A stretch of 64,000 nucleotides of DNA from Rhizobium brockwellii (GTDB lineage Bacteria > Pseudomonadota > Alphaproteobacteria > Rhizobiales > Rhizobiaceae), in the NCBI RefSeq assembly GCF_000769405.2, contig NZ_CP053439.1, positions 1,488,001 through 1,552,000 of the forward strand, in the 5' to 3' direction. Both the position numbers and the translations under genes were made by a program. How positions within the stretch are numbered: position 1 is the first letter of the stretch; the number at the start of each line of letters is the position of its first letter. The notes below the pieces were generated by a model. It worked only from the letters and a program-made list of their open reading frames with translations, was not told where the DNA came from and ran no database searches. This document shows, one piece after another, positions 1-64,000 of this stretch.

Positions 1-1
1 G

Positions 2-655
2 GTCGTGCCGGCTGTGGCGATCTCCACCATCATGGGCGCGCTCAACGGCTATGTCCTGACCAAATGGCGTTTCCCGGGCCACACGCTGGTGTTCGGGCTG
101 ATGCTGTTTGCCTGCTTCATCCCGTTCCAGTCGGTGCTGTTGCCGATGGCAACGATCCTCGGCAGCCTCGGCCGCTTCGGCATGACGTTGCAGAATGCCA
201 CGGGCTGGAACTTCGGCTTCGGCAATCCGACCGTCAATCTGGTCTTCGTCCATGTCGTCTATGGCCTCGGCTTCACGACGCTGTTCTTCCGCAATTTCTA
301 CGAGGCCTTTCCGACCGAACTGGTCAGAGCCGCCCAGGTCGATGGCGCCAGCTTCTTCCAGATCTTCCGCCGCATCATGCTGCCGAACTCGCTGCCGATC
401 ATCGTCGTCACCGTCATCTACCAGTTCACCAATATCTGGAACGACTTCCTGTTTGCCTCGGCCTATGCCGGCACCGGTGACACCATGCCGATGACGGTGG
501 CGCTGAACAATGTCGTCAACACCTCGACCGGCGTCGTCGAATACAATGTCAACATGGCGGCTGCGATGATCGCAGCCGTGCCGACGCTCATCGTCTATAT
601 CCTCGCCGGCCGCTACTTCGTGCGCGGTCTGATGGCGGGCGCTGTCAAAGGGTAA
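2..655 (+). CDS. Carbohydrate ABC transporter permease (MalG type), 5'-truncated by window edge
   Basis: This is the inner-membrane permease of a sugar-type ABC importer. The reading frame is open from base 2, so the true start lies upstream; about 217 residues are visible against roughly 280 for the family, so one or two N-terminal membrane helices are outside the window. Hydrophobic segments alternate with polar loops throughout. The cytoplasmic EAA loop that docks to the ATPase is clear near residues 100-125 (EAFPTELVRAAQVDGASFF), with the conserved glycine. The gene stops 3 bases before the ATPase gene, so the two are one operon. A substrate-binding protein and a second permease are expected upstream. 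The substrate cannot be read from the sequence. Confidence 0.93.
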   Translation, partial: VVPAVAISTIMGALNGYVLTKWRFPGHTLVFGLMLFACFIPFQSVLLPMATILGSLGRFGMTLQNATGWNFGFGNPTVNLVFVHVVYGLGFTTLFFRNFYEAFPTELVRAAQVDGASFFQIFRRIMLPNSLPIIVVTVIYQFTNIWNDFLFASAYAGTGDTMPMTVALNNVVNTSTGVVEYNVNMAAAMIAAVPTLIVYILAGRYFVRGLMAGAVKG

Positions 656-658
656 TCC

Positions 659-1774
659 ATGGCCTTCCTCGAAATCTCCGGTCTCAAAAAGCGCTTCGGC
701 GCCGTCGACATTCTCAAGGGGATCGACCTCGAACTCGAAAAGGGCGGCTTTCTCGTGCTGGTCGGCCCGTCCGGCTGCGGCAAGTCGACGCTGCTCAACA
801 CCATTGCCGGGCTGGAGACGATCACCTCCGGCGATATCAAGATCGACGGGCGCGACATCAGCGGTCTGCATCCCTCCAAGCGCGACATCGCCATGGTGTT
901 CCAGTCCTATGCGCTCTATCCGAACATGACGGTGGCGGGCAACATCGCCTTCGGCATGGAGATCCGCGGCGTTCCCAAGGAGGAGCGTGTCAAGGCGATT
1001 GCCCAAGTCTCCGACATGCTGCAGATCGGCCATCTGCTTGACCGCAAGCCGAGCCAGCTCTCCGGCGGCCAGCGCCAGCGTGTCGCCATGGGGAGGGCGC
1101 TGGTGCGCAATCCGCAGGTCTTCCTGTTCGACGAGCCGCTCTCCAATCTCGACGCCAAGCTGCGCGTCGACATGCGCACCGAGATCAAGCGGCTGCATCA
1201 GCGCATGGGCACCACCTTTGTCTATGTCACCCATGACCAGATCGAGGCGATGACGCTGGCGACCAAGATCGCCGTGCTGAAGGATGGCGTGTTGCAGCAG
1301 TTCGGCACGCCGGCCGAGATCTATAACAGCCCTTCCAATATCTTCGTCGCCGACTTCATGGGATCGCCGGCGATGAACCTGCTCAACGCCACCGTCGAAA
1401 ACGGCGCCGGCGGGCTCGAAGTCTCGCTGGAGCGGCCCCATGCCACACCGCTGAGGCTCCCGGTCATCTCAGGCAACGACGGCCTGACCGCCTATACCGG
1501 CAGACAGGTGATCTTCGGCATCCGGCCTGAGGCCTTGACCGATCCCGATGGCGCCGACCGCAAGGCGCGCTCGCTGACCGAAGGCGATTGCCTGATCGAG
1601 GTGGTCGAACCCGCCGGCTCCGACACCTTCGCCGTCACCAAGCTCGGCGGCAAATCTGTCGTCGCCCGCCTGCGCGCTGATACCGGCATCGCTCCAGGAC
1701 AAAACACCCGCCTCGCATTCAATCTCGACAAGGCCGTCTTCTTCGATCCCGAAACACAGGCGCGGATCGTGTGA
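659..1774 (+). CDS. Sugar ABC transporter ATP-binding protein (UgpC/MsmK family)
   Basis: ATPase subunit energising the importer encoded just upstream. The 371-residue protein has a full nucleotide-binding domain: Walker A GPSGCGKST at residues 36-44, a Q-loop glutamine near 82, the signature LSGGQ at 134-138, Walker B VFLFDEP at 154-160 and the switch histidine in VTHD near 191. Residues from about 235 onward form the C-terminal TOBE/regulatory region seen in MalK, UgpC and ThuK proteins. Length is normal for the family. The gene begins 3 bases after the permease and is followed after 15 bases by an oxidoreductase gene, so uptake and oxidation of the substrate are probably co-expressed. Confidence 0.95.
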   Translation: MAFLEISGLKKRFGAVDILKGIDLELEKGGFLVLVGPSGCGKSTLLNTIAGLETITSGDIKIDGRDISGLHPSKRDIAMVFQSYALYPNMTVAGNIAFGMEIRGVPKEERVKAIAQVSDMLQIGHLLDRKPSQLSGGQRQRVAMGRALVRNPQVFLFDEPLSNLDAKLRVDMRTEIKRLHQRMGTTFVYVTHDQIEAMTLATKIAVLKDGVLQQFGTPAEIYNSPSNIFVADFMGSPAMNLLNATVENGAGGLEVSLERPHATPLRLPVISGNDGLTAYTGRQVIFGIRPEALTDPDGADRKARSLTEGDCLIEVVEPAGSDTFAVTKLGGKSVVARLRADTGIAPGQNTRLAFNLDKAVFFDPETQARIV

Positions 1775-1789
1775 TGGCCAGGTGCTAAC

Positions 1790-3340
1790 ATGAGCAGTTC
1801 ACCTGACATCGTCATCATCGGTTCAGGAGTCGGCGGCGCCACGGTCGCAGCCGGCCTGGCTGCGACCGGTGCGCAGATATTGATCCTCGAAGCCGGCGAC
1901 CATATCGCCGACCTTCCTGTTAACCGCGACCAACGCGCGATCTTCCAGCGGGGACATTTTCGACCGAAGGAAACCTGGTACGAGGCGAACGGCAAGGGAT
2001 TCAATCCCGGCAATTACTACAATGTCGGCGGGAATTCGAAGTTCTATGGCGCAGTATTGTCTCGCTATCGCAGCCAAGATTTCGCAGTCATCGAACACCG
2101 CGAGGGTGTTTCGCCGGCCTGGCCGTTTCCGTATGAGGTGCTGGAGCCGTGGTATTGCCAGGCCGAACGCATGTACCAGGTCCGCGGCAGTCTCGGCGAA
2201 GATCCCACGGAACCGCACCACTCGGCGGCCTACGAGTACCCGCCCGTCCCGGACGAGGCGCCGATTGCCGATATCAGGGCGCGCCTCAAGCAGAAAGGCC
2301 TGCATCCGTTTTCCCTGCCGCTCGGCCTCGATCTTGACGCCTGGCTTTCCAAAGCACGCACACCATGGGATGCGCATCCAAACGCCCGCGACGGCAAGAT
2401 CGACGCCGAGACCGCAGCCCTCGCAGTGGCGCTGAAACACGAGAATGTGCGGCTCGAAACCAACGCGCGTGTGACGAGGCTCGACACGGGAGCGGGGAGC
2501 CGGATCGACCGGGTGACCTACATCAAGAACGGGCAGACGGTGACTGTTTCGCCTGAGATCGTGATCCTCTCCGCCGGGGCGGTGCAGTCGTCCGTGCTTT
2601 TGCTGCGCTCGAAAAACGACCGCTTCCCAAAGGGTCTGGCGAACTCTTCCGACCAGGTGGGCCGCAACTTCATGAATCACAATGCGTCCGCCGTCATCGG
2701 GGTCTCACCGCGGTTCAGGAATACCTCCATCTACCAGAAGACGTTTGCCTTCAACGACTTCTATCTCTCCGACGGGGAGGGCGGACCGCCCCTCGGCAAC
2801 GTGCAGCTCCTGGGCCGCATCTCTGAAAAGGTTCTCAAGGGCTCTCTGCCGCAGGCTCCGGAATGGCTTTTGCGCTTCATCACCGGCCATGCCATCGACT
2901 TCTATGCGATGAGCGAGGACGTTCCAAACCCTGAAAGCCGCGTCATGGTGGACGGAGATCGGATTATTCTCCAATGGCAGCGAACCAACTGGGATGCTCA
3001 TCTCGCCCTTGTCGCCAGGCTGAAGGCGATCCTGAAGTCGATCGGATTTCCGATCGTGCTGTCGAGACCCTTCGACAAGCGCACGCCTTCCCATCAATGC
3101 GGAACGATCCGCATCGGAAACGATCCCGCGACGGCGCCGCTGAACGCGTACTGCCGTTCGTATGATCACGAAAACCTCTTCGTCGTCGACGCCAGTTTCC
3201 TCCCCACCTCGGCCGCGGTGAACCCCGCGCTCACTGTCGCCGCCCAGGCGCTGAGAGTGGCAGATCACATCGCGTCGAAGGACTTTGCAGGCATGACACA
3301 GGCGCTGGCGGTCGCCAGGCCGGATGCAACAGGACAATAA
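1790..3340 (+). CDS. GMC family FAD-dependent oxidoreductase
   Basis: Flavoprotein of the glucose-methanol-choline family, which oxidises alcohol groups of sugars and related compounds. The N-terminus has the FAD-binding glycine motif GSGVGGATVA (residues 11-20), then the GGNSKFYGAVL segment near 80 that holds FAD in this family. The C-terminal substrate domain carries the candidate catalytic histidine in HQCGTIRIG (near 435) and the NPALT segment near 476. At 516 residues it is closer to gluconate/fructose dehydrogenase large subunits than to choline dehydrogenase. There is no signal peptide or haem-binding motif, so it is probably cytoplasmic. It lies 15 bases after the ABC ATPase and 1 base before a second GMC gene. 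The substrate is unknown. Confidence 0.88.
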   Translation: MSSSPDIVIIGSGVGGATVAAGLAATGAQILILEAGDHIADLPVNRDQRAIFQRGHFRPKETWYEANGKGFNPGNYYNVGGNSKFYGAVLSRYRSQDFAVIEHREGVSPAWPFPYEVLEPWYCQAERMYQVRGSLGEDPTEPHHSAAYEYPPVPDEAPIADIRARLKQKGLHPFSLPLGLDLDAWLSKARTPWDAHPNARDGKIDAETAALAVALKHENVRLETNARVTRLDTGAGSRIDRVTYIKNGQTVTVSPEIVILSAGAVQSSVLLLRSKNDRFPKGLANSSDQVGRNFMNHNASAVIGVSPRFRNTSIYQKTFAFNDFYLSDGEGGPPLGNVQLLGRISEKVLKGSLPQAPEWLLRFITGHAIDFYAMSEDVPNPESRVMVDGDRIILQWQRTNWDAHLALVARLKAILKSIGFPIVLSRPFDKRTPSHQCGTIRIGNDPATAPLNAYCRSYDHENLFVVDASFLPTSAAVNPALTVAAQALRVADHIASKDFAGMTQALAVARPDATGQ

Positions 3341-3341
3341 A

Positions 3342-4997
3342 ATGGGATTCGATTACATCATCACTGGCGCCGGTCCGGCAGGATGCGTTCTTGCGAGCCG
3401 GCTGAGCGAAGATCCCGATGTCAGCGTCCTCCTGCTCGAAGCGGGCGGAGGCGACTGGAATCCGCTCTTTCACATGCCGGCAGGCTTCGCCAAGATGACC
3501 AAAGGCGTCGCCAGCTGGGGATGGGAAACTGTTCCCCAGAAGCACATGAAAGGCCGGGTGCTTCGTTATACCCAGGCGAAAGTCATCGGCGGTGGCTCGT
3601 CCATCAATGCCCAGCTCTATACACGCGGAAACGCGGCGGATTATGACCTCTGGGCTCGTGAAGACGGTTGCGAGGGCTGGGACTATCGTTCGATCCTTCC
3701 CTATTTCAAACGCGCGGAGGACAATCAGCGCTTCGCCGACGACTATCACTCCTATGGCGGTCCGCTCGGCGTCTCGATGCCGGCAGCACCGCTGCCGATC
3801 TGCGACGCCTATATCCGTGCAGGGCAGGAGCTTGGCATTCCCTATAATCACGACTTCAACGGACGCCAGCAGGCCGGAGTGGGATTTTATCAGCTGACGC
3901 AGCGCAACCGCCGCCGGTCGTCGGCTTCGCTCGCCTATCTCTCGCCGATCAAGAACCGCAAGAACCTGACGGTCCGGACAGGCGCGCGCGTCGCGCGTAT
4001 TATCGTGGAGGGAGGCCGTGCGACAGGCGTCGAGATCGTGACCTCGCGCGGCTCGGAGATCGTGCGCGCCGAACGCGAGGTATTGGTTTCGTCGGGCGCA
4101 ATCGGATCGCCGAAGCTGCTTTTGCAGTCCGGCATAGGACCGGCCGATCATCTGCGGTCGGCGGGCGTCAAGGTGCTCCACGATCTGCCGGGTGTCGGCG
4201 GCAACCTCCAGGATCACCTGGATCTTTTCGTCATTGCCGAATGCACAGGCGATCACACTTATGACGGCGTCGCAAAATTCCACCGGACACTTTGGGCCGG
4301 GGTCCAATACGTGCTGTTCCGGACCGGTCCGGTTGCCTCGTCGCTCTTCGAGACCGGCGGCTTTTGGTATGCCGATCCTGAAGCCCGTTCTCCTGATATC
4401 CAGTTCCACCTCGGCCTGGGTTCGGGCATCGAAGCGGGTGTCGAGCGGCTCAAGAATGCCGGCGTGACCCTTAACTCCGCCTATCTGCATCCGCGGTCGC
4501 GCGGGACAGTCCGTCTGTCATCCTCGGACCCGGCTGCCGCTCCATTGATCGACCCCAACTACTGGTCCGATCCGCACGACAGGACGATGTCCCTGGAAGG
4601 GCTGAAGATCGCACGCGAGATCATGCAGCAGGCGGCGCTGAAGCCCTATGTCATGGCCGAAAGGCTTCCCGGACCGAAGGTGATGACCGACGAGCAGCTT
4701 TTCGACTATGGCTGCGCCAACGCAAAGACCGACCATCATCCGGTTGGCACCTGCAAGATGGGAACGGGACCCGATGCGGTTGTCGGGCTTGATCTCAAGG
4801 TCCATGGCCTGGAAGGCCTCAGGGTCTGCGATTCATCCGTCATGCCGCGCGTGCCGTCATGCAACACCAACGCGCCGACGATCATGGTCGGCGAAAAGGG
4901 ATCGGACCTCATCCGGGGCTTGCCTGCACTTTCCCCCACCATCTTCACCTACGAACGCAACGATGCGAGGCCTCGGTCCCGCGCCGAAATCCGGTAA
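3342..4997 (+). CDS. GMC family oxidoreductase, choline/alcohol dehydrogenase type
   Basis: Second GMC flavoprotein of the operon, about 551 residues, the standard length for BetA-like alcohol dehydrogenases. The dinucleotide fold starts at once (DYIITGAGPAGCVLASRL, glycines at 9, 11 and 14). The family segment GGGSSINAQLYTRG follows near residue 85-98, and the catalytic histidine region HHPVGTCKMG lies near 465. The tail NTNAPTIMVGEKG is the usual C-terminal signature. An in-frame ATG at 3324 lies inside the previous gene; the ATG at 3342, one base after that gene's stop, puts the FAD motif at the normal distance from the start and is preferred. The substrate is more likely a sugar or polyol taken up by the upstream transporter than choline; this is inference from context. 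Confidence 0.9.
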   Translation: MGFDYIITGAGPAGCVLASRLSEDPDVSVLLLEAGGGDWNPLFHMPAGFAKMTKGVASWGWETVPQKHMKGRVLRYTQAKVIGGGSSINAQLYTRGNAADYDLWAREDGCEGWDYRSILPYFKRAEDNQRFADDYHSYGGPLGVSMPAAPLPICDAYIRAGQELGIPYNHDFNGRQQAGVGFYQLTQRNRRRSSASLAYLSPIKNRKNLTVRTGARVARIIVEGGRATGVEIVTSRGSEIVRAEREVLVSSGAIGSPKLLLQSGIGPADHLRSAGVKVLHDLPGVGGNLQDHLDLFVIAECTGDHTYDGVAKFHRTLWAGVQYVLFRTGPVASSLFETGGFWYADPEARSPDIQFHLGLGSGIEAGVERLKNAGVTLNSAYLHPRSRGTVRLSSSDPAAAPLIDPNYWSDPHDRTMSLEGLKIAREIMQQAALKPYVMAERLPGPKVMTDEQLFDYGCANAKTDHHPVGTCKMGTGPDAVVGLDLKVHGLEGLRVCDSSVMPRVPSCNTNAPTIMVGEKGSDLIRGLPALSPTIFTYERNDARPRSRAEIR

Positions 4998-5021
4998 GCC
5001 ATGTCGAGAGGAGAGACGACA

Positions 5022-6191
5022 ATGTCTGAAGTCAGAGTTGCAGTGCTTGGCGCCTCGGGCTGGATGGGAAAGGTCCACACCATGGCCTACCAGACCTTTC
5101 CGCATTTCTTCGGAGTGTCGGACGGAACGGCGCGGATCGTGGCACTCGTCGAAGGTCCCTCGAAGGCAGCCGCGGATCTTTCCCACAGGGCGCAGGGTGC
5201 AAGAATTCTTCAGGATTGGAATCTCGCGGTCGCGGATCCGGGTGTCGATCTGATCGATATCTGCCTGCCTGACCACCTTCATTACCAAGTAGCCAAGGCG
5301 GCCTTGCTGGCCGGCAAACATGTCTATTGCGAGAAGCCGTTGGCAAATACCGCCGCCGAGGCGCGGGAACTGGCCGACATCGCCCGGGCGAAGGGTGTCA
5401 TTACCCGCGTTGGACACGCCTTTCCTCGCAATCCCGTCCATGATCTGGCGAAAGACATTATCGAATCCGGCGAAATCGGCGAGATCAAGCTGTTCCGCGG
5501 CTGCCAGCACGTCGACATGTATGGCGATCCGAACGCGCCCTTCATGTGGCGCGCCGACGGAAAGCTTGCGCCGACCGGGATCGTCGGTGATACCGGCTCG
5601 CATATCTTCAGCTTCATGGATTTCCTGGTCGGCCGCGTCAGTTCCCTGATCGCCGACAATCTCATTGTGACGCCGCGCCGGCCTGTCGTTGAGGGCCTTG
5701 CCTATGGCGAGCAGGTGAAACTGTCAGGCAATGAGACCTGGGCTGATATCACCAATCCTGATGCAACCAATCTGCTGTGCCGGTTCGAGAACGGTGCCGG
5801 CGGTATCGTCGATTTCAGCCGTGTCGCGACCGGTCGCAAGTTCATGCAGACCTACGAAATCTATGGAACGAAAGGCAGCATCGCCTATACCTATGACGAG
5901 ATAAACCGGCTGCGCTTCTATTCCAACGACGACCGGACGGGACGGCGCGGCTTTCGCGAGATCGACGTGGGTCCGGAGAACCCCACCTTCAGGGCTTTCC
6001 TTCCTCTGCCGAATTTCGGCCTGGGCTACAATGAAAGCAAGATCATCGAGGTGGCCGAAGTGATCCGCTCGATCGTTGCAAACAGGCCGATGTGGCCGAC
6101 ATTCGATACCGGCCATCACATCTGCCAGATTGTCGACGCATGCATGGAGTCCTCCCGGCAAAAGCGCTGGGTCGACATCCCGCTGGGCTGA
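5022..6191 (+). CDS. Gfo/Idh/MocA family oxidoreductase
   Basis: NAD(P)-dependent sugar or polyol dehydrogenase of about 389 residues. The Rossmann motif GASGWMG is at residues 10-16 and the family EKP motif (CEKPLANTAAEA) near 104, whose lysine takes part in catalysis. The C-terminal alpha/beta substrate domain follows. An ATG at 5001 is in frame, but the ATG at 5022 has a purine-rich GAGAGGAGAG ribosome site just before it and is chosen. It lies 24 bases after the second GMC gene. In this family such enzymes often act on inositols, keto-sugars or glycosides, in line with a pathway where the GMC enzymes first make a keto-sugar. The exact substrate is unknown. Confidence 0.9.
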   Translation: MSEVRVAVLGASGWMGKVHTMAYQTFPHFFGVSDGTARIVALVEGPSKAAADLSHRAQGARILQDWNLAVADPGVDLIDICLPDHLHYQVAKAALLAGKHVYCEKPLANTAAEARELADIARAKGVITRVGHAFPRNPVHDLAKDIIESGEIGEIKLFRGCQHVDMYGDPNAPFMWRADGKLAPTGIVGDTGSHIFSFMDFLVGRVSSLIADNLIVTPRRPVVEGLAYGEQVKLSGNETWADITNPDATNLLCRFENGAGGIVDFSRVATGRKFMQTYEIYGTKGSIAYTYDEINRLRFYSNDDRTGRRGFREIDVGPENPTFRAFLPLPNFGLGYNESKIIEVAEVIRSIVANRPMWPTFDTGHHICQIVDACMESSRQKRWVDIPLG

Positions 6192-6196
6192 GCGCA

Positions 6197-8281
6197 ATGA
6201 CCATAGACGTTCCGCAGGAAATTCTTGACGCACTGACCGATGTCGACATGCCGCGGCTCCCAACCGAGCCCGCCCCTTCGGACGTGGTCCGGCTCGCCGG
6301 CGTCGAGGCGCCGATCTATCGAGCCGGTTGCGTCGTCGTCGGATCCGGCGCGGCAGGTCTGCGTGCCGCGGTGGAAATGAAGCGGCGCGGCGACGACGTC
6401 GTCATTATCAGCCAAAGCGCATGGGGTGGAACCTCGGCCTGTTCGGGATCCGACAAGCAGACCCTTCACACGGCAAATACGGCGGATCAGGGCGACAATT
6501 ACAAGGCAATGGCCCGAGCCATCCGCAGCGGCGGCGCAATGGACGAGGACACGGCCTATGTCGAGGCTGTGGGCTCGTCCCGGATGATGGCGTCGCTCCA
6601 GTTCCTGGGCCTGCCGCTGCCTCAGGATCCGCTTGGCGGGACGCTCAGATATCAGACCGATCATGACGAGGTCGGTCGCGCCACCAGCTGCGGCCCGCGC
6701 ACCTCGCGCCTGATGGTCAAGGTGCTGGCCGAGGAGGCGATCCGGCTCGGAGTGCCGTTCTATAACCAGACCACCGCGGTAAAGATCCTCACCAAGGACG
6801 ATGGTGCTGACCGCCACGTGGTCGGGATAGTCGCCATGCGCGCCAGTAACCGCACGGAGGAGAACCCGCTGGGCATCGCGCTGTTCGTCAGTGGCGTGAT
6901 CGTGCTCGCCGCCGGCGGGCCGGGCGAACTCTACCGCGACAGTGTTTATCCCAACGGTTGCTTCGGCTCTCTCGGATTGGCGCTCGAGGCAGGCGTCGAC
7001 CTCGTCAACCTGACCGAAAGCCAGTTTGGGATCGGCACCCGCCGGGAAGGGTTCCCATGGAATCTGTCGGGCACCTACGTCCAGGCGATCCCGCATATCT
7101 ATTCGCTCGATAGCGAAGGCGCCGAGCACCACTTCCTGGCAGAATATTACCGCAGCACGCAGGAGTTGGCGTCGAATGTCTTCCGCAAAGGCTATCAGTG
7201 GCCCTTTCACGCGACGCGCATGCTCGATTTCGGCTCAAGCCTGGTCGACCTTGCCATCTCTCGCGAAACGGCAGCAGGGCGGCGCGTCTTTATGGATTTC
7301 AATCGCAATCCCCTATCCGTGCCGGGCGATCTGCCGTTCAGCCTGGAAAGACTGGATGAAGACGTCCGCGCATATCTCGGCAAGGCCGGCGCCGATCAGG
7401 ACATGCCGATCGATCGTTTGAAGCATATGAACCCGCTCGCGATCGAGCTCTACCGCCGCTACAAGATCGACATCGCCGAAGAGCCGTTGGAATTTGCCGT
7501 CAACAACCAGCACATGAACGGCGGCATCATGGTCGATACCTGGGGCCGCAGCAATCTCGGCGGGTGTTACGCGGTCGGAGAAGCAGCGGGCACACACGGC
7601 GTGACGAGACCGGGTGGAGCAGCACTCAACGCCGGGCAAGTCTTCGGTACGCGCGCAGCCGAGCACATCAGCGCGAGCGGCAGGGCAAAGCGGTCGGCAG
7701 TAGAGGACAGAGCCGATATCGCGGAGGCGGGCATCGCCGATCTCCTTGCCGCACTTCGAACCGAGAGCCAGCTCACCGTCAAATCGATCCGTTCGCAAGT
7801 GCAGGCGCGAATGAGCGAGAAGGCTGGCATCATCTGCGATCAGGACAGCGTAGGCCGAGCCTTGATCGAAGCGCGGAAACTGAACGCCGAAATTCGCGAA
7901 AACGGCGTCGCCTATGGTCGTGCAGCGGAGGCGGTTCGAGGCGTGCAATGGCGGCATATGGCGCTCGCCTCGGAAGCCGTGCTCAACGCGCTTGATTTCT
8001 TCATTCGCCATGGAGGGGGCAGCCGTGGGGCGCGCGCGATATGCGATACGGAGGGCGAATCCCTTCCTCTTGCGAACGCAGGCCCGTTACAGGATTATCG
8101 CTTTCGGAAGGAACGGGAAGCGCATCAGCAAGAGCAGATCGTCGTTCGGCTCGATCGAGATGAGATCAGGCTTTCAACGCGTGCAAACCGCATTTTGGAT
8201 GAAAACGCCAGGTCCTTCTTCGAGCGAGACTGGCCGGCCTGGTTGACAGGGCGCATCTACGATCTGGGCGCAGACGAATGA
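6197..8281 (+). CDS. FAD-binding protein, fumarate reductase/succinate dehydrogenase flavoprotein-like
   Basis: Large soluble flavoprotein of about 694 residues related to the flavoprotein subunits of fumarate reductase, L-aspartate oxidase and adenylylsulfate reductase. The FAD motif GSGAAGLRAA lies near residues 48-57, later than usual, after a roughly 45-residue N-terminal extension. An internal AAGGPGE segment near 237 and the FAD-contact region GGCYAVGEAAGTHG near 455 are typical. The ATG at 6197 is 5 bases after the preceding stop; an upstream ATG at 6092 lies wholly inside the dehydrogenase gene and is rejected. No iron-sulfur or membrane-anchor subunit is encoded next to it, so it is probably a stand-alone oxidase or dehydrogenase ending the operon. 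The substrate cannot be named. Confidence 0.82.
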   Translation: MTIDVPQEILDALTDVDMPRLPTEPAPSDVVRLAGVEAPIYRAGCVVVGSGAAGLRAAVEMKRRGDDVVIISQSAWGGTSACSGSDKQTLHTANTADQGDNYKAMARAIRSGGAMDEDTAYVEAVGSSRMMASLQFLGLPLPQDPLGGTLRYQTDHDEVGRATSCGPRTSRLMVKVLAEEAIRLGVPFYNQTTAVKILTKDDGADRHVVGIVAMRASNRTEENPLGIALFVSGVIVLAAGGPGELYRDSVYPNGCFGSLGLALEAGVDLVNLTESQFGIGTRREGFPWNLSGTYVQAIPHIYSLDSEGAEHHFLAEYYRSTQELASNVFRKGYQWPFHATRMLDFGSSLVDLAISRETAAGRRVFMDFNRNPLSVPGDLPFSLERLDEDVRAYLGKAGADQDMPIDRLKHMNPLAIELYRRYKIDIAEEPLEFAVNNQHMNGGIMVDTWGRSNLGGCYAVGEAAGTHGVTRPGGAALNAGQVFGTRAAEHISASGRAKRSAVEDRADIAEAGIADLLAALRTESQLTVKSIRSQVQARMSEKAGIICDQDSVGRALIEARKLNAEIRENGVAYGRAAEAVRGVQWRHMALASEAVLNALDFFIRHGGGSRGARAICDTEGESLPLANAGPLQDYRFRKEREAHQQEQIVVRLDRDEIRLSTRANRILDENARSFFERDWPAWLTGRIYDLGADE

Positions 8282-8328
8282 GGCGATGCCAGTGATAGGA
8301 TTGCCTTCGAGAAGGGCAATCCGCTCGA

Positions 8329-8520
8329 TCAATCGGGATTCGCAACGGGAGGAGGAACCCGGATGCGCTCGGTATCGTCAGCGCCTTCGGCGATGGCTTC
8401 CTCGCTTCTGCGCACCCGCCTTGGCGGATCCTTTCCTTCGACCGGTTTCGGCGACAGCTGATCGTCGGCCTGGATCTCGTCGGTGTTCAGGTAGTTCTTG
8501 CTTTCGTCCACATCGGTCAC
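8329..8520 (-). CDS. Small acidic hypothetical protein
   Basis: A 63-residue, highly charged protein with no membrane segment: Asp/Glu-rich at the N-terminus, with a short basic patch (PPRRVRRSEE) in the middle and a proline-rich end. I do not recognise a family. Support for it being real is indirect: a GGAAC-N18-TT general-stress promoter motif lies about 60 bases upstream of its ATG (8580-8604), and the neighbours on this side are also stress-type genes. Convergent to the flavoprotein gene that ends at 8281. Confidence 0.6.
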   Translation of the reverse strand: MTDVDESKNYLNTDEIQADDQLSPKPVEGKDPPRRVRRSEEAIAEGADDTERIRVPPPVANPD

Positions 8521-8579
8521 ATCAGGTTGGAGAATGGCGAGGCAGGAATGTGATTCTTCGCATCGGCGCTTTACAAGCT

Positions 8580-8604
8580 AACTCCCGGCGACATGACAGG
8601 TTCC
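8580..8604 (-). promoter_or_regulatory. Candidate EcfG/RpoE2 general-stress promoter for the 63-aa gene
   Basis: On the minus strand GGAAC (plus GTTCC at 8600-8604) is followed after exactly 18 bases by TT (plus AA at 8580-8581). GGAAC-N18/19-TT is the published shape of alphaproteobacterial EcfG promoters. The -10 side is about 60 bases before the start codon at 8520. Short motifs like this can arise by chance; the weight comes from similar sites before several neighbouring genes. Confidence 0.5.
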
Positions 8605-8633
8605 CTCGCTTGTCGGCGAGCGGCGCCTGAGGC

Positions 8634-9428
8634 TCATAGGTCGGCTCCAGCTTCGGAAACATCGAGTTCGATCATGACCGGCGCGTGGTCGCTCGTATGC
8701 TCCCAGCTGCGCGGCTTTGTCCTGACGGTTGCCGATCGAAGCCACGGTGCGACTGCCGGACTGAGCAGGAAATGGTCGATCCGAAGCCCTGCGTCACGTT
8801 CGAAGCTGTTCCGCCAGTATTTCCAGAAGGTGTAGATCCGCTCCTCTGGATGCAAATGCCTGACGGCATCGGTCCAGCCCTGAGCGACGAGACGGGCATA
8901 GGCCTTGCGCACTTCCGGCCTGAAGAGGGCGTCGTCCAACCAGCGTTCAGGCTTGTAGACGTCGATCTCCGTCGGCACGACGTTGAAGTCGCCGGCCAGG
9001 ATCGAAGGCACCCCCAGCTCCAGGAGTTCGGCGGCGTAGTCCTGCAGGCGACGGAACCAGCGCAGCTTGTACTCGAACTTTGCTCCCGGGAACGGATTGC
9101 CGTTGGGAAGATACAGGCATCCGATCAGGATGCCGTCGACGGCAGCTTCGATATACCGGCTGTGAGTATCGTCAGGATCGCCGGGAAGACCGCGACGCGT
9201 CAGGATCGGTGTCTTGTCTTTCGCCAGGATGGCCGCCCCGTTCCAGGATCTCTGTCCGTGCCAGATGGCGCCGTAGCCGGCCCGTTCGATCTCCTTTCGC
9301 GGAAAGCCGGCATCGTCTGTCTTCAGTTCCTGGAGGCAGACTACATCAGGGACATCCTCCTTGAGCCAGCGCAGCAGGATGTCCAGCCGCCCATTGATCC
9401 CGTTGACATTGTAGGTTGCGATTTTCAC
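8634..9428 (-). CDS. xthA: Exodeoxyribonuclease III (AP endonuclease family)
   Basis: DNA-repair enzyme that cuts at abasic sites and removes 3'-blocking groups. The 264-residue protein begins with the diagnostic MKIATYNVNGIN, with the metal-binding glutamate in CLQELKTDD near residue 37. GDFNVVPTEIDVY near 150 gives the catalytic Asp-Asn pair. The C-terminal LRIDHFLLS and SDHAPV supply the last catalytic Asp and His. Length and motif order fit the ExoIII branch of the EEP superfamily. Many rhizobia carry two copies; this one sits among stress-type genes. No GGAAC-type promoter was seen before it. Confidence 0.95.
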   Translation of the reverse strand: MKIATYNVNGINGRLDILLRWLKEDVPDVVCLQELKTDDAGFPRKEIERAGYGAIWHGQRSWNGAAILAKDKTPILTRRGLPGDPDDTHSRYIEAAVDGILIGCLYLPNGNPFPGAKFEYKLRWFRRLQDYAAELLELGVPSILAGDFNVVPTEIDVYKPERWLDDALFRPEVRKAYARLVAQGWTDAVRHLHPEERIYTFWKYWRNSFERDAGLRIDHFLLSPAVAPWLRSATVRTKPRSWEHTSDHAPVMIELDVSEAGADL

Positions 9429-9589
9429 GATGCCCTCGGAAGTCGAAGCACGGACAGGCTCAAGAAGCGCTCCTCCTCAGGAAATCTCCGCCCGCAATCG
9501 TCCCAATGGAGGCGGCTCTCCACACCGTAATGGTCCGCCGGTCGAATCCTCACGGGGTTTATCGAGCGAGCCGACTGTGACTTGGCTCC

Positions 9590-10087
9590 TCAACGCGTCG
9601 CGCCGAAGACGAAGGCGATGCCGGCGACAATCGCTGCGGCTGTCAGCGGCTGCCGGCGGATGCGATCCTCAAAGTCATGGACGAATGTGCGTGCTTCCGC
9701 CTTTGCCAGGCGGGCTGTTCCAGACGCCAGTTCCGAAGCGGTTTCGGTCATCCGACCGGCTTCTTTCTGAAGCGCGCGCATTTTCTCGCGATTGGCATCC
9801 AGCCCTTCCGAGGAACGGTCAGTTTCGCCGGTCGAGCGCAGGGCTTGATCCACCAGGGGAAACTGCTCATCGAGCTTGGTGGGATCGGGCTCGCGCTTCA
9901 CGCGCTCAGCCGCCTCGACGTCGCTGCGGCCGGCGGAAATTGAAGTGTGAGTGGCTGACACCGGGTCGGACGCCGGAAAGGTATTCTCGATGTCCTTGTC
10001 GAGTTGGCCGTCTCGGGTTTGCTTCCGCTGCTCTGCCTGCTCTTTTCGCATGGATTGGACTGCGGGGGATTCGTTCGGGTTTGCCAT
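9590..10087 (-). CDS. Hypothetical stress protein with C-terminal membrane anchor (ElaB/DUF883-like)
   Basis: A 165-residue protein with a long, charged, largely helical N-terminal part and a single C-terminal hydrophobic segment (TAAAIVAGIAFVFGATR, last ~18 residues). This tail-anchored layout resembles ElaB/YqjD/DUF883 ribosome-associated membrane proteins. The N-terminal segment with TFPASDPVSATHTS also looks like motifs in small rhizobial stress proteins. There is no signal peptide. A GGAAC-N18-TT motif ends about 32 bases before the ATG, so expression under the general stress response is likely. The family assignment is tentative; the membrane anchor is clear. Confidence 0.72.
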   Translation of the reverse strand: MANPNESPAVQSMRKEQAEQRKQTRDGQLDKDIENTFPASDPVSATHTSISAGRSDVEAAERVKREPDPTKLDEQFPLVDQALRSTGETDRSSEGLDANREKMRALQKEAGRMTETASELASGTARLAKAEARTFVHDFEDRIRRQPLTAAAIVAGIAFVFGATR

Positions 10088-10118
10088 TGGGGTTTCCTCT
10101 GTTGCACGTTGACAGACA

Positions 10119-10143
10119 AAGCGACGACGAGGGCAGAAGTTCC
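10119..10143 (-). promoter_or_regulatory. Candidate EcfG/RpoE2 promoter for the tail-anchored protein gene
   Basis: Minus-strand GGAAC (plus GTTCC, 10139-10143), then 18 bases, then TT (plus AA, 10119-10120). The -10 end is about 32 bases before the start codon at 10087, a normal leader length for such promoters. Confidence 0.5.
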
Positions 10144-10375
10144 ATAGAATGCTTGCGCCCTTTTCAAAGCACAGGGGGCAACGGTGAGTATGCGGCGCTT
10201 ATGAGCACACCGTTGGACTCTTCCCGACGTCGAGCGCGGCAATTGGTTGGCCCGGACCAAAGTCTTGCTGGCGCCTACTACCTAGGTCGGTTGCATTTTG
10301 TCTTGAGAACAGCGAGAAATCTTATGCGTCATATATGATCGGAAACGGCGAAGAACGGACGAATGAGGCCATTGC

Positions 10376-10882
10376 ATGAGTATCCGGAAACGCGATTTTC
10401 TGAGGTTGGGCGGTAGCGCGGCCGTGGCTCTCTTCGCTGCTGCCTCACCAGTCACACTGAAACTCGGCGGGTTTCTTCCTGTTCTGGCGGTGGCACGCGC
10501 GCAGGCAAAGGACGGCAACAACGGGAATGGCAACGGCAACGGTAATGGCGGAGGGAATGGCAACGGCGGCGGTAACGGCAATGGCAACGGGGGAGGGAAT
10601 GGCAATGGCGGCGGCAACGGCAACAATGGGTCAGGAAACGGCAATAGTGGTAATTCCTCCAATGGCGCGGGATCCTCTTCGTCTACCACAGGGTCATCTG
10701 TAGGATCGGGAACGAGAGCGACCGCAGCTGCCGATGGCTCCATCGACGTCCGTCATTCGAATGGTATCACTGAAACGCTGCAGCGCGGCCGCTACATCAT
10801 GAAGGACTCGAAGGGCCGGACGATTATAAGTCGGCAGGCGACGGCCAGTGATGCCCGGCGGCTGAGCCGCTTCCTTCGCTAA
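10376..10882 (+). CDS. Exported Gly/Asn-repeat protein with Tat-like signal
   Basis: A 168-residue protein in three parts. Residues 1-40 look like a twin-arginine-type export signal: RKRDFLRLGG followed by a hydrophobic stretch and an Ala-rich cleavage region (VARAQA); the first of the paired residues is Lys, a tolerated variant. Residues 46-95 are a low-complexity repeat of GNGN and GGGN units, then a Ser/Thr-rich linker. The last 60 residues are globular (ITETLQRGRYIMKDSKGRTII and on) and resemble small domains of other rhizobial exported proteins, but I cannot name the family. The gene is divergent from the tail-anchored protein gene. The repeat DNA may be prone to length change. Function unknown. 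Confidence 0.75.
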   Translation: MSIRKRDFLRLGGSAAVALFAAASPVTLKLGGFLPVLAVARAQAKDGNNGNGNGNGNGGGNGNGGGNGNGNGGGNGNGGGNGNNGSGNGNSGNSSNGAGSSSSTTGSSVGSGTRATAAADGSIDVRHSNGITETLQRGRYIMKDSKGRTIISRQATASDARRLSRFLR

Positions 10883-10888
10883 CCTCTT

Positions 10889-11512
10889 TCAGCGCCGTTC
10901 GCGCCATTGCAGAGCCGCTTCAGTCCTGTTCGAGGCACCAAGCTTGCTCAGAATCTGGGTCATATGGTGCTTCACAGTCTTTTCCTGCAGGCTGAGACGC
11001 AAGCCGATATGCTTGTTTGACAGGCCTTGAGCGACAAGATCCATCACCTCGCGTTCCCGTGGCGTCAGATTGTTCTTGTCGGAGGTTCCGCCATGCAGCG
11101 AATTCTCCATGACCTTTGCCGACATCGTCGGCGAGACATATCGCGAGCCACGCAGGACGGTCTGGATTGCTTCGGCGAGGCCACGCGAACCGACACCTTT
11201 CAGAACATAACCCATCGCGCCCCGTTGCAGAGCTCCAAGCAGCGTGTCCACCTCCTCGGATACCGTCAACATCAGCACTTTCGTTGTGGGGCTCCGCGCC
11301 AGGACGCCACTGACCGCAGACAGCCCGCCGCCGGGCATCGAGACGTCGAGAAGCATGATGTCGGGGTGGTTGTCCGAGGCGATCATCGCCGCGTCGTCGC
11401 TGCTGGCGCCCTCACCAACGACGACAAAGCCGCTGATCTCGGAGAGGCTACGCGTTACACCCTCTCGAAAAAGCGGATGATCGTCCACGACGCCGATGGT
11501 GATTGATGTCAT
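10889..11512 (-). CDS. NarL/DegU-type response regulator
   Basis: Two-component response regulator of 207 residues. The receiver domain has the acidic pair in VDDHPLF (residues 9-11), the phospho-acceptor Asp in MLLDVSMPGG near 56, the Thr in LMLTVSEE and the Lys in YVLKGVG near 107. The C-terminal LuxR-type helix-turn-helix starts with LTPREREVMDLVAQGLSNKHIG near 147 and ends the protein. It is encoded 2 bases after its cognate histidine kinase on the same strand, so the pair is co-transcribed. The targets are unknown, but the location beside stress and envelope genes suggests local control. Confidence 0.95.
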   Translation of the reverse strand: MTSITIGVVDDHPLFREGVTRSLSEISGFVVVGEGASSDDAAMIASDNHPDIMLLDVSMPGGGLSAVSGVLARSPTTKVLMLTVSEEVDTLLGALQRGAMGYVLKGVGSRGLAEAIQTVLRGSRYVSPTMSAKVMENSLHGGTSDKNNLTPREREVMDLVAQGLSNKHIGLRLSLQEKTVKHHMTQILSKLGASNRTEAALQWRERR

Positions 11513-11514
11513 CG

Positions 11515-12903
11515 CTACTCTCCCACTTCCATTGGCTCGAAGATCATGGTCACGGTGGTTCCTCCTTCGCCTGTCTTGATGTCGAAGGATCCTCCCAGAC
11601 TGTCGACGCGCTCCCGCAACCCCACGAGGCCGAGGCTCGTCGGTCTCACCTCGGTCGGATCGAAGCCGTCGCCGTGATCGCTGACTTCAACACGAACATG
11701 ACCCTTGCGCGAGGCAGCCCTGACAGCCTGTTGAACGCCGCCGCCGTGGCGATAGGCGTTGTTCAAGGCTTCCTGAATGAAGCGGTAGATACAGATCTTC
11801 ACGGCGGGAGGAAGGTCCGGTCCATCCTCATCGATGACAGTTTCGACATGGCTTTCGGTCTTGTGCTGATGCGCGTCGATGACCCGCGTGACGATCTCGG
11901 TAATTGAGGATTTCTCGATCTGCGGAAGCACCAGTCCGCTGCAGATATTGCGGATCTCCGTCATCGCCTCGGCAAGGCTCGAGCGTATCCAGGCAAGCTC
12001 TTTTTCGCGCGCATCGGGCGGGGTGGACGCATTGATCAACATGTCGCTGTCCAGGCGCAGTGAGGCATAGGCAATGTGTTGGGCTGGACCGTCATGCAGA
12101 TCTGCACCGATGCTGCGCAAATACGTTTCGTTCAGCGCTGCCGCCCGCTGGGAGGCGCGCTGCAGCCGGCGCTGGAGCCCGCGGTTTTCCGTCAGCAGCG
12201 CAGACAGCTCATCGACCCGTTCTTTGAGATCCTTGCGTTGCGCCTCGATCGTGCGGCTACCCCGAAACACCAGAACGGAGAGAACAAGAAAAAAAGTCGC
12301 CGTGAGAGCGGTGACGGCGCCCCAGCTCCGGAGCCTGGCATGGGCCAGACTATCGCCCAGTCCTTCTGCTGTCTCGTAGAATTCAAGGACGGCGACCGCT
12401 TGTCCGGACCACGGCTGGAGCACGGGGTTATAGATCTCCATCAGCGGCTTGCCGAGCGCGCGCTCCTTGTCGCTTTCCGGATCGCTGGCGATTTCGTAGC
12501 GCGCGACGAGAGATCCTGCGAATGCCCTCTGGAGCTTGTCGCTTATCGCAAACTTCCTGCCCACCAGCTCCTTCTCGTTGGAATAGAGGATGGTGCCGTC
12601 GCCTCGCCACAATTTGAACGAAACAAGGCGCTTGCCGAGTGCACCTTGACCGAGCGTCTCGTCCAGGGCTTGTGCACTCGCTTCATCAAGCAATGACTCT
12701 GTTTGCATATCGGGAAGTAGCGGCGCGATCACGCTGTCTACATACAGCGCTGTCGCTGCGCCTGAATTGTGGATGACAGCCTCCTCTATCAGGTGGCTTA
12801 CAAATAAACCCACCACGAACATGGCGGCGATCGATATGAGCCCACCCGCGATGAAGAACTGCGAGGCGAGTGAGCGGGCATTCCAGCGACGAAGCCAATT
12901 CAT
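11515..12903 (-). CDS. Membrane sensor histidine kinase, NarX/DegS (HisKA_3) type
   Basis: Sensor kinase of 462 residues pairing with the response regulator just downstream. It has a first membrane helix near residues 15-36 and an extracytoplasmic domain of about 160 residues with a Cache-like look (VSFKLWRGDGTILYSN). A second helix near 195-213 and a coiled linker (KERVDELSALLTENRGL) follow. The HisKA_3 phospho-acceptor motif is GADLHDGPAQH (His near 270), and the ATPase domain has the N-box EALNNAYRHG and GDGFDP. This layout is standard for kinases that work with NarL-family regulators. The signal sensed cannot be read from the sequence. Confidence 0.94.
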   Translation of the reverse strand: MNWLRRWNARSLASQFFIAGGLISIAAMFVVGLFVSHLIEEAVIHNSGAATALYVDSVIAPLLPDMQTESLLDEASAQALDETLGQGALGKRLVSFKLWRGDGTILYSNEKELVGRKFAISDKLQRAFAGSLVARYEIASDPESDKERALGKPLMEIYNPVLQPWSGQAVAVLEFYETAEGLGDSLAHARLRSWGAVTALTATFFLVLSVLVFRGSRTIEAQRKDLKERVDELSALLTENRGLQRRLQRASQRAAALNETYLRSIGADLHDGPAQHIAYASLRLDSDMLINASTPPDAREKELAWIRSSLAEAMTEIRNICSGLVLPQIEKSSITEIVTRVIDAHQHKTESHVETVIDEDGPDLPPAVKICIYRFIQEALNNAYRHGGGVQQAVRAASRKGHVRVEVSDHGDGFDPTEVRPTSLGLVGLRERVDSLGGSFDIKTGEGGTTVTMIFEPMEVGE

Positions 12904-12965
12904 TTTGATACCGGTAAGAGACTGCCCGATTAACCTACCGCGTCTTTAGAGTTTTCCAAACAGCG

Positions 12966-13142
12966 TCAGGGCACATTCCTGGTGTCGAAGACCTCGGCGC
13001 CTCTTATGCTCTGGGTCAACCCGACGGTATCGCCGGATATGGCTGCGCCGAAGACGTAGAGAAGGGCGGCCAGAACGATGACTAGTGCGAAGACGGACGC
13101 GTTACAGGCGCCATTCACTCGGGATCTATGACGCTGGCTCAT
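12966..13142 (-). CDS. Small single-span membrane protein (58 aa), stress promoter
   Basis: A short gene easily missed by length cut-offs. The minus strand from ATG 13142 to TGA 12966 encodes 58 residues. A basic N-terminus (MSQRHRSRVNG) is followed by a membrane helix at about 16-35 (SVFALVIVLAALLYVFGAA) and a polar tail of some 23 residues. It has an ideal ribosome site (GAAGGAGA, 7-8 bases before the ATG) and a perfect GGAAC-N17-CGTT promoter motif 28 bases upstream. I do not recognise a family. Its position upstream of the histidine kinase gene on the same strand (60-base gap) could mean partial co-transcription. Confidence 0.75.
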   Translation of the reverse strand: MSQRHRSRVNGACNASVFALVIVLAALLYVFGAAISGDTVGLTQSIRGAEVFDTRNVP

Positions 13143-13169
13143 CTTCGGATCTCCTTCAGTATCGTTCGA

Positions 13170-13195
13170 AACGGCGCGAGTCCGATGCGCGTTCC
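13170..13195 (-). promoter_or_regulatory. Strong EcfG/RpoE2-type promoter
   Basis: Minus-strand GGAAC (plus GTTCC at 13191-13195), 17 bases, then CGTT (plus AACG at 13170-13173). This is an exact match to the extended GGAAC-N16/17-CGTT consensus for the general stress sigma factor. It lies 28 bases before the ATG of the 58-residue membrane protein. Confidence 0.7.
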
Positions 13196-13308
13196 ACCCC
13201 AGGGACTTCGGTCGGAGGAGGTTAGGACCAAGGTCTGAGCCCCGTATACATCAGCAGATTCAGGCATATTTCCTGGCCGACCGACTTGGGTTTGGAGGCT
13301 TGGGAGTG

Positions 13309-13464
13309 ATGATTTCCATGGACTTCGAAGGCAGCGCCCGCGCCGCATCTATCGCTTCTCTCAAGCCGTTCGAGGAAGGTGTCGCCGAATTTTACGATAG
13401 CCTTCTCGTGCCGATCCTCTTCGAGCCCTATGCCTTGGAGTTGGCGATCGTCGCCGAGCGTTAG
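13309..13464 (+). pseudogene. Remnant of a SAM-dependent methyltransferase gene (N-terminal fragment)
   Basis: A 51-codon open frame. Its second half, GVAEFYDSLLVPILFEPYALELA, closely resembles the start of class I SAM-dependent methyltransferases, where a Y/FYD...L.P..F.PYA.dLA helix precedes the SAM-binding motif. The frame stops at 13464, before the glycine-rich SAM loop, and I see no continuation in the other frames over the next 70 bases, where a minus-strand gene ends. It is either a truncated remnant or, less likely, a short gene in its own right. Confidence 0.45.
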
Positions 13465-13534
13465 CGGACCAATCGCGCGATTTTTCTAATGGAATTCCAA
13501 AGCTCTGTCCGCCAAGGTGTGACGGCGCAGGGAT

Positions 13535-13801
13535 TCAGTTCGTGCGCTGCGTATAGGAAGGTTCTTGCATTGCGCGGATGACGTGCTGCTCGATCTCGAA
13601 GCAGGTCTCGTCGTATTCCCGTACCAGCTTCGAATTGGATGGCCGTCCTCGAAGTGTGTCGCGCGCTTCGACTGCCATCTGGTAGGCCTCGAAGAGCTCG
13701 AGCTGCAACGGGTCGCGCGCTGCCATGATCAGCGTCCGCATATGCGGCAAACGCATCGCCAGGCGCCGGCGTCCAGCTTCCCGGCGGTTGGATCGTGCCA
13801 T
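13535..13801 (-). CDS. Hypothetical basic protein (88 aa)
   Basis: Small protein with an Arg-rich N-terminus (MARSNRREAGRRRLAMRLPHMRT) and a helical, more acidic C-terminal half (LELFEAYQMAVEARDTLRG...EYDETCFEIEQHVI). It has no signal peptide or membrane segment. The ATG at 13801 has an AGGAG about 10 bases before it; a TTG at 13837 is in frame but less likely. I do not recognise a family. Residues 30-80 could form a helical hairpin. Confidence 0.6.
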   Translation of the reverse strand: MARSNRREAGRRRLAMRLPHMRTLIMAARDPLQLELFEAYQMAVEARDTLRGRPSNSKLVREYDETCFEIEQHVIRAMQEPSYTQRTN

Positions 13802-14027
13802 CTCCTTCAGTCTCCTGCCTCCTGCATAATTCCTCAAATCGGCATCGACTTAAGGATAAATTATGCAGCAATTCAAAGTGTTAAAGCGACCTTTACGCGT
13901 CTGAAAAGACGCGTGGCGCTGTAAGCCCGTGTGTGCGGTCTTTCGATCCTGAAATAGCGCCGGCGACGGGTTTTGACATAGGTTTGGGACCAAAGGCCGG
14001 GGTCTATCAGACTGAGGTCGGGGCCGT

Positions 14028-14053
14028 GGAACGACCCCGCCTTCAACTAGTTT
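14028..14053 (+). promoter_or_regulatory. Candidate EcfG/RpoE2 promoter
   Basis: GGAAC at 14028-14032, 18 bases, then TT at 14051-14052, about 47 bases before the ATG at 14100. Same shape as the motifs before three other genes of this region. Confidence 0.5.
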
Positions 14054-14099
14054 GTTGGCAGCGGTCGCGAAGGCCGCCTCGAAACAGAAGGAGGAGAAA

Positions 14100-14498
14100 A
14101 TGATCTCCAAGCTTATCGTCGGTGCGGCAACTGCCGCGACTCTCATGTCGGGCGTTGCATTCGCCCAGTCCTCGACCGTCAACGGTGCCGCCGGTGGCGC
14201 AGTCACTGGGGCGATCGTCGGCGGCCCCGTTGGCGCTGCTGTCGGCGGCGTTGCCGGCGCAGTCGTTGGAACCGTGATCGATCCGCCGCCGCAGAAGGTC
14301 GTCACCTATGTCCGCGAGGTTCCGGCACCATCGGCGCGCGTGGTCGTGAAGGAGAAGGTTGTCGTCGGTCAACCCCTGCCGGAGACGGTTGTCGTAACGC
14401 CTATTCCGGATGACCCGACTTATGCTTACGCGATGGTCAATGATGAACGTGTCATCGTCGAACCGTCATCCCGCAAGGTGATCCAGGTTATCAAGTGA
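14100..14498 (+). CDS. Exported DUF1236-type protein with glycine-zipper segment
   Basis: A 132-residue exported protein. The signal peptide (MISKLIVGAATAATLMSGVAFAQ) has a clear AFA-Q cleavage site. It is followed by a glycine-zipper-like hydrophobic stretch (GAAGGAVTGAIVGGPVGAA and on) of about 40 residues, then a Val-rich domain (VVTYVREVPAP...VVVKEKVVVGQPLP) ending in YAYAMVNDERVIVEPSSRKVIQVI, the DUF1236 pattern common in rhizobial exported proteins. The start at 14100 has AGGAGGAGAAA before it. It probably sits in the periplasm or outer membrane. A stress-type promoter motif lies upstream. Biochemical function unknown. Confidence 0.82.
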   Translation: MISKLIVGAATAATLMSGVAFAQSSTVNGAAGGAVTGAIVGGPVGAAVGGVAGAVVGTVIDPPPQKVVTYVREVPAPSARVVVKEKVVVGQPLPETVVVTPIPDDPTYAYAMVNDERVIVEPSSRKVIQVIK

Positions 14499-14659
14499 TC
14501 TGATCCTTCGCGCGGCCCCTGCCGCGTCCTCCATCCGGAAATCATCGCTCAAAGTCCGGGAACCGCCGCACGACCGACGGCAGCGTCGTCGTGCGGCCAA
14601 AAACAGCCGATGCCCCCGGCGGCGACCTCCGCCGCCGGAGCGCCAGCAAGGAGAGGAAC

Positions 14660-14827
14660 ATGATTTATTCCGAAGAGAAATCCGGTGGTCTGGCCGTGCC
14701 GCTGATCGCCATCCTGCTGGCGATCGCCGGCATTCTCGCCGTACTTGTCGCCACCGGCGGCCGACATAGCAGTGCCGCCGGCCGTGTCTGGGTTCCACAG
14801 GCTCAACTGCAGGGGGCGGGACAATGA
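14660..14827 (+). CDS. Small single-span membrane protein (55 aa)
   Basis: Encodes a 55-residue protein with one hydrophobic helix at about residues 10-31 (GGLAVPLIAILLAIAGILAVLV) between short polar ends. AAGGAGAGGAAC precedes the ATG at 14660. Its stop overlaps the start of the next gene (ATGA at 14824-14827), so the two are translationally coupled and probably work together at the membrane. No family recognised. Confidence 0.7.
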   Translation: MIYSEEKSGGLAVPLIAILLAIAGILAVLVATGGRHSSAAGRVWVPQAQLQGAGQ

Positions 14828-15405
14828 AAGCCATCGCATCCGTTGCCTTTGGCATCGTAAGCTCGGTCGCGGCCTGCGTCGCTGCCGCATCCGTCGCATC
14901 CTATGTCGTGGCGGATTCCGAACATCACGCCTTCAAGGAGCTCGCAGCGCGCGATCTATGGACGACGACGCCGGTGAAAGTCGATCCTCGGCTGCAGCCC
15001 TATGAACGAATTGCGCCTCTCTATTCCAGCTATGTGACCGCGGCGTCGGCCAGCATGGCGTCAGCGGCGAGGCCGGATTCGGCTCGCCCGCCAGCCGAAC
15101 TTCAGACACCGCAGCCCAGAATTTCGGCCGCGCATCTCGCCTGGTGTGGGGAACATTATCGCTCTTTCAATCCCGCGACCAACAGCTATCGATCCTATAG
15201 CGGTGAGACCCGCGAATGCTCTTCGCCGTTCCAGCCGACTGTGGCCGAGGCCGATGAAGGCGTCGGCACGAACGTGAATGCACAAGCGGCAGCCCGGTGC
15301 GCGGCTCGCTACAAGTCGTATCGACCGGAAGACAATACGTATCAACCATGGGAAGGACCGCGGCGCAGCTGCGACATGCCGGATCTCGTTGCGACGAGCA
15401 ATTGA
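14824..15405 (+). CDS. Exported protein with two BA14K-type repeats
   Basis: A 193-residue exported protein. The N-terminal hydrophobic segment (about residues 5-30) is a signal peptide or anchor. Two copies of the BA14K lectin-like motif follow: HLAWCGEHYRSFNPATNSY...C near residues 102-131 and ARCAARYKSYRPEDNTYQPW...C near 160-187, each with the W/R-C...Y(R/K)S(F/Y).P..N.Y pattern and a closing Cys, probably a disulfide. BA14K proteins of Brucella and rhizobia are envelope proteins reported to have lectin-like activity. One motif is usual; two in tandem is less common. Translationally coupled to the preceding 55-residue membrane protein. Confidence 0.8.
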   Translation: MKAIASVAFGIVSSVAACVAAASVASYVVADSEHHAFKELAARDLWTTTPVKVDPRLQPYERIAPLYSSYVTAASASMASAARPDSARPPAELQTPQPRISAAHLAWCGEHYRSFNPATNSYRSYSGETRECSSPFQPTVAEADEGVGTNVNAQAAARCAARYKSYRPEDNTYQPWEGPRRSCDMPDLVATSN

Positions 15406-15526
15406 TTATCGGCGGTGGTCGCGCGGTGCGGATCAAGCTACACCAAGCTGATGGGCCAGACCAAAGTCCGTGTTACAAACGCAACGGTTGTGATACCCGG
15501 TTGTGTTCGAGTGTTGGAGATCAGGG

Positions 15527-15841
15527 ATGGTAACGGCGCTGATAACAGAAATCCAGCAGGCACAGGCAAGCCTTCCGTTCTTGAGCAGGGCCGACCGGGG
15601 AGCCCTTATCATTCGCATCCTCCGCGAACTGAAGACACATCGGCAGGAGGCTCTTGGAAATGTTCCGGCCGAACACTGTGTTTGGATCGACAGGCTGATT
15701 GCGTCCGTGTCCTCGACGATATCGGAAATCGCCAACATGCAGGACGCCGAGTTCCATCGGGTCTTGAACGAGTTCGAGAAGCTGATCGCGACGCTCGATG
15801 ACATTTCGCATGCCGAGAAGCGGTCGAAGACAATTCACTGA
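15527..15841 (+). CDS. Hypothetical helical protein (104 aa)
   Basis: A soluble, helix-rich protein of 104 residues (ITEIQQAQASLPFLSRADRGALIIRILREL...SSTISEIANMQDAEFHRVLNEFEKLIATLDD). GGAG about 9 bases before the ATG at 15527 supports the start. It has no signal peptide, membrane segment or recognised domain. It is convergent to the LysR gene that follows. Confidence 0.6.
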   Translation: MVTALITEIQQAQASLPFLSRADRGALIIRILRELKTHRQEALGNVPAEHCVWIDRLIASVSSTISEIANMQDAEFHRVLNEFEKLIATLDDISHAEKRSKTIH

Positions 15842-15975
15842 AAGGGTCGCCAGCGGCGGCCAAACTGGCGCCCCACCGGAACCCGATCACTGCGCCTCAG
15901 CGTTTTCCTTCCATGAAGCGTTAAATCGAATATGCAGCCCTTCAACAGGCGCAGTAGAAAAGAGGATGACCATCG

Positions 15976-16869
15976 TCAGGCTCGGTGGCGCAGGGCGTCC
16001 ACCAGCGCCACGAAAGCTGGAGAGGACTGCCTTCTGCTGGGATAGTAGAGATGGTAGCCATCCCATTGCGGCGAAAAGGCTTCCAGCACGCGTCTCAGAC
16101 GGCCCTCCGCGATATGAAGAAGAGCGACGTCTTCCGGTACGTATGCCAGGCCAAGTCCGTCCAGCGCCGCTTCCACACTCTGATAGGAGTTATTGAAGGC
16201 AAGCTGTCCCTCGACCCGGATCCTGATCTCTTTCCCGTTATCTTCGAACTCCCATGCCCAGAAGCCGCCATATGTGGGCAGGCGCTGGTTGATGCAGTTG
16301 TGGCGGACGAGGTCCTGCGGATGCTCCGGAACCCCCTTGCCCTCGAAATATGAGGGTGCGCCGACGACGGCAAACGGGAAATCAGGTCCAATGCGCGTCG
16401 AGATCATGTCTTTGGCCACCTGCTCCCCCATCCGGACGCCGCCGTCGAAGCGCTCCGTCACGATGTCGGACAGCCCGTTTTCGCGGATCAGCTCCACCTT
16501 GATGTCAGGGTTGTTCGGTAGGAAGCGCTGGAGCTTCGGCCAGATGATCCACCTTATTGCGTGGTCTGATGCCGTGATGCGGATGTTCCCGGCTGGCTTT
16601 TCCCTGAACTCGGTGATGGTCTCGAGTTGCGCCTCGATCTCGTCGAAATGGGGCCCCACGCCTTGGAACAACCGTTCTCCAGCGTCGGTGAGCGAAACGG
16701 CCCGCGTGGTACGGGTCAGAAGCCGGATTCCGAGCCGCGTCTCAAGCTGGCGGACAACGTGGCTGAGCGCCGATTGAGACACGCCCAGCTTTGCAGCCGC
16801 CCGCGTAAAGCTCTTCTCTCGGGCGACCGCCAGAAAAGCCATCAGGTCATTGACGCTCTCGCGCGGCAT
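15976..16869 (-). CDS. LysR family transcriptional regulator
   Basis: A 297-residue LysR-type regulator. The N-terminal winged helix is textbook (DLMAFLAVAREKSFTRAAAKLGVSQSALSHVVRQLE, residues 8-43, then LTRTTRAVSLTDAGERLF). It is followed by the periplasmic-binding-protein-like effector domain to the end. It is divergent from the L,D-transpeptidase gene (128 bases between starts), so it may regulate that gene, although LysR proteins of this CrgA-like branch often act on distant targets. No effector can be inferred. Confidence 0.93.
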   Translation of the reverse strand: MPRESVNDLMAFLAVAREKSFTRAAAKLGVSQSALSHVVRQLETRLGIRLLTRTTRAVSLTDAGERLFQGVGPHFDEIEAQLETITEFREKPAGNIRITASDHAIRWIIWPKLQRFLPNNPDIKVELIRENGLSDIVTERFDGGVRMGEQVAKDMISTRIGPDFPFAVVGAPSYFEGKGVPEHPQDLVRHNCINQRLPTYGGFWAWEFEDNGKEIRIRVEGQLAFNNSYQSVEAALDGLGLAYVPEDVALLHIAEGRLRRVLEAFSPQWDGYHLYYPSRRQSSPAFVALVDALRHRA

Positions 16870-16997
16870 TCACGAGCTCCTTCGGATCAAATGGCCGTTG
16901 TACTGAATTTGCTGAGGCTGGACATTGAAATCATCGTGAACACCCGCCTGGCTCTGTTCGCACTGGAACAAGTTGCGGCGCCGGCCATTTGTCGTCC

Positions 16998-18002
16998 ATG
17001 AAAACAGTCCTGCCGATGTCGCTGCTCGCTCTGGCCTTCTCCGTTGGCGGTGCCGCCGCGCGGGAGCTCCGACCCGAAGCAATCAATACCGCGTCGATTG
17101 CGTCCATTGGGACTGCGAAGCCTGCGCCGGGAGATCCAGACCCGGCGATCGTCCGCCTTCAGGTCCTGCTCGACCGTGCAGGCTCGTCTCCCGGCGTGAT
17201 CGATGGCCTCTCCGGCGAAAACGTCGACAAGGCCGTGGCCGGCTTCGAGGCGATGAACAATCTTCCTGTCGATGGGAGGCTGGATCCAGAGGTCGCCTCC
17301 CGCCTTGAAGGCAATGCCGCCATCGTTGCCCCAGTCGTTGAAAGCTATGTCGTCTCGGCAGAGGATGCCAAAGGCCTCGTCGACAAGATCCCTGAAGACT
17401 ATGGCGAGAAGGCGAAGATGGAGAGCTTGGGATATACCAGCGTTGCCGAGAAGTTATCCGAGCGATTCCACATGGGTATCGATCTGGTAAATGCGCTCAA
17501 CCCGGCTTCGCAGTTTGCTCCCGGCGATACGGTGTGGGTCGTGACCCCCGGTGCTCTAAGGGAAGGAAAGGTCAAGAAGATCGAGGCCAACAAGAAGACG
17601 GGGCAGGTGCTGGCCTTTGCCGAAGATGGATCGCTTCTGGCAGTCTATCCCGCTACGATCGGAAGCGAAGACAATCCGGCGCCGTCAGGCAAGCACAAGG
17701 TCAAGGGCGTCGCAAGGATGCCGGTCTACCGGTATGACCCAAAGCGCAACTTCAAACAGGGAAAGAACGACAGGGTTCTGACAATCCCGAAAGGACCGAA
17801 CGGTCCGGTCGGCACGGTCTGGATCGACCTGACCGAGCCGACCTATGGGATACATGGGACACCGGAGCCAAAGCTCATCGACAAGGTTGGCTCGCACGGT
17901 TGCGTGCGGCTGACGAATTGGGACGCCGAAGAACTGGCCGGCATGGTCAAGCCCGGTGTGCTGGTGGACTTCGTCAATCGAAGTTCAGCCACCCCGAAGT
18001 GA
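16998..18002 (+). CDS. L,D-transpeptidase (YkuD) with peptidoglycan-binding domain
   Basis: Exported enzyme of about 334 residues that cross-links peptidoglycan or links it to outer-membrane proteins. It has a signal peptide at 1-24 (ending GGAAA). A PG_binding_1-like repeat lies near 45-100 (AIVRLQVLLDRAGSSPGVIDG...VAGFEAMNNLPVDGRLD). A LysM-like segment lies near 145-185 (VAEKLSERFHMGIDLVNALNP). The YkuD catalytic domain follows, with HGTPEP and the nucleophile in SHGCVRLTN near residue 302. The ATG at 16998 is preferred to a TTG three codons earlier. No strong ribosome site is seen. A GGAAC-N18-TT match at 16965-16989 is too close to the start to be a convincing promoter. Confidence 0.92.
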   Translation: MKTVLPMSLLALAFSVGGAAARELRPEAINTASIASIGTAKPAPGDPDPAIVRLQVLLDRAGSSPGVIDGLSGENVDKAVAGFEAMNNLPVDGRLDPEVASRLEGNAAIVAPVVESYVVSAEDAKGLVDKIPEDYGEKAKMESLGYTSVAEKLSERFHMGIDLVNALNPASQFAPGDTVWVVTPGALREGKVKKIEANKKTGQVLAFAEDGSLLAVYPATIGSEDNPAPSGKHKVKGVARMPVYRYDPKRNFKQGKNDRVLTIPKGPNGPVGTVWIDLTEPTYGIHGTPEPKLIDKVGSHGCVRLTNWDAEELAGMVKPGVLVDFVNRSSATPK

Positions 18003-18110
18003 GGGGAATACGTCGCGATCCCACTCTTTTCTCCGACTTGTCGTCGACAGATGTGGCCTGCGGCGCTTCGACGACGATCATTTGCAATCGCTTGGCGGCC
18101 GCCAGTCAGC

Positions 18111-18767
18111 TCACACTAATGCAAGGCCAGCGCCAATATCGAGTTTCGCTGCCATATTTACCAGGTGCGGCAAGGTCCGGGCGTTCATCTTCCTCATAAC
18201 CTGACCGCGGTGAGCCTTCACCGTAATCTCGCTGATGTTTAATTCGAACGCCACCTGCTTGTTCAGTAGACCCTCGGCGACGAACTTCATGACCTCTCGC
18301 TCCCGCGGTGTTAGCGTTCGGTAGCAATCTTCGAGGCGACCTATTTCCATTGTGGCTTGTATGGCCGCATGAATTTCCTCCGCGAGAGCGTTTAGGTCGC
18401 AGGGTCTTGGCACGAAGATAACCCGAAATTTCGTTGCGTTTACGGTCATCGCCGGACCGCCATGACCTGTGACAACAATCACCGGGCAACGGACTGCATG
18501 CAGACAAATAAGGTGTGTCAGATCAGGGGCGGTCAGATCAGTCAGACTTGCGTCGAGAACGATGCACCCGAGAAAGTCCGCTCGTGGGCGTTTCAGGAAT
18601 TCGATTGTCGAACCGTAGAGATCCGGTCGCCATCCCCGCGAGCGGATGTTAGCTTGCAAGGCCGAACGAAGAGCATCATCGTCGCTCAAAACGATCACTG
18701 TCGGATCGTCTGACGCGCATTTTTCTGCTTTGCGCGGCGGGTCCTGTAGAGAGTTTCCAATGTACAT
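18111..18767 (-). CDS. Orphan FixJ/LuxR-type response regulator with altered receiver
   Basis: A regulator of about 218 residues. The C-terminal LuxR helix-turn-helix is intact (LTPREREVMKFVAEGLLNKQVAFELNISEITVKAHRGQVMRKM). The receiver is recognisable (VIVLSDDDALRSAL, phospho-site Asp in GCIVLDASL, VIVVTGHG). The segment that normally holds the conserved Lys reads FVPRPCD instead of FLxKPFD, so the active-site lysine is replaced. No histidine kinase gene is adjacent. AAGGAG sits 7 bases before the second ATG (18767), which is chosen over the ATG at 18773. Similar FixJ-family orphan regulators are frequent in rhizobia. Convergent to the L,D-transpeptidase gene. Confidence 0.85.
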   Translation of the reverse strand: MYIGNSLQDPPRKAEKCASDDPTVIVLSDDDALRSALQANIRSRGWRPDLYGSTIEFLKRPRADFLGCIVLDASLTDLTAPDLTHLICLHAVRCPVIVVTGHGGPAMTVNATKFRVIFVPRPCDLNALAEEIHAAIQATMEIGRLEDCYRTLTPREREVMKFVAEGLLNKQVAFELNISEITVKAHRGQVMRKMNARTLPHLVNMAAKLDIGAGLALV

Positions 18768-19040
18768 TGCCATTCTCCTTTATCTGGGAGTGAGAACTTC
18801 TGCGGTGCAAAGATCTTGGAAATGGATTGTACTTGCGTCCGACTGTTGTCGATCGCGCTATGCTGCTGGCATTTCTTTTAGAGAACGGTGACACGCAACG
18901 CCACTTAAGCGGTATGAGAGAATCTGAAAAATCCTGAAGTACTGCTTATGGGACGCTTCGGTGCTCCTGGAGTAAGTCGCGTGCTTGTGATTTGATAGCC
19001 CCTAAATTATTATGGTTTCGACGAATGAGGTCGGATCGCT

Positions 19041-21887
19041 TTGGGACAGATCGAGTTAGGCCTATTCGAGTGCTGCGGTTGGGAGCTCGATCTCGCGAAG
19101 CGAGAGCTGCGTGCTTTGGGAGCCCCGGTCCCGATCGGTAGTCGGGCCTTCGAAATCCTGGAAACGCTTATCGTTTCGGCCGGCGAAATCGTATCCAAAG
19201 ACGAGCTTATGAAGCGGGTCTGGCCAGGACTCGTTGTCGAGGACAATACGATTCAAGTTCACATATCGGCCATTCGCAAGGCGCTCGGCAAGGATAGGAA
19301 CTTGCTGAAGACCATCTCGGGCCGAGGCTATCGGATTCTCGGTGATTGGACGTGCCACGGCGAACCAGCAAACACTCGGGCACCGGCGCCTCCCATGCGC
19401 TTGCGATCGACCGAGAGTTCATTTTTTACGAACATTCCTGCCTCAATGTCGGATCTGGTAGGCCGGCAGACGACCATCGCCCAGGTTCTGAACCTTATTT
19501 CTGCTTACCGTGTTGTGACTCTGACTGGCCCAGGCGGTATCGGAAAGACGGTGCTTGCGTCGGAAATCGCCCGCCACTTGCTACCATCGCTCAATGGTGA
19601 CGCCTTCTTCGTCGAACTTGTATCCCTGTCTGATCCAGACCTCGTTCCGACCACCCTGGCTCAAACGCTGGATTTGCATCTTCAAGGAGATGAGATTTCC
19701 GCCGATCTGGTGGCGCGAGCCATCGGAGCGAGGAAGATGTTGTTGGTCATTGATAACTGCGAACATGTCATCGACGCGGCCGCTGCGATGGTCGAGGCGA
19801 TCGTGCGCGCTTGCCGGAACGTATCGGTGCTCGCGACAAGTCGAGAGCTTCTGCGTATCGAAGGAGAATTCGCCTATCGCGTACCTCCGCTCGAGGTTCC
19901 TGCGAGCGAGGACGTCGGCAACGCCCTGGAACACAGCGCGGTCCAGCTCTTCATCGCCCGCACCCGCGCCTTGCTGTGGGATTTCGCGCCAAGCCAGGAG
20001 AAGCTGTCCGCTATCGCCGCAATATGTCGGCATCTGGACGGCATCCCACTTGCCATAGAATTTGCCGCCGCACGCGCTGCGACCCTTGGCATCCAACAGA
20101 TCGCCGGCCGATTGGACGATCGCTTTGTACTCCTTACCGGCGGACGCAGGACGGCTCTGCCTCGTCACCAGACGTTACGTGCGGCGCTGGACTGGAGCTA
20201 TGAATTGTTGCCGGAAACCGAACGCCAGCTTCTTCGCAATCTGGCGATATTCCCGGCCGGCTTTACCTTGGACGCCGCCGTGGCGGTCAGTGGGGAAGCC
20301 GAGGCGGAAACGGCCCTCGGAATCTCCAATCTTGTCTCGAAGTCGCTGGTGACATTCGAGGGGGCGGAAACAGGTCCTCGCTGGCGTCTACTCGAAACGG
20401 TGCGCGCTTACGCGCTCGAAAAGCTCGGGGATCGCGAACATTACCAACGCACCATGCGCAGGCTGACGAAGTATTTTCTTTCGTTCTTTCGCCCGTTTTC
20501 GGAGGAGCGTCATCTTCAGGCCGCGATCGAAGAAATTGGCCGCTATCGCCGGGAAATCGACAATGTGCGTGCCGCGTTGAGATGGGCTCTCTCGCCCGAC
20601 GGGGACGGAGTTCTGGGCGCAAGACTCGCCGCCACCACGAGCGATTTCTGGACGGCCATATCGCTTGTTTCCGAAGCTGGCGACTGGGCGCAAAAGGCGC
20701 TCGAATATATCGGAGAAGAGAGCGGGAGCCGTACGGAGATGGTCCTGCGATGTGCCCTGGGATTTGCGCTGATCTATACCCAGGGCATGAGCCATCGCGG
20801 CAGGGAAGTGCTGACGGGCGCCCTCCAGCTGGCGAAAGAATTCGATGACTTTGACTACCAGCAGCGGGTGACATGCGCTCTATGGCTCTTTTCCGCCCGA
20901 TCGATGGAATTGGAAGACGCGCTGGCTTTCGCTCGAGAATACGAGCAGGTAGCCAAGGGGCGAGATCTACAGTCGCGGGCTACGGCCGCATGGCTCGTGG
21001 GAATCCCTCAGACCTACCAGGCGGAGCACCAGGAAGCTGGCGAGCGCCTTGAATGGGCGGCGAGGCACTTTCCCTTCGACAATCGCCGCAAGGATATGCT
21101 GAGGCTAGGAGCAGACGTTCGGACGTCGTCCTTGGCCCACAATACAGTGAACCTGGTCTCACGGGGGCAATTGGATACGGCGGTTCGAACCGCAGAGGAC
21201 TCCATCCGGGAAGCACGCGAAACACGGCAGCCCTTCGTCCTATGTGTCGCTCTTGCATGGGCGGCTGCCTTCGTTTCGCTTAGCCTTGACGAAGTGCATC
21301 GAGCCAAAGAGTACGGCGAGGAATTGCTCGATCACGCATTCCAGCATGGCCTGCGCCCTTTTCACGCGGTGGGCTTGTGCGTCACGGGCAGTCTGGCGTC
21401 CAGGGCAGGCAAGCCCAGAGATGGGATCGATGCACTTCGATCTGGCCTCGGCGACATGCGTGAAGCAGCATACCTGCTATTCTATCCCTTTTTCCTGTGC
21501 GAGCTCGCGTCCGCGATGCAGGCCACGGGCCGTTTCGATGAGGGCCTTCAGGAAATCGAAAATGCTTTTCATTTCTCAAAGGACAAGGGCTACCGCTGGA
21601 TGGTGCCCGAGATCCTGAGAAGGAAGGGGGAGATATTGGCAGCTCAGAACACCAGCGATGCCTTTTTGGTCAAGAACCTATTCCGGCAGGCGATGCAACA
21701 GGCCTCGGCACAAGGCGGTATCTATTGGCAAATTGCAGCAGGCAACAGCCTCGTTGAGTTCCTCGATGGGAATGGTGAACGCTGCTCGGCTCGCGGCATC
21801 CTCCTTCCGATCTACGAGCAGTTCACGGAAGGGTTTTCCAGCGCCAAACTGTCACGAGCAAAGATCCTGATTGAGGGGCTAGGTTGA
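19041..21887 (+). CDS. Large winged-helix transcriptional regulator with NB-ARC-like ATPase and TPR-like region
   Basis: A 948-residue regulator with three parts. Residues 1-105 are an OmpR/CadC-type winged helix (LDLAKRELRALGAPVPIGSRAFEILETL...VHISAIRKALG...ISGRGYRIL). Residues about 135-420 are a STAND-type ATPase with Walker A GPGGIGKT near 162, Walker B MLLVIDNCEH near 236 and TSRELL near 258. The remaining 500 residues are helical and TPR-like. Such fusions are signal-integrating activators in which ATP-driven assembly follows ligand binding. The start is TTG at 19041; no in-frame ATG is available near the winged helix. It lies at the edge of the catabolic cluster from 22 kb and might control it, which is untested. 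Confidence 0.88.
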   Translation: MGQIELGLFECCGWELDLAKRELRALGAPVPIGSRAFEILETLIVSAGEIVSKDELMKRVWPGLVVEDNTIQVHISAIRKALGKDRNLLKTISGRGYRILGDWTCHGEPANTRAPAPPMRLRSTESSFFTNIPASMSDLVGRQTTIAQVLNLISAYRVVTLTGPGGIGKTVLASEIARHLLPSLNGDAFFVELVSLSDPDLVPTTLAQTLDLHLQGDEISADLVARAIGARKMLLVIDNCEHVIDAAAAMVEAIVRACRNVSVLATSRELLRIEGEFAYRVPPLEVPASEDVGNALEHSAVQLFIARTRALLWDFAPSQEKLSAIAAICRHLDGIPLAIEFAAARAATLGIQQIAGRLDDRFVLLTGGRRTALPRHQTLRAALDWSYELLPETERQLLRNLAIFPAGFTLDAAVAVSGEAEAETALGISNLVSKSLVTFEGAETGPRWRLLETVRAYALEKLGDREHYQRTMRRLTKYFLSFFRPFSEERHLQAAIEEIGRYRREIDNVRAALRWALSPDGDGVLGARLAATTSDFWTAISLVSEAGDWAQKALEYIGEESGSRTEMVLRCALGFALIYTQGMSHRGREVLTGALQLAKEFDDFDYQQRVTCALWLFSARSMELEDALAFAREYEQVAKGRDLQSRATAAWLVGIPQTYQAEHQEAGERLEWAARHFPFDNRRKDMLRLGADVRTSSLAHNTVNLVSRGQLDTAVRTAEDSIREARETRQPFVLCVALAWAAAFVSLSLDEVHRAKEYGEELLDHAFQHGLRPFHAVGLCVTGSLASRAGKPRDGIDALRSGLGDMREAAYLLFYPFFLCELASAMQATGRFDEGLQEIENAFHFSKDKGYRWMVPEILRRKGEILAAQNTSDAFLVKNLFRQAMQQASAQGGIYWQIAAGNSLVEFLDGNGERCSARGILLPIYEQFTEGFSSAKLSRAKILIEGLG

Positions 21888-21983
21888 ACCAAAAGCCGGC
21901 AACACTGCCGCAGCCACCCCGCAACCAACGCAAGGAGCAAGGCCGCCGGGAGACCGGCGACCATGCAGGCGGCTGAAACGCGC

Positions 21984-22697
21984 TTAGGCTCTCACTGCGC
22001 GGAACGCAGTCCGGAGCTCTTCACAGAGCACCTTCGTCTGCTCCCACGCCGCGAAGTGCCCTCCCTTCGCGAGCCTGTTGTAGTGAATCAGATTGGGATA
22101 GGCCCGCTCCGTCCAGCTGCACGGCGCGGCATAGATTTCGTCGGGAAACACGCTGACCGCAACCGGAATCTTGACGTTCTTCACGGCGAAGAATTCAAGC
22201 TTATTCTCCCAGTAAAGGCGTGCCGATGAGACGGCCGTGTTCGTGAGCCAGTAAAGGGTCACGTTGTCAAGGATGTCGTCTCGCGTCAGGCCTGCCGCCT
22301 CGCCGTCGAATACGCGGGCGATCAGCTCATAACTTCGGATGTCGTGATCAATCATCCATGCGGCAAGGCCAACGGGTGAATCCGCAATGCCGATCAAGGT
22401 CTGCGGACGGTTTGCCATTTCAATCGCGTAGCCGAGGCCATGTTTATAGAAGTCGTCGAGCTGGTTGTAGGCGTGTTCCTCGTCGGCTGATAGTCCGGCA
22501 GGCTTGGCGCCTCCCGGCCGTAGAGCGGCCGCGATGTCGTCCGGGACAGTGGCGGGCATATTGACGTGAATGCCGACCAGTTCCGGCGGGGCGATCAGCG
22601 CCATCTGCTCAGTCACGGCGTCACCCCAATCGCCGCCTTGGGCAACATATTTCGAGTAGCCGAGGCGTTTCATCGCGGAATGCTTGAGCACGTTCAC
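21984..22697 (-). pseudogene. Epoxide hydrolase, N-terminally truncated
   Basis: The 237-residue frame matches the C-terminal 60 percent of the EHN-type epoxide hydrolase family (alpha/beta hydrolases usually of 380-420 residues). It begins at MKRLGYSKYVAQGGDWGDAVTEQMA, the nucleophile-elbow region with Asp in GGDWG. It retains the cap region and the catalytic His in KGGHFAAWEQ near the end. The N-terminal EHN lid and first strands with the oxyanion HGWP motif are absent. The frame is closed by a TGA shortly upstream of the GTG at 22697, and no ribosome site is visible. It is most simply a 5'-deleted gene whose product is unlikely to be active. Confidence 0.75.
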
Positions 22698-22837
22698 GTC
22701 GAGGCATGCCGTCGGGTTCTGATCGGTCGGCGCTCATTGTCGCCCTTCCGCAGGTCGCTCACTCTCCAAATCGCGTTCAAAGGGCCTCACGTCCCACTTG
22801 TCTGGGAAGAGCTCCGTTTGGCGAGGCTCCCCTCAAC

Positions 22838-23509
22838 CTACGCGGGCAACGTAGATCCGGACTGCTCGGCGACCATGTATTCAGCGTACCAATCGGGCCA
22901 GGCTTCATCGTGGCGGCCGCCGTCGCGTTTCTCATGCTCGCCGTGTGCGGCAGCAGCCCTCTTTAGAGCGTTGGCGAGATCGCTTGCAGAGGCAAACAAG
23001 GCGCCGGTTGCTTCGATGCGTCCGGGAAGGCGTGCGGTCACCTCCTGGAACACCCAACCGTTGCCATCCGGATCGGAGAAGGATGCGAAAGAGGAATAGC
23101 TGCTGCGCGAGGGGTGGGGACCTGCGAGGCGGCCTTCATCGTTCTTGTGGTGGAATACGCCACCCTCGTCGTGGAAGACGCCGCTTACTTTGGCGCCACG
23201 CGAAGCAACGGCGGTCCGCGCCGTCTCGATGTCGGAGACGATGAGGTGGAGCCCCTGCGCGGAACCTGGGTCCGCGGACGTGAGGCCACTGCCAAAAATG
23301 ACGGAACATGGCGAACCAGGGGGAGTGACCTGAACGACCCGAAAGCCGCCCTCGCCAGATACGTCGGCATCCAGCCTCCAGCCGAGACCTGTATAGAAAC
23401 TCTTTGCCCGGTCGACGTCGGACACCGGAATAACAACAACTTCGAGCTTCATGTCGACTTTGTCTGACAGTCCGTTCGTAACGGCTACGTTGCGCTCTTG
23501 GATGGTCAC
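22838..23509 (-). CDS. VOC family protein (glyoxalase/bleomycin-resistance fold)
   Basis: A 223-residue protein with a VOC fold. MKLEVVVIPVSDVDRAKSFYTGLGWRLDAD begins the first beta-alpha-beta unit at residue 20. LHLIVSDIETARTAVASRGAKVSGVFHD and FASFSDPDGNGWVFQEV complete the second, with Glu as the likely metal ligand. About 60 extra residues follow (helical, then DEAWPDWYAEYMVAEQSG), a tail seen in a subset of VOC proteins. The start is a GTG at 23509 with AAGGAG before it, giving a 19-residue leader ahead of the domain. The substrate is unknown; neighbours suggest a role in handling a reactive metabolite. Confidence 0.85.
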   Translation of the reverse strand: MTIQERNVAVTNGLSDKVDMKLEVVVIPVSDVDRAKSFYTGLGWRLDADVSGEGGFRVVQVTPPGSPCSVIFGSGLTSADPGSAQGLHLIVSDIETARTAVASRGAKVSGVFHDEGGVFHHKNDEGRLAGPHPSRSSYSSFASFSDPDGNGWVFQEVTARLPGRIEATGALFASASDLANALKRAAAAHGEHEKRDGGRHDEAWPDWYAEYMVAEQSGSTLPA

Positions 23510-23689
23510 GTTGTTTCTCCTTGGATCGGTTGCTTCACTAGGTTGTGGCGGGACGATAAGGCGGCCGATCAGCTGCGTCTGTTGTCTGATGGTATCGGCG
23601 AGGCAGGGTTCGGATCGGATAGAACCCGCAACCCACTGTTCCTATCGGCAGAAGACAAAGGCGAAGGGCATCACGACATCAGCCGTTGG

Positions 23690-24313
23690 TCAAACCGCAA
23701 GAGCGGCCACGATGTCATGCGTGGTCACGATCGCACTGGCGTAGTTGGGCATGTTGATTTCCAGAGCCGCGTGCATCATCTCGTCCGAGTAGTCCGCAAC
23801 TGCGTCTCTGACCACTGTGACGTCATAACCGAGTTCGGCCGCAAAGCGGACCGTGGCTTCGATACAGGTATGGGCGACCAGGCCGATGACGATAATCCTC
23901 TGGATGCTGTGCCGCTTCAGTTCCAGATCGAGATCGGTGTTGGCAAAGCCGCTTGAGCACCAGTGTTCCGACGCGACGATCTCACCTGGCGCCGGAACGA
24001 ACTCGGCGCGGAATTCGCCGCCCCAGGTGCCGTACTCGAAACTCCTGCGGTGCCAAGCTGCCCGTTGTATGGGAGCGAGGTATTTCCAATTCTCGTAGTC
24101 TCCCTCGCGAAACCGGTGATGCATGGCGAAGAATACGCGAAATTTCGCAGCGCGTGCGGTTGTCAGAACTTCGAGCATGTGCGGAACGCAGTTGTTCGCT
24201 TCCGCAACGTCCTTGATACGAGGCCAGATTTTGCCGCCCTCGGAGATGAAATCGTTATAGGGGTCGACCACCACCAAGCCGGTGTTGTCAGGATCATAGG
24301 ACAAGGGTGTCAT
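23690..24313 (-). CDS. Isochorismatase-like cysteine hydrolase
   Basis: A 207-residue hydrolase of the isochorismatase/nicotinamidase superfamily. The first catalytic Asp is in VVVDPYNDF (residue 17), and the nucleophile Cys is C150 in GLVAHTCIEATVRFAAELGY, preceded by the cis-peptide region. The middle catalytic Lys is not obvious at its usual place; that stretch reads IVASEHWCSSGFANTDLD. The ATG at 24313 has CGGAG before it; an earlier in-frame start at 24358 would add a poor-looking leader overlapping the next gene. Members hydrolyse amides, carbamates or enol ethers. The substrate is unknown here. Confidence 0.87.
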   Translation of the reverse strand: MTPLSYDPDNTGLVVVDPYNDFISEGGKIWPRIKDVAEANNCVPHMLEVLTTARAAKFRVFFAMHHRFREGDYENWKYLAPIQRAAWHRRSFEYGTWGGEFRAEFVPAPGEIVASEHWCSSGFANTDLDLELKRHSIQRIIVIGLVAHTCIEATVRFAAELGYDVTVVRDAVADYSDEMMHAALEINMPNYASAIVTTHDIVAALAV

Positions 24314-24347
24314 GGTGTTCTCCGTGCGGCGGGGACCGCTTCGATGA

Positions 24348-24881
24348 TCAGATCTCACCGAGCGCAGCGCGCTCGATGTTCGCGGCGAAGAGCGGTGTCT
24401 CGCCCTTATTGTGCGCGATGGACATCGGCTGGCGCTGCGTTCGGAATATGTCGAATGGAATTCCCTGGCGGTCGAGGAAGGCGAGCATCTCGTCCGTCGC
24501 GTAGGACCTGACGCGGTTGGTGAATTCGCACCTCGCCTCGTCGATCTTCTTGACGCTCAACTCCCAGGTCACGTGGATGGTCGTGCGGCCCGACGGCGTG
24601 AACACATCCGAGTCAGAGTCGAGGATCAGGTGATCCTTCTCAGCCAGCGTCTCGACGTAGTGTTGGACCATAAGGCTGCCTCCAATGGTCTCGACGTTGA
24701 TTGACATCCGCCTGCCGTCCGGCGCCTTCGTGAAGCCGGCCGCGATGTGGGCTGGAGAGCAGCCCTGGTAATCCTTCTCGGATAAGGTGAAGCACCACTG
24801 GGGGATGTCGACCTTCTCGATCGGCGCGTTGATGATTGCGGAAAAGCTTGAATCAACGATCTGGGTCTCAACACTGCGCAT
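24348..24881 (-). CDS. SRPBCC/START-like domain protein (tentative)
   Basis: A 177-residue soluble protein. The pattern FSAIINAPIEKVDIPQWCFTLSEKDYQGCSPAHIAAGFT at the start and alternating strands later (RMSINVETIGGSLMVQHYVETL, TTIHVTWELSVKKIDEARCEFTNRVRSYAT) suggest a helix-grip hydrophobic-ligand fold, but I do not recognise a named family with confidence. GGAGAG lies just before the ATG. It is 34 bases upstream of the isochorismatase-like gene on the same strand, so the two are probably co-transcribed with the VOC gene. Confidence 0.65.
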   Translation of the reverse strand: MRSVETQIVDSSFSAIINAPIEKVDIPQWCFTLSEKDYQGCSPAHIAAGFTKAPDGRRMSINVETIGGSLMVQHYVETLAEKDHLILDSDSDVFTPSGRTTIHVTWELSVKKIDEARCEFTNRVRSYATDEMLAFLDRQGIPFDIFRTQRQPMSIAHNKGETPLFAANIERAALGEI

Positions 24882-25035
24882 GTCGTCTCTCCATTGTTCA
24901 TCTGACGGGCGCGGCCGCAGGTCGAGGCCTGCGATACGCGCGAAGCGGATTCTCCGGCATTACCAGGCCACTCGCTACAGCAGACACCGTAGGTGCCCGC
25001 GAGACCTGCTGTTCACGCATGGGCACCTCTTCGGC

Positions 25036-26046
25036 CTACTTGTCGGCCAAGGTCTGCGTGTAGTGGCCGAGCCTCGATTCGATGTCGGAATTCGTCTGCA
25101 GGCCTATGCCCATCAACCGCCCGATATTCTTCTGCGCGACGGGCCGCTGGACCGAGCTGATGAAGGCGTCCCAGCCGGCGCCAATCTCGGGGTCGGACGG
25201 AAGGCTGGCGAAGTCGACAAGTCGTTTCGTATCCGCGATGGCCTGCCGGTCGAAACCGGAGATCCGCTTCGCCAGAGCGTCGACGAACGGATCGAGTTTG
25301 TCGTCAGGGAACGAACGGTTGACGTAACCGTACTGCTCCGCAAGGTCGCCATTGACGTCGTCCGATCCGAGCAGCACTTCAAGCGCGCGCCCTCTGCCCA
25401 TGAGTCTGGGAAGGCGTGCCATCGGACCGCCGCCCGGAACGAAGCCAGCGCCGACTTCCCATTGTGACAGGATGGCCTTTTCTCGGCTGGCAAAACGCAT
25501 GTCGCTCGCCAGGGCGAGTTCACTTCCGACTCCCGTGGCCCGTCCTCGGATCAACGCGATGGATACGACCGGCGCCTTGCTCAATCGCACCAGCATGTCC
25601 GGAAGAGGATGAAGGCCGGTGCGCCCCGACGGAAGGCTTGTCGACTCCTCCAGAGGTGGCGTGAAGTTGTAATGCGTCAGGAAGAAGCCCGGCACGTCAC
25701 TGTCGAACACGACGACCCGAAGGCCTGGATCCGTCTCGATGTCGGCAATGACTTTTTCGAGCTGCGGAATGGTCTCCGGACCAAAGATGTTGAATGGAGG
25801 GTTGTCGAATGTGACCCGCCAGTAGGCCGGCGTCCTCTTGTCAACTTTGACCTCGGACTTTTGCGCGGTGTCGGATGCCGGCTTCGATTGAGCCGTACTG
25901 TCAGCCTTGACAGGAGCCGGCGACTGACCGGCGAGCGCAAGTGCCGGGAGCATCACGAGCGTCGCGGCTGTAAGGAACTTGGACGAGAGGGCGACGATGC
26001 CCGGAACCAGCTGGGACTGGAACCTTTCCGATGATCTGATCTTCAT
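25036..26046 (-). CDS. Enoyl-CoA hydratase/isomerase (crotonase) family protein with export signal
   Basis: A 336-residue protein made of a crotonase domain behind an N-terminal region that looks like a signal peptide. Residues 1-40 hold a basic start and a hydrophobic stretch (FLTAATLVMLPALALAGQ) with an ALA-G cleavage site, then a Lys/Ser/Ala-rich linker to about 70. The crotonase part has the first oxyanion region (FFLTHYNF), the second in GRATGVGSELALASDMRFAS, and a Glu in WEVGAGFVPGGG where hydratases have a catalytic Glu. The ATG at 26046 has GGAGAC before it. A periplasmic place would be odd for a CoA-ester enzyme, so the true reaction may not be on a CoA ester. Confidence 0.8.
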   Translation of the reverse strand: MKIRSSERFQSQLVPGIVALSSKFLTAATLVMLPALALAGQSPAPVKADSTAQSKPASDTAQKSEVKVDKRTPAYWRVTFDNPPFNIFGPETIPQLEKVIADIETDPGLRVVVFDSDVPGFFLTHYNFTPPLEESTSLPSGRTGLHPLPDMLVRLSKAPVVSIALIRGRATGVGSELALASDMRFASREKAILSQWEVGAGFVPGGGPMARLPRLMGRGRALEVLLGSDDVNGDLAEQYGYVNRSFPDDKLDPFVDALAKRISGFDRQAIADTKRLVDFASLPSDPEIGAGWDAFISSVQRPVAQKNIGRLMGIGLQTNSDIESRLGHYTQTLADK

Positions 26047-26088
26047 GATAGTCTCCATATCGAGGGTGGGACAGCGAAACTCTTCGCT

Positions 26089-26203
26089 AGAGCATGATGC
26101 CGAAAAGTGTGCGCGGTTTTCGGACGACATCATGCTCTATTTCTTTGATTTGGATCAGGATTCAGATTTTAGGCCGATCGGGCCTAAAATCATCCTGATC
26201 TAG
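26089..26203. repeat. Palindromic rhizobial intergenic mosaic element (two hairpins)
   Basis: Two adjacent inverted repeats between the crotonase and RidA genes. The first spans 26089-26138, with arms AGAGCATGATG and CATCATGCTCT around an inner CCGAAAA...TTTTCGG. The second spans 26153-26200, with arms GATCAGGA and TCCTGATC around GATTTTAGGCC and GGCCTAAAATC. This layout is the RIME-type mosaic element widespread in Rhizobium genomes. The RidA stop codon at 26200-26202 overlaps the second hairpin, which may act as its terminator. Confidence 0.8.
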
Positions 26204-26670
26204 GGTTCGATCTCGAGGACGAGTTCGATTTCGACCGGCATTCCCAGCGGGATGCTGGAGACGCCGAGAACGACGCGTGGCGGAATCCTTTCCGCTCCGA
26301 AGATATCGAGCAGGAGCTCTGAGGCTCCGTCTGCCACTTTCGGATGTTCGCGGAACTTGTCAGGCGCCGCGATGTAGACGCCGAGCTTCGCGACCCGGCG
26401 AACCCGGTTCAGCGATCCCAAGTGCGACCTGGCGGCGGCGAGGCCGCTGAGGCATGCGGTGCGTGCGGCATCATAGCCTTCCAGGATCGAAAGCTCTTCA
26501 CCGACGCGTCCGAAGTAGACGGGATCGTGGCCAACCACTGGAAGCATGCCGCTGAGGAACAATAGCGGCCCTGACTGGATTGCCTCGACATAGGCGCCGA
26601 AAGGCGTCGGCGGGGAAGGGAGGGTAATGGCGAGTTCCGCCAGGCGCGCCTCCGCGTCACGGGCTACCAT
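26200..26670 (-). CDS. RidA/YjgF family protein
   Basis: A 156-residue member of the RidA superfamily, imine/enamine deaminases acting on reactive metabolites. The pattern PSPPTPFGAYVEAIQSGPLLFLSGMLP at the start, NLxG-like spacing in the middle and PPRVVLGVSSIPLGMPVEIELVLEI at the end fit the family. The Arg of the substrate site in canonical RidA (R-x-x-V) is probably R126 in IPPRVVLGV. It is longer than archetypal RidA (about 128) and belongs to a YjgF subgroup often found in catabolic clusters. Its start overlaps the end of the SDR gene by 7 bases, so translation is coupled. Confidence 0.88.
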   Translation of the reverse strand: MVARDAEARLAELAITLPSPPTPFGAYVEAIQSGPLLFLSGMLPVVGHDPVYFGRVGEELSILEGYDAARTACLSGLAAARSHLGSLNRVRRVAKLGVYIAAPDKFREHPKVADGASELLLDIFGAERIPPRVVLGVSSIPLGMPVEIELVLEIEP

Positions 26671-27389
26671 TTCCCGAGATGTGCGCCGTTGTCGACGTGC
26701 AGCACCTCCCCAGTGATATTCGCGGCCTCGGTCAGATACACAACGCCGTCGACGATCTCCTGGATGGCCGTGATCGTTCCCATCGGCGAAAGGGACTTGA
26801 GAAAGTCTCTAGGATTCGTTGCATGCAGCGGCGTATCGACGACGCCCGGCGACACCGCATTTATGCGGATATTGTCCCTGGCGAATTCCATCGCAAGGTT
26901 CTTGGTGATCGCATTGAGGCCGCCTTTCGTGATCATGGCGACCGATGCCATCACGCCGGCAATGGGGTGGTCCGTCAGCGACGACGTAATGGTGACGACG
27001 CTTCCTCCGGACTTCTGACGTTGCATCTGCCTGACGGCTTGCTGCGTGAAATGGATGAACCCTTCGACATTCGTCGCGGAGAGGCGCCGGTAGTCGTCGA
27101 TCGTAAAATCGAGAAAGGGCTTGGTGAGGAAAACGCCTGCATTGTTGACAAGCGCGTCGATCGAACCGAATTTTTCGACGGCCTGCTGCGCCACACGCTC
27201 CGCGGTCTTCGGGTCGGCGACATCGCCATCGACCAACGCCAGCCGGTCCGTGCGCTCGAATGCTGTCGTCTCGCCGATGCGTCTCGATGTCCCGACGACG
27301 TTGTATCCCCTGTCGAGGAAGCTCTTCACCAGCCCGGCGCCAATCCCTTGGGATGCCCCGGTGATCACCACAGTCTTGTGCACGCTCAT
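26664..27389 (-). CDS. Short-chain dehydrogenase/reductase lacking the usual catalytic Tyr
   Basis: A classical SDR of about 241 residues. The cofactor motif GASQGIGAG is near residues 10-18, LVNNAGVF near 82 and VTITSSLTDHP near 133. The catalytic YxxxK segment reads SVAMITKGGLNA: the Lys is present but the position four before it is Ala instead of Tyr. The rest (INAVSPGVVDTPLHA) is normal. Variants of this kind exist among SDRs and may use another residue or have a different role. The ATG at 27389 is used; a GTG/ATG further upstream adds 8 poor residues. Overlaps the RidA gene by 7 bases and is divergent from the SnoaL-like gene. Confidence 0.87.
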   Translation of the reverse strand: MSVHKTVVITGASQGIGAGLVKSFLDRGYNVVGTSRRIGETTAFERTDRLALVDGDVADPKTAERVAQQAVEKFGSIDALVNNAGVFLTKPFLDFTIDDYRRLSATNVEGFIHFTQQAVRQMQRQKSGGSVVTITSSLTDHPIAGVMASVAMITKGGLNAITKNLAMEFARDNIRINAVSPGVVDTPLHATNPRDFLKSLSPMGTITAIQEIVDGVVYLTEAANITGEVLHVDNGAHLGKW

Positions 27390-27564
27390 TTCCGCCTCCG
27401 TTGCCGCACGCATCGACCAGTCCCTGCCGCCAAAGGCCGCGGGTGCCCGCTCGATCGCCAGATTCTTGTGCTGTTACCGGCCTTCGGCCGGGAACGGTTT
27501 CGACGCTTCCGTGATCCGTTCTGCCAAGACCATCGCGCCAAAAGCGGTTCCCGCCTATTGTACG

Positions 27565-27583
27565 AAGGTGTCGCCGATACCTT
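27565..27583. promoter_or_regulatory. Operator-like palindrome AAGGTGTCGCCGATACCTT
   Basis: 19-base near-perfect inverted repeat (arms AAGGTGTCG and CGATACCTT, one mismatch). It shares its core with the site upstream of the DJ-1/PfpI gene at 28340-28354. It lies between the SDR and SnoaL-like genes. Probably a binding site for a dimeric repressor; the protein is not identified. Confidence 0.55.
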
Positions 27584-27642
27584 TGGGTCGGCTGGCGAAA
27601 CCGGCCGCCGATCATTGCAGCAGAAATCGAACGCGCGCGGTT

Positions 27643-27663
27643 GCCGACACCATCGTACAATGG
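27643..27663. promoter_or_regulatory. Second operator-like arm, inverted relative to 27555-27575
   Basis: Reads CCGACACCATCGTACAAT within this span; its reverse complement matches 27555-27575 at 18 of 21 positions. The half-site CGACACC corresponds to GGTGTCG in the palindrome at 27565. The centres of the two sites are about 88 bases apart, which would permit looping or independent control of the two divergent genes. Confidence 0.5.
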
Positions 27664-27745
27664 AATCCGCATTTCCCTTTCCTCATCCTCGGCGAGCCCA
27701 CCCCAGCTGGCGCTCCCTTGAAATCAAACGGAAAGAGGTCACGAC

Positions 27746-28219
27746 ATGCAGCAGAGACATTTCATTGAGATCACGGGAAAAGAGCCGAGGGCTGGCAATG
27801 GTGATCCCCTCGACGCGCTGAAAGACTTCTACAGTGCGTTCAACACCGCCGACATGCCGGCGCTGGAAGCCATCTGGGTCGAGGGTGAGGCCCCGAGCAT
27901 GGATAATCCTATCGGTGGAATCAGACGCGGGTGGGGTGCGATTGCCGAAGGGTACTCCAAGCTCTTCGAAGGTCATGCGAAGGTGCAGGTGACTTTCCAC
28001 GACTTCACGAGCCAGGGCGGCGAAGACTGGCACCTCTTTGTCGGTCGTGAACGAGGCCAATGCGAGACGCTTAAGGAGACGCTCGATGTCGCTTTCCGCA
28101 CGACACGCTGGTTCATTCGAACAAATGGTCTTTGGCGGCAACTCCACCATCACGGTTCCGTCGAGGACCCCAAGATGCTTGCCGACTACCAAAGACTGAT
28201 CTTCGGGGAGAGCCGATAG
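27746..28219 (+). CDS. SnoaL-like/NTF2-fold protein (ketosteroid-isomerase-like)
   Basis: A 157-residue protein with the NTF2-like cone fold pattern: a first helix and turn DALKDFYSAFNTADMPALEAIWVEGEAPSMDNPIGGIRRGWGAIAEGYSKLFEG, then strands VQVTFHDFTSQGGEDWHLFVGRERG and FRTTRWFIRTNGLWRQLHHHGSVEDP ending in a His-rich strand. Proteins of this type (DUF4440/SnoaL) act as small hydrolases, isomerases or ligand binders. GGAAAGAGG precedes the ATG. It is divergently transcribed from the SDR/RidA genes across a region with operator-like repeats. Function unknown. Confidence 0.8.
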   Translation: MQQRHFIEITGKEPRAGNGDPLDALKDFYSAFNTADMPALEAIWVEGEAPSMDNPIGGIRRGWGAIAEGYSKLFEGHAKVQVTFHDFTSQGGEDWHLFVGRERGQCETLKETLDVAFRTTRWFIRTNGLWRQLHHHGSVEDPKMLADYQRLIFGESR

Positions 28220-28339
28220 AGCTTTTGCGACCGTCGCCTCCTCGCGGTCTCGATCGCCACGCGGTTCCCTCGGCCGTCCTGCGGGAAAGCGAACGTTGTT
28301 GCCATGAATGCAGGCAGCGCACAGGGCAACCAACACTAA

Positions 28340-28354
28340 GGTATCGCCGATACC
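28340..28354. promoter_or_regulatory. Perfect operator-like palindrome GGTATCGCCGATACC
   Basis: Perfect inverted repeat of 7-base arms around one base, flanked by AA and AA. It shares the core of the palindrome at 27565-27583 and lies about 91 bases before the start of the DJ-1/PfpI gene. Confidence 0.6.
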
Positions 28355-28444
28355 AAGGTGCAACTGTGGCGGGGTGGGAAACTTGACATATTTACTCTCA
28401 CGCAGCCGGCTTTGACTGCGGTCGAACAAAGAAGGAGTGCACAG

Positions 28445-29149
28445 ATGAAGATCCTGATGGTGTTTACGTCCCACGATATTCTTGGCAAGACCGGGCGAAA
28501 AACCGGGTTCTGGCTCGAGGAGGGCGCGGCCCCCTATTACGTGTTTCGTGATGCGGGCGTTGAACTGACACTCGCTTCTCCGAAGGGCGGCCAGCCGCCG
28601 GTCGATCCGAAGAGCGACCTGCCGGAAAACCAGACGCTGCCCATGGCGCGGTTCAAGCAGGATCCGGCAGCACAGAGAGTGTTCGCGACGACAGAGAAGC
28701 TAAGCGATATGCGCTCCGAGAACTTCGACGCCGTGTTCTATCCGGGCGGCCACGGACCGATGTGGGACCTGGTCGACAACACGGACTCAATCTCCCTGAT
28801 TGAGTCCTTTTATAATTCCGGGAAGCCGGTCGCGGCGGTCTGCCACGCACCTGCTGTTCTGCATCGGGTGACCTACAAGGGCGCGCCGATCGTCAAAGGA
28901 AAACGCGTCACAGGATTCGCAAATAGCGAAGAGGAAGAGGTTCAGCTCACGGACGTCGTGCCGTTCCTGGTCGAAGATGAATTGAAGCGGCTCGGCGGAC
29001 TTTATGAAAAAGCGCCGAACTGGCAGAGCTTCGCCATTACGGACGGCCGGTTGATCACCGGACAGAACCCGGCTTCTTCGACTGCCGGGGCGCAGGCCCT
29101 CGTCGAACTGCTTGCCAAGCAGTCTACGGCCGGTTCGAATGCTGCGTGA
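28445..29149 (+). CDS. DJ-1/PfpI family protein (type 1 glutamine amidotransferase-like)
   Basis: A 234-residue protein of the HchA-like branch of the DJ-1/PfpI superfamily, typically glyoxalase III / chaperone-like enzymes or amidases. It starts MKILMVFTSHDILGKTGRKTGFWLEE, where the Glu at about residue 25 (FWLEE) is the family's acid. The nucleophile elbow is AAVCHAPAVL, Cys near residue 133. GHGPMWDL near 103 is also typical. AAGGAG lies before the ATG at 28445; an upstream in-frame ATG at 28358 is rejected because it falls next to the operator-like palindrome and lacks a ribosome site. With the VOC protein, RidA and SDR nearby, a role against reactive carbonyl or imine compounds is plausible. 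Confidence 0.88.
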   Translation: MKILMVFTSHDILGKTGRKTGFWLEEGAAPYYVFRDAGVELTLASPKGGQPPVDPKSDLPENQTLPMARFKQDPAAQRVFATTEKLSDMRSENFDAVFYPGGHGPMWDLVDNTDSISLIESFYNSGKPVAAVCHAPAVLHRVTYKGAPIVKGKRVTGFANSEEEEVQLTDVVPFLVEDELKRLGGLYEKAPNWQSFAITDGRLITGQNPASSTAGAQALVELLAKQSTAGSNAA

Positions 29150-29188
29150 GTGACGACTGAGGTGGCCAGGCTGACAAATGCAGGATGC

Positions 29189-29218
29189 GTGGTCGCAAGC
29201 CCTTTGATTTGCGACCAC
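29189..29218. terminator. Hairpin downstream of DJ-1 gene (bidirectional)
   Basis: Perfect 10-base stem GTGGTCGCAA / TTGCGACCAC with a 10-base loop, between the converging DJ-1/PfpI and phenylalanine hydroxylase genes. There is no long T-run, so its terminator role is inferred from position. Confidence 0.6.
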
Positions 29219-29265
29219 GAAAACGCGTCTTAGGCAGCTGATCGTCCCGGCCTGTCATCCGCAAC

Positions 29266-30057
29266 TCACGACGCTTTGGCTTCGAAAGCCGGGGCGAAAT
29301 CACCCAGCGATTTTGCCTTGAGGATCGTGGCCTCGATATCCTGATCCACGATCGCTTCAAGATCGGCGAAGCCGTCGATGACATAATAGATCGGCTGAAG
29401 GATATCGATCCGGTAGGGCGTCCTGAGAACGCTCAGCAGATCGAACCGCCGGAATTCGCAAGCCTTGCCCTCCATTGCCGCCTTCGCTTCGCTGGGAGAT
29501 GAGACGATGCCCGCGCCGAAGCAGCGGCGGCCTTGCGGCGTATTGATCAGGCCGAATTCGACGGTGAACCAGAAGATCCGGAACAGGTGCCATGAATAGC
29601 CCTTGCCGAGGCGGACGGCGGTTTCGCCGAAATGCCGGACGAAATTGGCGTAACTCTGGTTGGTGAGCATGGGGCAGTGGCCGAAAACCTCGTGGAACAG
29701 GTCCGGTTCCTCGATATAGTCGATATGCTCGCGACGGCGGAGGAAAGTTGCTAGCGGGAATTTGCCTTGCGACAGAAGCTCGTAAAAGCGCGAGGGCGGA
29801 ATGAGCGCCGGCACGCCTTCGACGCCAAAGCCGGTGGTCTCGTTCAGGCGTCTGTTGACGTCGAGAAGCTGAGGCACCTTATCGGGTTTCAGCCCCAGCA
29901 TTTTGACGCCGTCCAGATACTCGCGGCAGGCGGTATCGGAAAGCAGCGTCATCTGACGCCGGTAGAGTTCACCCCAGATAACATCTTCATCCGGGGTGTA
30001 GTCGTACAAACCGTCCGGGCCGGCCAGTTTGGCGGTGTAACTGCTTTCCTTGGTCAT
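29266..30057 (-). CDS. phhA: Phenylalanine 4-monooxygenase
   Basis: Tetrahydropterin-dependent iron enzyme converting phenylalanine to tyrosine, the entry step to the tyrosine pathway encoded nearby. At 263 residues it has the short bacterial form without the regulatory ACT domain. The iron ligands are visible: H122 and H127 in FHEVFGHCP and E167 in FWFTVEFGL, with the pterin-binding region GVPALIPPSRFYELL near 81-95. Start and length are normal. Divergent from an Lrp/AsnC regulator gene (114 bases between starts), which is the likely controller. No dehydratase (phhB) gene is adjacent. Confidence 0.96.
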   Translation of the reverse strand: MTKESSYTAKLAGPDGLYDYTPDEDVIWGELYRRQMTLLSDTACREYLDGVKMLGLKPDKVPQLLDVNRRLNETTGFGVEGVPALIPPSRFYELLSQGKFPLATFLRRREHIDYIEEPDLFHEVFGHCPMLTNQSYANFVRHFGETAVRLGKGYSWHLFRIFWFTVEFGLINTPQGRRCFGAGIVSSPSEAKAAMEGKACEFRRFDLLSVLRTPYRIDILQPIYYVIDGFADLEAIVDQDIEATILKAKSLGDFAPAFEAKAS

Positions 30058-30171
30058 AGGCTGATCCTCCCACGCAGGGCGCTATTCCTGCCATTATGAT
30101 CCGGGTTTGGAGGATTTTCTTTTCTTTCATGCTGGCTATCGCCATAATGGTGGCAAATATTCCCGAATGAG

Positions 30172-30642
30172 ATGCAAAAAATGAAAGAACCTGGGAACTT
30201 TCGCCGTAAGCTTCTGCAGCTCGTCCAGGCCGACGGCAGCCTTTCGCTGGCCGACCTGGCGGAAAAGGCCGGCATGTCGCAGAGCTCGGCCTGGCGGAAG
30301 ATCCAGGAACTGGAAGCCGACGGCGTCATCCGCAAGCGTGTGACATTGCTTGATCCTGGAAAACTCGATCTCAAGCTCTGCGTCATCGCGCATGTCACGC
30401 TGGAGGATCACCATGAGGAGGCAGTCGCATCTTTCGCTTCGATGGTGTTGGAGCGGCCGGAGATCATGGAGTGTTACGCCTTGTCGGGCGCCTTCGACTA
30501 TATGCTGAAGATAAGGGCAAGCGACGTGGAAAGCTACGAAGCGTTCATGACCCGCTATCTGATGCGCAACCCGCATGTGCGCACGGTCGTCTCGAGCTTT
30601 GTGCTGCGCGAGCTGAAATTCTCGACCGAACTGCCGATCTAA
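30172..30642 (+). CDS. Lrp/AsnC family regulator, probably of phhA
   Basis: A 156-residue Lrp-type regulator. The helix-turn-helix is near residues 18-50 (VQADGSLSLADLAEKAGMSQSSAWRKIQELEADGVI). It is followed by the RAM ligand-binding domain (LKLCVIAHVTLEDHHEEAVASFASMVLERPEIMECYALSG, then DYMLKI). These proteins bind amino acids, and the divergent position opposite phhA suggests response to phenylalanine or tyrosine. ATGs at 30172 and 30181 are both possible starts; the ribosome site is weak. A rhizobial palindromic element follows the stop. Confidence 0.92.
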   Translation: MQKMKEPGNFRRKLLQLVQADGSLSLADLAEKAGMSQSSAWRKIQELEADGVIRKRVTLLDPGKLDLKLCVIAHVTLEDHHEEAVASFASMVLERPEIMECYALSGAFDYMLKIRASDVESYEAFMTRYLMRNPHVRTVVSSFVLRELKFSTELPI

Positions 30643-30643
30643 A

Positions 30644-30687
30644 GCAATTCCAGGAAAAGTGTGAAGCGGTTTTCCGTCCGGAATTGC
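30644..30687. repeat. Rhizobial palindromic intergenic repeat
   Basis: Inverted repeat with outer arms GCAATTCC and GGAATTGC and inner arms GGAAAA and TTTTCC around GTGTGAAGCGG. It has the same inner design as the element at 26089, and is a repeat type common between genes in Rhizobium. It starts right after the Lrp stop codon and may serve as its terminator. Confidence 0.75.
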
Positions 30688-30753
30688 GTAAAAAGGGTGA
30701 TGTGACGTTTATCGCCGCACGAGGCAGCGGAATCATCGAGTGCTGTCGCCATG

Positions 30754-31233
30754 TCAATGGCCCGGCATGAGCACTGGAAAGCCTTCGAATGTCTTCAGCG
30801 TGTCGAGGACGATCGACGTCTTCACGTGCTGCACCGACTCATGGGGCAACAGCACGTCGTTGACGAATTTGGAGAGGTCGGCGAGCCCGCGGGTCGCCAC
30901 CGTCAGGTGATAATCCATTTCACCGGTCAGCGCATAGGCTTCGAGAACTTCCGGCAGTCCGTTGATCAGCTGCGAAAATCGGCGGGCATTGTCTCTGTTG
31001 TGGGTCGCAAGCGTCACGGAAATGACCACCAGCATATCGAGGCCCAGCTTCTGCCGATCGAGGTAAGCGCGGTAGCTGCGGATATATCCTTCAGCCTCCA
31101 GTCTCGTCCGCCGGCGCGAGCATTGCGATGGTGAAAGCGCGATCCGCTCGCCCAACTCGTTGTTCGTCAGCCTGCCGTCTTTTTGAAGTTCCTGGAGCAG
31201 GCGCAGATCCAATTTGTCGAGCGGTTCATCCAT
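30754..31233 (-). CDS. Lrp/AsnC family regulator, probably of the tyrosine degradation operon
   Basis: A 159-residue Lrp-type regulator with the helix-turn-helix near residues 10-50 (LRLLQELQKDGRLTNNELGERIALSPSQCSRRRTRLEAEGYI) and a RAM domain (LDMLVVISVTLATH...LPEVLEAYALTGEMDYHLTV). The start MDEPLDKLD at 31233 is preferred over an upstream in-frame ATG. It is divergent from hppD, with 130 bases between the starts, so it is the natural candidate to control the homogentisate operon in response to tyrosine or a related acid. Confidence 0.92.
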   Translation of the reverse strand: MDEPLDKLDLRLLQELQKDGRLTNNELGERIALSPSQCSRRRTRLEAEGYIRSYRAYLDRQKLGLDMLVVISVTLATHNRDNARRFSQLINGLPEVLEAYALTGEMDYHLTVATRGLADLSKFVNDVLLPHESVQHVKTSIVLDTLKTFEGFPVLMPGH

Positions 31234-31363
31234 TGCACGAAATCTCCAAAACACTCACGGATCGTGCATAATCTCTTCCTGGAGCATAAAGATTGCAAGA
31301 ACTTTGCACGCGTTTTGGGCCACACTTTGCGTATCAAATGCAATCTCCTCTGGAGGAAAGAAA

Positions 31364-32473
31364 ATGGGTCCTTTCCCGCATGACGCGCCGCCCTCGGAAA
31401 TCACCGCCGACAATCCGGCCGGTACCGACGGCTTCGAATTCGTAGAGTTCGCCCATCCTGAGCCCGAGACGCTGCGCGAGCTCTTCACGCGCATGGGCTA
31501 TGTTGCGGTCGCCAGGCACAAGACGAAAGACATCACCGTCTGGCGCCAGGGTGACATCAACTATGTCCTGAACGCCGAACCCGGCAGCCACGCCGCGCGT
31601 TTCGTCGCAAATCATGGTCCCTGCGCCCCATCGATGGCCTGGCGCGTCGTCGACGCCAAGCACGCTTTCGACCACGCGGTGTCAAAAGGCGCTGTTCCCT
31701 ATCAAGGGGATGACAAGATGCTCGACGTCCCGGCGATTGTCGGCATCGGCGGCTCGCTGCTCTATTTCGTCGAGACCTATGGTGCCAAGGGATCGGCCTA
31801 CGAGGCCGAGTTCGACTGGCTTGGCGAGAGCAACCCGAATCCCCAGGGGATCGGCTTCTATTATCTCGACCATCTGACGCACAACGTCTTCCGCGGCAAC
31901 ATGGACAAGTGGTGGGATTTTTACCGCAACCTGTTCAATTTCAAGCAGATCCACTTCTTCGATATCGATGGGCGCATCACCGGTCTGGTGAGCCGCGCCA
32001 TCACCTCGCCCTGTGGCAAAATCCGCATTCCGTTGAATGAATCGAAGGACGACACCAGCCAGATCGAGGAATATCTGAAGAAGTACAAGGGCGAAGGCAT
32101 TCAGCACATCGCCGTTGGAACGGAGGATATTTACGACGCCACCGACAGGCTTGCCGACAACGGCTTGCGCTTCATGCCGGGTCCGCCGGAGACCTATTAC
32201 GATATGTCCTATGAGCGCGTGAACGGCCATAGTGAACCTGTCGAACGCATGAAGAAGCACGGCATCCTCATCGATGGCGAAGGTGTGGTGAATGGCGGCA
32301 TGACGAAAATCCTGCTGCAGATCTTCTCCAAGACCGTCATCGGCCCGATCTTCTTCGAATTCATCCAGCGCAAGGGCGACGAAGGCTTCGGCGAAGGCAA
32401 CTTCCGGGCGCTTTTCGAGTCGATCGAGGCCGATCAGATCAAGCGTGGTGTCATCGGGACTGCAGCGGAGTAA
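31364..32473 (+). CDS. hppD: 4-hydroxyphenylpyruvate dioxygenase
   Basis: Non-haem iron dioxygenase turning 4-hydroxyphenylpyruvate into homogentisate. The 369-residue protein has two VOC-type halves. The N-terminal half begins [16 protein letters not shown]. The C-terminal half carries [26 protein letters not shown] near 167-192 (first iron His), [11 protein letters not shown] near 246 (second His) and the final Glu region near [18 protein letters not shown] around 328-345. TGGAGGAAAG lies before the ATG at 31364. First gene of a four-gene operon; the tyrosine aminotransferase feeding it is not in the window. Confidence 0.97.
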
Positions 32474-32534
32474 ACTCACTAGCGCCGCGCATCTTTCAGA
32501 CGCGTGGCGCTGGAGTGTTCGGGGAGGAGTGAGC

Positions 32535-33896
32535 ATGGACCAGACATCGATCCAGACGTCGGATGGTGAAGCCGCAACGGGAAACACGCTGAAATATATG
32601 CCGGGGTTCGGCAATGATTTCGAAACCGAGTCGCTTCCCGGCGCCTTGCCGCAGGGCCAGAACAGCCCGCAGAAATGCAACTATGGTCTCTATGCGGAGC
32701 AGCTTTCCGGCTCGCCGTTCACTGCGCCGCGCGGGACCAACGAACGGTCCTGGCTTTACCGCATCCGCCCGAGCGTGCGTCACACCCGCCGCTTCTCCAA
32801 CGCGTCCTATCCGCTCTGGAAAACCGCGCCCTGTCTCGACGAACATTCGCTTCCTCTCGGCCAGCTTCGCTGGGATCCCATCCCCGCACCCGCGGAGAGG
32901 CTGACATTCCTCGAAGGGGTGCGGACCATCACGACGGCAGGCGATGCCGCCACCCAGGTGGGCATGTCAGCCCATGCCTATGTCTTTAATGAGGACATGG
33001 TCGACGACTACTTCTTCAATGCCGATGGTGAATTGCTGATCGTGCCGCAGCTCGGCGCCATCAGAGTGTTCACCGAGATGGGCATCATGGATGTCGAGCC
33101 CCTGGAAATATGCCTGATCCCGCGCGGCATGATGTTCAAGATCATGAGGGGTGGCGACCAGACGGTCTGGCGTGGCTATATCTGCGAGAATTACGGCGCG
33201 AAATTTACCCTGCCGGACCGTGGGCCGATCGGCGCCAACTGCCTGGCAAACCCGCGCGACTTCAAGACGCCTGTCGCCGCATTCGAGGACAAGGAAACGC
33301 CGTGCCGCGTCCATGTGAAGTGGTGCGGGAAATTCTATGTCACTGACATCGGCCACTCGCCGCTTGATGTGGTGGCCTGGCACGGCAACTACGCCCCGTT
33401 CAAATACGACCTGCGGACGTTCTCGCCGGTTGGCGCCATCCGCTTCGATCATCCCGATCCGTCGATTTTTTCGGTGCTGACCGCGCCGACCGAAGATGCG
33501 GGGACAGCGAATGTCGATTTCGTGATCTTTCCGCCGCGCTGGCTGGTCGCCGAGCACACGTTTCGTCCGCCCTGGTACCACCGCAACATCATGAGCGAAT
33601 TCATGGGGCTGATCCACGGCCAGTATGATGCCAAGGAGGAGGGCTTCGTGCCTGGTGGCATGAGCCTGCACAACATGATGCTTCCGCACGGGCCGGATGC
33701 GCTCGCCTTCGAAAAGGCATCCAATACCGAGCTCAAACCCGTGAAGCTCGATCACACCATGGCCTTCATGTTCGAGACCCGGTACCCGCAGCAACTGACG
33801 AAATACGCAGCCGAACTCAAGACGCTGCAGGATAATTACCTGGAATGCTGGGATGGCCTGGAACGCAAGTTCGACGGAACCCCCGGTATCAAGTGA
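32535..33896 (+). CDS. hmgA: Homogentisate 1,2-dioxygenase
   Basis: Ring-cleaving iron dioxygenase making maleylacetoacetate from homogentisate. It has 453 residues, the usual length. Hallmarks are [19 protein letters not shown] at the start, [21 protein letters not shown] near 70-90 and [26 protein letters not shown] near 332-357, with the iron-ligand His and Glu in the last part. GGGAGGAGTGAGC precedes the ATG at 32535, 61 bases after hppD. Second gene of the tyrosine degradation operon. Confidence 0.97.
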
Positions 33897-33936
33897 TGCA
33901 TCAACTGAAGTCATCCTCCGGCACGGGATCTCGGAC

Positions 33937-34962
33937 ATGAAGCTTGCGACGTTAAAAGACTCCACGCGGGACGGCCGGCTCGTCGTCGTTTCCCGCGACC
34001 TGACCCGCTGTTCCGAGGTCGGTCATATCGCCCGCACATTGCAGGCAGCACTCGATGACTGGGAGCATGTGGCTCCGAGGCTCGCGCTGATTGCCGAAGG
34101 GCTTGAGACCGGCGCCCAGCCGACGATCCGGTTTCACGAACATGACGCAACGTCACCTCTGCCGCGGGCCTATCAATGGGCCGATGGTTCCGCTTACGTC
34201 AACCATGTCGAACTGGTGCGCAAGGCGCGCGGCGCCGAGATGCCGGCGAGCTTCTGGACCGATCCGCTGATCTATCAAGGCGGGTCGGACGCGTTCCTTG
34301 CGCCTCGCGACCCGATCTTGGCGGCTGACGAGGCTTATGGGATTGACATGGAGGGCGAGGTCGCCGTCATCACCGGCGACGTTGCCATGGGTTCCAGTCC
34401 GGAGGCCGCACGCGACGCCATCTGCCTAGTGATGCTCGTCAACGACGTGTCGCTGCGCGGTCTGATCCCGGGCGAATTGGCGAAGGGATTTGGTTTCTTC
34501 CAGTCCAAGCCGGCATCGGCATTTTCTCCGGTCGCCGTGACGCCGGACGAGCTCGGAGATGCTTGGGACGGCGGCAAGCTGCATCTTCCGCTGCTGGTGA
34601 GCTTGAACGGCAAGCCATTCGGCAAGGCCAACGCCGGCATCGACATGACCTTCGATTTTGGCCAGTTGATCGCCCATGCCGCCAAAACCCGCAATCTCGC
34701 GGCCGGAACGATCATCGGCTCGGGAACGGTGTCCAACAAGCTCGACGGCGGCCCGGGCAAGCCGGTGGAAGGCGGCGGAAGCGGTTACTCCTGCATCGCC
34801 GAACTCAGGATGATCGAGACGATCGAGACCGGATCGCCGAAGACCCCCTTCATGAGGTTCGGGGATCAAGTCCGCATCGAGATGAAGGATCATGCCGGCC
34901 ATTCGATCTTCGGGGCGATCGAGCAGACGGTCGAAAAATACCAAGGGGCCGACCGGCGATGA
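33937..34962 (+). CDS. fahA: Fumarylacetoacetate hydrolase family protein
   Basis: Hydrolase splitting fumarylacetoacetate to fumarate and acetoacetate, the last step of the pathway. A 341-residue protein of the bacterial FAH type. It has metal-ligand acidic residues in YGIDMEGEVAVITGDV near 133-148, a conserved Lys/Arg segment VNDVSLRGLIPGELAKGFGFFQSKPASAFSP near 169-199, and GTIIGSGTVSNKLDGGPGKPVEGGGSGYSCIAE near 260-293. It starts 40 bases after hmgA, and its stop overlaps the maiA start by 4 bases (ATGA). The chemical order is completed by the downstream isomerase gene. Confidence 0.94.
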   Translation: MKLATLKDSTRDGRLVVVSRDLTRCSEVGHIARTLQAALDDWEHVAPRLALIAEGLETGAQPTIRFHEHDATSPLPRAYQWADGSAYVNHVELVRKARGAEMPASFWTDPLIYQGGSDAFLAPRDPILAADEAYGIDMEGEVAVITGDVAMGSSPEAARDAICLVMLVNDVSLRGLIPGELAKGFGFFQSKPASAFSPVAVTPDELGDAWDGGKLHLPLLVSLNGKPFGKANAGIDMTFDFGQLIAHAAKTRNLAAGTIIGSGTVSNKLDGGPGKPVEGGGSGYSCIAELRMIETIETGSPKTPFMRFGDQVRIEMKDHAGHSIFGAIEQTVEKYQGADRR

Positions 34963-35588
34963 GCGAGGTCGTCCTTTACGACTACTGGCGATCATCGGCG
35001 AGCTATCGCGTCCGCATCGCGCTCAATCTCTTGGGCGTCGATTATCAGACCGTGCCCATCAACCTGTTGGAAGGGGAGCACAAGACGCCAGAATATCTGG
35101 CGCTCAACCCGCAGGGACTGGTGCCGACATTGGTGATCGACGGAAGAATCCTGACGCAATCGCTGGCAATCATCGAATATCTGGCCGAGCTTCAGCCGGA
35201 AAGCGGACTAATGCCGCTTGATATTGCCGATCGCCAGAAAGTCCGCGCCCTCGCATATGCAGTCGCCATGGACATCCATCCGATCTGCAACCTGCATGTC
35301 GTGTCGCATCTGATGAGCATGACCGAGAAGCCCGACGCCCGCGAGGAATGGATGAAGCATTTCATTGCCGACGGACTGCGCAAACTGGAAGCGATGATCG
35401 GCGAAGCCGGCGCGTTCAGCTTTGGGGATGCGCCGACCATGGCCGACCTCTGTCTCGTTCCCCAGGTCTACAACGCCCGCCGCTGGGGCGTTGAGTTGAC
35501 CGCTTTCAAGCGCATCGTCGACATCGACGGCAGATGCGCCGAACTGCTGGCATTTCAGGCGGCGCATCCCGACCGTGTGAAACCGTAA
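34959..35588 (+). CDS. maiA: Maleylacetoacetate isomerase (zeta-class GST)
   Basis: Glutathione-dependent isomerase converting maleylacetoacetate to fumarylacetoacetate. It has 209 residues, with the zeta-class GST signature SSASYRVRIALNLLGVDY (residues 11-28), the active-site SSA motif, and NPQGLVPTLVIDGRILTQSLAIIEYL near 48-73. The C-terminal helical domain is complete, with the CNLHV region near 108. The start overlaps the fahA stop (ATGA at 34959-34962). Last gene of the hppD-hmgA-fahA-maiA operon. Confidence 0.95.
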   Translation: MSEVVLYDYWRSSASYRVRIALNLLGVDYQTVPINLLEGEHKTPEYLALNPQGLVPTLVIDGRILTQSLAIIEYLAELQPESGLMPLDIADRQKVRALAYAVAMDIHPICNLHVVSHLMSMTEKPDAREEWMKHFIADGLRKLEAMIGEAGAFSFGDAPTMADLCLVPQVYNARRWGVELTAFKRIVDIDGRCAELLAFQAAHPDRVKP

Positions 35589-35869
35589 CGGCAGAGCGGG
35601 GCCTGGGACAAAATTCGAAGAAGCGCCCCTTCTTCCTGCGGCTCTCGATCGATTGTCGGCACGCACCGGATCGCGTGGACTGGGATCTCCCGATCGCGGC
35701 GAGGAGCCGGCGTTTACTTGTATCAACACTTCTGATTGTGCCGCTTGTCAGAAGATTGTCCCTTGTGCATTGATCAGATGCTTGGGATCGCCGGTCCGCA
35801 GACGAGATGCGGCAATTGTTTGGGCGAGGCGGTCATCGCGGTGACCGTCGTAAAGCGACGGCGCTCTAA

Positions 35870-35932
35870 CACTTTCAATCAACACGTCCTGCTTTCCGAA
35901 AATCGATTCCGATTTCGGGCCGATGCGTTAGC
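35870..35932. repeat. Rhizobial palindromic intergenic repeat
   Basis: Contains CCGAAAATCGATTCCGATTTCGG, an imperfect inverted repeat, with the flanks CGTCCTGCTTT and GCCGATGCGTTAG usual for this Rhizobium repeat type. It interrupts or ends the decayed reading frame at 35879. Between maiA and this element (35589-35869) I see no gene or clear signal. Confidence 0.65.
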
Positions 35933-36290
35933 AGCCGTCAAGCACTTTGAGGTCTTGCCAAACATATAGGTGGTCTGGACATCGGCGCGACCCTGGCAGC
36001 GACGGCCGTCACTGGTGACGTATTGGTACGAAACCCTGACATCATTATTGCCGCGCAGCGCCGTGCCTGTGAGTTTGAGCGGCTGCGACATCGCGCCGAA
36101 GAAGGCGTGGATCGACACTTCGTTGAAGGCCCCCTGGCCGCGCTTCTCCGGAATGACCAGCGCTGAGGCGGTTTCACCAAAAGGATGATGCGCTCGAATT
36201 CGATTGCGACGGCCAATTGAGATATTGCGATTACGCGTCAGAGATCCGATTGACAGACAATGACCGTAGGTTTGGGCCGGGCCTCGGTTC
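35879..36290 (-). pseudogene. Decayed gene for a small exported-type hypothetical protein (frameshift, altered C-terminus)
   Basis: On the minus strand a coding-like stretch ending VSIHAFFGAMSQPLKLTG...VRVSYQYVTSDGRRCQGRADVQTTYMFGKT is open from about 36178 to 35879. The part further upstream (IAISQLAVAIEFERIILL) is coding-like in a different frame, implying a frameshift near 36180. The last codons run into the palindromic repeat, so the natural C-terminus is replaced. I recognise the style of a small rhizobial secreted protein but no named family. No intact start codon with ribosome site is visible. Confidence 0.5.
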
Positions 36291-36352
36291 GATTATCGCG
36301 CGTCGGCTCCGACGAAGCGTCCTTCGGTAGGTCCAACTTGAATTGATAGAGT

Positions 36353-37957
36353 CTATGAGATGTCGGTGAAAGCCTTTGTCTTTCTTCGGCCGCGCGGCGG
36401 CCCCTTTTTGCTTGGTGTCGCCCCGGCCCGATCAGCGGATTGCTTCGCAAGTTCCAGGATGTTGTCCACCACCAGCGATATCGCTGGCTCTTCGTTGGCG
36501 ATGTAGGACGGGCTCTTATCCTCGATCCTAGGGACCGGCTTTTTCTCCGCCCACTGCAATGCCTTCCCATCGGAAGTCTTGCGTTTCTTCTTCTCGAAGA
36601 TGTCGCGATATCGACGCGGAGAAATCCCGATGAAGGGTTCGAAGAGCACTTTGGTGTATTGTTCGGAAGGTGAAAAGGTGATCGAGTCCTCGTGAAGATC
36701 CTTGGCGTGGCTTTTCGGGTAGGGTTCTAGAAACACGACACGTCGTATGCCGGAGGACACGATGTGCTTCGCACACATGTGGCACGGGAACGTGGTCGTG
36801 AAGAGAATGGAGTCGGCCAACGCTTTGCCCTTGCGGGCCGCATCCGTAATCGCCGACATCTCCGCATGGATGATGCGGCCGAACTCGATGATGTCCATCA
36901 CGCGGGAGTCGGAGATGAGTCCTTCGGACATCATCTTCTTCACTTGGTTGGACGTCGCGCCTTCCTTCTCGAGCTTGTCGGAGAGGTAGCCTAGCTGCCC
37001 CATACGATCCACGAGGTCGTGAAGCAGACGAAGCTTTCGGCTATGGTTTCCGTCCTCGCCTTCTTCGAAATCGCGATGGGGAGCGCCCGCATCGTCGCAC
37101 CAATAAGTGCCGCCGAATGCTTTCGGCACCTCGTTGCAGCCAAGCGTGATGATCTCACCACGATCCGAGAAGATCGCCGCGCCGATCTGTCGAGAGAGGT
37201 CGAGTGAGCGGAGAGATGCGCCGGCCGCGGCGTACATTCCATACTCGCCCTTTGTGGGAGACAGCCCGTTATGACCGAAGAAGGCGTGGACGAATCTTTC
37301 GACGACCTCCTTCGCCTCGCCCCCGCCCTGACCGGGAACGAAGACATCGCCGAGGTGAAAGACGTCGGAGACACGCTGCCCGAAGATCTCTGCGACCTCG
37401 TTATGATCGCGAGCGATGAGGTCGATGGCCTCCTTTTCCGCTTTGTCGTCTTCAACGATCTCAGTGCCGAATCCTTTGATCTTCTTCATGAGCTGCCGAC
37501 GGCGCTCGTCGGGATCGGAGTAGATCGAGACTTGTACGAACTTCCGGCCATAAACCGCGCGAAGAAGGCTGATTTCTTCCTCCCGCTTGAGTTGACGAAT
37601 GATGTAGGCAGTTCCGAGTGCAGGCTGATCCGGGCCTTTGCCGGTCAGGCGAGCTCTTCTACGTCGAATGTCGCTGATGGCGAGGCAGGCGAGAGCACCG
37701 TTGTTATTCACCTTTCGGCGAACCTCGTCGGCATGACCGATGAGCGATCTGTACCGATTGCCGTAGGTGTCTTCATCAACGACGATATGGGGAAGGACGT
37801 CGCGCATCACCTGTGTGATGTGGACCATCTCGCTCCTGTACTGGACATCCGCTAGCGCTTCCTTCAAGAAGCGTACGATCGCATCAAGGTCGACGCCGAT
37901 TGGCCCGACAAGTCCAATAACGATCTCCGGGTCGTCGACGGTGGCTGCAGTGGTCAA
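36353..37957 (-). CDS. Anti-phage dCTP deaminase homologue (N-terminal P-loop-like, C-terminal zinc deaminase)
   Basis: A 534-residue two-domain protein. The N-terminal 220 residues resemble a nucleoside-kinase/P-loop fold but with a degenerate loop (GLVGPIGVDLD, residues 15-25, no GK[ST]). The C-terminal domain is a cytidine-deaminase fold with zinc ligands H364-A-E366 (IIHAEMSAITDA) and C392-x-x-C395 (PCHMCAKHIV). This layout is that of defensive dCTP deaminases (Tal et al. 2022), which convert dCTP to dUTP on phage infection and starve replication. The start is a TTG at 37957 with TTAGGAG 7 bases before it. It is isolated from operons and followed by a decayed gene. Confidence 0.83.
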   Translation of the reverse strand: MTTAATVDDPEIVIGLVGPIGVDLDAIVRFLKEALADVQYRSEMVHITQVMRDVLPHIVVDEDTYGNRYRSLIGHADEVRRKVNNNGALACLAISDIRRRRARLTGKGPDQPALGTAYIIRQLKREEEISLLRAVYGRKFVQVSIYSDPDERRRQLMKKIKGFGTEIVEDDKAEKEAIDLIARDHNEVAEIFGQRVSDVFHLGDVFVPGQGGGEAKEVVERFVHAFFGHNGLSPTKGEYGMYAAAGASLRSLDLSRQIGAAIFSDRGEIITLGCNEVPKAFGGTYWCDDAGAPHRDFEEGEDGNHSRKLRLLHDLVDRMGQLGYLSDKLEKEGATSNQVKKMMSEGLISDSRVMDIIEFGRIIHAEMSAITDAARKGKALADSILFTTTFPCHMCAKHIVSSGIRRVVFLEPYPKSHAKDLHEDSITFSPSEQYTKVLFEPFIGISPRRYRDIFEKKKRKTSDGKALQWAEKKPVPRIEDKSPSYIANEEPAISLVVDNILELAKQSADRAGATPSKKGPPRGRRKTKAFTDIS

Positions 37958-38060
37958 TCGTGGCTCCTAAGGGGAACATTAAGGACTGTGGTGCGATTAT
38001 CATATCGCGCCTTTGTTAATACGAGTATTATCGAGTCGGGATCACTTGGAGGGTGTAGTG

Positions 38061-38228
38061 ATGAAAGCCAACCTAGCCGTGCAGGACACATCCACAAGCA
38101 AAGAGCGCGGAGATGAGCTGCGCGCGATCATGAAGAATGCCGTCAAAAACGTTCTGGAGCGTCCGGAAACTCTTCGCGGACCATACGTCATTCGCGACGC
38201 TGATTTGAAGCTCAGCGAGCAGCGCTGA
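38061..38228 (+). CDS. Small hypothetical protein (55 aa)
   Basis: A 55-residue charged, helical protein (TSKERGDELRAIMKNAVKNVLERPETLRGPYVIRDADLKLSEQR) with no membrane part. GGAGGG stands about 10 bases before the ATG at 38061. It is divergent from the dCTP deaminase gene with 103 bases between the starts, so it could be a regulator or partner of it, but nothing in its sequence shows this. Confidence 0.5.
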   Translation: MKANLAVQDTSTSKERGDELRAIMKNAVKNVLERPETLRGPYVIRDADLKLSEQR

Positions 38229-38793
38229 AGCTTTCGCGCGAGCGATACCCGCTCGCGCCTCAAAACACCATTTTCCCTTCAAGCGGTTTGCTCGCGGTGG
38301 CTCGAGCGATGATGCCTTGCAATGTGCGGCAGTGGCTGGTTCGAGCAACGTCGAGGAAGTCAACCTCGGACCTTATTGATCACCACCCTGCTGATAAGAA
38401 GCTTACCGCCGCTGAACTGGGAAGTGCCAAAGAGACGGAGCGCGGGTTGAAGTTCATCTCCGCCTCAAGATTTCGCGCATCGCGGCCGAGCCATCGGCCG
38501 AGGCGCATGGCAGCGCTCGATTGCCCGGCGCGCAAGGCCGCCCGCAAGGATGGGATGATGTGCCGCGTGGCAGCCATCGCATACAGGGTCACTAGATTGA
38601 AGAGGTCGCCGGAGCCGCCCGTCGAGCGAGGGACGAGATGATGGAATGTCAGCGTCGCACGAGTTGATTTTCGTCGAGCATGAGACGCAACGGAACTGGT
38701 TTCTCGCCAGAACAAAGGCGTCGGTTGCCTTCCCAATTATCTAACTTCAAGATTCGTTCGTTGAGCGGCGTGGTGCTCGGAAGGCGAGCTCGT
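38229..38793. other. Gene-poor stretch with decayed coding DNA
   Basis: 565 bases between the 55-residue gene and the TPR gene. The only coding-like content is the HNH-type remnant on the minus strand (38380-38736). Other open frames here lack ribosome sites and protein-like composition. Confidence 0.5.
38380..38736 (-). pseudogene. Possible remnant of an HNH endonuclease gene
   Basis: The frame contains RATLTFHHLVPRSTGG and, a short way on, FNLVTL, which match the first His pair and the Asn strand of HNH nucleases. The Cys/His pairs that should follow are not recognisable (YAMAATRHIIPSLRAAL), and there is no clear start. Probably a degenerate copy; it may be chance similarity. Confidence 0.3.
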
Positions 38794-40434
38794 CTAGTCG
38801 TCGCCGAGAACGCGAGGGCTGTCATCTCCGATCACATCGTCCCATTTGACCGCGCCGATCGACGCAAGCGCTTGCGACTTGATCGCACTGACACGAACAC
38901 CATCGGCGACCTGCTTGCGAAGCACGGCGATATCTTTGGGAATGGTGAAGCCTCTTTTCGTCGCCAGTTCCAGGTTGCTGTCAATCTTCCCGAGTAGGGA
39001 CTCACCCTGGCTGAGATCCAAGCGAGAGACTTCGCGCGAGAGATAGCAAATAGCTCGGAACGCCAGCCCCCGATTCTTGGCCGCGAGTGCTTTCTCGATC
39101 GCAGCCATGTAATTGGCCGCACCGGCTTCATAATTGCCTTCGCGAAAATTGATCAACCCCCCGGTTGCTATGACCACGACGTCGTCATCGTCTTCGCCCA
39201 GGGAAGCTTGTGCCTTCCCGATGAGGTGGCGAGCGTCGTCGAACCGGCCTTGCAGCGCTTTGACGGCGGCAAGGTTGTTGAGAAGCGTCTTGTTCTTTGG
39301 GTTTGCAAGCAGACCGTAGGCGCCGATTGTCGCGGCACTGTCGAGCGCTTCCATTGTGACGCAGCCTATGAACGTGGCGAGAATGGCTGGGCGCGCACTG
39401 AAGGGCTCGATTTTCCGCCAGTCTCCGCAATGAGCGACGGCCTCCTCCCAGGATGAGCGTTCGTAAGCAGAATATGCCGAAGCCTCCTGGGACAGTGAGA
39501 CGTCGACGTTGAGTTCCGCGTGCTTAAAATCAGCCCTGTGACGGGCGACCCAATCGATCTGCGCAATAGCATTCTCCGTCGGGCTTTCCGCACCTCGACG
39601 AAGCATCCGAATCGCTTGCTTTCGAGAGCCTGCCTCGTACTCCATGCTTCCCATCTGAACGGCAAGTTCAGAGACGTCACGAGAAGAAAATCTGGCATCG
39701 CCGAGCAGGGACTTAGCCCCACGCCAGCCGGTCGGAACGCGTCCAGACGCTGCCTGGATCGCGAAAAGCGCAGATCTGAGCCATGGGTCGGAGAGCGTCG
39801 CGTCGGATGCATTCAGGAAGTGTAGCGCCTCGTCAGGATCGCCGACATGCATGAAGAAGCGTGAAGTAGCCCTGAGGACGTATCTGTCGTCTGGACGGAG
39901 GATGAGCGCACGGCGGAGGAGCGACCATGCGGATTTCCTCTGACCGACGTTTGCGTATAGGAGCGCAGACTCTGCCAACCGTAGAGCGTCGCGTGGATTG
40001 AGTTCTAGCAGGCGTTTCCGCTTGGCGATCTCGACCCTGATCTGCGCCTCCTCGACCGGAAGGTTGGCATCACCCTCGCCATTGGTATTGCGGGCCAGAA
40101 CTCGACGAACGAAGTTCATCCTGGCGTCGTCCTCGCTGCCCCTCTCGATTAGCGATAGGCCTGCACGTTCCGCTCGCGGGTCATCCAGCCGGTCCGCGAG
40201 GAGAGCAAGGCCTATCAGTTCTTCTGCGTCTTCGAGCGTATTCGTCGCGAGCCATCTCTCGGCCGATCGATTGAATTCGGTCTCGAGAAAGTGGCTCGCT
40301 TCCTCAACGAGGCCCGTCTGCAATGGCGACGCCGCGCGCGAGGTTGCGCCGAGTTCTCCAAGAAGCCGCGACTCTTTAATTGAGAGCCATCGAGGAATGG
40401 TCTGACGATTCGACTGGTCGTCGCTGTCGATCAC
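38794..40434 (-). CDS. Tetratricopeptide-repeat protein, partner of the adjacent kinase
   Basis: A 546-residue soluble protein made mostly of helical pairs with TPR character, e.g. ALRLAESALLYANVGQRKSAWSLLRRALILRPDDRYVL (about residues 155-192), PDEALHFLN, LLNNLAAVKALQGRFDDARHLIGKAQ (near 388-413) and INFREGNYEAGAANYMAAIEKAL. There is no catalytic motif, signal peptide or membrane segment. It starts with a GTG (40434) directly after the TAA of the kinase gene, with no base between, so the two are one transcriptional and probably translational unit. TPR scaffolds commonly present substrates or sense partners; a sensor or substrate role for the kinase is inference. Confidence 0.8.
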   Translation of the reverse strand: MIDSDDQSNRQTIPRWLSIKESRLLGELGATSRAASPLQTGLVEEASHFLETEFNRSAERWLATNTLEDAEELIGLALLADRLDDPRAERAGLSLIERGSEDDARMNFVRRVLARNTNGEGDANLPVEEAQIRVEIAKRKRLLELNPRDALRLAESALLYANVGQRKSAWSLLRRALILRPDDRYVLRATSRFFMHVGDPDEALHFLNASDATLSDPWLRSALFAIQAASGRVPTGWRGAKSLLGDARFSSRDVSELAVQMGSMEYEAGSRKQAIRMLRRGAESPTENAIAQIDWVARHRADFKHAELNVDVSLSQEASAYSAYERSSWEEAVAHCGDWRKIEPFSARPAILATFIGCVTMEALDSAATIGAYGLLANPKNKTLLNNLAAVKALQGRFDDARHLIGKAQASLGEDDDDVVVIATGGLINFREGNYEAGAANYMAAIEKALAAKNRGLAFRAICYLSREVSRLDLSQGESLLGKIDSNLELATKRGFTIPKDIAVLRKQVADGVRVSAIKSQALASIGAVKWDDVIGDDSPRVLGDD

Positions 40435-41529
40435 TTATACAGCCATTCGGTGAACAAGATCGGCGCGCTTCGCGAGCCGATCGAAAATCGCAATGTAGCG
40501 CTCCAGCGAGAATCGGTTGCCGGCCTTTACCCTGTCCAAGGGATGGCCTCGGAATGCGGGGTCGGGGTTGCAAAGCTCTGAAGCCGCCTTTGTGAGGTCT
40601 TCGGCAACCATTGGATCCAACGCCCCATTCAACTCCGAGAGCAAGTCGGTGAAGTGATGCTGAACTACAGGCAGGGCTGCGAGGTATGTCCCGTTCCACG
40701 TCCCGTGGATGGTCTGCGGACGTTCAGATACTGCAAGGCGAGATACCAGTTGCTGCGTGCAGCCGAAGCCGGTCGCGAAGAAGAAAATCATGCTGCCGAG
40801 GAGGTAGAGGTCGCATCCAAGACGTCGCGTGGCGAAGTCCGGATCAAGCTGCGCATAGAGGATCTCAGGAGGCGCATAACCGAAGTCGCCTGAGAAGAGC
40901 AGGTCGTCGTGAGGACCCGCGGTCCCATCGTAGATCGCGCGGCCGAGGTCTGCGACGCGGAAATCACGTGTGTTGCCGAACGCGAGGACATTCGACGGCT
41001 TCAAGTCTTGATGTGCGATCCGCCGGGAGTGCAGCTGCTGCAGTCCGACCGCAATCTGGTGCATCGCATGAAGCCACCAGGAAAGTCGGAGAGAGTCGTT
41101 AACCCGTTGGACACGGCGCCGGACGTCGCCATCAGCCAGTTCGAATATAAGATAGGGGGCCTTGTCCTGCAGATTCACGCCGACCGAGACCTGGCCACTC
41201 TCAAGAGCGATCACGACCCTGTCCATCTTCTCGCCCTCACAGATTTTCAGCAGCAGAGCTTCGAAGCTGTGTGCCGACGTGATCTGGTGAAGCTCCATGA
41301 GCATATTCGGCGAATGCATCGCCGATGTAAGGTCTATCGCTTTGAGGAAAGCCCGCCTGCCGTCCTTCTCGACGATGTAAGGAACTGAAAAGTGGCCGCC
41401 GGTTCCGTTATAGTGATCACTGCCGAGACCGGTGCAGGGATCCCAGCCGACGGTTTCAACAACCTTCCACCCGCTCGATAGCTGCTTGCCCAAGAGCTTC
41501 CAGGCTCCGGCGAGATGTTCGACTGTCAT
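40435..41529 (-). CDS. Serine/threonine protein kinase-like protein
   Basis: A 364-residue eukaryotic-type kinase without membrane helix. Catalytic residues appear intact: glycine-rich GTGGHFS (42-48), ATP-site K63 in FLKAID, catalytic loop HQDLKPSN (H173 to N180, Asp 175), metal Asp 194 in VADLG (DLG instead of DFG), YAPPEIL (218-224) and D240-LYLLGS. The first 40 residues and the last 70 are extra regions of unknown role. The ATG at 41529 has GGGAGTTAGGA before it; an earlier in-frame ATG (41583) is less likely. First gene of a two-gene unit with the TPR protein. Bacterial kinases of this kind next to defence genes can act in abortive infection. Confidence 0.85.
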   Translation of the reverse strand: MTVEHLAGAWKLLGKQLSSGWKVVETVGWDPCTGLGSDHYNGTGGHFSVPYIVEKDGRRAFLKAIDLTSAMHSPNMLMELHQITSAHSFEALLLKICEGEKMDRVVIALESGQVSVGVNLQDKAPYLIFELADGDVRRRVQRVNDSLRLSWWLHAMHQIAVGLQQLHSRRIAHQDLKPSNVLAFGNTRDFRVADLGRAIYDGTAGPHDDLLFSGDFGYAPPEILYAQLDPDFATRRLGCDLYLLGSMIFFFATGFGCTQQLVSRLAVSERPQTIHGTWNGTYLAALPVVQHHFTDLLSELNGALDPMVAEDLTKAASELCNPDPAFRGHPLDRVKAGNRFSLERYIAIFDRLAKRADLVHRMAV

Positions 41530-41595
41530 TCCTAACTCCCGTTTAAGATAGATCCCTCCGTCCCGGATCACGTCGCTTCTCACTTTTCAGGCGTT

Positions 41596-41735
41596 GTTTC
41601 CGGTCGCTCTCGCAGCCGGAAACTTTATCTTTTGGTTACTAGGCGGCATTTCAGTGTCGCCGTAGGTCGCTCTACACATTATATTATTAGCGCGTCCTAG
41701 TTTTCTGCTGTGTCGAACCTAGTGGCACGACACAA
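41596..41735. other. Intergenic stretch with two hairpins between nrdJ and the kinase gene
   Basis: A perfect 8-base inverted repeat (GTTTCCGG, 41596-41603; CCGGAAAC, 41616-41623) and a second inverted repeat around TGTGTCG...CGACACA near 41709-41735, on either side of an AT-rich patch (ACACATTATATTATTAG). The second hairpin is well placed to terminate nrdJ; the AT-rich patch may carry the kinase-TPR promoter. Confidence 0.4.
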
Positions 41736-41756
41736 TAGGCGTGACAACAGCCTCCC

Positions 41757-44700
41757 TCAGCTGCACCCGCTCGTAGCACCACACGTGTCGCACTTCTCAC
41801 AAGTCCCGTTCCGCACCATCGTGAAGTTCTGGCACTCCGAGCACATGTTGCCGGTATAGCCCTGCATGATCGAGCGCTGGCGGCGTTCGGCTTCGCGCTT
41901 CTTGGCTTCGGATTTTGCCGTTGCCGCGTCTGCCGCCGCCTTGTCGGAGAAGAGGGCCGTTGCGTCGCTGGTGAGTTCCTCGGTCACCTCTTCGGCGATC
42001 TCTTCCGCCAGTTCCTTGGCGCGCTCTTCGTAATCGCGCTTGAAGGCGACGATTTCGGAGGTGGCGATGGCGACCGTCGGCTCCAGCTTGCGGGCAGCCG
42101 CGCCTGCAAAGGCGGTCACGGTGCCGGTGGAAGCGGCGCGGGCAGGGGCGGCGGTGGCCGCACCTTTGGGTTCGCCTGCCTGGCGTTCGCCGCCGGTGCC
42201 GGACACCAGGGTCGGCTTGTAGCCGCGGGTCCAGCCGGTGGAGAGCAGGTTGGTCTTGCCTTCCTGGATGCCCTTGCCAAGCGCGGTGTTCGAGAAATCC
42301 GACGTATCGACATGCGCCAGGTCATGGCGGCCGAGATAGGAAACGGCAAGCTCGCGGAAGACATAGTCGAGGATCGAGGTAGCGTTCTTGATCGCGTCAT
42401 TGCCGATGACCATGCCGGCCGGCTCGAACTTGGTGAAGGTGAAGGCCTCGACATATTCCTCGAGCGGCACGCCATATTGCAGGCCGAGCGAGATGGCGAT
42501 GGCGAAATTGTTCATCATCGCACGGAAGGCAGCGCCTTCCTTGTGCATGTCGATGAAGATCTCGCCGATGCGGCCGTCGCCGAATTCACCGGTGCGCAGA
42601 TAGACCTTGTGTCCGCCGACGGCGGCCTTCTGGGTATAGCCCTGGCGGCGGTTCGGCAGCTTCTCGCGTTCGCGCGAAACTCGTTCGATCACCCGCTCGA
42701 TGATCTTCTCGGTGACGGTAACGGCCTGGGCGGCCAGCGGCGCCTGCAGTAGTTCCTCCAGCGCATCCTCGTCGTCTTCGTCCTCGATCAGCGAGGAGTT
42801 GAGCGGCTGCGACAGTTTCGAGCCGTCGCGATAGAGCGCGTTGGCCTTGAGGCCAAGCTTCCAGGAGAGCATGTAGGCGTTCTTGCAATCCTCGACGGTC
42901 GCCTCGTTCGGCATGTTGATCGTCTTGGAAATCGCGCCGGAGATGAACGGCTGGGCAGCCGCCATCATGCGGATATGGCTTTCCACCGAGAGGTAGCGCT
43001 TGCCGACCTTGCCGCACGGATTGGCGCAATCGAAGACCGGCAGGTGCTCATTCTTGAGGAAGGGCGCGCCTTCCAGTGTCATCGCACCGCAGACATGGAT
43101 GTTGGCGGCTTCGATGTCCTTCTTCGAGAAGCCGATATGGTCAAGCAGGCTGAAGCTCATGTCGGCGAGCTGTTCGTCGGAAACCTTCAGCGTTTCCTTC
43201 AGGAAGTCGGCGCCGAGCGTCCACTGGTTGAAGACGAATTTGATGTCGAAGGCGCTCTTCAGCGCGGCGTTGACGGCTTCGACCTTCTCGTCGGTGAAGC
43301 CCTTGGTCTTCAGCGTCGACGGATTGACAGCCGGCGCCTGGTTCAGGTTGCCGTGGCCGACGGCATAGGCCTCGATCTCGGCGATCTGGCTTTCCGAATA
43401 GCCGAGCGTGCGCAGCGCGTCGGGCACGGCGCGGTTGATGATCTTGAAGTAGCCGCCGCCGGCGAGCTTCTTGAACTTGACGAGGGCAAAGTCGGGCTCG
43501 ATGCCTGTCGTGTCGCAATCCATGACGAGACCGATCGTGCCGGTGGGCGCGATGACCGAGACCTGCGCATTGCGGTAGCCATGCTGTTCACCAAGCTCGA
43601 GCGCCTTGTCCCAGGCCGATTTGGCGTGGGCGACGAGATCCTGGTCCGGGTTTTCCGAATGGATCAGGGCGACCGGGTTGATCGACAGCGCTTCATAGCC
43701 GGAGCTCTCGCCATGCGCGGCACGGCGATGGTTGCGAATGACCTTGAGCATGCTCTCGCGGTTCGGCGCGAAGTTCGGGAAGGGCCCAAGCTCGGCAGCC
43801 ATTTCGGCCGAGGTCGCATAGCAGATGCCGGTCATGATCGCGGTCAGCGACCCAGCGATGGCGCGGGCTTCAGCGGAGTCATAGGGAATGCCAGTCGACA
43901 TCAGCAGGCCGCCGATATTGGCGTAGCCGAGACCGAGCGTGCGGTATTCGTAGGAGAGTTCGGCAATGCGCTTCGACGGGAACTGCGCCATCATCACCGA
44001 AACTTCGAGCACGACGGTCCAGAGCCGAACCGCGTGTTCGTAATCGGCGATGTTGATGCGCTTGGTGGCCTTGTCCTTGAACTGCAGCAGGTTCAGCGAG
44101 GCAAGGTTGCAGGCGGTGTCGTCGAGGAACATGTATTCCGAGCACGGGTTCGAGCCGCGGATCGGGCCGCCGGCCGGCGAAGTGTGCCAGTCGTTCATCG
44201 TCGTGTTGAAGTGGATGCCCGGATCGGCCGAGGCCCAGGCTGCGTAGGAAATGGTTTCCCAGAGGTCGCGCGCCTTCAGCGTCTTCATCACTCGGCCGTC
44301 CTTGCGGGCGGTCAGGTTCCATTCGCCATCATTCTCGACGGCGCGAAGGAAGTCGTCCTTGATCGAGACGGAGTTGTTGGAGTTCTGGCCGGATACCGTG
44401 AGGTAGGCTTCCGAATCCCAATCCGTGTCGTAGGTCTTGAATTGGAGATCCTTGTAGCCCTGGCGGGCGAACTGTATGACGCGCTGGACGTAGTTCTCCG
44501 GAACCTGGTCCTTCTTGGCGGCGCGGATTTCGCGCTTCAGGGCAGGGTTCTTGTTGGGGTCGTAGCAATCGCCGTTATCGCCGCCTTCGCAATTTAAGCA
44601 GGCCTTCATGATCGTCTTCAGATGCTTGGCGACAACCTTGGAGCCGGTCACGAGAGCCGCAACCTTCTGCTCTTCCTTGACCTTCCAGTTGATGTATTCC

Positions 44701-45572
44701 TCGATATCGGGATGGTCGATGTCGACGACCACCATCTTGGCGGCGCGGCGCGTCGTGCCGCCCGATTTGATGGCGCCGGCGGCGCGGTCGCCGATCTTCA
44801 GGAAGCTCATCAGGCCGGAGGAACGGCCGCCGCCGGAAAGCTTTTCGCCTTCGCCGCGCAGCATCGAGAAGTTGGAGCCGGTGCCGGAGCCGTATTTGAA
44901 CAGGCGCGCTTCACGCACCCAAAGGTCCATGATGCCGCCTTCGTTGACGAGATCGTCTTCGACAGACTGGATGAAGCAGGCATGCGGCTGCGGGTGTTCG
45001 TAGGCCGACTTGGACTTGGTCAGCTTGCCGGTGAAAGGATCGACATAGAAATGGCCCTGGCCGGGGCCGTCGATGCCGTAGGCCCAGTGCAGGCCGGTGT
45101 TGAACCATTGCGGCGAGTTCGGGGCGACGCGCTGGGTGGCGAGCATATAGGCAAGCTCGTCCTTGAAGGCCGAGGCGTCTTCCTCGGAGGAGAAATAGCC
45201 GCCCTTCCAGCCCCAATAGGTCCAGGTCCCGGCAAGACGGTCGAAGACCTGGCGCGCATCGATTTCGGAGCCGGTCTGTTCGTCCTTAGACAGGGTCTTC
45301 AGCGCAGCATCGTCGGGAACGGAGCGCCACAGGAAGGAAGGAACATCGTTTTCCTCGACCTTCTTCAGCCGGGTGGGAACGCCGGCCTTACGGAAATACT
45401 TCTGCGCCAGCACGTCGGTGGCGACCTGGGAGAACTGCGCGGGAACGTCGATGTTCTCGAGGCGGAACACGATCGAACCGTCGGGGTTCTTGATCTCGCT
45501 CGTCGCCTTGCGGAATTCGATCTCCGCATAGGCGCCTTGGCCGGCCTTTGTGAAACGACGTTCGATGCGCAT
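41757..45572 (-). CDS. nrdJ: Vitamin B12-dependent ribonucleoside-diphosphate reductase (class II)
   Basis: Makes deoxyribonucleotides using adenosylcobalamin; usually the essential ribonucleotide reductase of rhizobia. The 1271-residue protein has the class II active-site segment [21 protein letters not shown], an extended middle and a C-terminal zinc-ribbon-like, redox-active tail [28 protein letters not shown]. Length and tail match alphaproteobacterial NrdJ. It is a single gene; two NrdR-like boxes spaced 31 bases apart lie 128-174 bases upstream of the ATG. Several long open frames on the opposite strand are composition shadows. Confidence 0.97.
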
Positions 45573-45699
45573 TGTCTTGACCTCGTGTTGGCGCCTGGTC
45601 CCCGCGACCTCGGCACAAAATTCCTATCCGGCGGCACTTTGTCGTCGCGCAGCCAGTCTCGTTTCCGTATTGTGACAGGGGTGTCATCCGGAGATGTCC

Positions 45700-45746
45700 T
45701 TCCTGTATCTTGTGGTGATGGTGGCTGCAAACACTAAATATAGTAT
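45700..45746. promoter_or_regulatory. Tandem NrdR-like boxes upstream of nrdJ
   Basis: ACACTAAATATAGTAT at 45731-45746 matches the NrdR box consensus acaCwAtATcTwGtgt at 13 of 16 positions. A weaker box (core ATCTTGTGG) spans 45700-45715. Their starts are exactly 31 bases apart, about three helical turns, the spacing typical of NrdR box pairs before ribonucleotide reductase genes. NrdR would repress nrdJ when dATP is high. Confidence 0.6.
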
Positions 45747-46157
45747 TAACAGCTTATTATCGCCAGCCCCGATGTCACTTTTTTTGGAGGCTGAAAACCG
45801 CGCAGAAATCCTGTCGGGCCTGCACCGTTTTCGGTCCATCGCCCTGATTCCGCGTCCTAATTTTCAAAAGGGAACCGGGCTCGTAACCTCCGGTCCTGTC
45901 GCCGCCGCAACATCAGGATCAGTAAAGTTTGAAACAGCTGATTCCGTCAAGGGCTGGCTTTTAATTGATTGCTAACCACAACATGTTGTGGATGCGCCTG
46001 TGGAGATTGGGGAAAGCCGGGGAGCGCTGATATTACAATGGCTTGCAGGCGTTGCCGGCTAAGGAAAACCTCGGAATGGCAAAAAACCACCCTATGGCAA
46101 ATCTTATGATGGCATTTCCGGCGCAAATGAGCATGCCGATTCGTCGGTGAAATCAGT
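45747..46157. other. Intergenic stretch without a convincing gene
   Basis: About 400 bases upstream of the nrdJ control region. Composition is less G+C-rich than in genes. A 24-codon frame at 46076-46150 with AAGGAAAACCTCGG before its ATG is the only start-like signal and is too short to call. No RNA structure was recognised. Confidence 0.4.
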
Positions 46158-46215
46158 GCTCCTAAAGCGCGTCGTTATCGCAAAACCGCAAACTTTTGCG
46201 CGACATGCTGTTAGA
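46158..46215. repeat. Rhizobial palindromic intergenic repeat
   Basis: AAGCGCGTCGTTATCGCAAA...TTTTGCGCGACATGCT, an imperfect inverted repeat of a type frequent in Rhizobium. It overlaps the 3' end of the following minus-strand gene by a few bases and may act as its terminator. Confidence 0.6.
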
Positions 46216-46801
46216 GCGCATCAATGGCGATGGTGACGATGGCGACGCCGATCGGCCTGTTCTCTTCGTCCATGACGACAAAGCTCGCCTGCGTCTCGAG
46301 ATTTTGGCTGGATTCATTGCGTTCCGCCCGGTCGATGAAGATCTCGCGGGAGCCGCTGGCGAAGGTTTGGAGATATTTCTCCTCGTCGCCCTGCCAGAAG
46401 TCGGCGGTGATGGTGCTCTGCCCGACATTCAGCCCACGCGAGTCCGTGACGAAAAATTCGAGAATTGCGCCGTGCGAGGCATCCTGTTTTTCCCTCAGGT
46501 AATGCGACACGGATTTGTCGAGCAGCAGCTTGACCATCTGCAGGTGGTGCTGGTTGACCTCCGACCGGTAGGTCTCGTCGAGCACCCGCATATCCATTTC
46601 GCTGACATTGCCGAATTTCGTGTTCTGTTCGGCAATGGCTTTCAGCACCAATGGCGTTTCCACTATGGGTCGGATCCGCTTCTCGACATAGTCGCGCACG
46701 AGGGGAATGTAGGCAGGCTCAGCATGGACGGGCGCCAGCGGCAAAAGAAAGGCCGCCAGCCCGACAGTCACAACCGCTCCTATATGCCCCCATCGAGCCA
46801 T
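46211..46801 (-). CDS. Periplasmic Cache-like hypothetical protein
   Basis: A 196-residue exported protein. The signal peptide (MARWGHIGAVVTVGLAAFLLPLAPVHAE) ends in a VHA-E site. The mature part has an N-terminal long helix (PLVRDYVEKRIRPIVETPLVLKAIAEQN) and then strands with ILEFFVTDSRGLNVGQSTITADFWQGDEEKYLQTF and ETQASFVVMDEENRPIGVAIVTIAID, the pattern of a single Cache (PAS-like) sensor domain. No transmembrane or signalling domain follows, so it is a free periplasmic ligand-binding protein. It may work with a kinase or chemoreceptor elsewhere. Confidence 0.75.
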   Translation of the reverse strand: MARWGHIGAVVTVGLAAFLLPLAPVHAEPAYIPLVRDYVEKRIRPIVETPLVLKAIAEQNTKFGNVSEMDMRVLDETYRSEVNQHHLQMVKLLLDKSVSHYLREKQDASHGAILEFFVTDSRGLNVGQSTITADFWQGDEEKYLQTFASGSREIFIDRAERNESSQNLETQASFVVMDEENRPIGVAIVTIAIDAL

Positions 46802-46994
46802 CTTGCTTCCCTATACCGTATTGTCCGATGCACGCTTTAGGTGCAATCTGACACGATTCGCATCTGTCGAGTTTATGAGCAAAAGATAAAATAGATGTGC
46901 AGATCCCGATAGCGGATTCAGGAAGCCTTGCTGACAAAATCTGGAACAATTTCAAGTGGTAAATGCGATGGTTGCGCGCCGCGATCGGTGGCGA

Positions 46995-47489
46995 TCAGCC
47001 CGCGCCCTTGGCGATCGGTTCCTGATAGGTGAAGCCCATGTCCCAGGGGAAATAGATCCACGTGTCCTGGCTCACCTCGGTGATGAAGGTGTCGACGGTC
47101 GGCACGCCTTTCGGCTTGGCGTAGACGCAGGCGAAATGTGCCTTCGGCAGCATGGTGCGCACCTGTGCAGCGGTCTTGCCGGTATCCGTCAGATCGTCGA
47201 CGACCAGCACGCTTTCTCCGCCATTTTCCATAAGTTCGGGTGCTATTCCCTTGAGCAGCACCATGTCGCCCTGGTTCACATAGTCATGATAGGACGCGAC
47301 GCAGACGGTCTCGATCAGCCGGATGTTCAGTTCGCGCGAGATGATCGCGGCCGGAACGAGGCCGCCGCGGGTGATGCAGACGATCGCCTTGAACGTCTGA
47401 TTCAAGCCGGCAAGCCGCCAGGCAAGGGCGCGCGCATCGCGGTGGAACTGATCCCAGGAAACGGGAAAGGCTTTATCGGGAAGGGACAT
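46995..47489 (-). CDS. gpt: Xanthine-guanine phosphoribosyltransferase
   Basis: Purine salvage enzyme transferring phosphoribosyl groups to xanthine and guanine. The 164-residue protein has the PRPP-binding motif [15 protein letters not shown] (near 92-106), [13 protein letters not shown] near 38-50, and [10 protein letters not shown] close to the end, which is characteristic of Gpt. The start [24 protein letters not shown] at 47489 is chosen; upstream in-frame starts add sequence without ribosome site support. Confidence 0.93.
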
Positions 47490-47670
47490 CGGGCTGCTCC
47501 GCGGCATGAAAAAACGACACGCCGTTTGCCGGCGACCGGACAGGCTTGAAGCGGCGATTGGCAAAACGCAAATCGCGCAGCCGGAACTGCGCGAGATGGG
47601 GCCGAGGCTCGAAGCTGTCATCGGTCGCCGCAATTAGCGGGATTTGCCGGCAAAAGGCAAGAGCAGCCAA

Positions 47671-48513
47671 TCAACGCGATAACAGGGTCAGCGCCGTCAT
47701 CGATTGCAGCAGGGTCTTGGTCGTGCCGCCGAAGATCATCTGCCAGAGCCAGGAATGGGTATAGGCGCCCATGACGAGAAGATCGATGCTGCTGTCCGAA
47801 AGCCGGTTTTCGATGACATGCGATGCGCTCTTGTCCACACTTTGGGCCGTCGAAAGCGTCGTCTTGACGCCATGACGCGCAAGCGTCGCGGCGATGTCGG
47901 CGCCTGCGGTCAGCGGCGATTGCAGCGCCGTGTCGGCCGGATCGACTGAGAAGATCTCCACCTCATCGGCGGCTTTGAGGATCGGCAACGCGTCAAAGGT
48001 CGCGCGCGCAGCCTCCTTCGAGCCGTTCCAGGCGATCAGCACGCGCTTGATCGGCTTCGGCTGGCGGATGATATAGGGGATCATCAGCACTGGCCGGCCC
48101 GTTTCGAAAAGGAAACTGTCGACGTCGACGTGGCTGTCGGAAGGTCTGGCCGGGTCGGCCTGCGAGGCGATCAGGAGGTCGGCGCTGCGCGCACTTTCGA
48201 TCAGCGGCGCGGAGCCGTATCCGGTTGATGTGGCAAAGCTGCGCCATTCGAAGGAGGCGCCAGCCGCCTCCGCTTTGGCCCGAAAAATGCGCTCAACCGC
48301 GATCGTTTCGCTGTGCGCCATGTCCTGCAGCGCCTGTACGGCGACGGGATCGGGGATTTCCATCGGCGCCACCAGCGGCACGGCGGAGATGATTTCGGCA
48401 TGCAGGCCGATCACATGGGCGCCGCTTTCAGCGGCGATGGCGAAGGCGAAATCGGCAACCGCGGTACTATTGTCTGATGTATCGAGAATGGCGAGAATGG
48501 TTTTGTAAGACAT
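47671..48513 (-). CDS. Universal stress protein with two UspA domains
   Basis: A 280-residue protein made of tandem UspA folds. The first begins MSYKTILAILDTSDNSTAVADFAFAIAAESGAHVIGLHAE, the second KPIKRVLIAWNGSKEAARATFDALPILKAADEVEIFSV near 145-182. The C-terminal LVMGAYTHSWLWQMIFGGTTKTLLQS carries the nucleotide-contact motif G-x2-H/S-x9-G(S/T). UspA proteins bind ATP or other nucleotides and support survival under stress. The start at 48513 has AAGGAG nearby. No stress promoter motif was noted. Confidence 0.92.
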   Translation of the reverse strand: MSYKTILAILDTSDNSTAVADFAFAIAAESGAHVIGLHAEIISAVPLVAPMEIPDPVAVQALQDMAHSETIAVERIFRAKAEAAGASFEWRSFATSTGYGSAPLIESARSADLLIASQADPARPSDSHVDVDSFLFETGRPVLMIPYIIRQPKPIKRVLIAWNGSKEAARATFDALPILKAADEVEIFSVDPADTALQSPLTAGADIAATLARHGVKTTLSTAQSVDKSASHVIENRLSDSSIDLLVMGAYTHSWLWQMIFGGTTKTLLQSMTALTLLSR

Positions 48514-48620
48514 ATCAATTCTCCTTGCGCTGAAATGGCTTGCGCGAGGGAAGGAATGCGCCGGACCGTTCTCCTGTTCCTTGATAGGGATCAAGGATGC
48601 CCCAGGTTCCGGCGTTGCCC

Positions 48621-49397
48621 TCAAGCCTCGGCGGAATGGTTTTCGGCAATGTCCTTCCTTTGGCGGATGGCGTCGATCATCGCCCGCACCTCGGCGCCGG
48701 CCGCATCGATAACCGCCTGCGAGCGGCCGCGCACGACGATCTCGGTCGAAAATTTCTGGCCGATATAGCGCGGGTAAGAACCAATGCTGGTTTCCGGATG
48801 TGCTTTCTGGATCGCGGTCAAGGGCGTGCCGATCTCACCTTCGCCGTAAGGGCAGGCAATGGCGAGCGAGAGCACCGGCGTGCCGGTTCGAAGTGTCGGC
48901 AGCACATTGTCGACCATCGCCTGGAAGACCTGCGGCACGCCGGCCATGACGTAGACGTTGCCGATGATGAAGCCGGGCGCTGTCGAGACCGGATTGGCGA
49001 TATGCGCAGCCCCGCGCGGCATGCGCGCCATGCGCTGGCGCGCCGCGGTGAATTCCATCTCGCGGCGCCGGTACATCTCGGCAAGCAGCGTCATCGCCGT
49101 CTCGTCGTATTCGCAGGGCACGCCGAAAGCCTTGGCGATGGCATCGGCGGTGATGTCGTCATGCGTCGGCCCGATACCGCCCGAGGTGAAGACATAATCA
49201 TATTTACCGCGAAGCGCGTTCAGCGCCTCGACGATCGCGTCCTCGTCGTCGGCGACGATGCGCACTTCCTTGAGATCGATGCCGGACAGCGTCAGCAAAT
49301 CGGCAAGATGGCCGATATTTTTATCCTTGGTGCGGCCGGAGAGAAGTTCGTCGCCGATGGCGAGCATGGCGGCGGTGACGACGATGTCTTGGCTCAT
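48621..49397 (-). CDS. CinA-type molybdopterin-binding domain protein
   Basis: A 258-residue protein matching the N-terminal MoaB/MogA-like domain of CinA (competence/damage-inducible protein A): TAAMLAIGDELLSGRTKDKNIGHLADLL at the start, YVFTSGGIGPTHDDITADAIAKAFGVP near 76-102 and GFIIGNVYVMAGVPQVFQAM near 150-169. The C-terminal amidohydrolase domain of full CinA (about 160 residues) is absent, as in many alphaproteobacteria where that domain is a separate gene. In rhizobia such proteins are annotated as competence protein or NMN amidohydrolase partner; the role is uncertain. Confidence 0.9.
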   Translation of the reverse strand: MSQDIVVTAAMLAIGDELLSGRTKDKNIGHLADLLTLSGIDLKEVRIVADDEDAIVEALNALRGKYDYVFTSGGIGPTHDDITADAIAKAFGVPCEYDETAMTLLAEMYRRREMEFTAARQRMARMPRGAAHIANPVSTAPGFIIGNVYVMAGVPQVFQAMVDNVLPTLRTGTPVLSLAIACPYGEGEIGTPLTAIQKAHPETSIGSYPRYIGQKFSTEIVVRGRSQAVIDAAGAEVRAMIDAIRQRKDIAENHSAEA

Positions 49398-49620
49398 GGG
49401 ATGTTCCGTGATCTGAGGCTGGTGAATAGGTAGTGCCCTTCGGCCGCTTTGCAAACAGCCGCCGGATACGTTCATTTTTGCTGAAATGAAAACGCAAGTG
49501 AATTTTCGTCCACGGATGTTGAACACTGAGTTCTTCAAGCCATGGCTGTGTTCGGAAATGCGCGCTGATAGAACTCCCTCGGTTCACGAAATTCAACCAG
49601 TGCTCCAAGGGAGATTGAAG

Positions 49621-50217
49621 ATGGCGAAGGTTCTCGTCCTTTATTATTCGGCTTACGGCCATATCGAAACCATGGCCTATGCGGTCGCCGAAGGCGCGAA
49701 GTCGGCCGGTGCCGACGTCACCGTCAAGCGCGTTCCGGAACTGGTTCCGGAAGACGTTGCCAAGGCTTCCTATTACAAGGTCGATCAGGCGGCTCCGATC
49801 GCCACCGTTGACGAACTGGCGGACTATGACGCGATCATCGTCGGCGCCGGCACCCGCTTCGGCACGGTCGCCTCGCAGATGCGCAATTTCTGGGATCAGA
49901 CGGGCGGCCTCTGGTTCGCCGGCAAACTCGTCGGCAAGCTCGGTTCGGTCTTCACCTCTTCGGCAACCCAGCACGGCGGCCAGGAATCGACCATCCTCGG
50001 CTTCATCCCGACCTTCCTGCACCAGGGCATGGTCGTTGCCGGCCTGCCTTATGCCTTCCAGGGCCAGATGGGCACCGAGGAAGTCAAGGGCGGCTCGCCT
50101 TACGGCGCTTCCACGATCACCAACGGCGACGGCTCGCGCCAGCCTTCCGAGATCGAGCTGGAAGGCGCAAAATACCAAGGCGCCCACATCGCCAAGCTTG
50201 CAGCCAAGCTCGCGTGA
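49621..50217 (+). CDS. wrbA: NAD(P)H:quinone oxidoreductase, type IV
   Basis: Flavodoxin-like FMN enzyme reducing quinones by two electrons, a stress protein. The 198-residue sequence starts [26 protein letters not shown] (FMN phosphate loop SAYGHIE, residues 10-16). It has [26 protein letters not shown] near 76-101 and [16 protein letters not shown] near 112-127, all typical of WrbA. CCAAGGGAG precedes the ATG. A strong terminator follows the gene. Confidence 0.96.
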
Positions 50218-50236
50218 TCCTCGTCACTGAAATGAG

Positions 50237-50274
50237 AAAGGCGCGGCGGGCGTGGGCTCGCCGCGCCTTTTCTG
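50237..50274 (+). terminator. Rho-independent terminator after wrbA
   Basis: 12-base perfect inverted repeat AAAGGCGCGGCG / CGCCGCGCCTTT with a 10-base loop, ending in a T-rich run (TTTTCTGTTTTCT). It starts 20 bases after the wrbA stop codon. Confidence 0.85.
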
Positions 50275-50368
50275 TTTTCTGATAGGCACGCCTGCAGATC
50301 AGGCGTGATTTTTTACGCCTCGCGGCCCTTCCCATCGCCAGTGACGCAAGATATTGAAAACGCCGCAA

Positions 50369-50453
50369 GCGGGCGTGGCGAAACTGGTAGACGCAAGGGA
50401 CTTAAAATCCCTCGGCCTTGGCTATACGGGTTCGAGCCCCGTCGCCCGCACCA
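50369..50453 (+). tRNA. tRNA-Leu, anticodon UAA
   Basis: 85 bases including an encoded CCA. The acceptor stem GCGGGCG pairs with CGCCCGC, followed by the discriminator A and CCA at 50451-50453. The anticodon stem GGGA/TCCC encloses the loop CTTAAAA with anticodon TAA. A long variable arm (CTCGGCCTTGGCTATA region) and T-loop GGTTCGAGCCCC complete a type II leucine tRNA. No phage integrase or repeat of the 3' end was noticed beside it. Confidence 0.95.
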
Positions 50454-50593
50454 CCTTCATAATCCTGTTCGAATATGCTTGTATTAACCCTGTATATTGT
50501 GGATAAAAGCGCAATATCGCTTGCATAGGGGTTTTTCGGTGCAAGGATCGCGCCACGGCGGTTGAGTAAGTATTGTCTTGTGGGAGTAAGACG

Positions 50594-50725
50594 ATGGTTT
50601 ACGATTGGAATGGGACCAGGGTTCGGCGCATCCGAATCTTCAAGACCAGCGTCGCACTTGTTCTCGGAACTGCGATAGCTGCGATACCATTGTTCTTCTG
50701 GGCAGTGCAGTTGGGCGATTTCTAA
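50594..50725 (+). CDS. Small single-span membrane protein (43 aa)
   Basis: A 43-codon frame with GGGAG before its ATG at 50594. The N-terminus is basic (MVYDWNGTRVRRIRIFKT), followed by one hydrophobic helix (SVALVLGTAIAAIPLFFWAVQL) and a two-residue tail. Length, basic-then-hydrophobic layout and ribosome site suggest a real small inner-membrane protein, but the family is not recognised. Confidence 0.5.
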   Translation: MVYDWNGTRVRRIRIFKTSVALVLGTAIAAIPLFFWAVQLGDF

Positions 50726-50735
50726 CTCGAGATAA

Positions 50736-51110
50736 TCAGCGTTCTGCGAAAGGAAGCGCGTTTGGCGCTTTGGTCTCGCGCCACCTGTTGATCACCCAGC
50801 CAGCCAGTAGCCCCAGGGTTGCGCCCATCGCCTTGATGCTCGCGTCATGCAGGCGCGGATGGCGGGTGGGCGCGAAATATTGCAGCCATTCGATGGCGAA
50901 TGCGCCGACGATCAGCAGCACGGCCACCGTTTTCCATTGTTTCGGATAGGCAAGCGCGAAGGCGAGGCCGAGAAGTAGATAGGCAACCGCGCGGTCGACA
51001 TCGACCATCGTGACCGTATCCGGCCTTTCTCCGATCGGCGAAACCGTGACGAAGATGATGAAGGCGAGCAACAGCCAGGCGAGCGGTTTTGCGAATTTGA
51101 AGATCATCAT
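50736..51110 (-). CDS. VanZ-like membrane protein
   Basis: A 124-residue membrane protein with four hydrophobic helices: near 7-22, a short one after the loop with SPIGERPD, ALAYPKQWKTVAVLLIVGAFAIEWLQYF near 55-80, and GATLGLLAGWVINRW near 96-110. The loop RHPRLHDASIKAMGATLG (His-x-x-x-Asp-x-x-x-N/K...G pattern) is the VanZ family signature. Role unknown; rhizobia have such single-gene homologues without glycopeptide resistance genes. Starts at 51110 or 51107. Confidence 0.82.
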   Translation of the reverse strand: MMIFKFAKPLAWLLLAFIIFVTVSPIGERPDTVTMVDVDRAVAYLLLGLAFALAYPKQWKTVAVLLIVGAFAIEWLQYFAPTRHPRLHDASIKAMGATLGLLAGWVINRWRETKAPNALPFAER

Positions 51111-51307
51111 AGCTTCATATAAGTGGCCGCCCTTTTCATTGACAGTTAAAATCAGTTCATGTGCCGCCAATTTTGCGATTGGATTAAGAAAGCCTTCCTC
51201 GGAGCGAGCCGGTTCGGGAGCGAACCGGAAACGGCCGAAACGGGCTTTCTTTTGCCGGTCGGCTCGTGCCATAGCGGCGGTGGTATTCTTGAGGATGGAC
51301 CACGCCC

Positions 51308-52558
51308 GTGACGAAACTTGATGTCGAAAGCGCCGAAGAGGCAATGCGCAGCCTGTTTCCGGCAACGCCGCTGCAGCTCAATGATCATCTGTCGGCTCGC
51401 TACGGGGCCGATATCTGGCTGAAGCGCGAGGATCTGTCGCCGGTGCGCTCCTACAAGATCCGCGGCGCCTTCAATTTCTTTCGCAAGGCGATCGGGCAGG
51501 GTGCTGCCGGCAAGACCTTCGTCTGCGCCTCGGCCGGCAATCACGCCCAGGGCTTTGCCTTCGTCTGCCGCCATTTCGGCGTGCCGGGCGTCGTCTTCAT
51601 GCCGGTGACGACACCGCAGCAGAAGATCGACAAGACCCGCATGTTCGGCGCCGAATTCATCACCATCCGGCTGTTCGGCGACTTCTTCGACCAGTGCTAC
51701 CAGGCCGCCCGCGAACACGTAGAGGCGGTCGGCGGCGTCATGGTGCCGCCCTTCGATCATGCCGACATCATCGAAGGCCAGGCAACCGTCGCCGCCGAAA
51801 TCATGCAGCAGCTGCCGGAAGGAACGGTGCCGGACATGGTCGTCCTGCCGGTTGGCGGCGGTGGACTTGCCGCCGGCATCACCGGTTATCTCGACGGCAC
51901 GGTGCCGAAATCGGCTTTCGTCTTCACTGAGCCAGCCGGCGCGCCGAGCCTTAAGCGCAGCATCGAGGCGGGCGCGGTAGTAACACTTGCGAAGGTCGAT
52001 AATTTCGTCGACGGCGCGGCGGTGGGGCGCATTGGCGACCTGAACTTCGCGGCTCTTCGCGATTTTCCGGCAAGCCAAGTGCAACTGATGCCTGAGAACG
52101 CCATCTGCGTCACCATTCAGGAAATGCTGAATGTCGAAGGCGTCGTGTTGGAGCCGGCTGGCGCCCTGTCGCTGACGGCGATCGCCGCGATGGACGGCCA
52201 AGCGATCCGCGGCAAGACCATCGTTGCCGTCGTCTCCGGCGGCAATTTCGATTTCGAGCGTCTTCCTGACGTAAAGGAAAGAGCCATGCGTTACGCAGGG
52301 CTGAAGAAATACTTCATCCTGCGGCTCGCCCAGCGCCCTGGCGCGCTCCGGGATTTCCTCAATCTGCTTGGCCCCGACGACGATATCGCCCGCTTCGAAT
52401 ATCTGAAGAAATCGGCGCGTAATTTCGGCTCGATCCTGATCGGCATCGAAACCAAGGCGCCTGAGAATTTCGCCCGGCTGATCGGAAATTTCGAAGCAGC
52501 CGGCATGGGTTACGAGGATATCACCGAGAACGAGATCCTCGCCAACCTGATCATTTGA
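51308..52558 (+). CDS. ilvA: Threonine ammonia-lyase
   Basis: PLP enzyme deaminating threonine to 2-oxobutanoate, first step of isoleucine synthesis, or acting catabolically. The 416-residue protein has the PLP lysine in SYKIRGAFNFF (near residue 52), ASAGNHAQGFAF near 76-87, and the phosphate loop GGGGLAAG near 185-192. A C-terminal ACT-like regulatory domain (KKYFILRLAQRPGALRDFLNLLGPDDDIARFEYLKK...SILIGIE) indicates feedback control. The start is GTG at 51308. Confidence 0.95.
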   Translation: MTKLDVESAEEAMRSLFPATPLQLNDHLSARYGADIWLKREDLSPVRSYKIRGAFNFFRKAIGQGAAGKTFVCASAGNHAQGFAFVCRHFGVPGVVFMPVTTPQQKIDKTRMFGAEFITIRLFGDFFDQCYQAAREHVEAVGGVMVPPFDHADIIEGQATVAAEIMQQLPEGTVPDMVVLPVGGGGLAAGITGYLDGTVPKSAFVFTEPAGAPSLKRSIEAGAVVTLAKVDNFVDGAAVGRIGDLNFAALRDFPASQVQLMPENAICVTIQEMLNVEGVVLEPAGALSLTAIAAMDGQAIRGKTIVAVVSGGNFDFERLPDVKERAMRYAGLKKYFILRLAQRPGALRDFLNLLGPDDDIARFEYLKKSARNFGSILIGIETKAPENFARLIGNFEAAGMGYEDITENEILANLII

Positions 52559-52595
52559 CTTGGCGACAGCGATATCGCCGTGCTAAAGGCGGAGC

Positions 52596-52922
52596 ATGGC
52601 TTCGTTCATTTCAAATATCTTCTCGATGTTCTCCGGCGGCGGCAAGCCGGCTTCGGAGGCGGCCGGCCCTTCCGGCGAGCCGCAGCTTTACGGCGATTGC
52701 ACGATCTTTGCCGAGCCGCGCAAGGAAGGCGGCCAGTATCGCCTTGCCGGTCGCATCGAAAAGAAGGTCGGCGACGAGGTACTGGTGCGCAATTTCATCC
52801 GCGCCGATCTGTTTTCCTCCTCCGATGACGCGCTCGAATGCACGGTGCGCAAGGCGCAGCAGATCATCGATCAGCATGGTTCGTCGCTCTTTGGCGACGG
52901 CGAGAAGCTTCGTCAGGTCTGA
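52596..52922 (+). CDS. HlyU family protein
   Basis: A 108-residue protein of the HlyU family: MASFISNIFSMFSGGG at the start, YGDCTIFAEPRKEGGQYRLAGRIEKKVGDEVLVRNFIRADLFSSSDDALECTVRKAQQIIDQHG in the middle. HlyU proteins were named for a Vibrio haemolysin activator, but this small alphaproteobacterial type lacks an obvious DNA-binding helix-turn-helix, so its function is open. It starts 37 bases after ilvA and could be in the same transcript. Confidence 0.85.
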   Translation: MASFISNIFSMFSGGGKPASEAAGPSGEPQLYGDCTIFAEPRKEGGQYRLAGRIEKKVGDEVLVRNFIRADLFSSSDDALECTVRKAQQIIDQHGSSLFGDGEKLRQV

Positions 52923-53156
52923 AATCGGGATCCGGGGATGGGTCCTTGATACCGGCTGTAACTGTTCCTGTGTGACCGGGGTGCTCTCCAGCGAGCGCGT
53001 TCTCACTCACGCAATCTTAAAGGATTGCGGTGAAAGGTATCGCCTGCAGGATTTGCAGGACACCCCCGTGTTTGACTGTTTCGGACGATTGACTAAAGGA
53101 TTCTCTGTCGCGATCACCGCGCCAGCAGGAGGCCGAACGTCCGGAGCCGAGGTCTC

Positions 53157-54428
53157 ATGATGGAGACACTCAACCTCGCTCTGTTCGTCGTCGAAGCCAT
53201 CGCCTATTTCGTGCTGATGGTGACGCTTCTGCATTTCCGTCACCGGCTCGGCCTCGGGGTTTTCCTGACGGCGCTCGGCGTCATGCATTTCATGGAGACC
53301 TATCTGGCGGCGGTGTTTTATGTTTCGCTGCCGTTCGGAGATGTGTCGCCGGGTTCATCCGTCTTCTTCTCCGGCAAGCTGATGATGATCCTGATGCTTT
53401 ACCTGCAGGAGGATGCCGCGACGGTGCGCCAGCCGATATACGGTCTCTTCCTCGGCAACCTGCTCACCGTCGGTATTGCCTGGGTGCTGCAACTGCACCA
53501 ACCGCTGCAGATATCGACCAACCACACACCCGACGTCGATTTCCTCAAGGAGATGGGCTGGCTGATGGTCTGGGGCACGGCGCTGCTCTATGTCGATTCG
53601 CTCGGCATCATCCTGCTTTACGAAAAACTCGGCGATTTCTTCCGTCGCCGGGTCGTCCTGCGTTTCCTGATTTCGGGCTTCGTGCTGCTGACCTTCGACC
53701 AGATCGGCTTCTTCGCCGCGCTGCATTACTTCCTGGATGTGCCGATCGCCGCATTCTGGGGCGGATGGAAGGCAAAAATGCTTGCCGTCTGCCTCTACGC
53801 GGCGATGTTCGCATTCTATGAATATCGTATTCGCCGCGTCGGTGCGGGCGGGTCCGCACGCTCGATTAGCGACGTATTCGGCGACCTGACGTTTCGCGAG
53901 CGCTACAACGATCTTCTTGAGCGCACCGGCCGCGACATGCTCACCGGCGTTTACGATCGGACGCGCATGGAAATGGAAGCGCCGCTGATGCTGCGCGAGG
54001 CACTGAAGCAGGGGCTATTCGCCACCGTCCTCATTATCGACGCCGATCACTTCAAGGATGTCAATGACGGCTACGGCCATCTCCAGGGCGACGAGGTGCT
54101 GAAAGCCATCGCCGCTCGGATCGGTACGACGCTGCGTTCCAGCGACCGTGTCTTCCGCTTCGGCGGCGAGGAATTCGTTGCCGTCTGTCCAGGCACCGAC
54201 CACGAGGAAGGTCTGCTGCTTGCCGAGCGCCTTCGCTGGACGATTGCAACCAGCGTCAAGACGCCGGATGACAGGCCGATCACGGTCAGCATCGGTGTTG
54301 CGACTGCCGACGAGGACGGCGTCGATTTGACCGCCGTGCTGACGGCTGCCGACGGCAGGCTCTATGTGGCCAAGAAGAGCGGCCGCAACTGCGTCGTCGG
54401 CCGCTCCGGCGTGGTGAAACTCAGTTAG
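53157..54428 (+). CDS. Membrane diguanylate cyclase (GGDEF)
   Basis: A 423-residue protein that makes cyclic di-GMP. The N-terminal half has about seven hydrophobic helices (LNLALFVVEAIAYFVLMVTLLHF, LGVFLTALGVMHFMETYLAAVFYVSLPF and on), a membrane sensor region of the MASE type. The GGDEF domain starts near RTGRDMLTGVYDRTRME (residue 255), with DHFKDVNDGYGHLQGDEVL (I-site and metal region) and the active-site GGEEF in RFGGEEFVAV near 341. The motif is intact, so it is probably an active cyclase. No EAL domain is present. Confidence 0.94.
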   Translation: MMETLNLALFVVEAIAYFVLMVTLLHFRHRLGLGVFLTALGVMHFMETYLAAVFYVSLPFGDVSPGSSVFFSGKLMMILMLYLQEDAATVRQPIYGLFLGNLLTVGIAWVLQLHQPLQISTNHTPDVDFLKEMGWLMVWGTALLYVDSLGIILLYEKLGDFFRRRVVLRFLISGFVLLTFDQIGFFAALHYFLDVPIAAFWGGWKAKMLAVCLYAAMFAFYEYRIRRVGAGGSARSISDVFGDLTFRERYNDLLERTGRDMLTGVYDRTRMEMEAPLMLREALKQGLFATVLIIDADHFKDVNDGYGHLQGDEVLKAIAARIGTTLRSSDRVFRFGGEEFVAVCPGTDHEEGLLLAERLRWTIATSVKTPDDRPITVSIGVATADEDGVDLTAVLTAADGRLYVAKKSGRNCVVGRSGVVKLS

Positions 54429-54625
54429 GCCTGGTGGGCTCGTCGATCAGCGCAGTGCGGTCGGCCGCAGGTGTTTAGGATGTTGCGTAAACAGAAACAC
54501 ATTCCCATATATTTGCGTATTTTCAACAGGTTATGAGATCCACAAAAACGGCTTGTTAGCGTAACGTAAACGTGATCTCCATTGCCGCAGCATTCCGGAT
54601 GAGCTTTCCGGCAAGGGGCGTGGAC

Positions 54626-55855
54626 ATGAGTGATTCAGTTGCAGGACAGAAAGTCGATGGCGGCGAGTTTGCCGTTTTGTGTATCGGCGGGTTTCTTCTT
54701 TCGATTGCCTATGGCGTGACCTTTCTGATCCCGGTGCTGGTGGGTGAGCGCGGCGGCGACGAGGCGCTGGCCGGCCTGATCATTTCGGCTGCGACTGTCA
54801 GCACCGTCATTCTCGTGATCCTGTCCGGCCACATCGCGGATGCCATTGGCTCGGCGCGGGCGGTGGCTGTTTCGGGATTGTTTCTTGCCGCGTCAGCGCT
54901 CGGATTCGTCATGGTTCCCTCAGCTGGGCTGAGCCTGATGGCGGTCGGTTTCATCCTCGGCATAGGCTGGGGCACCTTCTATGCGCTCGGACCCATTCTG
55001 GTCGCCGCGATCGTCGAACCCGAACATCGGATCAGGTTTTTTGCTCTGCTTTCGGGATCGATGATGTCGGGCATCGGCGCCGGACCGATCATTGGCCGCA
55101 TCGCCACCAATTGGTCGATGCCGATTGAGGCGGCCTTCGCGTTTGCGTTCCTTGCCAGTCTCGCCGGCGGTGCGCTTTACTTTTTGCTCCATATCCGGCT
55201 GACCAAGGCCGGCAAGATTTTGCCTCATGTCAACAAGATCTCATTTGGCTCAGCACGCGAGGTGATCGGCTCGCGGGCCATCTATTCCATCATTATGGTC
55301 GGCATCGGTGGCGCGATTTTCGGCGGGTTGTCCAGCTTTCAGACTAGCTACGCCAAGGCGCATGGGTTCGACTACTCGCTGTTCTTCATCGGCTTCATGT
55401 CCGCCGCGATTCTGAGCCGGCTGTTCGTGGCGGGATATGTGGTCAAGAAAGACCCACTCTATTCGCTTGTGGTCCTGACAAGTCTGACGCTGGTATCGAT
55501 CGTGCTGTTCCTGATGCTGACATCAAATCAGTTTGCCTATCTGGGAGGCGCGGCAATGCTGGGGGTGGGCTACGGCTTGACTTATTCCGTCATCAACGGC
55601 CTGGCGGCCAATGAGGCTCCTGCCGGCCTTATGCCGCAATCGCTGCTGTTATTTTCGCTCGCCTATTCCATCGGCGTCTTCGGCTTTCCACTGATCGCCG
55701 GCAATCTGATCGTTTCCTCCGGCGTGCAGACCATGCTGTACGTCGTGCTCCTGCTTGCCGTCCTGAATTTTGCAATCGTCCTGTTTCGTGTTGCCCACCG
55801 TGCAACGCAAGAACGAAACAAAGCATTCGTAGGAGACAATACAAGCACTCTGTGA
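54626..55855 (+). CDS. MFS transporter
   Basis: A 409-residue membrane protein with about twelve hydrophobic helices in two halves and a polar central loop near residues 190-205 (KAGKILPHVNKISFGSAREVI). The MFS A-motif is loosely kept in GHIADAIGSARA near 71-82. A C-motif-like GIGWGTFYALGP lies near 112-123. The substrate is unknown; similar proteins export small molecules or import sugars. AAGGGG is near the ATG at 54626; a GTG at 54572 would add 18 residues. Confidence 0.9.
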   Translation: MSDSVAGQKVDGGEFAVLCIGGFLLSIAYGVTFLIPVLVGERGGDEALAGLIISAATVSTVILVILSGHIADAIGSARAVAVSGLFLAASALGFVMVPSAGLSLMAVGFILGIGWGTFYALGPILVAAIVEPEHRIRFFALLSGSMMSGIGAGPIIGRIATNWSMPIEAAFAFAFLASLAGGALYFLLHIRLTKAGKILPHVNKISFGSAREVIGSRAIYSIIMVGIGGAIFGGLSSFQTSYAKAHGFDYSLFFIGFMSAAILSRLFVAGYVVKKDPLYSLVVLTSLTLVSIVLFLMLTSNQFAYLGGAAMLGVGYGLTYSVINGLAANEAPAGLMPQSLLLFSLAYSIGVFGFPLIAGNLIVSSGVQTMLYVVLLLAVLNFAIVLFRVAHRATQERNKAFVGDNTSTL

Positions 55856-55913
55856 CCGGTGACCGAGGCCGGCGAAGGGGCCGGCAAGTTTAACCTGCCC
55901 AGCCCCGGCTCAC

Positions 55914-56690
55914 TCAGGCAGCGCGGAAGATCTTGGCGCCGGAGGGGGCACTCGTCATGCCGCCGTCGACAGTGATCTCGATGCCGGTGACATTGGCCGA
56001 ATCATCCGAAGCCAGATAGAGCGCCGCCTTGGCGATTTCGTCGGCTTCGCTCATGCGGCCGAGCGGGCTCATGCCGCCGATGCGGGCCTCAAGCGCTGAC
56101 ATTGCGTCTTCCGTCTGAGCCATCGGCGACCAGATCGGCGTCTTCGTGCCGCCGGGCGTCACTTGATTGACGCGGATGCCGCGCGGCGCGAGTTCGGACG
56201 CCATATTGCGCGTCATCGCGCGGACCGCCGCCTTGGTCGCCGCATAGGCCGACCAGCCGGGAGCGCCGAGCACGGCATGCACGGAACCGTTGAGGATCAC
56301 CGAAGCGCCGTCATTGAGATGCGGTAGGGCCGACTGCACGGTGAAGAAAACCGCCGTGAGGTTGGTGCTGATAATCTGGTTAAATTGCTCCGGCGATGTT
56401 TCGCCGAGCGGCGTCGCGCCGCCGATGCCGGCATTGGCGAAGACGATGTCGAACTTGCCGAGCTTTCCGGCGGCTTCCGCAAAGGCCTTCTCGGTGGCGG
56501 CGACATCGGTGACGTCGACCTTCAGTGCCAGCACGCCGGCTCCCAGCGCCTTTTCGGCGGCAGCGAGCGTTTCCGGGTTGCGGCCGGTGATCACCACCCT
56601 GGCACCCTCGTCGATGAAGACCCTGGCGGTCGCAAGACCGATGCCGCTGTTTCCGCCGGTGATCAGGGCGACCTTGTTTCTTAGACGCAT
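55914..56690 (-). CDS. SDR family oxidoreductase
   Basis: A 258-residue classical SDR. It has the cofactor motif ITGGNSGIGLATARVF (residues 10-25) with VVITGRNPE near 33, NAGIGG near 87, the catalytic Ser near GSVHAVLGAPG and YAATKAAVRAMTRN with Tyr and Lys in place near 153-157. The C-terminal VTGIEITVDGGMTSA is usual. It is divergent from a TetR gene with palindromes between them, so it is probably that regulator's target. The substrate is unknown; a quinone or aldehyde is possible. Confidence 0.93.
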   Translation of the reverse strand: MRLRNKVALITGGNSGIGLATARVFIDEGARVVITGRNPETLAAAEKALGAGVLALKVDVTDVAATEKAFAEAAGKLGKFDIVFANAGIGGATPLGETSPEQFNQIISTNLTAVFFTVQSALPHLNDGASVILNGSVHAVLGAPGWSAYAATKAAVRAMTRNMASELAPRGIRVNQVTPGGTKTPIWSPMAQTEDAMSALEARIGGMSPLGRMSEADEIAKAALYLASDDSANVTGIEITVDGGMTSAPSGAKIFRAA

Positions 56691-56722
56691 GATTCATGCT
56701 CCTCTTGGAATTGGCAACGATC

Positions 56723-56764
56723 TAGATTATGATCGTTATCTACAAGGATTATGATTATAATCTA
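56723..56764. promoter_or_regulatory. Operator-like inverted repeats between the SDR and TetR genes
   Basis: An imperfect 20-base palindrome at 56723-56742 (TAGAT...ATCTA arms, 16 of 20 symmetric) and GATTATAATC (perfect, 56753-56762). Arms reading TAGATTAT occur at 56723 and, inverted, ending at 56764. A TetR dimer site here could control both divergent genes. Confidence 0.55.
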
Positions 56765-56798
56765 CATGAGTCAAGAGGCAGTGCCGGGGAGATGTCCG

Positions 56799-57374
56799 AT
56801 GGGCCGTTCGCAGCTGGAAAAACAGAAGACGCACGAGAAGATTGTCGAGACCGCGTCGAAGCGGCTGCGCGAGGAGGGGCTCGAAGGTATTGGCGTCGCC
56901 GACCTGATGAAGGAAGCCGGATTGACCGTCGGGGGCTTCTACAAGCATTTCGCCTCCCGCGACGATCTGGTCGCCGAGGCGATCCAGTCCGCTTTCGATT
57001 CATGGGGACGCAAGCTGGAGGCCGAGGGGGTGAACCCGGCGGAGATGGCGGCCGCCGATGTCGCCGATCGTTATGTGAGCGCCTATCATCGCGACAATCC
57101 CGGTGAGGGCTGCCCTTTTGCCGCGCTGATCTCCGATATATCACGCAGCGGCGAGAAGGCGCGGGGGATTGCGACGGACGGGCTCAGGCGGAATTTCGCG
57201 TCACTGGCGAGCAAGGCTGCGGGAGCGGACGAAGGAGAAAGACGGCGCAAGGCAATCATGGCCTTCGCGATGATGGCCGGTGGCGTCGGCCTTGCCCGGA
57301 TTTCGTCCGATGAAAAGCTCTCGGCTGAAATCCTGGCGACGGTCCGGGATTTTGTCGCCGATATCGACAAATGA
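56799..57374 (+). CDS. TetR/AcrR family regulator
   Basis: A 191-residue TetR-type repressor. The helix-turn-helix is near residues 8-55 (KTHEKIVETASKRLREEGLEGIGVADLMKEAGLTVGGFYKHFASRDDLVAEAI). The C-terminal ligand-binding part includes the pattern PGEGCPFAALISDISR near 103-118, seen in a subgroup that controls SDR and related genes. The start MGRSQLEKQ at 56799 is chosen; longer forms start at ATGs next to the operator-like palindromes. Divergent from the SDR gene at 55914-56690, its likely target. Confidence 0.93.
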   Translation: MGRSQLEKQKTHEKIVETASKRLREEGLEGIGVADLMKEAGLTVGGFYKHFASRDDLVAEAIQSAFDSWGRKLEAEGVNPAEMAAADVADRYVSAYHRDNPGEGCPFAALISDISRSGEKARGIATDGLRRNFASLASKAAGADEGERRRKAIMAFAMMAGGVGLARISSDEKLSAEILATVRDFVADIDK

Positions 57375-57400
57375 AAAACGGCCGGCAAAGGCCGACCGTT
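57374..57400 (-). terminator. Terminator downstream of azoR
   Basis: Inverted repeat AACGGCCGGC / GCCGACCGTT around AAAG, between the converging TetR and azoR genes. On the minus-strand RNA the one irregular pair is a G-U wobble and the stem is followed by five U, so it fits a rho-independent terminator for azoR. Confidence 0.7.
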
Positions 57401-57422
57401 CCATGGAGCGTTCAGCAGCCGA

Positions 57423-58037
57423 TCAGGCGGCCAGTGCGATTTCCTGGACGCGCGACTTGGCGGCGTCGATCGCCTTTTCGGCAGCTTCCGGACCGAAGGC
57501 CAGGCCTTCGACATAGATGGTCTCGATATCGCTGATGCCGAGGAAGCCGAGAACCGACTTCAGGTACGGCACTGCATGGTTCAAGGGAGCGGCCGGGCCC
57601 TGTGAGTAGACGCCACCCGAGGCGAGCACGACATAAACCTTCTTGCCGGTTGCGAGGCCGACCGGGCCGCTTTCCGTGTACTTGAAGGTCAGGCCGGCGC
57701 GGGCGACGTTGTCGATCCAGGTCTTCAGCGACGAATAGATGTTGAAGTTGATGAGGCCGGTGCTGATGACGATCGTATCGGCGGCAAGCAGTTCGTTGAC
57801 AAGCTCGTCGGAAGTCTTGACGGCCGCGGTTTCCTCAGCGGTGCGGGCCTCGGCCGGCTTGCGGATTGCGCCGGTGAAGAGGTCATCGATATGCGGCAGC
57901 GGGGTAGCGGCAAGATCGCGGCGGACGACGACGCTGCCCGGATTCTGGTTCTTCAGCTTTTCGGCGAGATCGACAGCGATCGGCGTCGAGAGCGATTCGG
58001 CACGCGGGCTGGACGTCAGAAGAAGGATGGACGACAT
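57423..58037 (-). CDS. azoR: FMN-dependent NADH-azoreductase
   Basis: A 204-residue flavodoxin-fold quinone/azo reductase of the AzoR family: ILLLTSSPRAESLSTPIAVDLAEKL at the start (FMN phosphate loop SPRAESLS, residues 9-16), LINFNIYSSLKTWIDNVARAGLTFKYTESGPVGLATGKKVYVVLASGGVYS in the middle (family motif near 97-147) and ISDIETIYVEGLAFGPE at the end. It probably reduces quinones under electrophile stress. Divergent from a LysR gene with a LysR box between them. Confidence 0.94.
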   Translation of the reverse strand: MSSILLLTSSPRAESLSTPIAVDLAEKLKNQNPGSVVVRRDLAATPLPHIDDLFTGAIRKPAEARTAEETAAVKTSDELVNELLAADTIVISTGLINFNIYSSLKTWIDNVARAGLTFKYTESGPVGLATGKKVYVVLASGGVYSQGPAAPLNHAVPYLKSVLGFLGISDIETIYVEGLAFGPEAAEKAIDAAKSRVQEIALAA

Positions 58038-58147
58038 GGTGCATTTCCTTTCGAATGGAATTTGACGGCCCGTTGCTGGGAGGTGAGCCGCAGTCTCGAT
58101 GAGGAAAATAGGTCTGGCCTGCTATCGAAAAAACGGTGATAATGTCG

Positions 58148-58162
58148 ATCGAAACTATCGAT
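58148..58162. promoter_or_regulatory. LysR-type box between azoR and its regulator
   Basis: ATCGAAACTATCGAT contains the T-N11-A pattern with arms TCGA and TCGA. A second CTATCGA half-site lies 27 bases upstream at 58121. It is a candidate binding site for the adjacent LysR protein controlling both divergent genes. Confidence 0.5.
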
Positions 58163-58176
58163 GGAATGGATAGAAG

Positions 58177-59145
58177 ATGGTGCCAAACCCCACTCTGGAC
58201 CAATTGCAGGTGTTTCTGACCGTTGCCGAGACTGGCAGCTTCTCGGCCGCTTCGCGGGCGCTGAACCGGGCGCAGTCGGTCGTCAGCTATACGATTGCCA
58301 ATCTGGAGGCACAGCTGGAAGTGCCGCTTTTCGAGCGCTCCGGCGCCCGCCAGCCGAAGCTGACGGAGGCGGGCAAGGCGATGCTGGAGGATGCGAGGCG
58401 CATTCTGGGCAACCTGCAGGTCATGCGGGCGCGCGTCAAGAGCCTGAGGGAAGGGCTCGAAGCGGAGGTATCCGTCGCCATCAGCGTCATGGTGCCTTCA
58501 CGAGCCCTGGTGGATGTACTCCACGAATTCCGCGAGATGTTTCCATCCGTTTCGTTGAGCCTCAATGTCGGCGAACTCGGAATGGTCATGGATCTCGTCC
58601 TGAGCGGCAAGGCGACGATCGGGATTGGTGGCGCGGTCGTCCAGCAGGACGATTCGATCGTCACGGAACGAATCGGTCACTCCTTCATGTTGCCGGTTGC
58701 CGCGCGCAACCACCCGCTTGCCGGGATCGGCCGGCCGCTGACGCTCGGCGACGTCCGCGAGGAAGTGCAACTCGTTGTCACCGATGCGTCGGGCCGGACG
58801 AAGGGGCGCGATTTCAACGTTCTGTCCTACAAGACATGGCGCGTCAGCGATATTGCGACGAAGCACCAGCTCATCAGGGCCGGCCTTGGCTGGGGCGGCC
58901 TTCCGGCTTCCGTGATTCATGACGATCTGACGAGCGGCAGGCTCGTCCATCTCGATCTGGATGCCTACGAACAGGGAGAGTATCCCATATATTCGGTCCG
59001 TCAGCTCGCCAACCCGCCCGGACCTGCCGCCACCTGGATGATCGACGCGTTCCGCACGCGGCTTTCCGCCTGCCCGAGCCAAGTCGATTTCCATGCTCAG
59101 ATAGCGGAACTGCAGGAAGCTGGTACGCCGCTTGCGGCCGAATGA
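58177..59145 (+). CDS. LysR family transcriptional regulator, probably of azoR
   Basis: A 322-residue LysR-type regulator. The winged helix is near residues 6-42 (LDQLQVFLTVAETGSFSAASRALNRAQSVVSYTIANLE, then EVPLFERSGARQPKLTEAGKAML), followed by an effector domain from about 92 to 300. It is divergent from azoR with a T-N11-A box in between, the classic LysR arrangement, so it probably activates or represses azoR in response to a quinone or a similar compound (inference). Confidence 0.93.
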   Translation: MVPNPTLDQLQVFLTVAETGSFSAASRALNRAQSVVSYTIANLEAQLEVPLFERSGARQPKLTEAGKAMLEDARRILGNLQVMRARVKSLREGLEAEVSVAISVMVPSRALVDVLHEFREMFPSVSLSLNVGELGMVMDLVLSGKATIGIGGAVVQQDDSIVTERIGHSFMLPVAARNHPLAGIGRPLTLGDVREEVQLVVTDASGRTKGRDFNVLSYKTWRVSDIATKHQLIRAGLGWGGLPASVIHDDLTSGRLVHLDLDAYEQGEYPIYSVRQLANPPGPAATWMIDAFRTRLSACPSQVDFHAQIAELQEAGTPLAAE

Positions 59146-59170
59146 CGAAGGCGCGGGTGCCGCGCCTTCG
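59146..59170. terminator. Bidirectional terminator between LysR and cpdB-type genes
   Basis: Perfect 10-base stem CGAAGGCGCG / CGCGCCTTCG with a 5-base loop, right at the end of the LysR gene and 18 bases from the stop of the converging nucleotidase gene. Confidence 0.7.
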
Positions 59171-59187
59171 CTGATATTGTGCTCGGC

Positions 59188-61176
59188 CTAAAGAACCAGC
59201 CTGAACTTCGAGAACCCGTCGGCCCCTTCGCCGGCATCCTCGATCTTGACGCTTTTGACCTCGGTGAGGAACTGCTTCGCCTTCGGGCCGCTTTCAAAGG
59301 TCGCGGTCGTGCCTGGGAGCGGCTTGAAGGTCCAGTTTGCGTCGGCCGACGGATTGATCGTGCCCTGATCATGGATATAGCGGACGATGACGTCGCGGTT
59401 GGTATCCGGCGCCTGGAAGATCACCTTATCAGCGGTGATCTCAGGGAAATTGCCGCCGCCGCCGGCGCGGTAGTTGTTCGAGACGACGACGAACTTCTGA
59501 GCCGGATCGATCGGCTTGCCGTCGAAGGCGAGGTTCTGAATGCGGTTGGCGTCCGGATGGATCGGTTTGCCGGACGAATCATATTTCGGCGGCTGCGACA
59601 GGTCGATCTGGTAGGTGACGCCGTCGATCACGTCGAAATTGTAGGACGGGAAATCGTTGTTGAGCAGGGCCGCATCTTTTGAGCCGGCCTCGATGTGATT
59701 GAACATGCCGGCCGACATTTCGAGCCAGTTCTTCACCTGGGCGCCGGTAATGGTGACAGCCTGCACCGTGTTCGGGTAGAGATAGAGGTCGGCGACGTTC
59801 TTGATGGCGATATCGCCGGCCGGAACGTCGGTATAGTAGTCGGCGCCGCCGCGACCGCCGGCCTTGAAGGGGGCCGCCGCCGAAAGCACCGGCAGGTCCT
59901 TGAACTCGGTGTCGGCGAGCATCTGCTTGATGTACCAGGTCTGGGCTTGGCTGACGACCTGCACCGAGGGATCGTCGGCGACGAGTGCGAAGTAGGAATA
60001 GAGCGGTGCTGACGTCTTGCCGACCGGGGTGCGGACATAGGCAAGTGTCGCCTCGTGCTCGGCCTTAGCGGCTTCGATCACGTCCTTCTTGTCGGCGTAG
60101 TCGGCAACCACCTTCTTCTTGTCGTCGCGATGATAGATCGGCCGTGCTTCCGAGGTGAAATCGACGATCTTCCAGCTGTTGCCGTCCTTTTCGAGCAGCA
60201 GGTCGATAAGGCCGAGATGCGAGCCCCAGAAGCCGGCCATCACGGCGGGCTTGCCGTGCAGCGTGCCCTTGACGGGGTCGGCATTGGTGACGCCGTCCCA
60301 GCTCTTCGGGCCGGGGAAGACGAGATGCTGGTGGCCGGTGAAGATCGCGTCGATCCCATCGACGGCGGCGAGATGCAGCGAGGCGTTCTCCATCTTTTCG
60401 GATGGTGCGCTGCCGTCGATGCCGGAATGCGAGAGCGCAATGATGATATCGGCGCCGGCTTCCTTCATGGCGGGAACCCAGGCCTTGGCGGCCTCGACGA
60501 TGTCGCGCGTCTGCGCCTTGCCTTCAAGGTTCTTGATGTCCCAGAGCATGATCTGCGGCGGTACGAAACCGATGAAGCCGATCTTGACGGGGCTTTCGTT
60601 GCCGGCGCCATCCTTGATCTGCTTTTCGACGATAATGTAGGGCTTGAAGAAGAGATCGTCCTGCTTCGGGTCCGAGGCGAGTTGACCCTTGGTCAGGTTG
60701 GCGCAGACGAAGGGGAAATTCGCGCCTGATAGGACCTTGAACATGAAGTCGAGGCCGTAGTTGAACTCGTGATTGCCGAGCGTGCCAACCGTATAGCCGA
60801 GCGTGTTCATCGCCTTGATTACCGGATGGACGTCGCCATCCTTCATGCCATGCTGATAGGCCATGTAATCGCCCATCGGATTGCCCTGCAGCACGTCACC
60901 ATTGTCGATCAGCAGCGAGTTGATAGCCTCGGCGCGGATACCGTCGATGATCGTCCCGGTGCGCGACAGGCCCATCGTGTCGTTAGGCTTGTCGGCATAA
61001 TAGTCATAGGGGAAGACGTTGACGTGAATGTCGGTCGTTTCCATCAACCTGAGATGCGCCTGGTTGGCGCTGGCGCGGGCGCTGAAAGGATGCAGCAGCA
61101 CCAGGGCGGAAGTGGCGGCGAGGCCACCGAGCAGGGAACGGCGGCTCATTACACCAACATCGAAAATGGAAGACAT
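59188..61176 (-). CDS. cpdB: Bifunctional 2',3'-cyclic-nucleotide 2'-phosphodiesterase/3'-nucleotidase
   Basis: Periplasmic enzyme releasing nucleosides from cyclic and 3' nucleotides for salvage of phosphate and purine/pyrimidine. The 662-residue protein has a Tat-type signal (MSRRSLLGGLAATSALVLLHPFSARA). A metallophosphatase domain follows: ETTDIHVNVFPYDYY near residue 46, LLIDNGDVLQGNPMGDY near 86, GNHEFNYGLDF near 134 and the later His motifs in ALSHSG and TGHQHLVFPG. The C-terminal 5'-nucleotidase domain holds the substrate-binding GGGGNFPEIT near 590. AAGGAGAG precedes the ATG at 61176. Confidence 0.93.
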   Translation of the reverse strand: MSSIFDVGVMSRRSLLGGLAATSALVLLHPFSARASANQAHLRLMETTDIHVNVFPYDYYADKPNDTMGLSRTGTIIDGIRAEAINSLLIDNGDVLQGNPMGDYMAYQHGMKDGDVHPVIKAMNTLGYTVGTLGNHEFNYGLDFMFKVLSGANFPFVCANLTKGQLASDPKQDDLFFKPYIIVEKQIKDGAGNESPVKIGFIGFVPPQIMLWDIKNLEGKAQTRDIVEAAKAWVPAMKEAGADIIIALSHSGIDGSAPSEKMENASLHLAAVDGIDAIFTGHQHLVFPGPKSWDGVTNADPVKGTLHGKPAVMAGFWGSHLGLIDLLLEKDGNSWKIVDFTSEARPIYHRDDKKKVVADYADKKDVIEAAKAEHEATLAYVRTPVGKTSAPLYSYFALVADDPSVQVVSQAQTWYIKQMLADTEFKDLPVLSAAAPFKAGGRGGADYYTDVPAGDIAIKNVADLYLYPNTVQAVTITGAQVKNWLEMSAGMFNHIEAGSKDAALLNNDFPSYNFDVIDGVTYQIDLSQPPKYDSSGKPIHPDANRIQNLAFDGKPIDPAQKFVVVSNNYRAGGGGNFPEITADKVIFQAPDTNRDVIVRYIHDQGTINPSADANWTFKPLPGTTATFESGPKAKQFLTEVKSVKIEDAGEGADGFSKFRLVL

Positions 61177-61428
61177 GGAAACTCTCCTTAGGATCATGCA
61201 TCGTCCGGCCCGTCAAAATTAGGACGATTTGGCGAGGAGTACACTGCGAAAATGACAGGACGTCAAAACAATCCGCCGGAAAAGCGTCATGGCTCAGAAA
61301 TGCAATTTATGATATATTTATTCGGCACCAGGCTGCAGCAGACGTAAGGCCACGGTCACCCTCGGCGTCAGTGTCAACCGCAGCCGTTGGAGCGATCTCA
61401 GCCGCTCCGGCGCAAAGGTGGGGCAGCC

Positions 61429-61833
61429 TTACGGGTTTGGCGTCGATGTCGCTGAGTGAGGCGTCCGCTCGACGTTGGCGGTGGGTCTAACCAGCGGGCG
61501 TACCGCCAGCACAGGCCGCATCTCCTTGTGGAAAAAGCGGAAATAGGAGGAGATCTGTGCCCGCGCATTTGAATTCACGTCGAACTGGATGCCGACGCGG
61601 CCATTGTGCTTCCAGCGGATGACGCCTTCGAGCAGCCCGAGGTTTTCGGCCTCGATGCGCACCTTGCTGCCGGAGGCGGCATGGAACGGCCCCTTCATCT
61701 CCAGGGCGGCACCGGTTGGCGATAGGTCGAGGATGCGGGCGTCCACCTGGCTGTTCAGATATTTGACATGGCCGAACACGCGGCAGTTTTTCCGATCAGT
61801 CTTTCGGGCCGTGATTTTCAAGTTGCGGGTCAT
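61429..61833 (-). CDS. PilZ domain protein
   Basis: A 134-residue protein with a PilZ cyclic di-GMP receptor domain: RKTDRKNCRVFGHVKYLNSQVDARILDLSPTGAALEM, where an Arg-rich segment and the DLSPTG (D-x-S-x-x-G) motif form the ligand site, followed by LEGVIRWKHNGRVGIQFDV. An unstructured tail of about 30 residues (RPLVRPTANVERTP and on) ends it. The start at 61833 has AAGGGAG before it. It could respond to the diguanylate cyclase encoded at 53157, among many others in the cell. Confidence 0.88.
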   Translation of the reverse strand: MTRNLKITARKTDRKNCRVFGHVKYLNSQVDARILDLSPTGAALEMKGPFHAASGSKVRIEAENLGLLEGVIRWKHNGRVGIQFDVNSNARAQISSYFRFFHKEMRPVLAVRPLVRPTANVERTPHSATSTPNP

Positions 61834-61918
61834 ATTGTCTCCCTTGGTATAGCCGGGGAGCATAGCGCGGGAAAATTGAAATGGTTTTAGGGGCTTGGCT
61901 AAAATTGCAGTGAAACCG

Positions 61919-62800
61919 TCAATTGGCGGCGGCCGCTCTGCGTCCCACGACATGTTCGCGCCAGACGGTGAAGATGCCGGCAGCGACCACGATCGCCGAG
62001 CCGACGATCATGTTGAAGCTGAGCGTTTCGCCATAGATTACCATGCCGATGATAGAGGCGTAGACAAGTGACAGATAGGTCAGCGGTTGGACGGCGGCGG
62101 CATCGAGAACATCATAGGCGCGGATCAGGAAATAATGGCTGGAGATGCTGGTCATGCAGACGAGCGCCATCCAGCCCCAGTCGCCCGGCGCCATCCAACT
62201 CCAGTAGAACGGCCCAACCAGCGTCATCGTGACGCCGCCGACGACGCCGGTATAGAAGAAGCTGGTCATCGACGAATCGTCGCGGCTGACCAGGCGGGTG
62301 GCGATAACGTAGAAGGCGAAGTTGAAGCAGGAAATGACGGCGAGAAGCAGCTTCACGTCGAAAAACTCGCCTTCCGGCTTCAGGATCAGCAGCACCCCGA
62401 AAAGTCCGGCGCCGATCGCTGCCCACCGCCGCCACCCGACCCGTTCGCCGAGGATCGGCATCGCCAGCAGAGCAATCAGGATCGGCGTCGCGGAAAAGAT
62501 CGCCTGTGAACGGGCAAGGCCGATCACGGCAAAACACGTGATGGCCAGAACCACCTGAACCGCAAGCAGAACGCCGCGCGTCACCTGCAGGAAGGGGCGT
62601 TTGGTGCGGGCCGTCGCCTTGATCCCGCCGCGCATCTTCGACGCGAGGATGATCGTGAAAAGCGCGAAGGCCCAGTAGCGGATCATCGTCACGAAGATCG
62701 GCGGATAGGCCGTCGCCAGATGTTTCGAGATGGCGTCCTGCAGCGAAAATATGGTGAGCGCCAATAGGGCGAAAATATAGCCTTGGGTCTTCGATGTCAT
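61919..62800 (-). CDS. DMT superfamily transporter (EamA)
   Basis: A 293-residue membrane protein with ten hydrophobic helices in two EamA repeats: TQGYIFALLALTIFSLQDAISKHLAT at the start and PEGEFFDVKLLLAVISCFNFAFYVIATRLVSR near the middle, with PLTYLSLVYASIIGMVIYGETLSFNMIVGSAIVVAAGIF at the end. Such proteins export metabolites. The start MTSKTQGY at 62800 is used. The gene is separated from the Lrp gene by 72 bases on the same strand. Confidence 0.92.
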   Translation of the reverse strand: MTSKTQGYIFALLALTIFSLQDAISKHLATAYPPIFVTMIRYWAFALFTIILASKMRGGIKATARTKRPFLQVTRGVLLAVQVVLAITCFAVIGLARSQAIFSATPILIALLAMPILGERVGWRRWAAIGAGLFGVLLILKPEGEFFDVKLLLAVISCFNFAFYVIATRLVSRDDSSMTSFFYTGVVGGVTMTLVGPFYWSWMAPGDWGWMALVCMTSISSHYFLIRAYDVLDAAAVQPLTYLSLVYASIIGMVIYGETLSFNMIVGSAIVVAAGIFTVWREHVVGRRAAAAN

Positions 62801-62872
62801 GACTTGCCAATGAGCGGGAAACGCCCGCACGCATCGAAAGTCTGGACAGGCTTTCGCCAAAGATGCAAGGCC

Positions 62873-63334
62873 TCAAAGGCCGACATTCGGCTTGTCGATG
62901 ATTTCTCTGAGCGCGAAGCTGGAATTGATCTTGACGACGTGGGGAAGGGCCGACAGCCAGTCGCGGTGGATGCGCTCATAATCCTCGAGATCACGGGCGG
63001 CGACCCTGAGGATATAGTCGTATTCGCCCGACATCAGGTAACAGACGAGCACGTTCGGGCAGAGCTTCACCGCTGCCTCGAATTCCGCCAGCGTCTTGGC
63101 GAACTGGCCGGAGAGCGAGATATGCACGATGGCGATCATCTTGTAGTCGAGCGCCTTGTGTGAAAGCCGCGCATGGTAGCCGCCGATGACGCCGCTTCTT
63201 TCCAAGATGTCGAGCCGGCGCGAACAGGCCGAAGGCGACAATCCGATCCTTTCGGCAAGCTCGGCATTGGTCATGCGGGCATTGGCCTGCAGCGCCTTAA
63301 GAATCGCAAGATCGATGGTGTCGAGATCGACCAT
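62873..63334 (-). CDS. Lrp/AsnC family regulator, probably AldR-like
   Basis: A 153-residue Lrp-type regulator: helix-turn-helix near residues 3-45 (LDTIDLAILKALQANARMTNAELAERIGLSPSACSRRLDILERSGVIGGY) and a RAM domain (IAIVHISLSGQ...CPNVLVCYLMSGEYDYILRVAARDLEDYERIH). It is divergent from the alanine dehydrogenase gene with 157 bases between the starts, the usual place of AldR, which activates ald in response to alanine. The start MVDLDTIDL at 63334 is chosen over an upstream start. Confidence 0.93.
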   Translation of the reverse strand: MVDLDTIDLAILKALQANARMTNAELAERIGLSPSACSRRLDILERSGVIGGYHARLSHKALDYKMIAIVHISLSGQFAKTLAEFEAAVKLCPNVLVCYLMSGEYDYILRVAARDLEDYERIHRDWLSALPHVVKINSSFALREIIDKPNVGL

Positions 63335-63491
63335 TCGAAGAACCTTCGAAAAAACATAGGAAGATTGCAATAATCGTCGAAAAATCGCGTCTTCGCAAAT
63401 CGTCTTTGCAAGGACATTTCACTGTCTTGATGGTTGGATTCCTCATCTGAAAAAATCCGCTGCCGCGGAGATAAAATTGAGAGGAACGCGC

Positions 63492-64000
63492 ATGCGTGTC
63501 GGTTGCCCGAAGGAAATCAAGAATCATGAATATCGCGTCGGCCTGACGCCGGCTTCGGTGCGCGAATATGTTGCCCACGGCCACGAGGTCTGGGTGGAGA
63601 CCAAGGCAGGCGTCGGTATCGGCGCTGATGATGCCGCTTATGCCGCGGCTGGCGCCAAGATCGCCGCCTCCGCCAAGGATATCTTCGAAAAGTGCGACAT
63701 GATCGTCAAGGTGAAGGAGCCGCAGCCTGCCGAATGGGCGCAGCTCCGCGACGGTCAGCTTCTCTACACCTATCTGCATCTGGCGCCGGATCCCGAACAG
63801 ACCAAAGGCCTCATCGCCTCCGGCGTCACCGCGATCGCCTATGAGACGGTGACCGACGAGCGCGGCGGCCTGCCGTTGCTGGCGCCGATGTCGGAGGTCG
63901 CCGGTCGCCTGTCGATCCAGGCAGGAGCGACCGCCCTGCAGAAGGCCAATGGCGGCCTCGGCGTCCTGCTTGGCGGCGTGCCCGGCGTGCTGCCGGCCAA
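63492..64000 (+). CDS. ald: Alanine dehydrogenase, cut by the window end
   Basis: NAD-dependent enzyme interconverting alanine with pyruvate and ammonia. About 169 of roughly 370 residues are visible and the frame runs open off the window end. The N-terminus is diagnostic: [20 protein letters not shown], with substrate-site Arg 15, [11 protein letters not shown] near 72-82 (Lys 74/75 region), [12 protein letters not shown] near 92 and [26 protein letters not shown] at the end of the visible part. It lies opposite the Lrp-type regulator. GAGAGGAACGCGC precedes the ATG. Confidence 0.96.

What the first reader, a model, noticed from the sequence alone, without database searches (positions are those of the whole stretch)
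38794..41529. Abutting protein kinase-TPR gene pair: candidate new defence or signalling module
A kinase with all main catalytic residues (K63, HQDLKPSN, DLG, PPE) and a 546-residue TPR protein are fused head to tail at the DNA level: kinase TAA immediately followed by TPR GTG. Both are soluble and have no housekeeping neighbours. They sit in a 6-kb accessory block with a dCTP-deaminase defence gene and decayed genes, between two conserved core loci (maiA and nrdJ). Known: bacterial Ser/Thr kinases (Stk2, PglW) work in abortive infection. Inference: the TPR protein senses infection or is the target, the kinase the effector. I do not recall this exact two-gene arrangement as a named system.
Basis: partly seen in the sequence, partly recalled or inferred. 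Interest (0 to 1): 0.8.

Follow-up and report, generated by a model that had tools for sequence, protein, structure and literature searches.

The report
Kinase–TPR gene pair, candidate phage defence
Two abutting bacterial genes, a protein kinase and a helical scaffold protein, travel together on phages, plasmids and a chromosomal defence site and are most likely an anti-phage immune system that is already listed, untested as far as I could find, as a candidate in one database.

Summary
In detail: an intact Hanks-type kinase gene (40435-41529, minus) ends in TAA directly followed by the GTG of a 546-residue TPR gene. The arrangement is not unnamed: PADLOC 2023 matches both genes over their length as PDC-M71A (E 4e-100) and PDC-M71B (E 4e-93), a phage defence candidate. 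I found no experimental report of it.

New here: the TPR gene follows a full-length kinase in 15 of 15 loci, junction -4 to +10 nt. The kinase is rare (5 of 148 genus genomes), yet all five lie directly 3' of nrdJ. In 3 of 20 relatives without the pair there, that place holds Gabija, CBASS or PDC-M33/methyltransferase genes. Pair alleles diverged far more than flanking core genes. In two viral contigs the pair sits in the published P2 (gpA–gpQ) and P4 (psu–int) defence hotspots. The kinase is non-RD with catalytic residues invariant in 14 of 14.

Best reading: a TPR-controlled kinase that aborts infection. Defence is well supported by context; the mechanism is inferred.

The parts
40435..41529 (-). 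M71A: Hanks-type protein kinase, 364 aa, non-RD (HQD), catalytic residues present
   Evidence: PDC-M71A E 4.1e-100, residues 1-358; AF2 pLDDT 72.5, pTM 0.77
38794..40434 (-). M71B: TPR superhelix protein, 546 aa, GTG start, invariant N-terminal R-x3-P-x-W motif in a low-confidence (probably disordered) tail, invariant R184/R188/R192 and D216-P217-W218
   Evidence: PDC-M71B E 4.4e-93; pLDDT 72.7, pTM 0.42
40432..40437 (-). Junction TAA|GTG, no gap, no Shine-Dalgarno visible by eye for the second gene; translational coupling inferred
   Evidence: sequence; junctions of -4 to +10 nt in the other 13 distinct pairs (GTG and TTG start choices uncertain)
36353..37957 (-). Anti-phage dCTP deaminase gene, neighbour in the same accessory block, not part of the pair (no relative of it found beside the other pairs)
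   Evidence: dCTPase E 6.1e-161; NF041025 over cut-off
38380..38736 (-). Probable remnant of an HNH endonuclease gene between the pair and the deaminase
   Evidence: HNH E 0.00078, 20.0 bits, cut-off 21.4
41757..45572 (-). nrdJ, core flank; its stop lies 227 bp before the kinase ATG, same strand
   Evidence: (found in 40 of 40 genus genomes searched)

Best explanation
The pair is a two-gene anti-phage system of the kind catalogued as PDC-M71. One tightly coupled transcript makes the kinase and the TPR protein in matched amounts; they form a complex in which the TPR protein holds the kinase (probably through its invariant N-terminal R-x3-P-x-W motif) and recognises a phage-made or phage-altered protein on its faster-evolving superhelix. 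Recognition frees or positions the constitutively competent non-RD kinase, which phosphorylates host (or phage) proteins and stops phage production, most likely by halting growth. Shown: intact genes, catalytic residues, strict pairing, mobility, placement in defence hotspots. Inferred: one transcript, defence activity, complex, sensing, phosphorylation targets, abortive outcome. My split: defence against phages or rival mobile elements about 0.78; TPR-sensor/kinase-effector given defence about 0.65.
For: PADLOC M71A/M71B matches over the length of both proteins. TPR gene directly downstream in 15 of 15 loci with a full-length kinase (14 distinct sequences, as G808 has the same proteins as L004). 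Kinase and TPR distances correlate, r 0.72 over 12 loci after dropping the two closest rows, reached in 0 of 20000 permutations. Patchy: 5 of 148 genus genomes, 6 of 394 family genomes with a strong TPR match, 1 of 398 phylum genomes, the window's own. All five viral-contig matches carry the pair; L087 sits between a gpA-type replication protein and a portal protein, L088 between Psu-like proteins and an integrase, the hotspots defined in PMC9122126 (passages). Kinase GC3 there is 0.24 and 0.27, against 0.64-0.69 for the two portal-side neighbours in L087 and 0.63-0.81 on the psu side in L088; less contrast to the gpA-type gene (0.47) and the integrase (0.40). At the nrdJ site, fourfold sites differ 64-72% in the kinase against 18-40% in nrdJ and 12-47% in other flanking genes. 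Identity to the window is lower for TPR than for kinase in 13 of 13 relatives, as expected of the part that meets the phage. Catalytic residues invariant, HQD or HND in 14 of 14.
Against: I found no phage test of this pair. Among the pair's own neighbours few are defence genes: of 10 neighbour proteins picked by eye and scanned, one (PDC-S02 in L038) matched at E 1e-5. No record of the phages collection matched the window kinase. AF2 pTM for the TPR protein is only 0.42 and no complex was modelled. Correlated distances are also expected of any two genes that move together, and a faster TPR gene could merely be less constrained.
Confidence: 0.52

Rival explanations
1. Toxin-antitoxin type: the kinase is a standing toxin and the TPR protein its inhibitor; phage takeover or a phage protein removes the inhibition (logic like KKP, with a TPR protein in place of the phosphatase). 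Still defence, but the TPR protein is a brake, not a sensor scaffold.
For: Tight coupling and strict pairing. In the four broken loci the kinase is cut, broken by stops or missing (L006 cut by an IS21-like element; L040 cut beside an IS6 transposase; G744 with stops; L046 TPR remnant without kinase): no locus has a full-length kinase without TPR, as expected if a kinase without brake is harmful. KKP precedent: abstract and two passages of PMC11341870.
Against: The kinase gene comes first, while many TA operons put the antitoxin first (recalled). Four broken loci are few, and a TPR gene that is needed for function would give the same pattern.
Confidence: 0.22
2. Mobile-element housekeeping: the pair serves the phage, satellite or plasmid that carries it (lysogeny control, superinfection exclusion, maintenance) and chromosomal copies are stranded cargo.
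For: Found on viral contigs and plasmids; some copies have small regulators upstream, MarR/IclR-type in L037 and L042, ribbon-helix-helix plus a small hydrophobic protein in L043 and L045.
Against: Carriers are unrelated (P2-like, P4-like and other phage contigs; rhizobial, Arthrobacter and Deinococcus plasmids) and the GC3 of the pair differs from most carrier genes; recurrent presence at the chromosomal nrdJ site with purifying selection on the protein (80-88% kinase identity with fourfold sites differing 64-72%).
Confidence: 0.14
3. Ordinary host signalling pair without role in defence.
For: Kinases with TPR partners are common in bacteria (recalled); nrdJ is adjacent and co-directional.
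Against: 5 of 148 genus genomes, hotspot positions, lower GC3 than core genes in several carriers, and no metabolic gene recurring beside the pair outside the nrdJ site.
Confidence: 0.08

Closest known systems
PDC-M71 (PADLOC-DB 2.0.0 phage defence candidate, models PDLC04780, PDLC04781, PDLC04782)
   Same: Both genes over their length, adjacent. It is this family.
   Different: Nothing tested differs; I found no mechanism or experiment for it.
KKP (PfkA, PfkB, PfpC) of prophages
   Same: Prophage-borne kinase module that defends by toxic phosphorylation (PMC11341870, abstract and two passages)
   Different: KKP has two kinases and a phosphatase; here one kinase and a TPR protein, and no phosphatase among the block's ORFs scanned
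Stk2 of staphylococci
   Same: Eukaryotic-like kinase used in phage defence (named in passages of PMC11341870; cited in PMC9519451)
   Different: Single gene; the window kinase matches only residues 154-254, E 3.2e-5
PD-T4-6
   Same: Kinase-based defence family; catalytic core matches, E 1.1e-15 at best
   Different: One gene (recalled; listed as one ORF in PMC11514479, passages); best match covers residues 118-254 only
DS-6 (HipA-related kinase with a DUF3037/DUF1829 protein)
   Same: Two-gene kinase defence system, kinase activity needed (PMC13092281, passages)
   Different: HipA-type kinase and a different partner; that paper's figures, which also name TPR proteins, were not seen
MADS Mad6 and BREX type 2 PglW
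   Same: Defence-associated kinases; Mad6 E 3.7e-15 for residues 121-224
   Different: No methylase, Pgl or other Mad partner among the block's ORFs scanned
Plant non-RD receptor kinases (analogy, recalled)
   Same: Immune kinases that lack the HRD arginine
   Different: No homology claim beyond the kinase fold

Membership tests
PDC-M71 | Kinase gene matching model M71A over its length | tested here: met
   E 4.1e-100, residues 1-358, profile 1-347 of 352
PDC-M71 | TPR gene matching model M71B over its length | tested here: met
   E 4.4e-93, residues 6-486, profile 6-488 of 515
PDC-M71 | Two genes adjacent | tested here: met
   TAA|GTG
PDC-M71 | Protects against phages | not testable with these tools
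   No experiment found
KKP | Two Ser/Thr kinases and a phosphatase | tested here: not met
   One kinase and no phosphatase among the block's ORFs scanned; the genome's two other Pkinase places are on other contigs
Stk2 | Full-length match to the Stk2 model, stand-alone kinase | tested here: not met
   E 3.2e-5, residues 154-254 only; a partner gene follows in 15 of 15 loci
PD-T4-6 | Full-length match, stand-alone kinase | tested here: not met
   Best E 1.1e-15 over residues 118-254 only
Active Hanks-type protein kinase | VAIK Lys, alphaC Glu, HxDxKxxN, DxG, xPE | tested here: met
   Invariant in 14 of 14
Active Hanks-type protein kinase | Phosphotransfer activity | not testable with these tools
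   -
Anti-phage dCTP deaminase (neighbour) | NF041025 over curated cut-off | tested here: met
   453.2 bits, cut-off 400

The most novel reading that the evidence does not exclude
PDC-M71 is a real, general kinase-based immune switch: an always-ready non-RD kinase kept under a TPR receptor that binds it through an N-terminal R-x3-P-x-W peptide and reads phage proteins, spread by P2-like phages, P4-like satellites, plasmids and a chromosomal defence hotspot 3' of nrdJ in rhizobia (for which I found no report), where the same system has arrived or been replaced several times.
Probability: 0.45. Interest if true: 0.62.

Novelty: new member of a known kind. Interest (0 to 1): 0.42.

Why it matters
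Kinase-based phage defence is known from few examples, and how such kinases are kept off and switched on is mostly open. A two-gene system with a kinase that lacks the usual activation arginine and a dedicated TPR partner offers a compact case to test sensing and effector separately. The nrdJ-side site gives a place to look for further defence genes in rhizobia.

Tried and rejected
Rejected: an unnamed arrangement (one search names it); a housekeeping kinase–TPR operon; dCTP deaminase as a third component (no relative beside the other pairs); a conserved third gene (outside the nrdJ site only small upstream genes of two subgroups recur beside the pair; the nrdJ-site loci window, L004 and L005 share only the pair and the genes on the nrdJ side). 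An RNA element near the deaminase was sought with Rfam in 34-47 kb at E up to 0.5 and not found. dN/dS could not be computed, as synonymous sites were saturated in all but the near-identical L004/G808 comparison; fourfold-site differences were used instead (four of the five nrdJ-site carriers, L006 over 274 residues). One flank-gene row for L004 with n 13 aligned badly and was dropped. Fold searches gave only generic protein kinases (mostly CDK2-type) and TPR superhelices with TM-scores of 0.22-0.40 to the query. One search counts 69 of 394 genomes, but only 6 are strong (E below 1e-80); the other 63 have short TPR matches of E 1.6e-5 or worse and were dropped.

Hotspot control: 117 ORFs of 100 aa or more lie within 6 kb 3' of nrdJ in 20 relatives (20 of the 40 genomes, chosen by hand; G808, which has the pair, was not among them). 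Ten picked by eye were scanned: 8 match PADLOC at E up to 1e-20, in 3 loci; a ninth, TIR, at 4e-12; one none. The other 107 were scanned: three families, one member each. One search placed two of these members in the same 3 loci (E2 in G810, 'beta' in G297) and added PDC-M33B and Vsr in G781 at E 1e-18 to 1e-20; the mad2 member was not identified. Control: 58 window ORFs outside the block gave one match, mad3. The difference is suggestive and rests on 3 of 20 loci; it is not a formal test.

Full report
What is there. On the minus strand, 40435-41529 encodes a 364-residue protein kinase and 38794-40434 a 546-residue TPR protein; the kinase stop TAA is followed at once by the TPR start GTG. The GTG start is backed by relatives: the R-x3-P-x-W motif lies close to the start in 14 of 14 aligned proteins. 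By eye, the kinase has a ribosome-binding stretch before its ATG and the TPR gene has none, so the second gene probably depends on coupled translation.

Name. PADLOC-DB 2.0.0 matches both genes over their length as PDC-M71A (E 4.1e-100) and PDC-M71B (E 4.4e-93). 'PDC' means phage defence candidate (PMC11514479, passages). No paper of the held library holds the term PDC-M71; searches for kinase, tetratricopeptide, anti-phage and two-gene, for PADLOC, PDC and Rhizobium, for kinase defence with TPR and for PDC-M with kinase and TPR listed nothing on this pair. The preprint that I recall as the source of the PDC names is not held. In PMC13092281 I saw passages only; its figure legends name TPR proteins, and the figures were not seen.

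Pairing. Counting a place once, 15 loci have a full-length kinase with sequence downstream: the window, L004, L005, G808, L037, L038, L039, L042, L043 (L086 carries the same TPR sequence), L044, L045, L085, L087, L088 and L089. In 15 of 15 the TPR gene follows on the same strand. The junction runs from a 4-nt overlap (L038, L039, L042, L087, L088) over a 1-nt overlap (L043, L045) and abutment (window, L005) to a gap of at most about 10 nt. Four further loci are broken: L006 (kinase cut after residue 274 by an IS21-like element; the IS name is recalled), L040 (kinase fragment beside an IS6 transposase), G744 (kinase with stops; no TPR in the stretch fetched), and G297 (TPR remnant at a contig start, no kinase seen).

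Co-inheritance. Kinase and TPR distances correlate with r 0.72 over 12 loci (L004 and L005 dropped as close to the window; r 0.92 with all 14), reached in 0 of 20000 permutations. Identity to the window is lower for TPR than for kinase in 13 of 13 relatives. That fits a TPR protein facing a changing partner, but weaker constraint alone would look the same.

Distribution. The kinase is found in 5 of 148 genomes of the genus (E 1e-15), 2 of 397 of the order sample, the window's own and a broken one, and 1 of 398 of the phylum sample, the window's own (E 1e-25). Strong TPR matches occur in 6 of 394 family genomes, one of them the G297 remnant. The window genome has three Pkinase places and one M71A.

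The nrdJ site. None of 20 relatives examined has DNA matching the pair there (blastn E 1e-10). In three of the 20 the site holds recognised defence genes: GajA and GajB (Gabija) plus 'cll' and 'beta' in G297; a CBASS-type cyclase, E2 and PD-Lambda-5_A in G810; and a type II methyltransferase with Vsr and PDC-M33A, B and C in G781. A fourth, G795, has a weak TIR match of 4e-12. Counts and control are in Tried and rejected. I found no report of a nrdJ-side hotspot (45 papers, ten listed, nrdJ in none of those ten).

Recurrent arrival. Between four carriers at the nrdJ site (window, L004, L005, L006), fourfold-degenerate sites differ by 18-40% in nrdJ but 64-72% in the kinase and, between the three with a TPR gene, 69-74% in the TPR gene. 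Other flanking genes differ by 12-23% (window against L006) and 34-47% (against L004 and L005; one badly aligned row left out). nrdJ has strong codon bias, which lowers its figure, but the other flanks agree. So the pair copies did not simply descend with their flanks; they arrived more than once or were swapped. Kinase protein identity of 80-88% with near-saturated silent sites shows purifying selection.

Carriers. L087 has the pair between a protein matching 'nicking at origin of replication' (phrog_91, E 5e-263) and a portal protein (phrog_68, E 2e-170) followed by the terminase. L088 has it between two Psu-like proteins (phrog_6165 E 3e-62, phrog_6366 E 1e-83) and an integrase (phrog_1 E 6e-67). 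PMC9122126 (passages) places the P2 defence hotspot between gpA and gpQ and the P4 hotspot between psu and int. GC3 of the pair there is 0.24-0.30, below all its neighbours, by the least against the integrase (0.40) and the gpA-type gene (0.47). L089 has it after UmuD-like and polymerase genes, with a tail protein further upstream. On plasmids it lies near an integrase, a TniQ protein and a NACHT protein (L037), one gene away from a PDC-S02 gene (L038), and about 3 kb from an annotated Pycsar effector (L039). Results against: only 1 of 10 neighbour proteins scanned matched PADLOC, and the phages collection has no match to the window kinase; with a divergent kinase as query 13 phage records give partial matches of 35-50% of the query, not followed up.

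Mechanism. The kinase keeps Lys63, Glu90, Asp175, Lys177, Asn180, Asp194 and Glu222 in 14 of 14, but the residue before the catalytic Asp is Gln or Asn in 14 of 14: a non-RD kinase, a class that usually does not depend on activation-loop phosphorylation (recalled). Control is then likely to come from a partner. The TPR protein is predicted as a long helical superhelix with a low-confidence first 43 residues, yet those hold the invariant R-x3-P-x-W; I read that as a docking peptide (inference). The kinase model is a normal protein kinase fold. Two subgroups add small upstream genes: MarR/IclR-type (L037, L042) and ribbon-helix-helix plus a small hydrophobic protein (L043, L045), suggesting that expression needs holding down, as for a harmful effector.

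Verdict. Ordinary as to kind: a member of a catalogued candidate family. Useful as to evidence: strict pairing, hotspot placement in a P2-like and a P4-like element, and a recurrent chromosomal site make a defence role likely. The mechanism is open and directly testable.

Noticed in passing
window 35790-41756 and loci L060, L062, L077: The 3' side of nrdJ is a variable site in the genus that in 3 of 20 relatives holds Gabija, CBASS-type or PDC-M33/methyltransferase/Vsr genes; looks like a defence hotspot.
   Followed up: partly
window 36353-37957 (-): Intact anti-phage dCTP deaminase gene (AvcD-type by recall) with HAE and PCxxC motifs; no Rfam RNA found in 34-47 kb.
   Followed up: partly
L037:3450-3980, L042:7899-8360, L043:7766-8280, L045:11205-11687: Small regulator genes directly upstream of the pair in two subgroups: MarR/IclR-type, or ribbon-helix-helix plus a small hydrophobic protein.
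   Followed up: partly
L006:10001-11129: In R. phaseoli JHI366 the nrdJ-side kinase is cut off by an IS21-like element (IS name recalled).
   Followed up: yes
L046:976-2361 (G297): TPR remnant without kinase; the contig then shares genes with the far side of the pair in L005, so it may lie beyond the Gabija genes at the same nrdJ site; a contig break hides this.
   Followed up: partly
window 38061-38228 (+): 55-aa open frame between deaminase and TPR gene, divergent from the deaminase; no Pfam family over cut-off.
   Followed up: no
L039 and L040, Deinococcus plasmids: A histidine kinase and response regulator pair lies directly upstream of the kinase in both plasmids.
   Followed up: no
window, one of 58 ORFs outside 36-41.6 kb: One ORF matches PADLOC mad3 (E 5.8e-32); which one was not identified, may be a generic enzyme family.
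   Followed up: no
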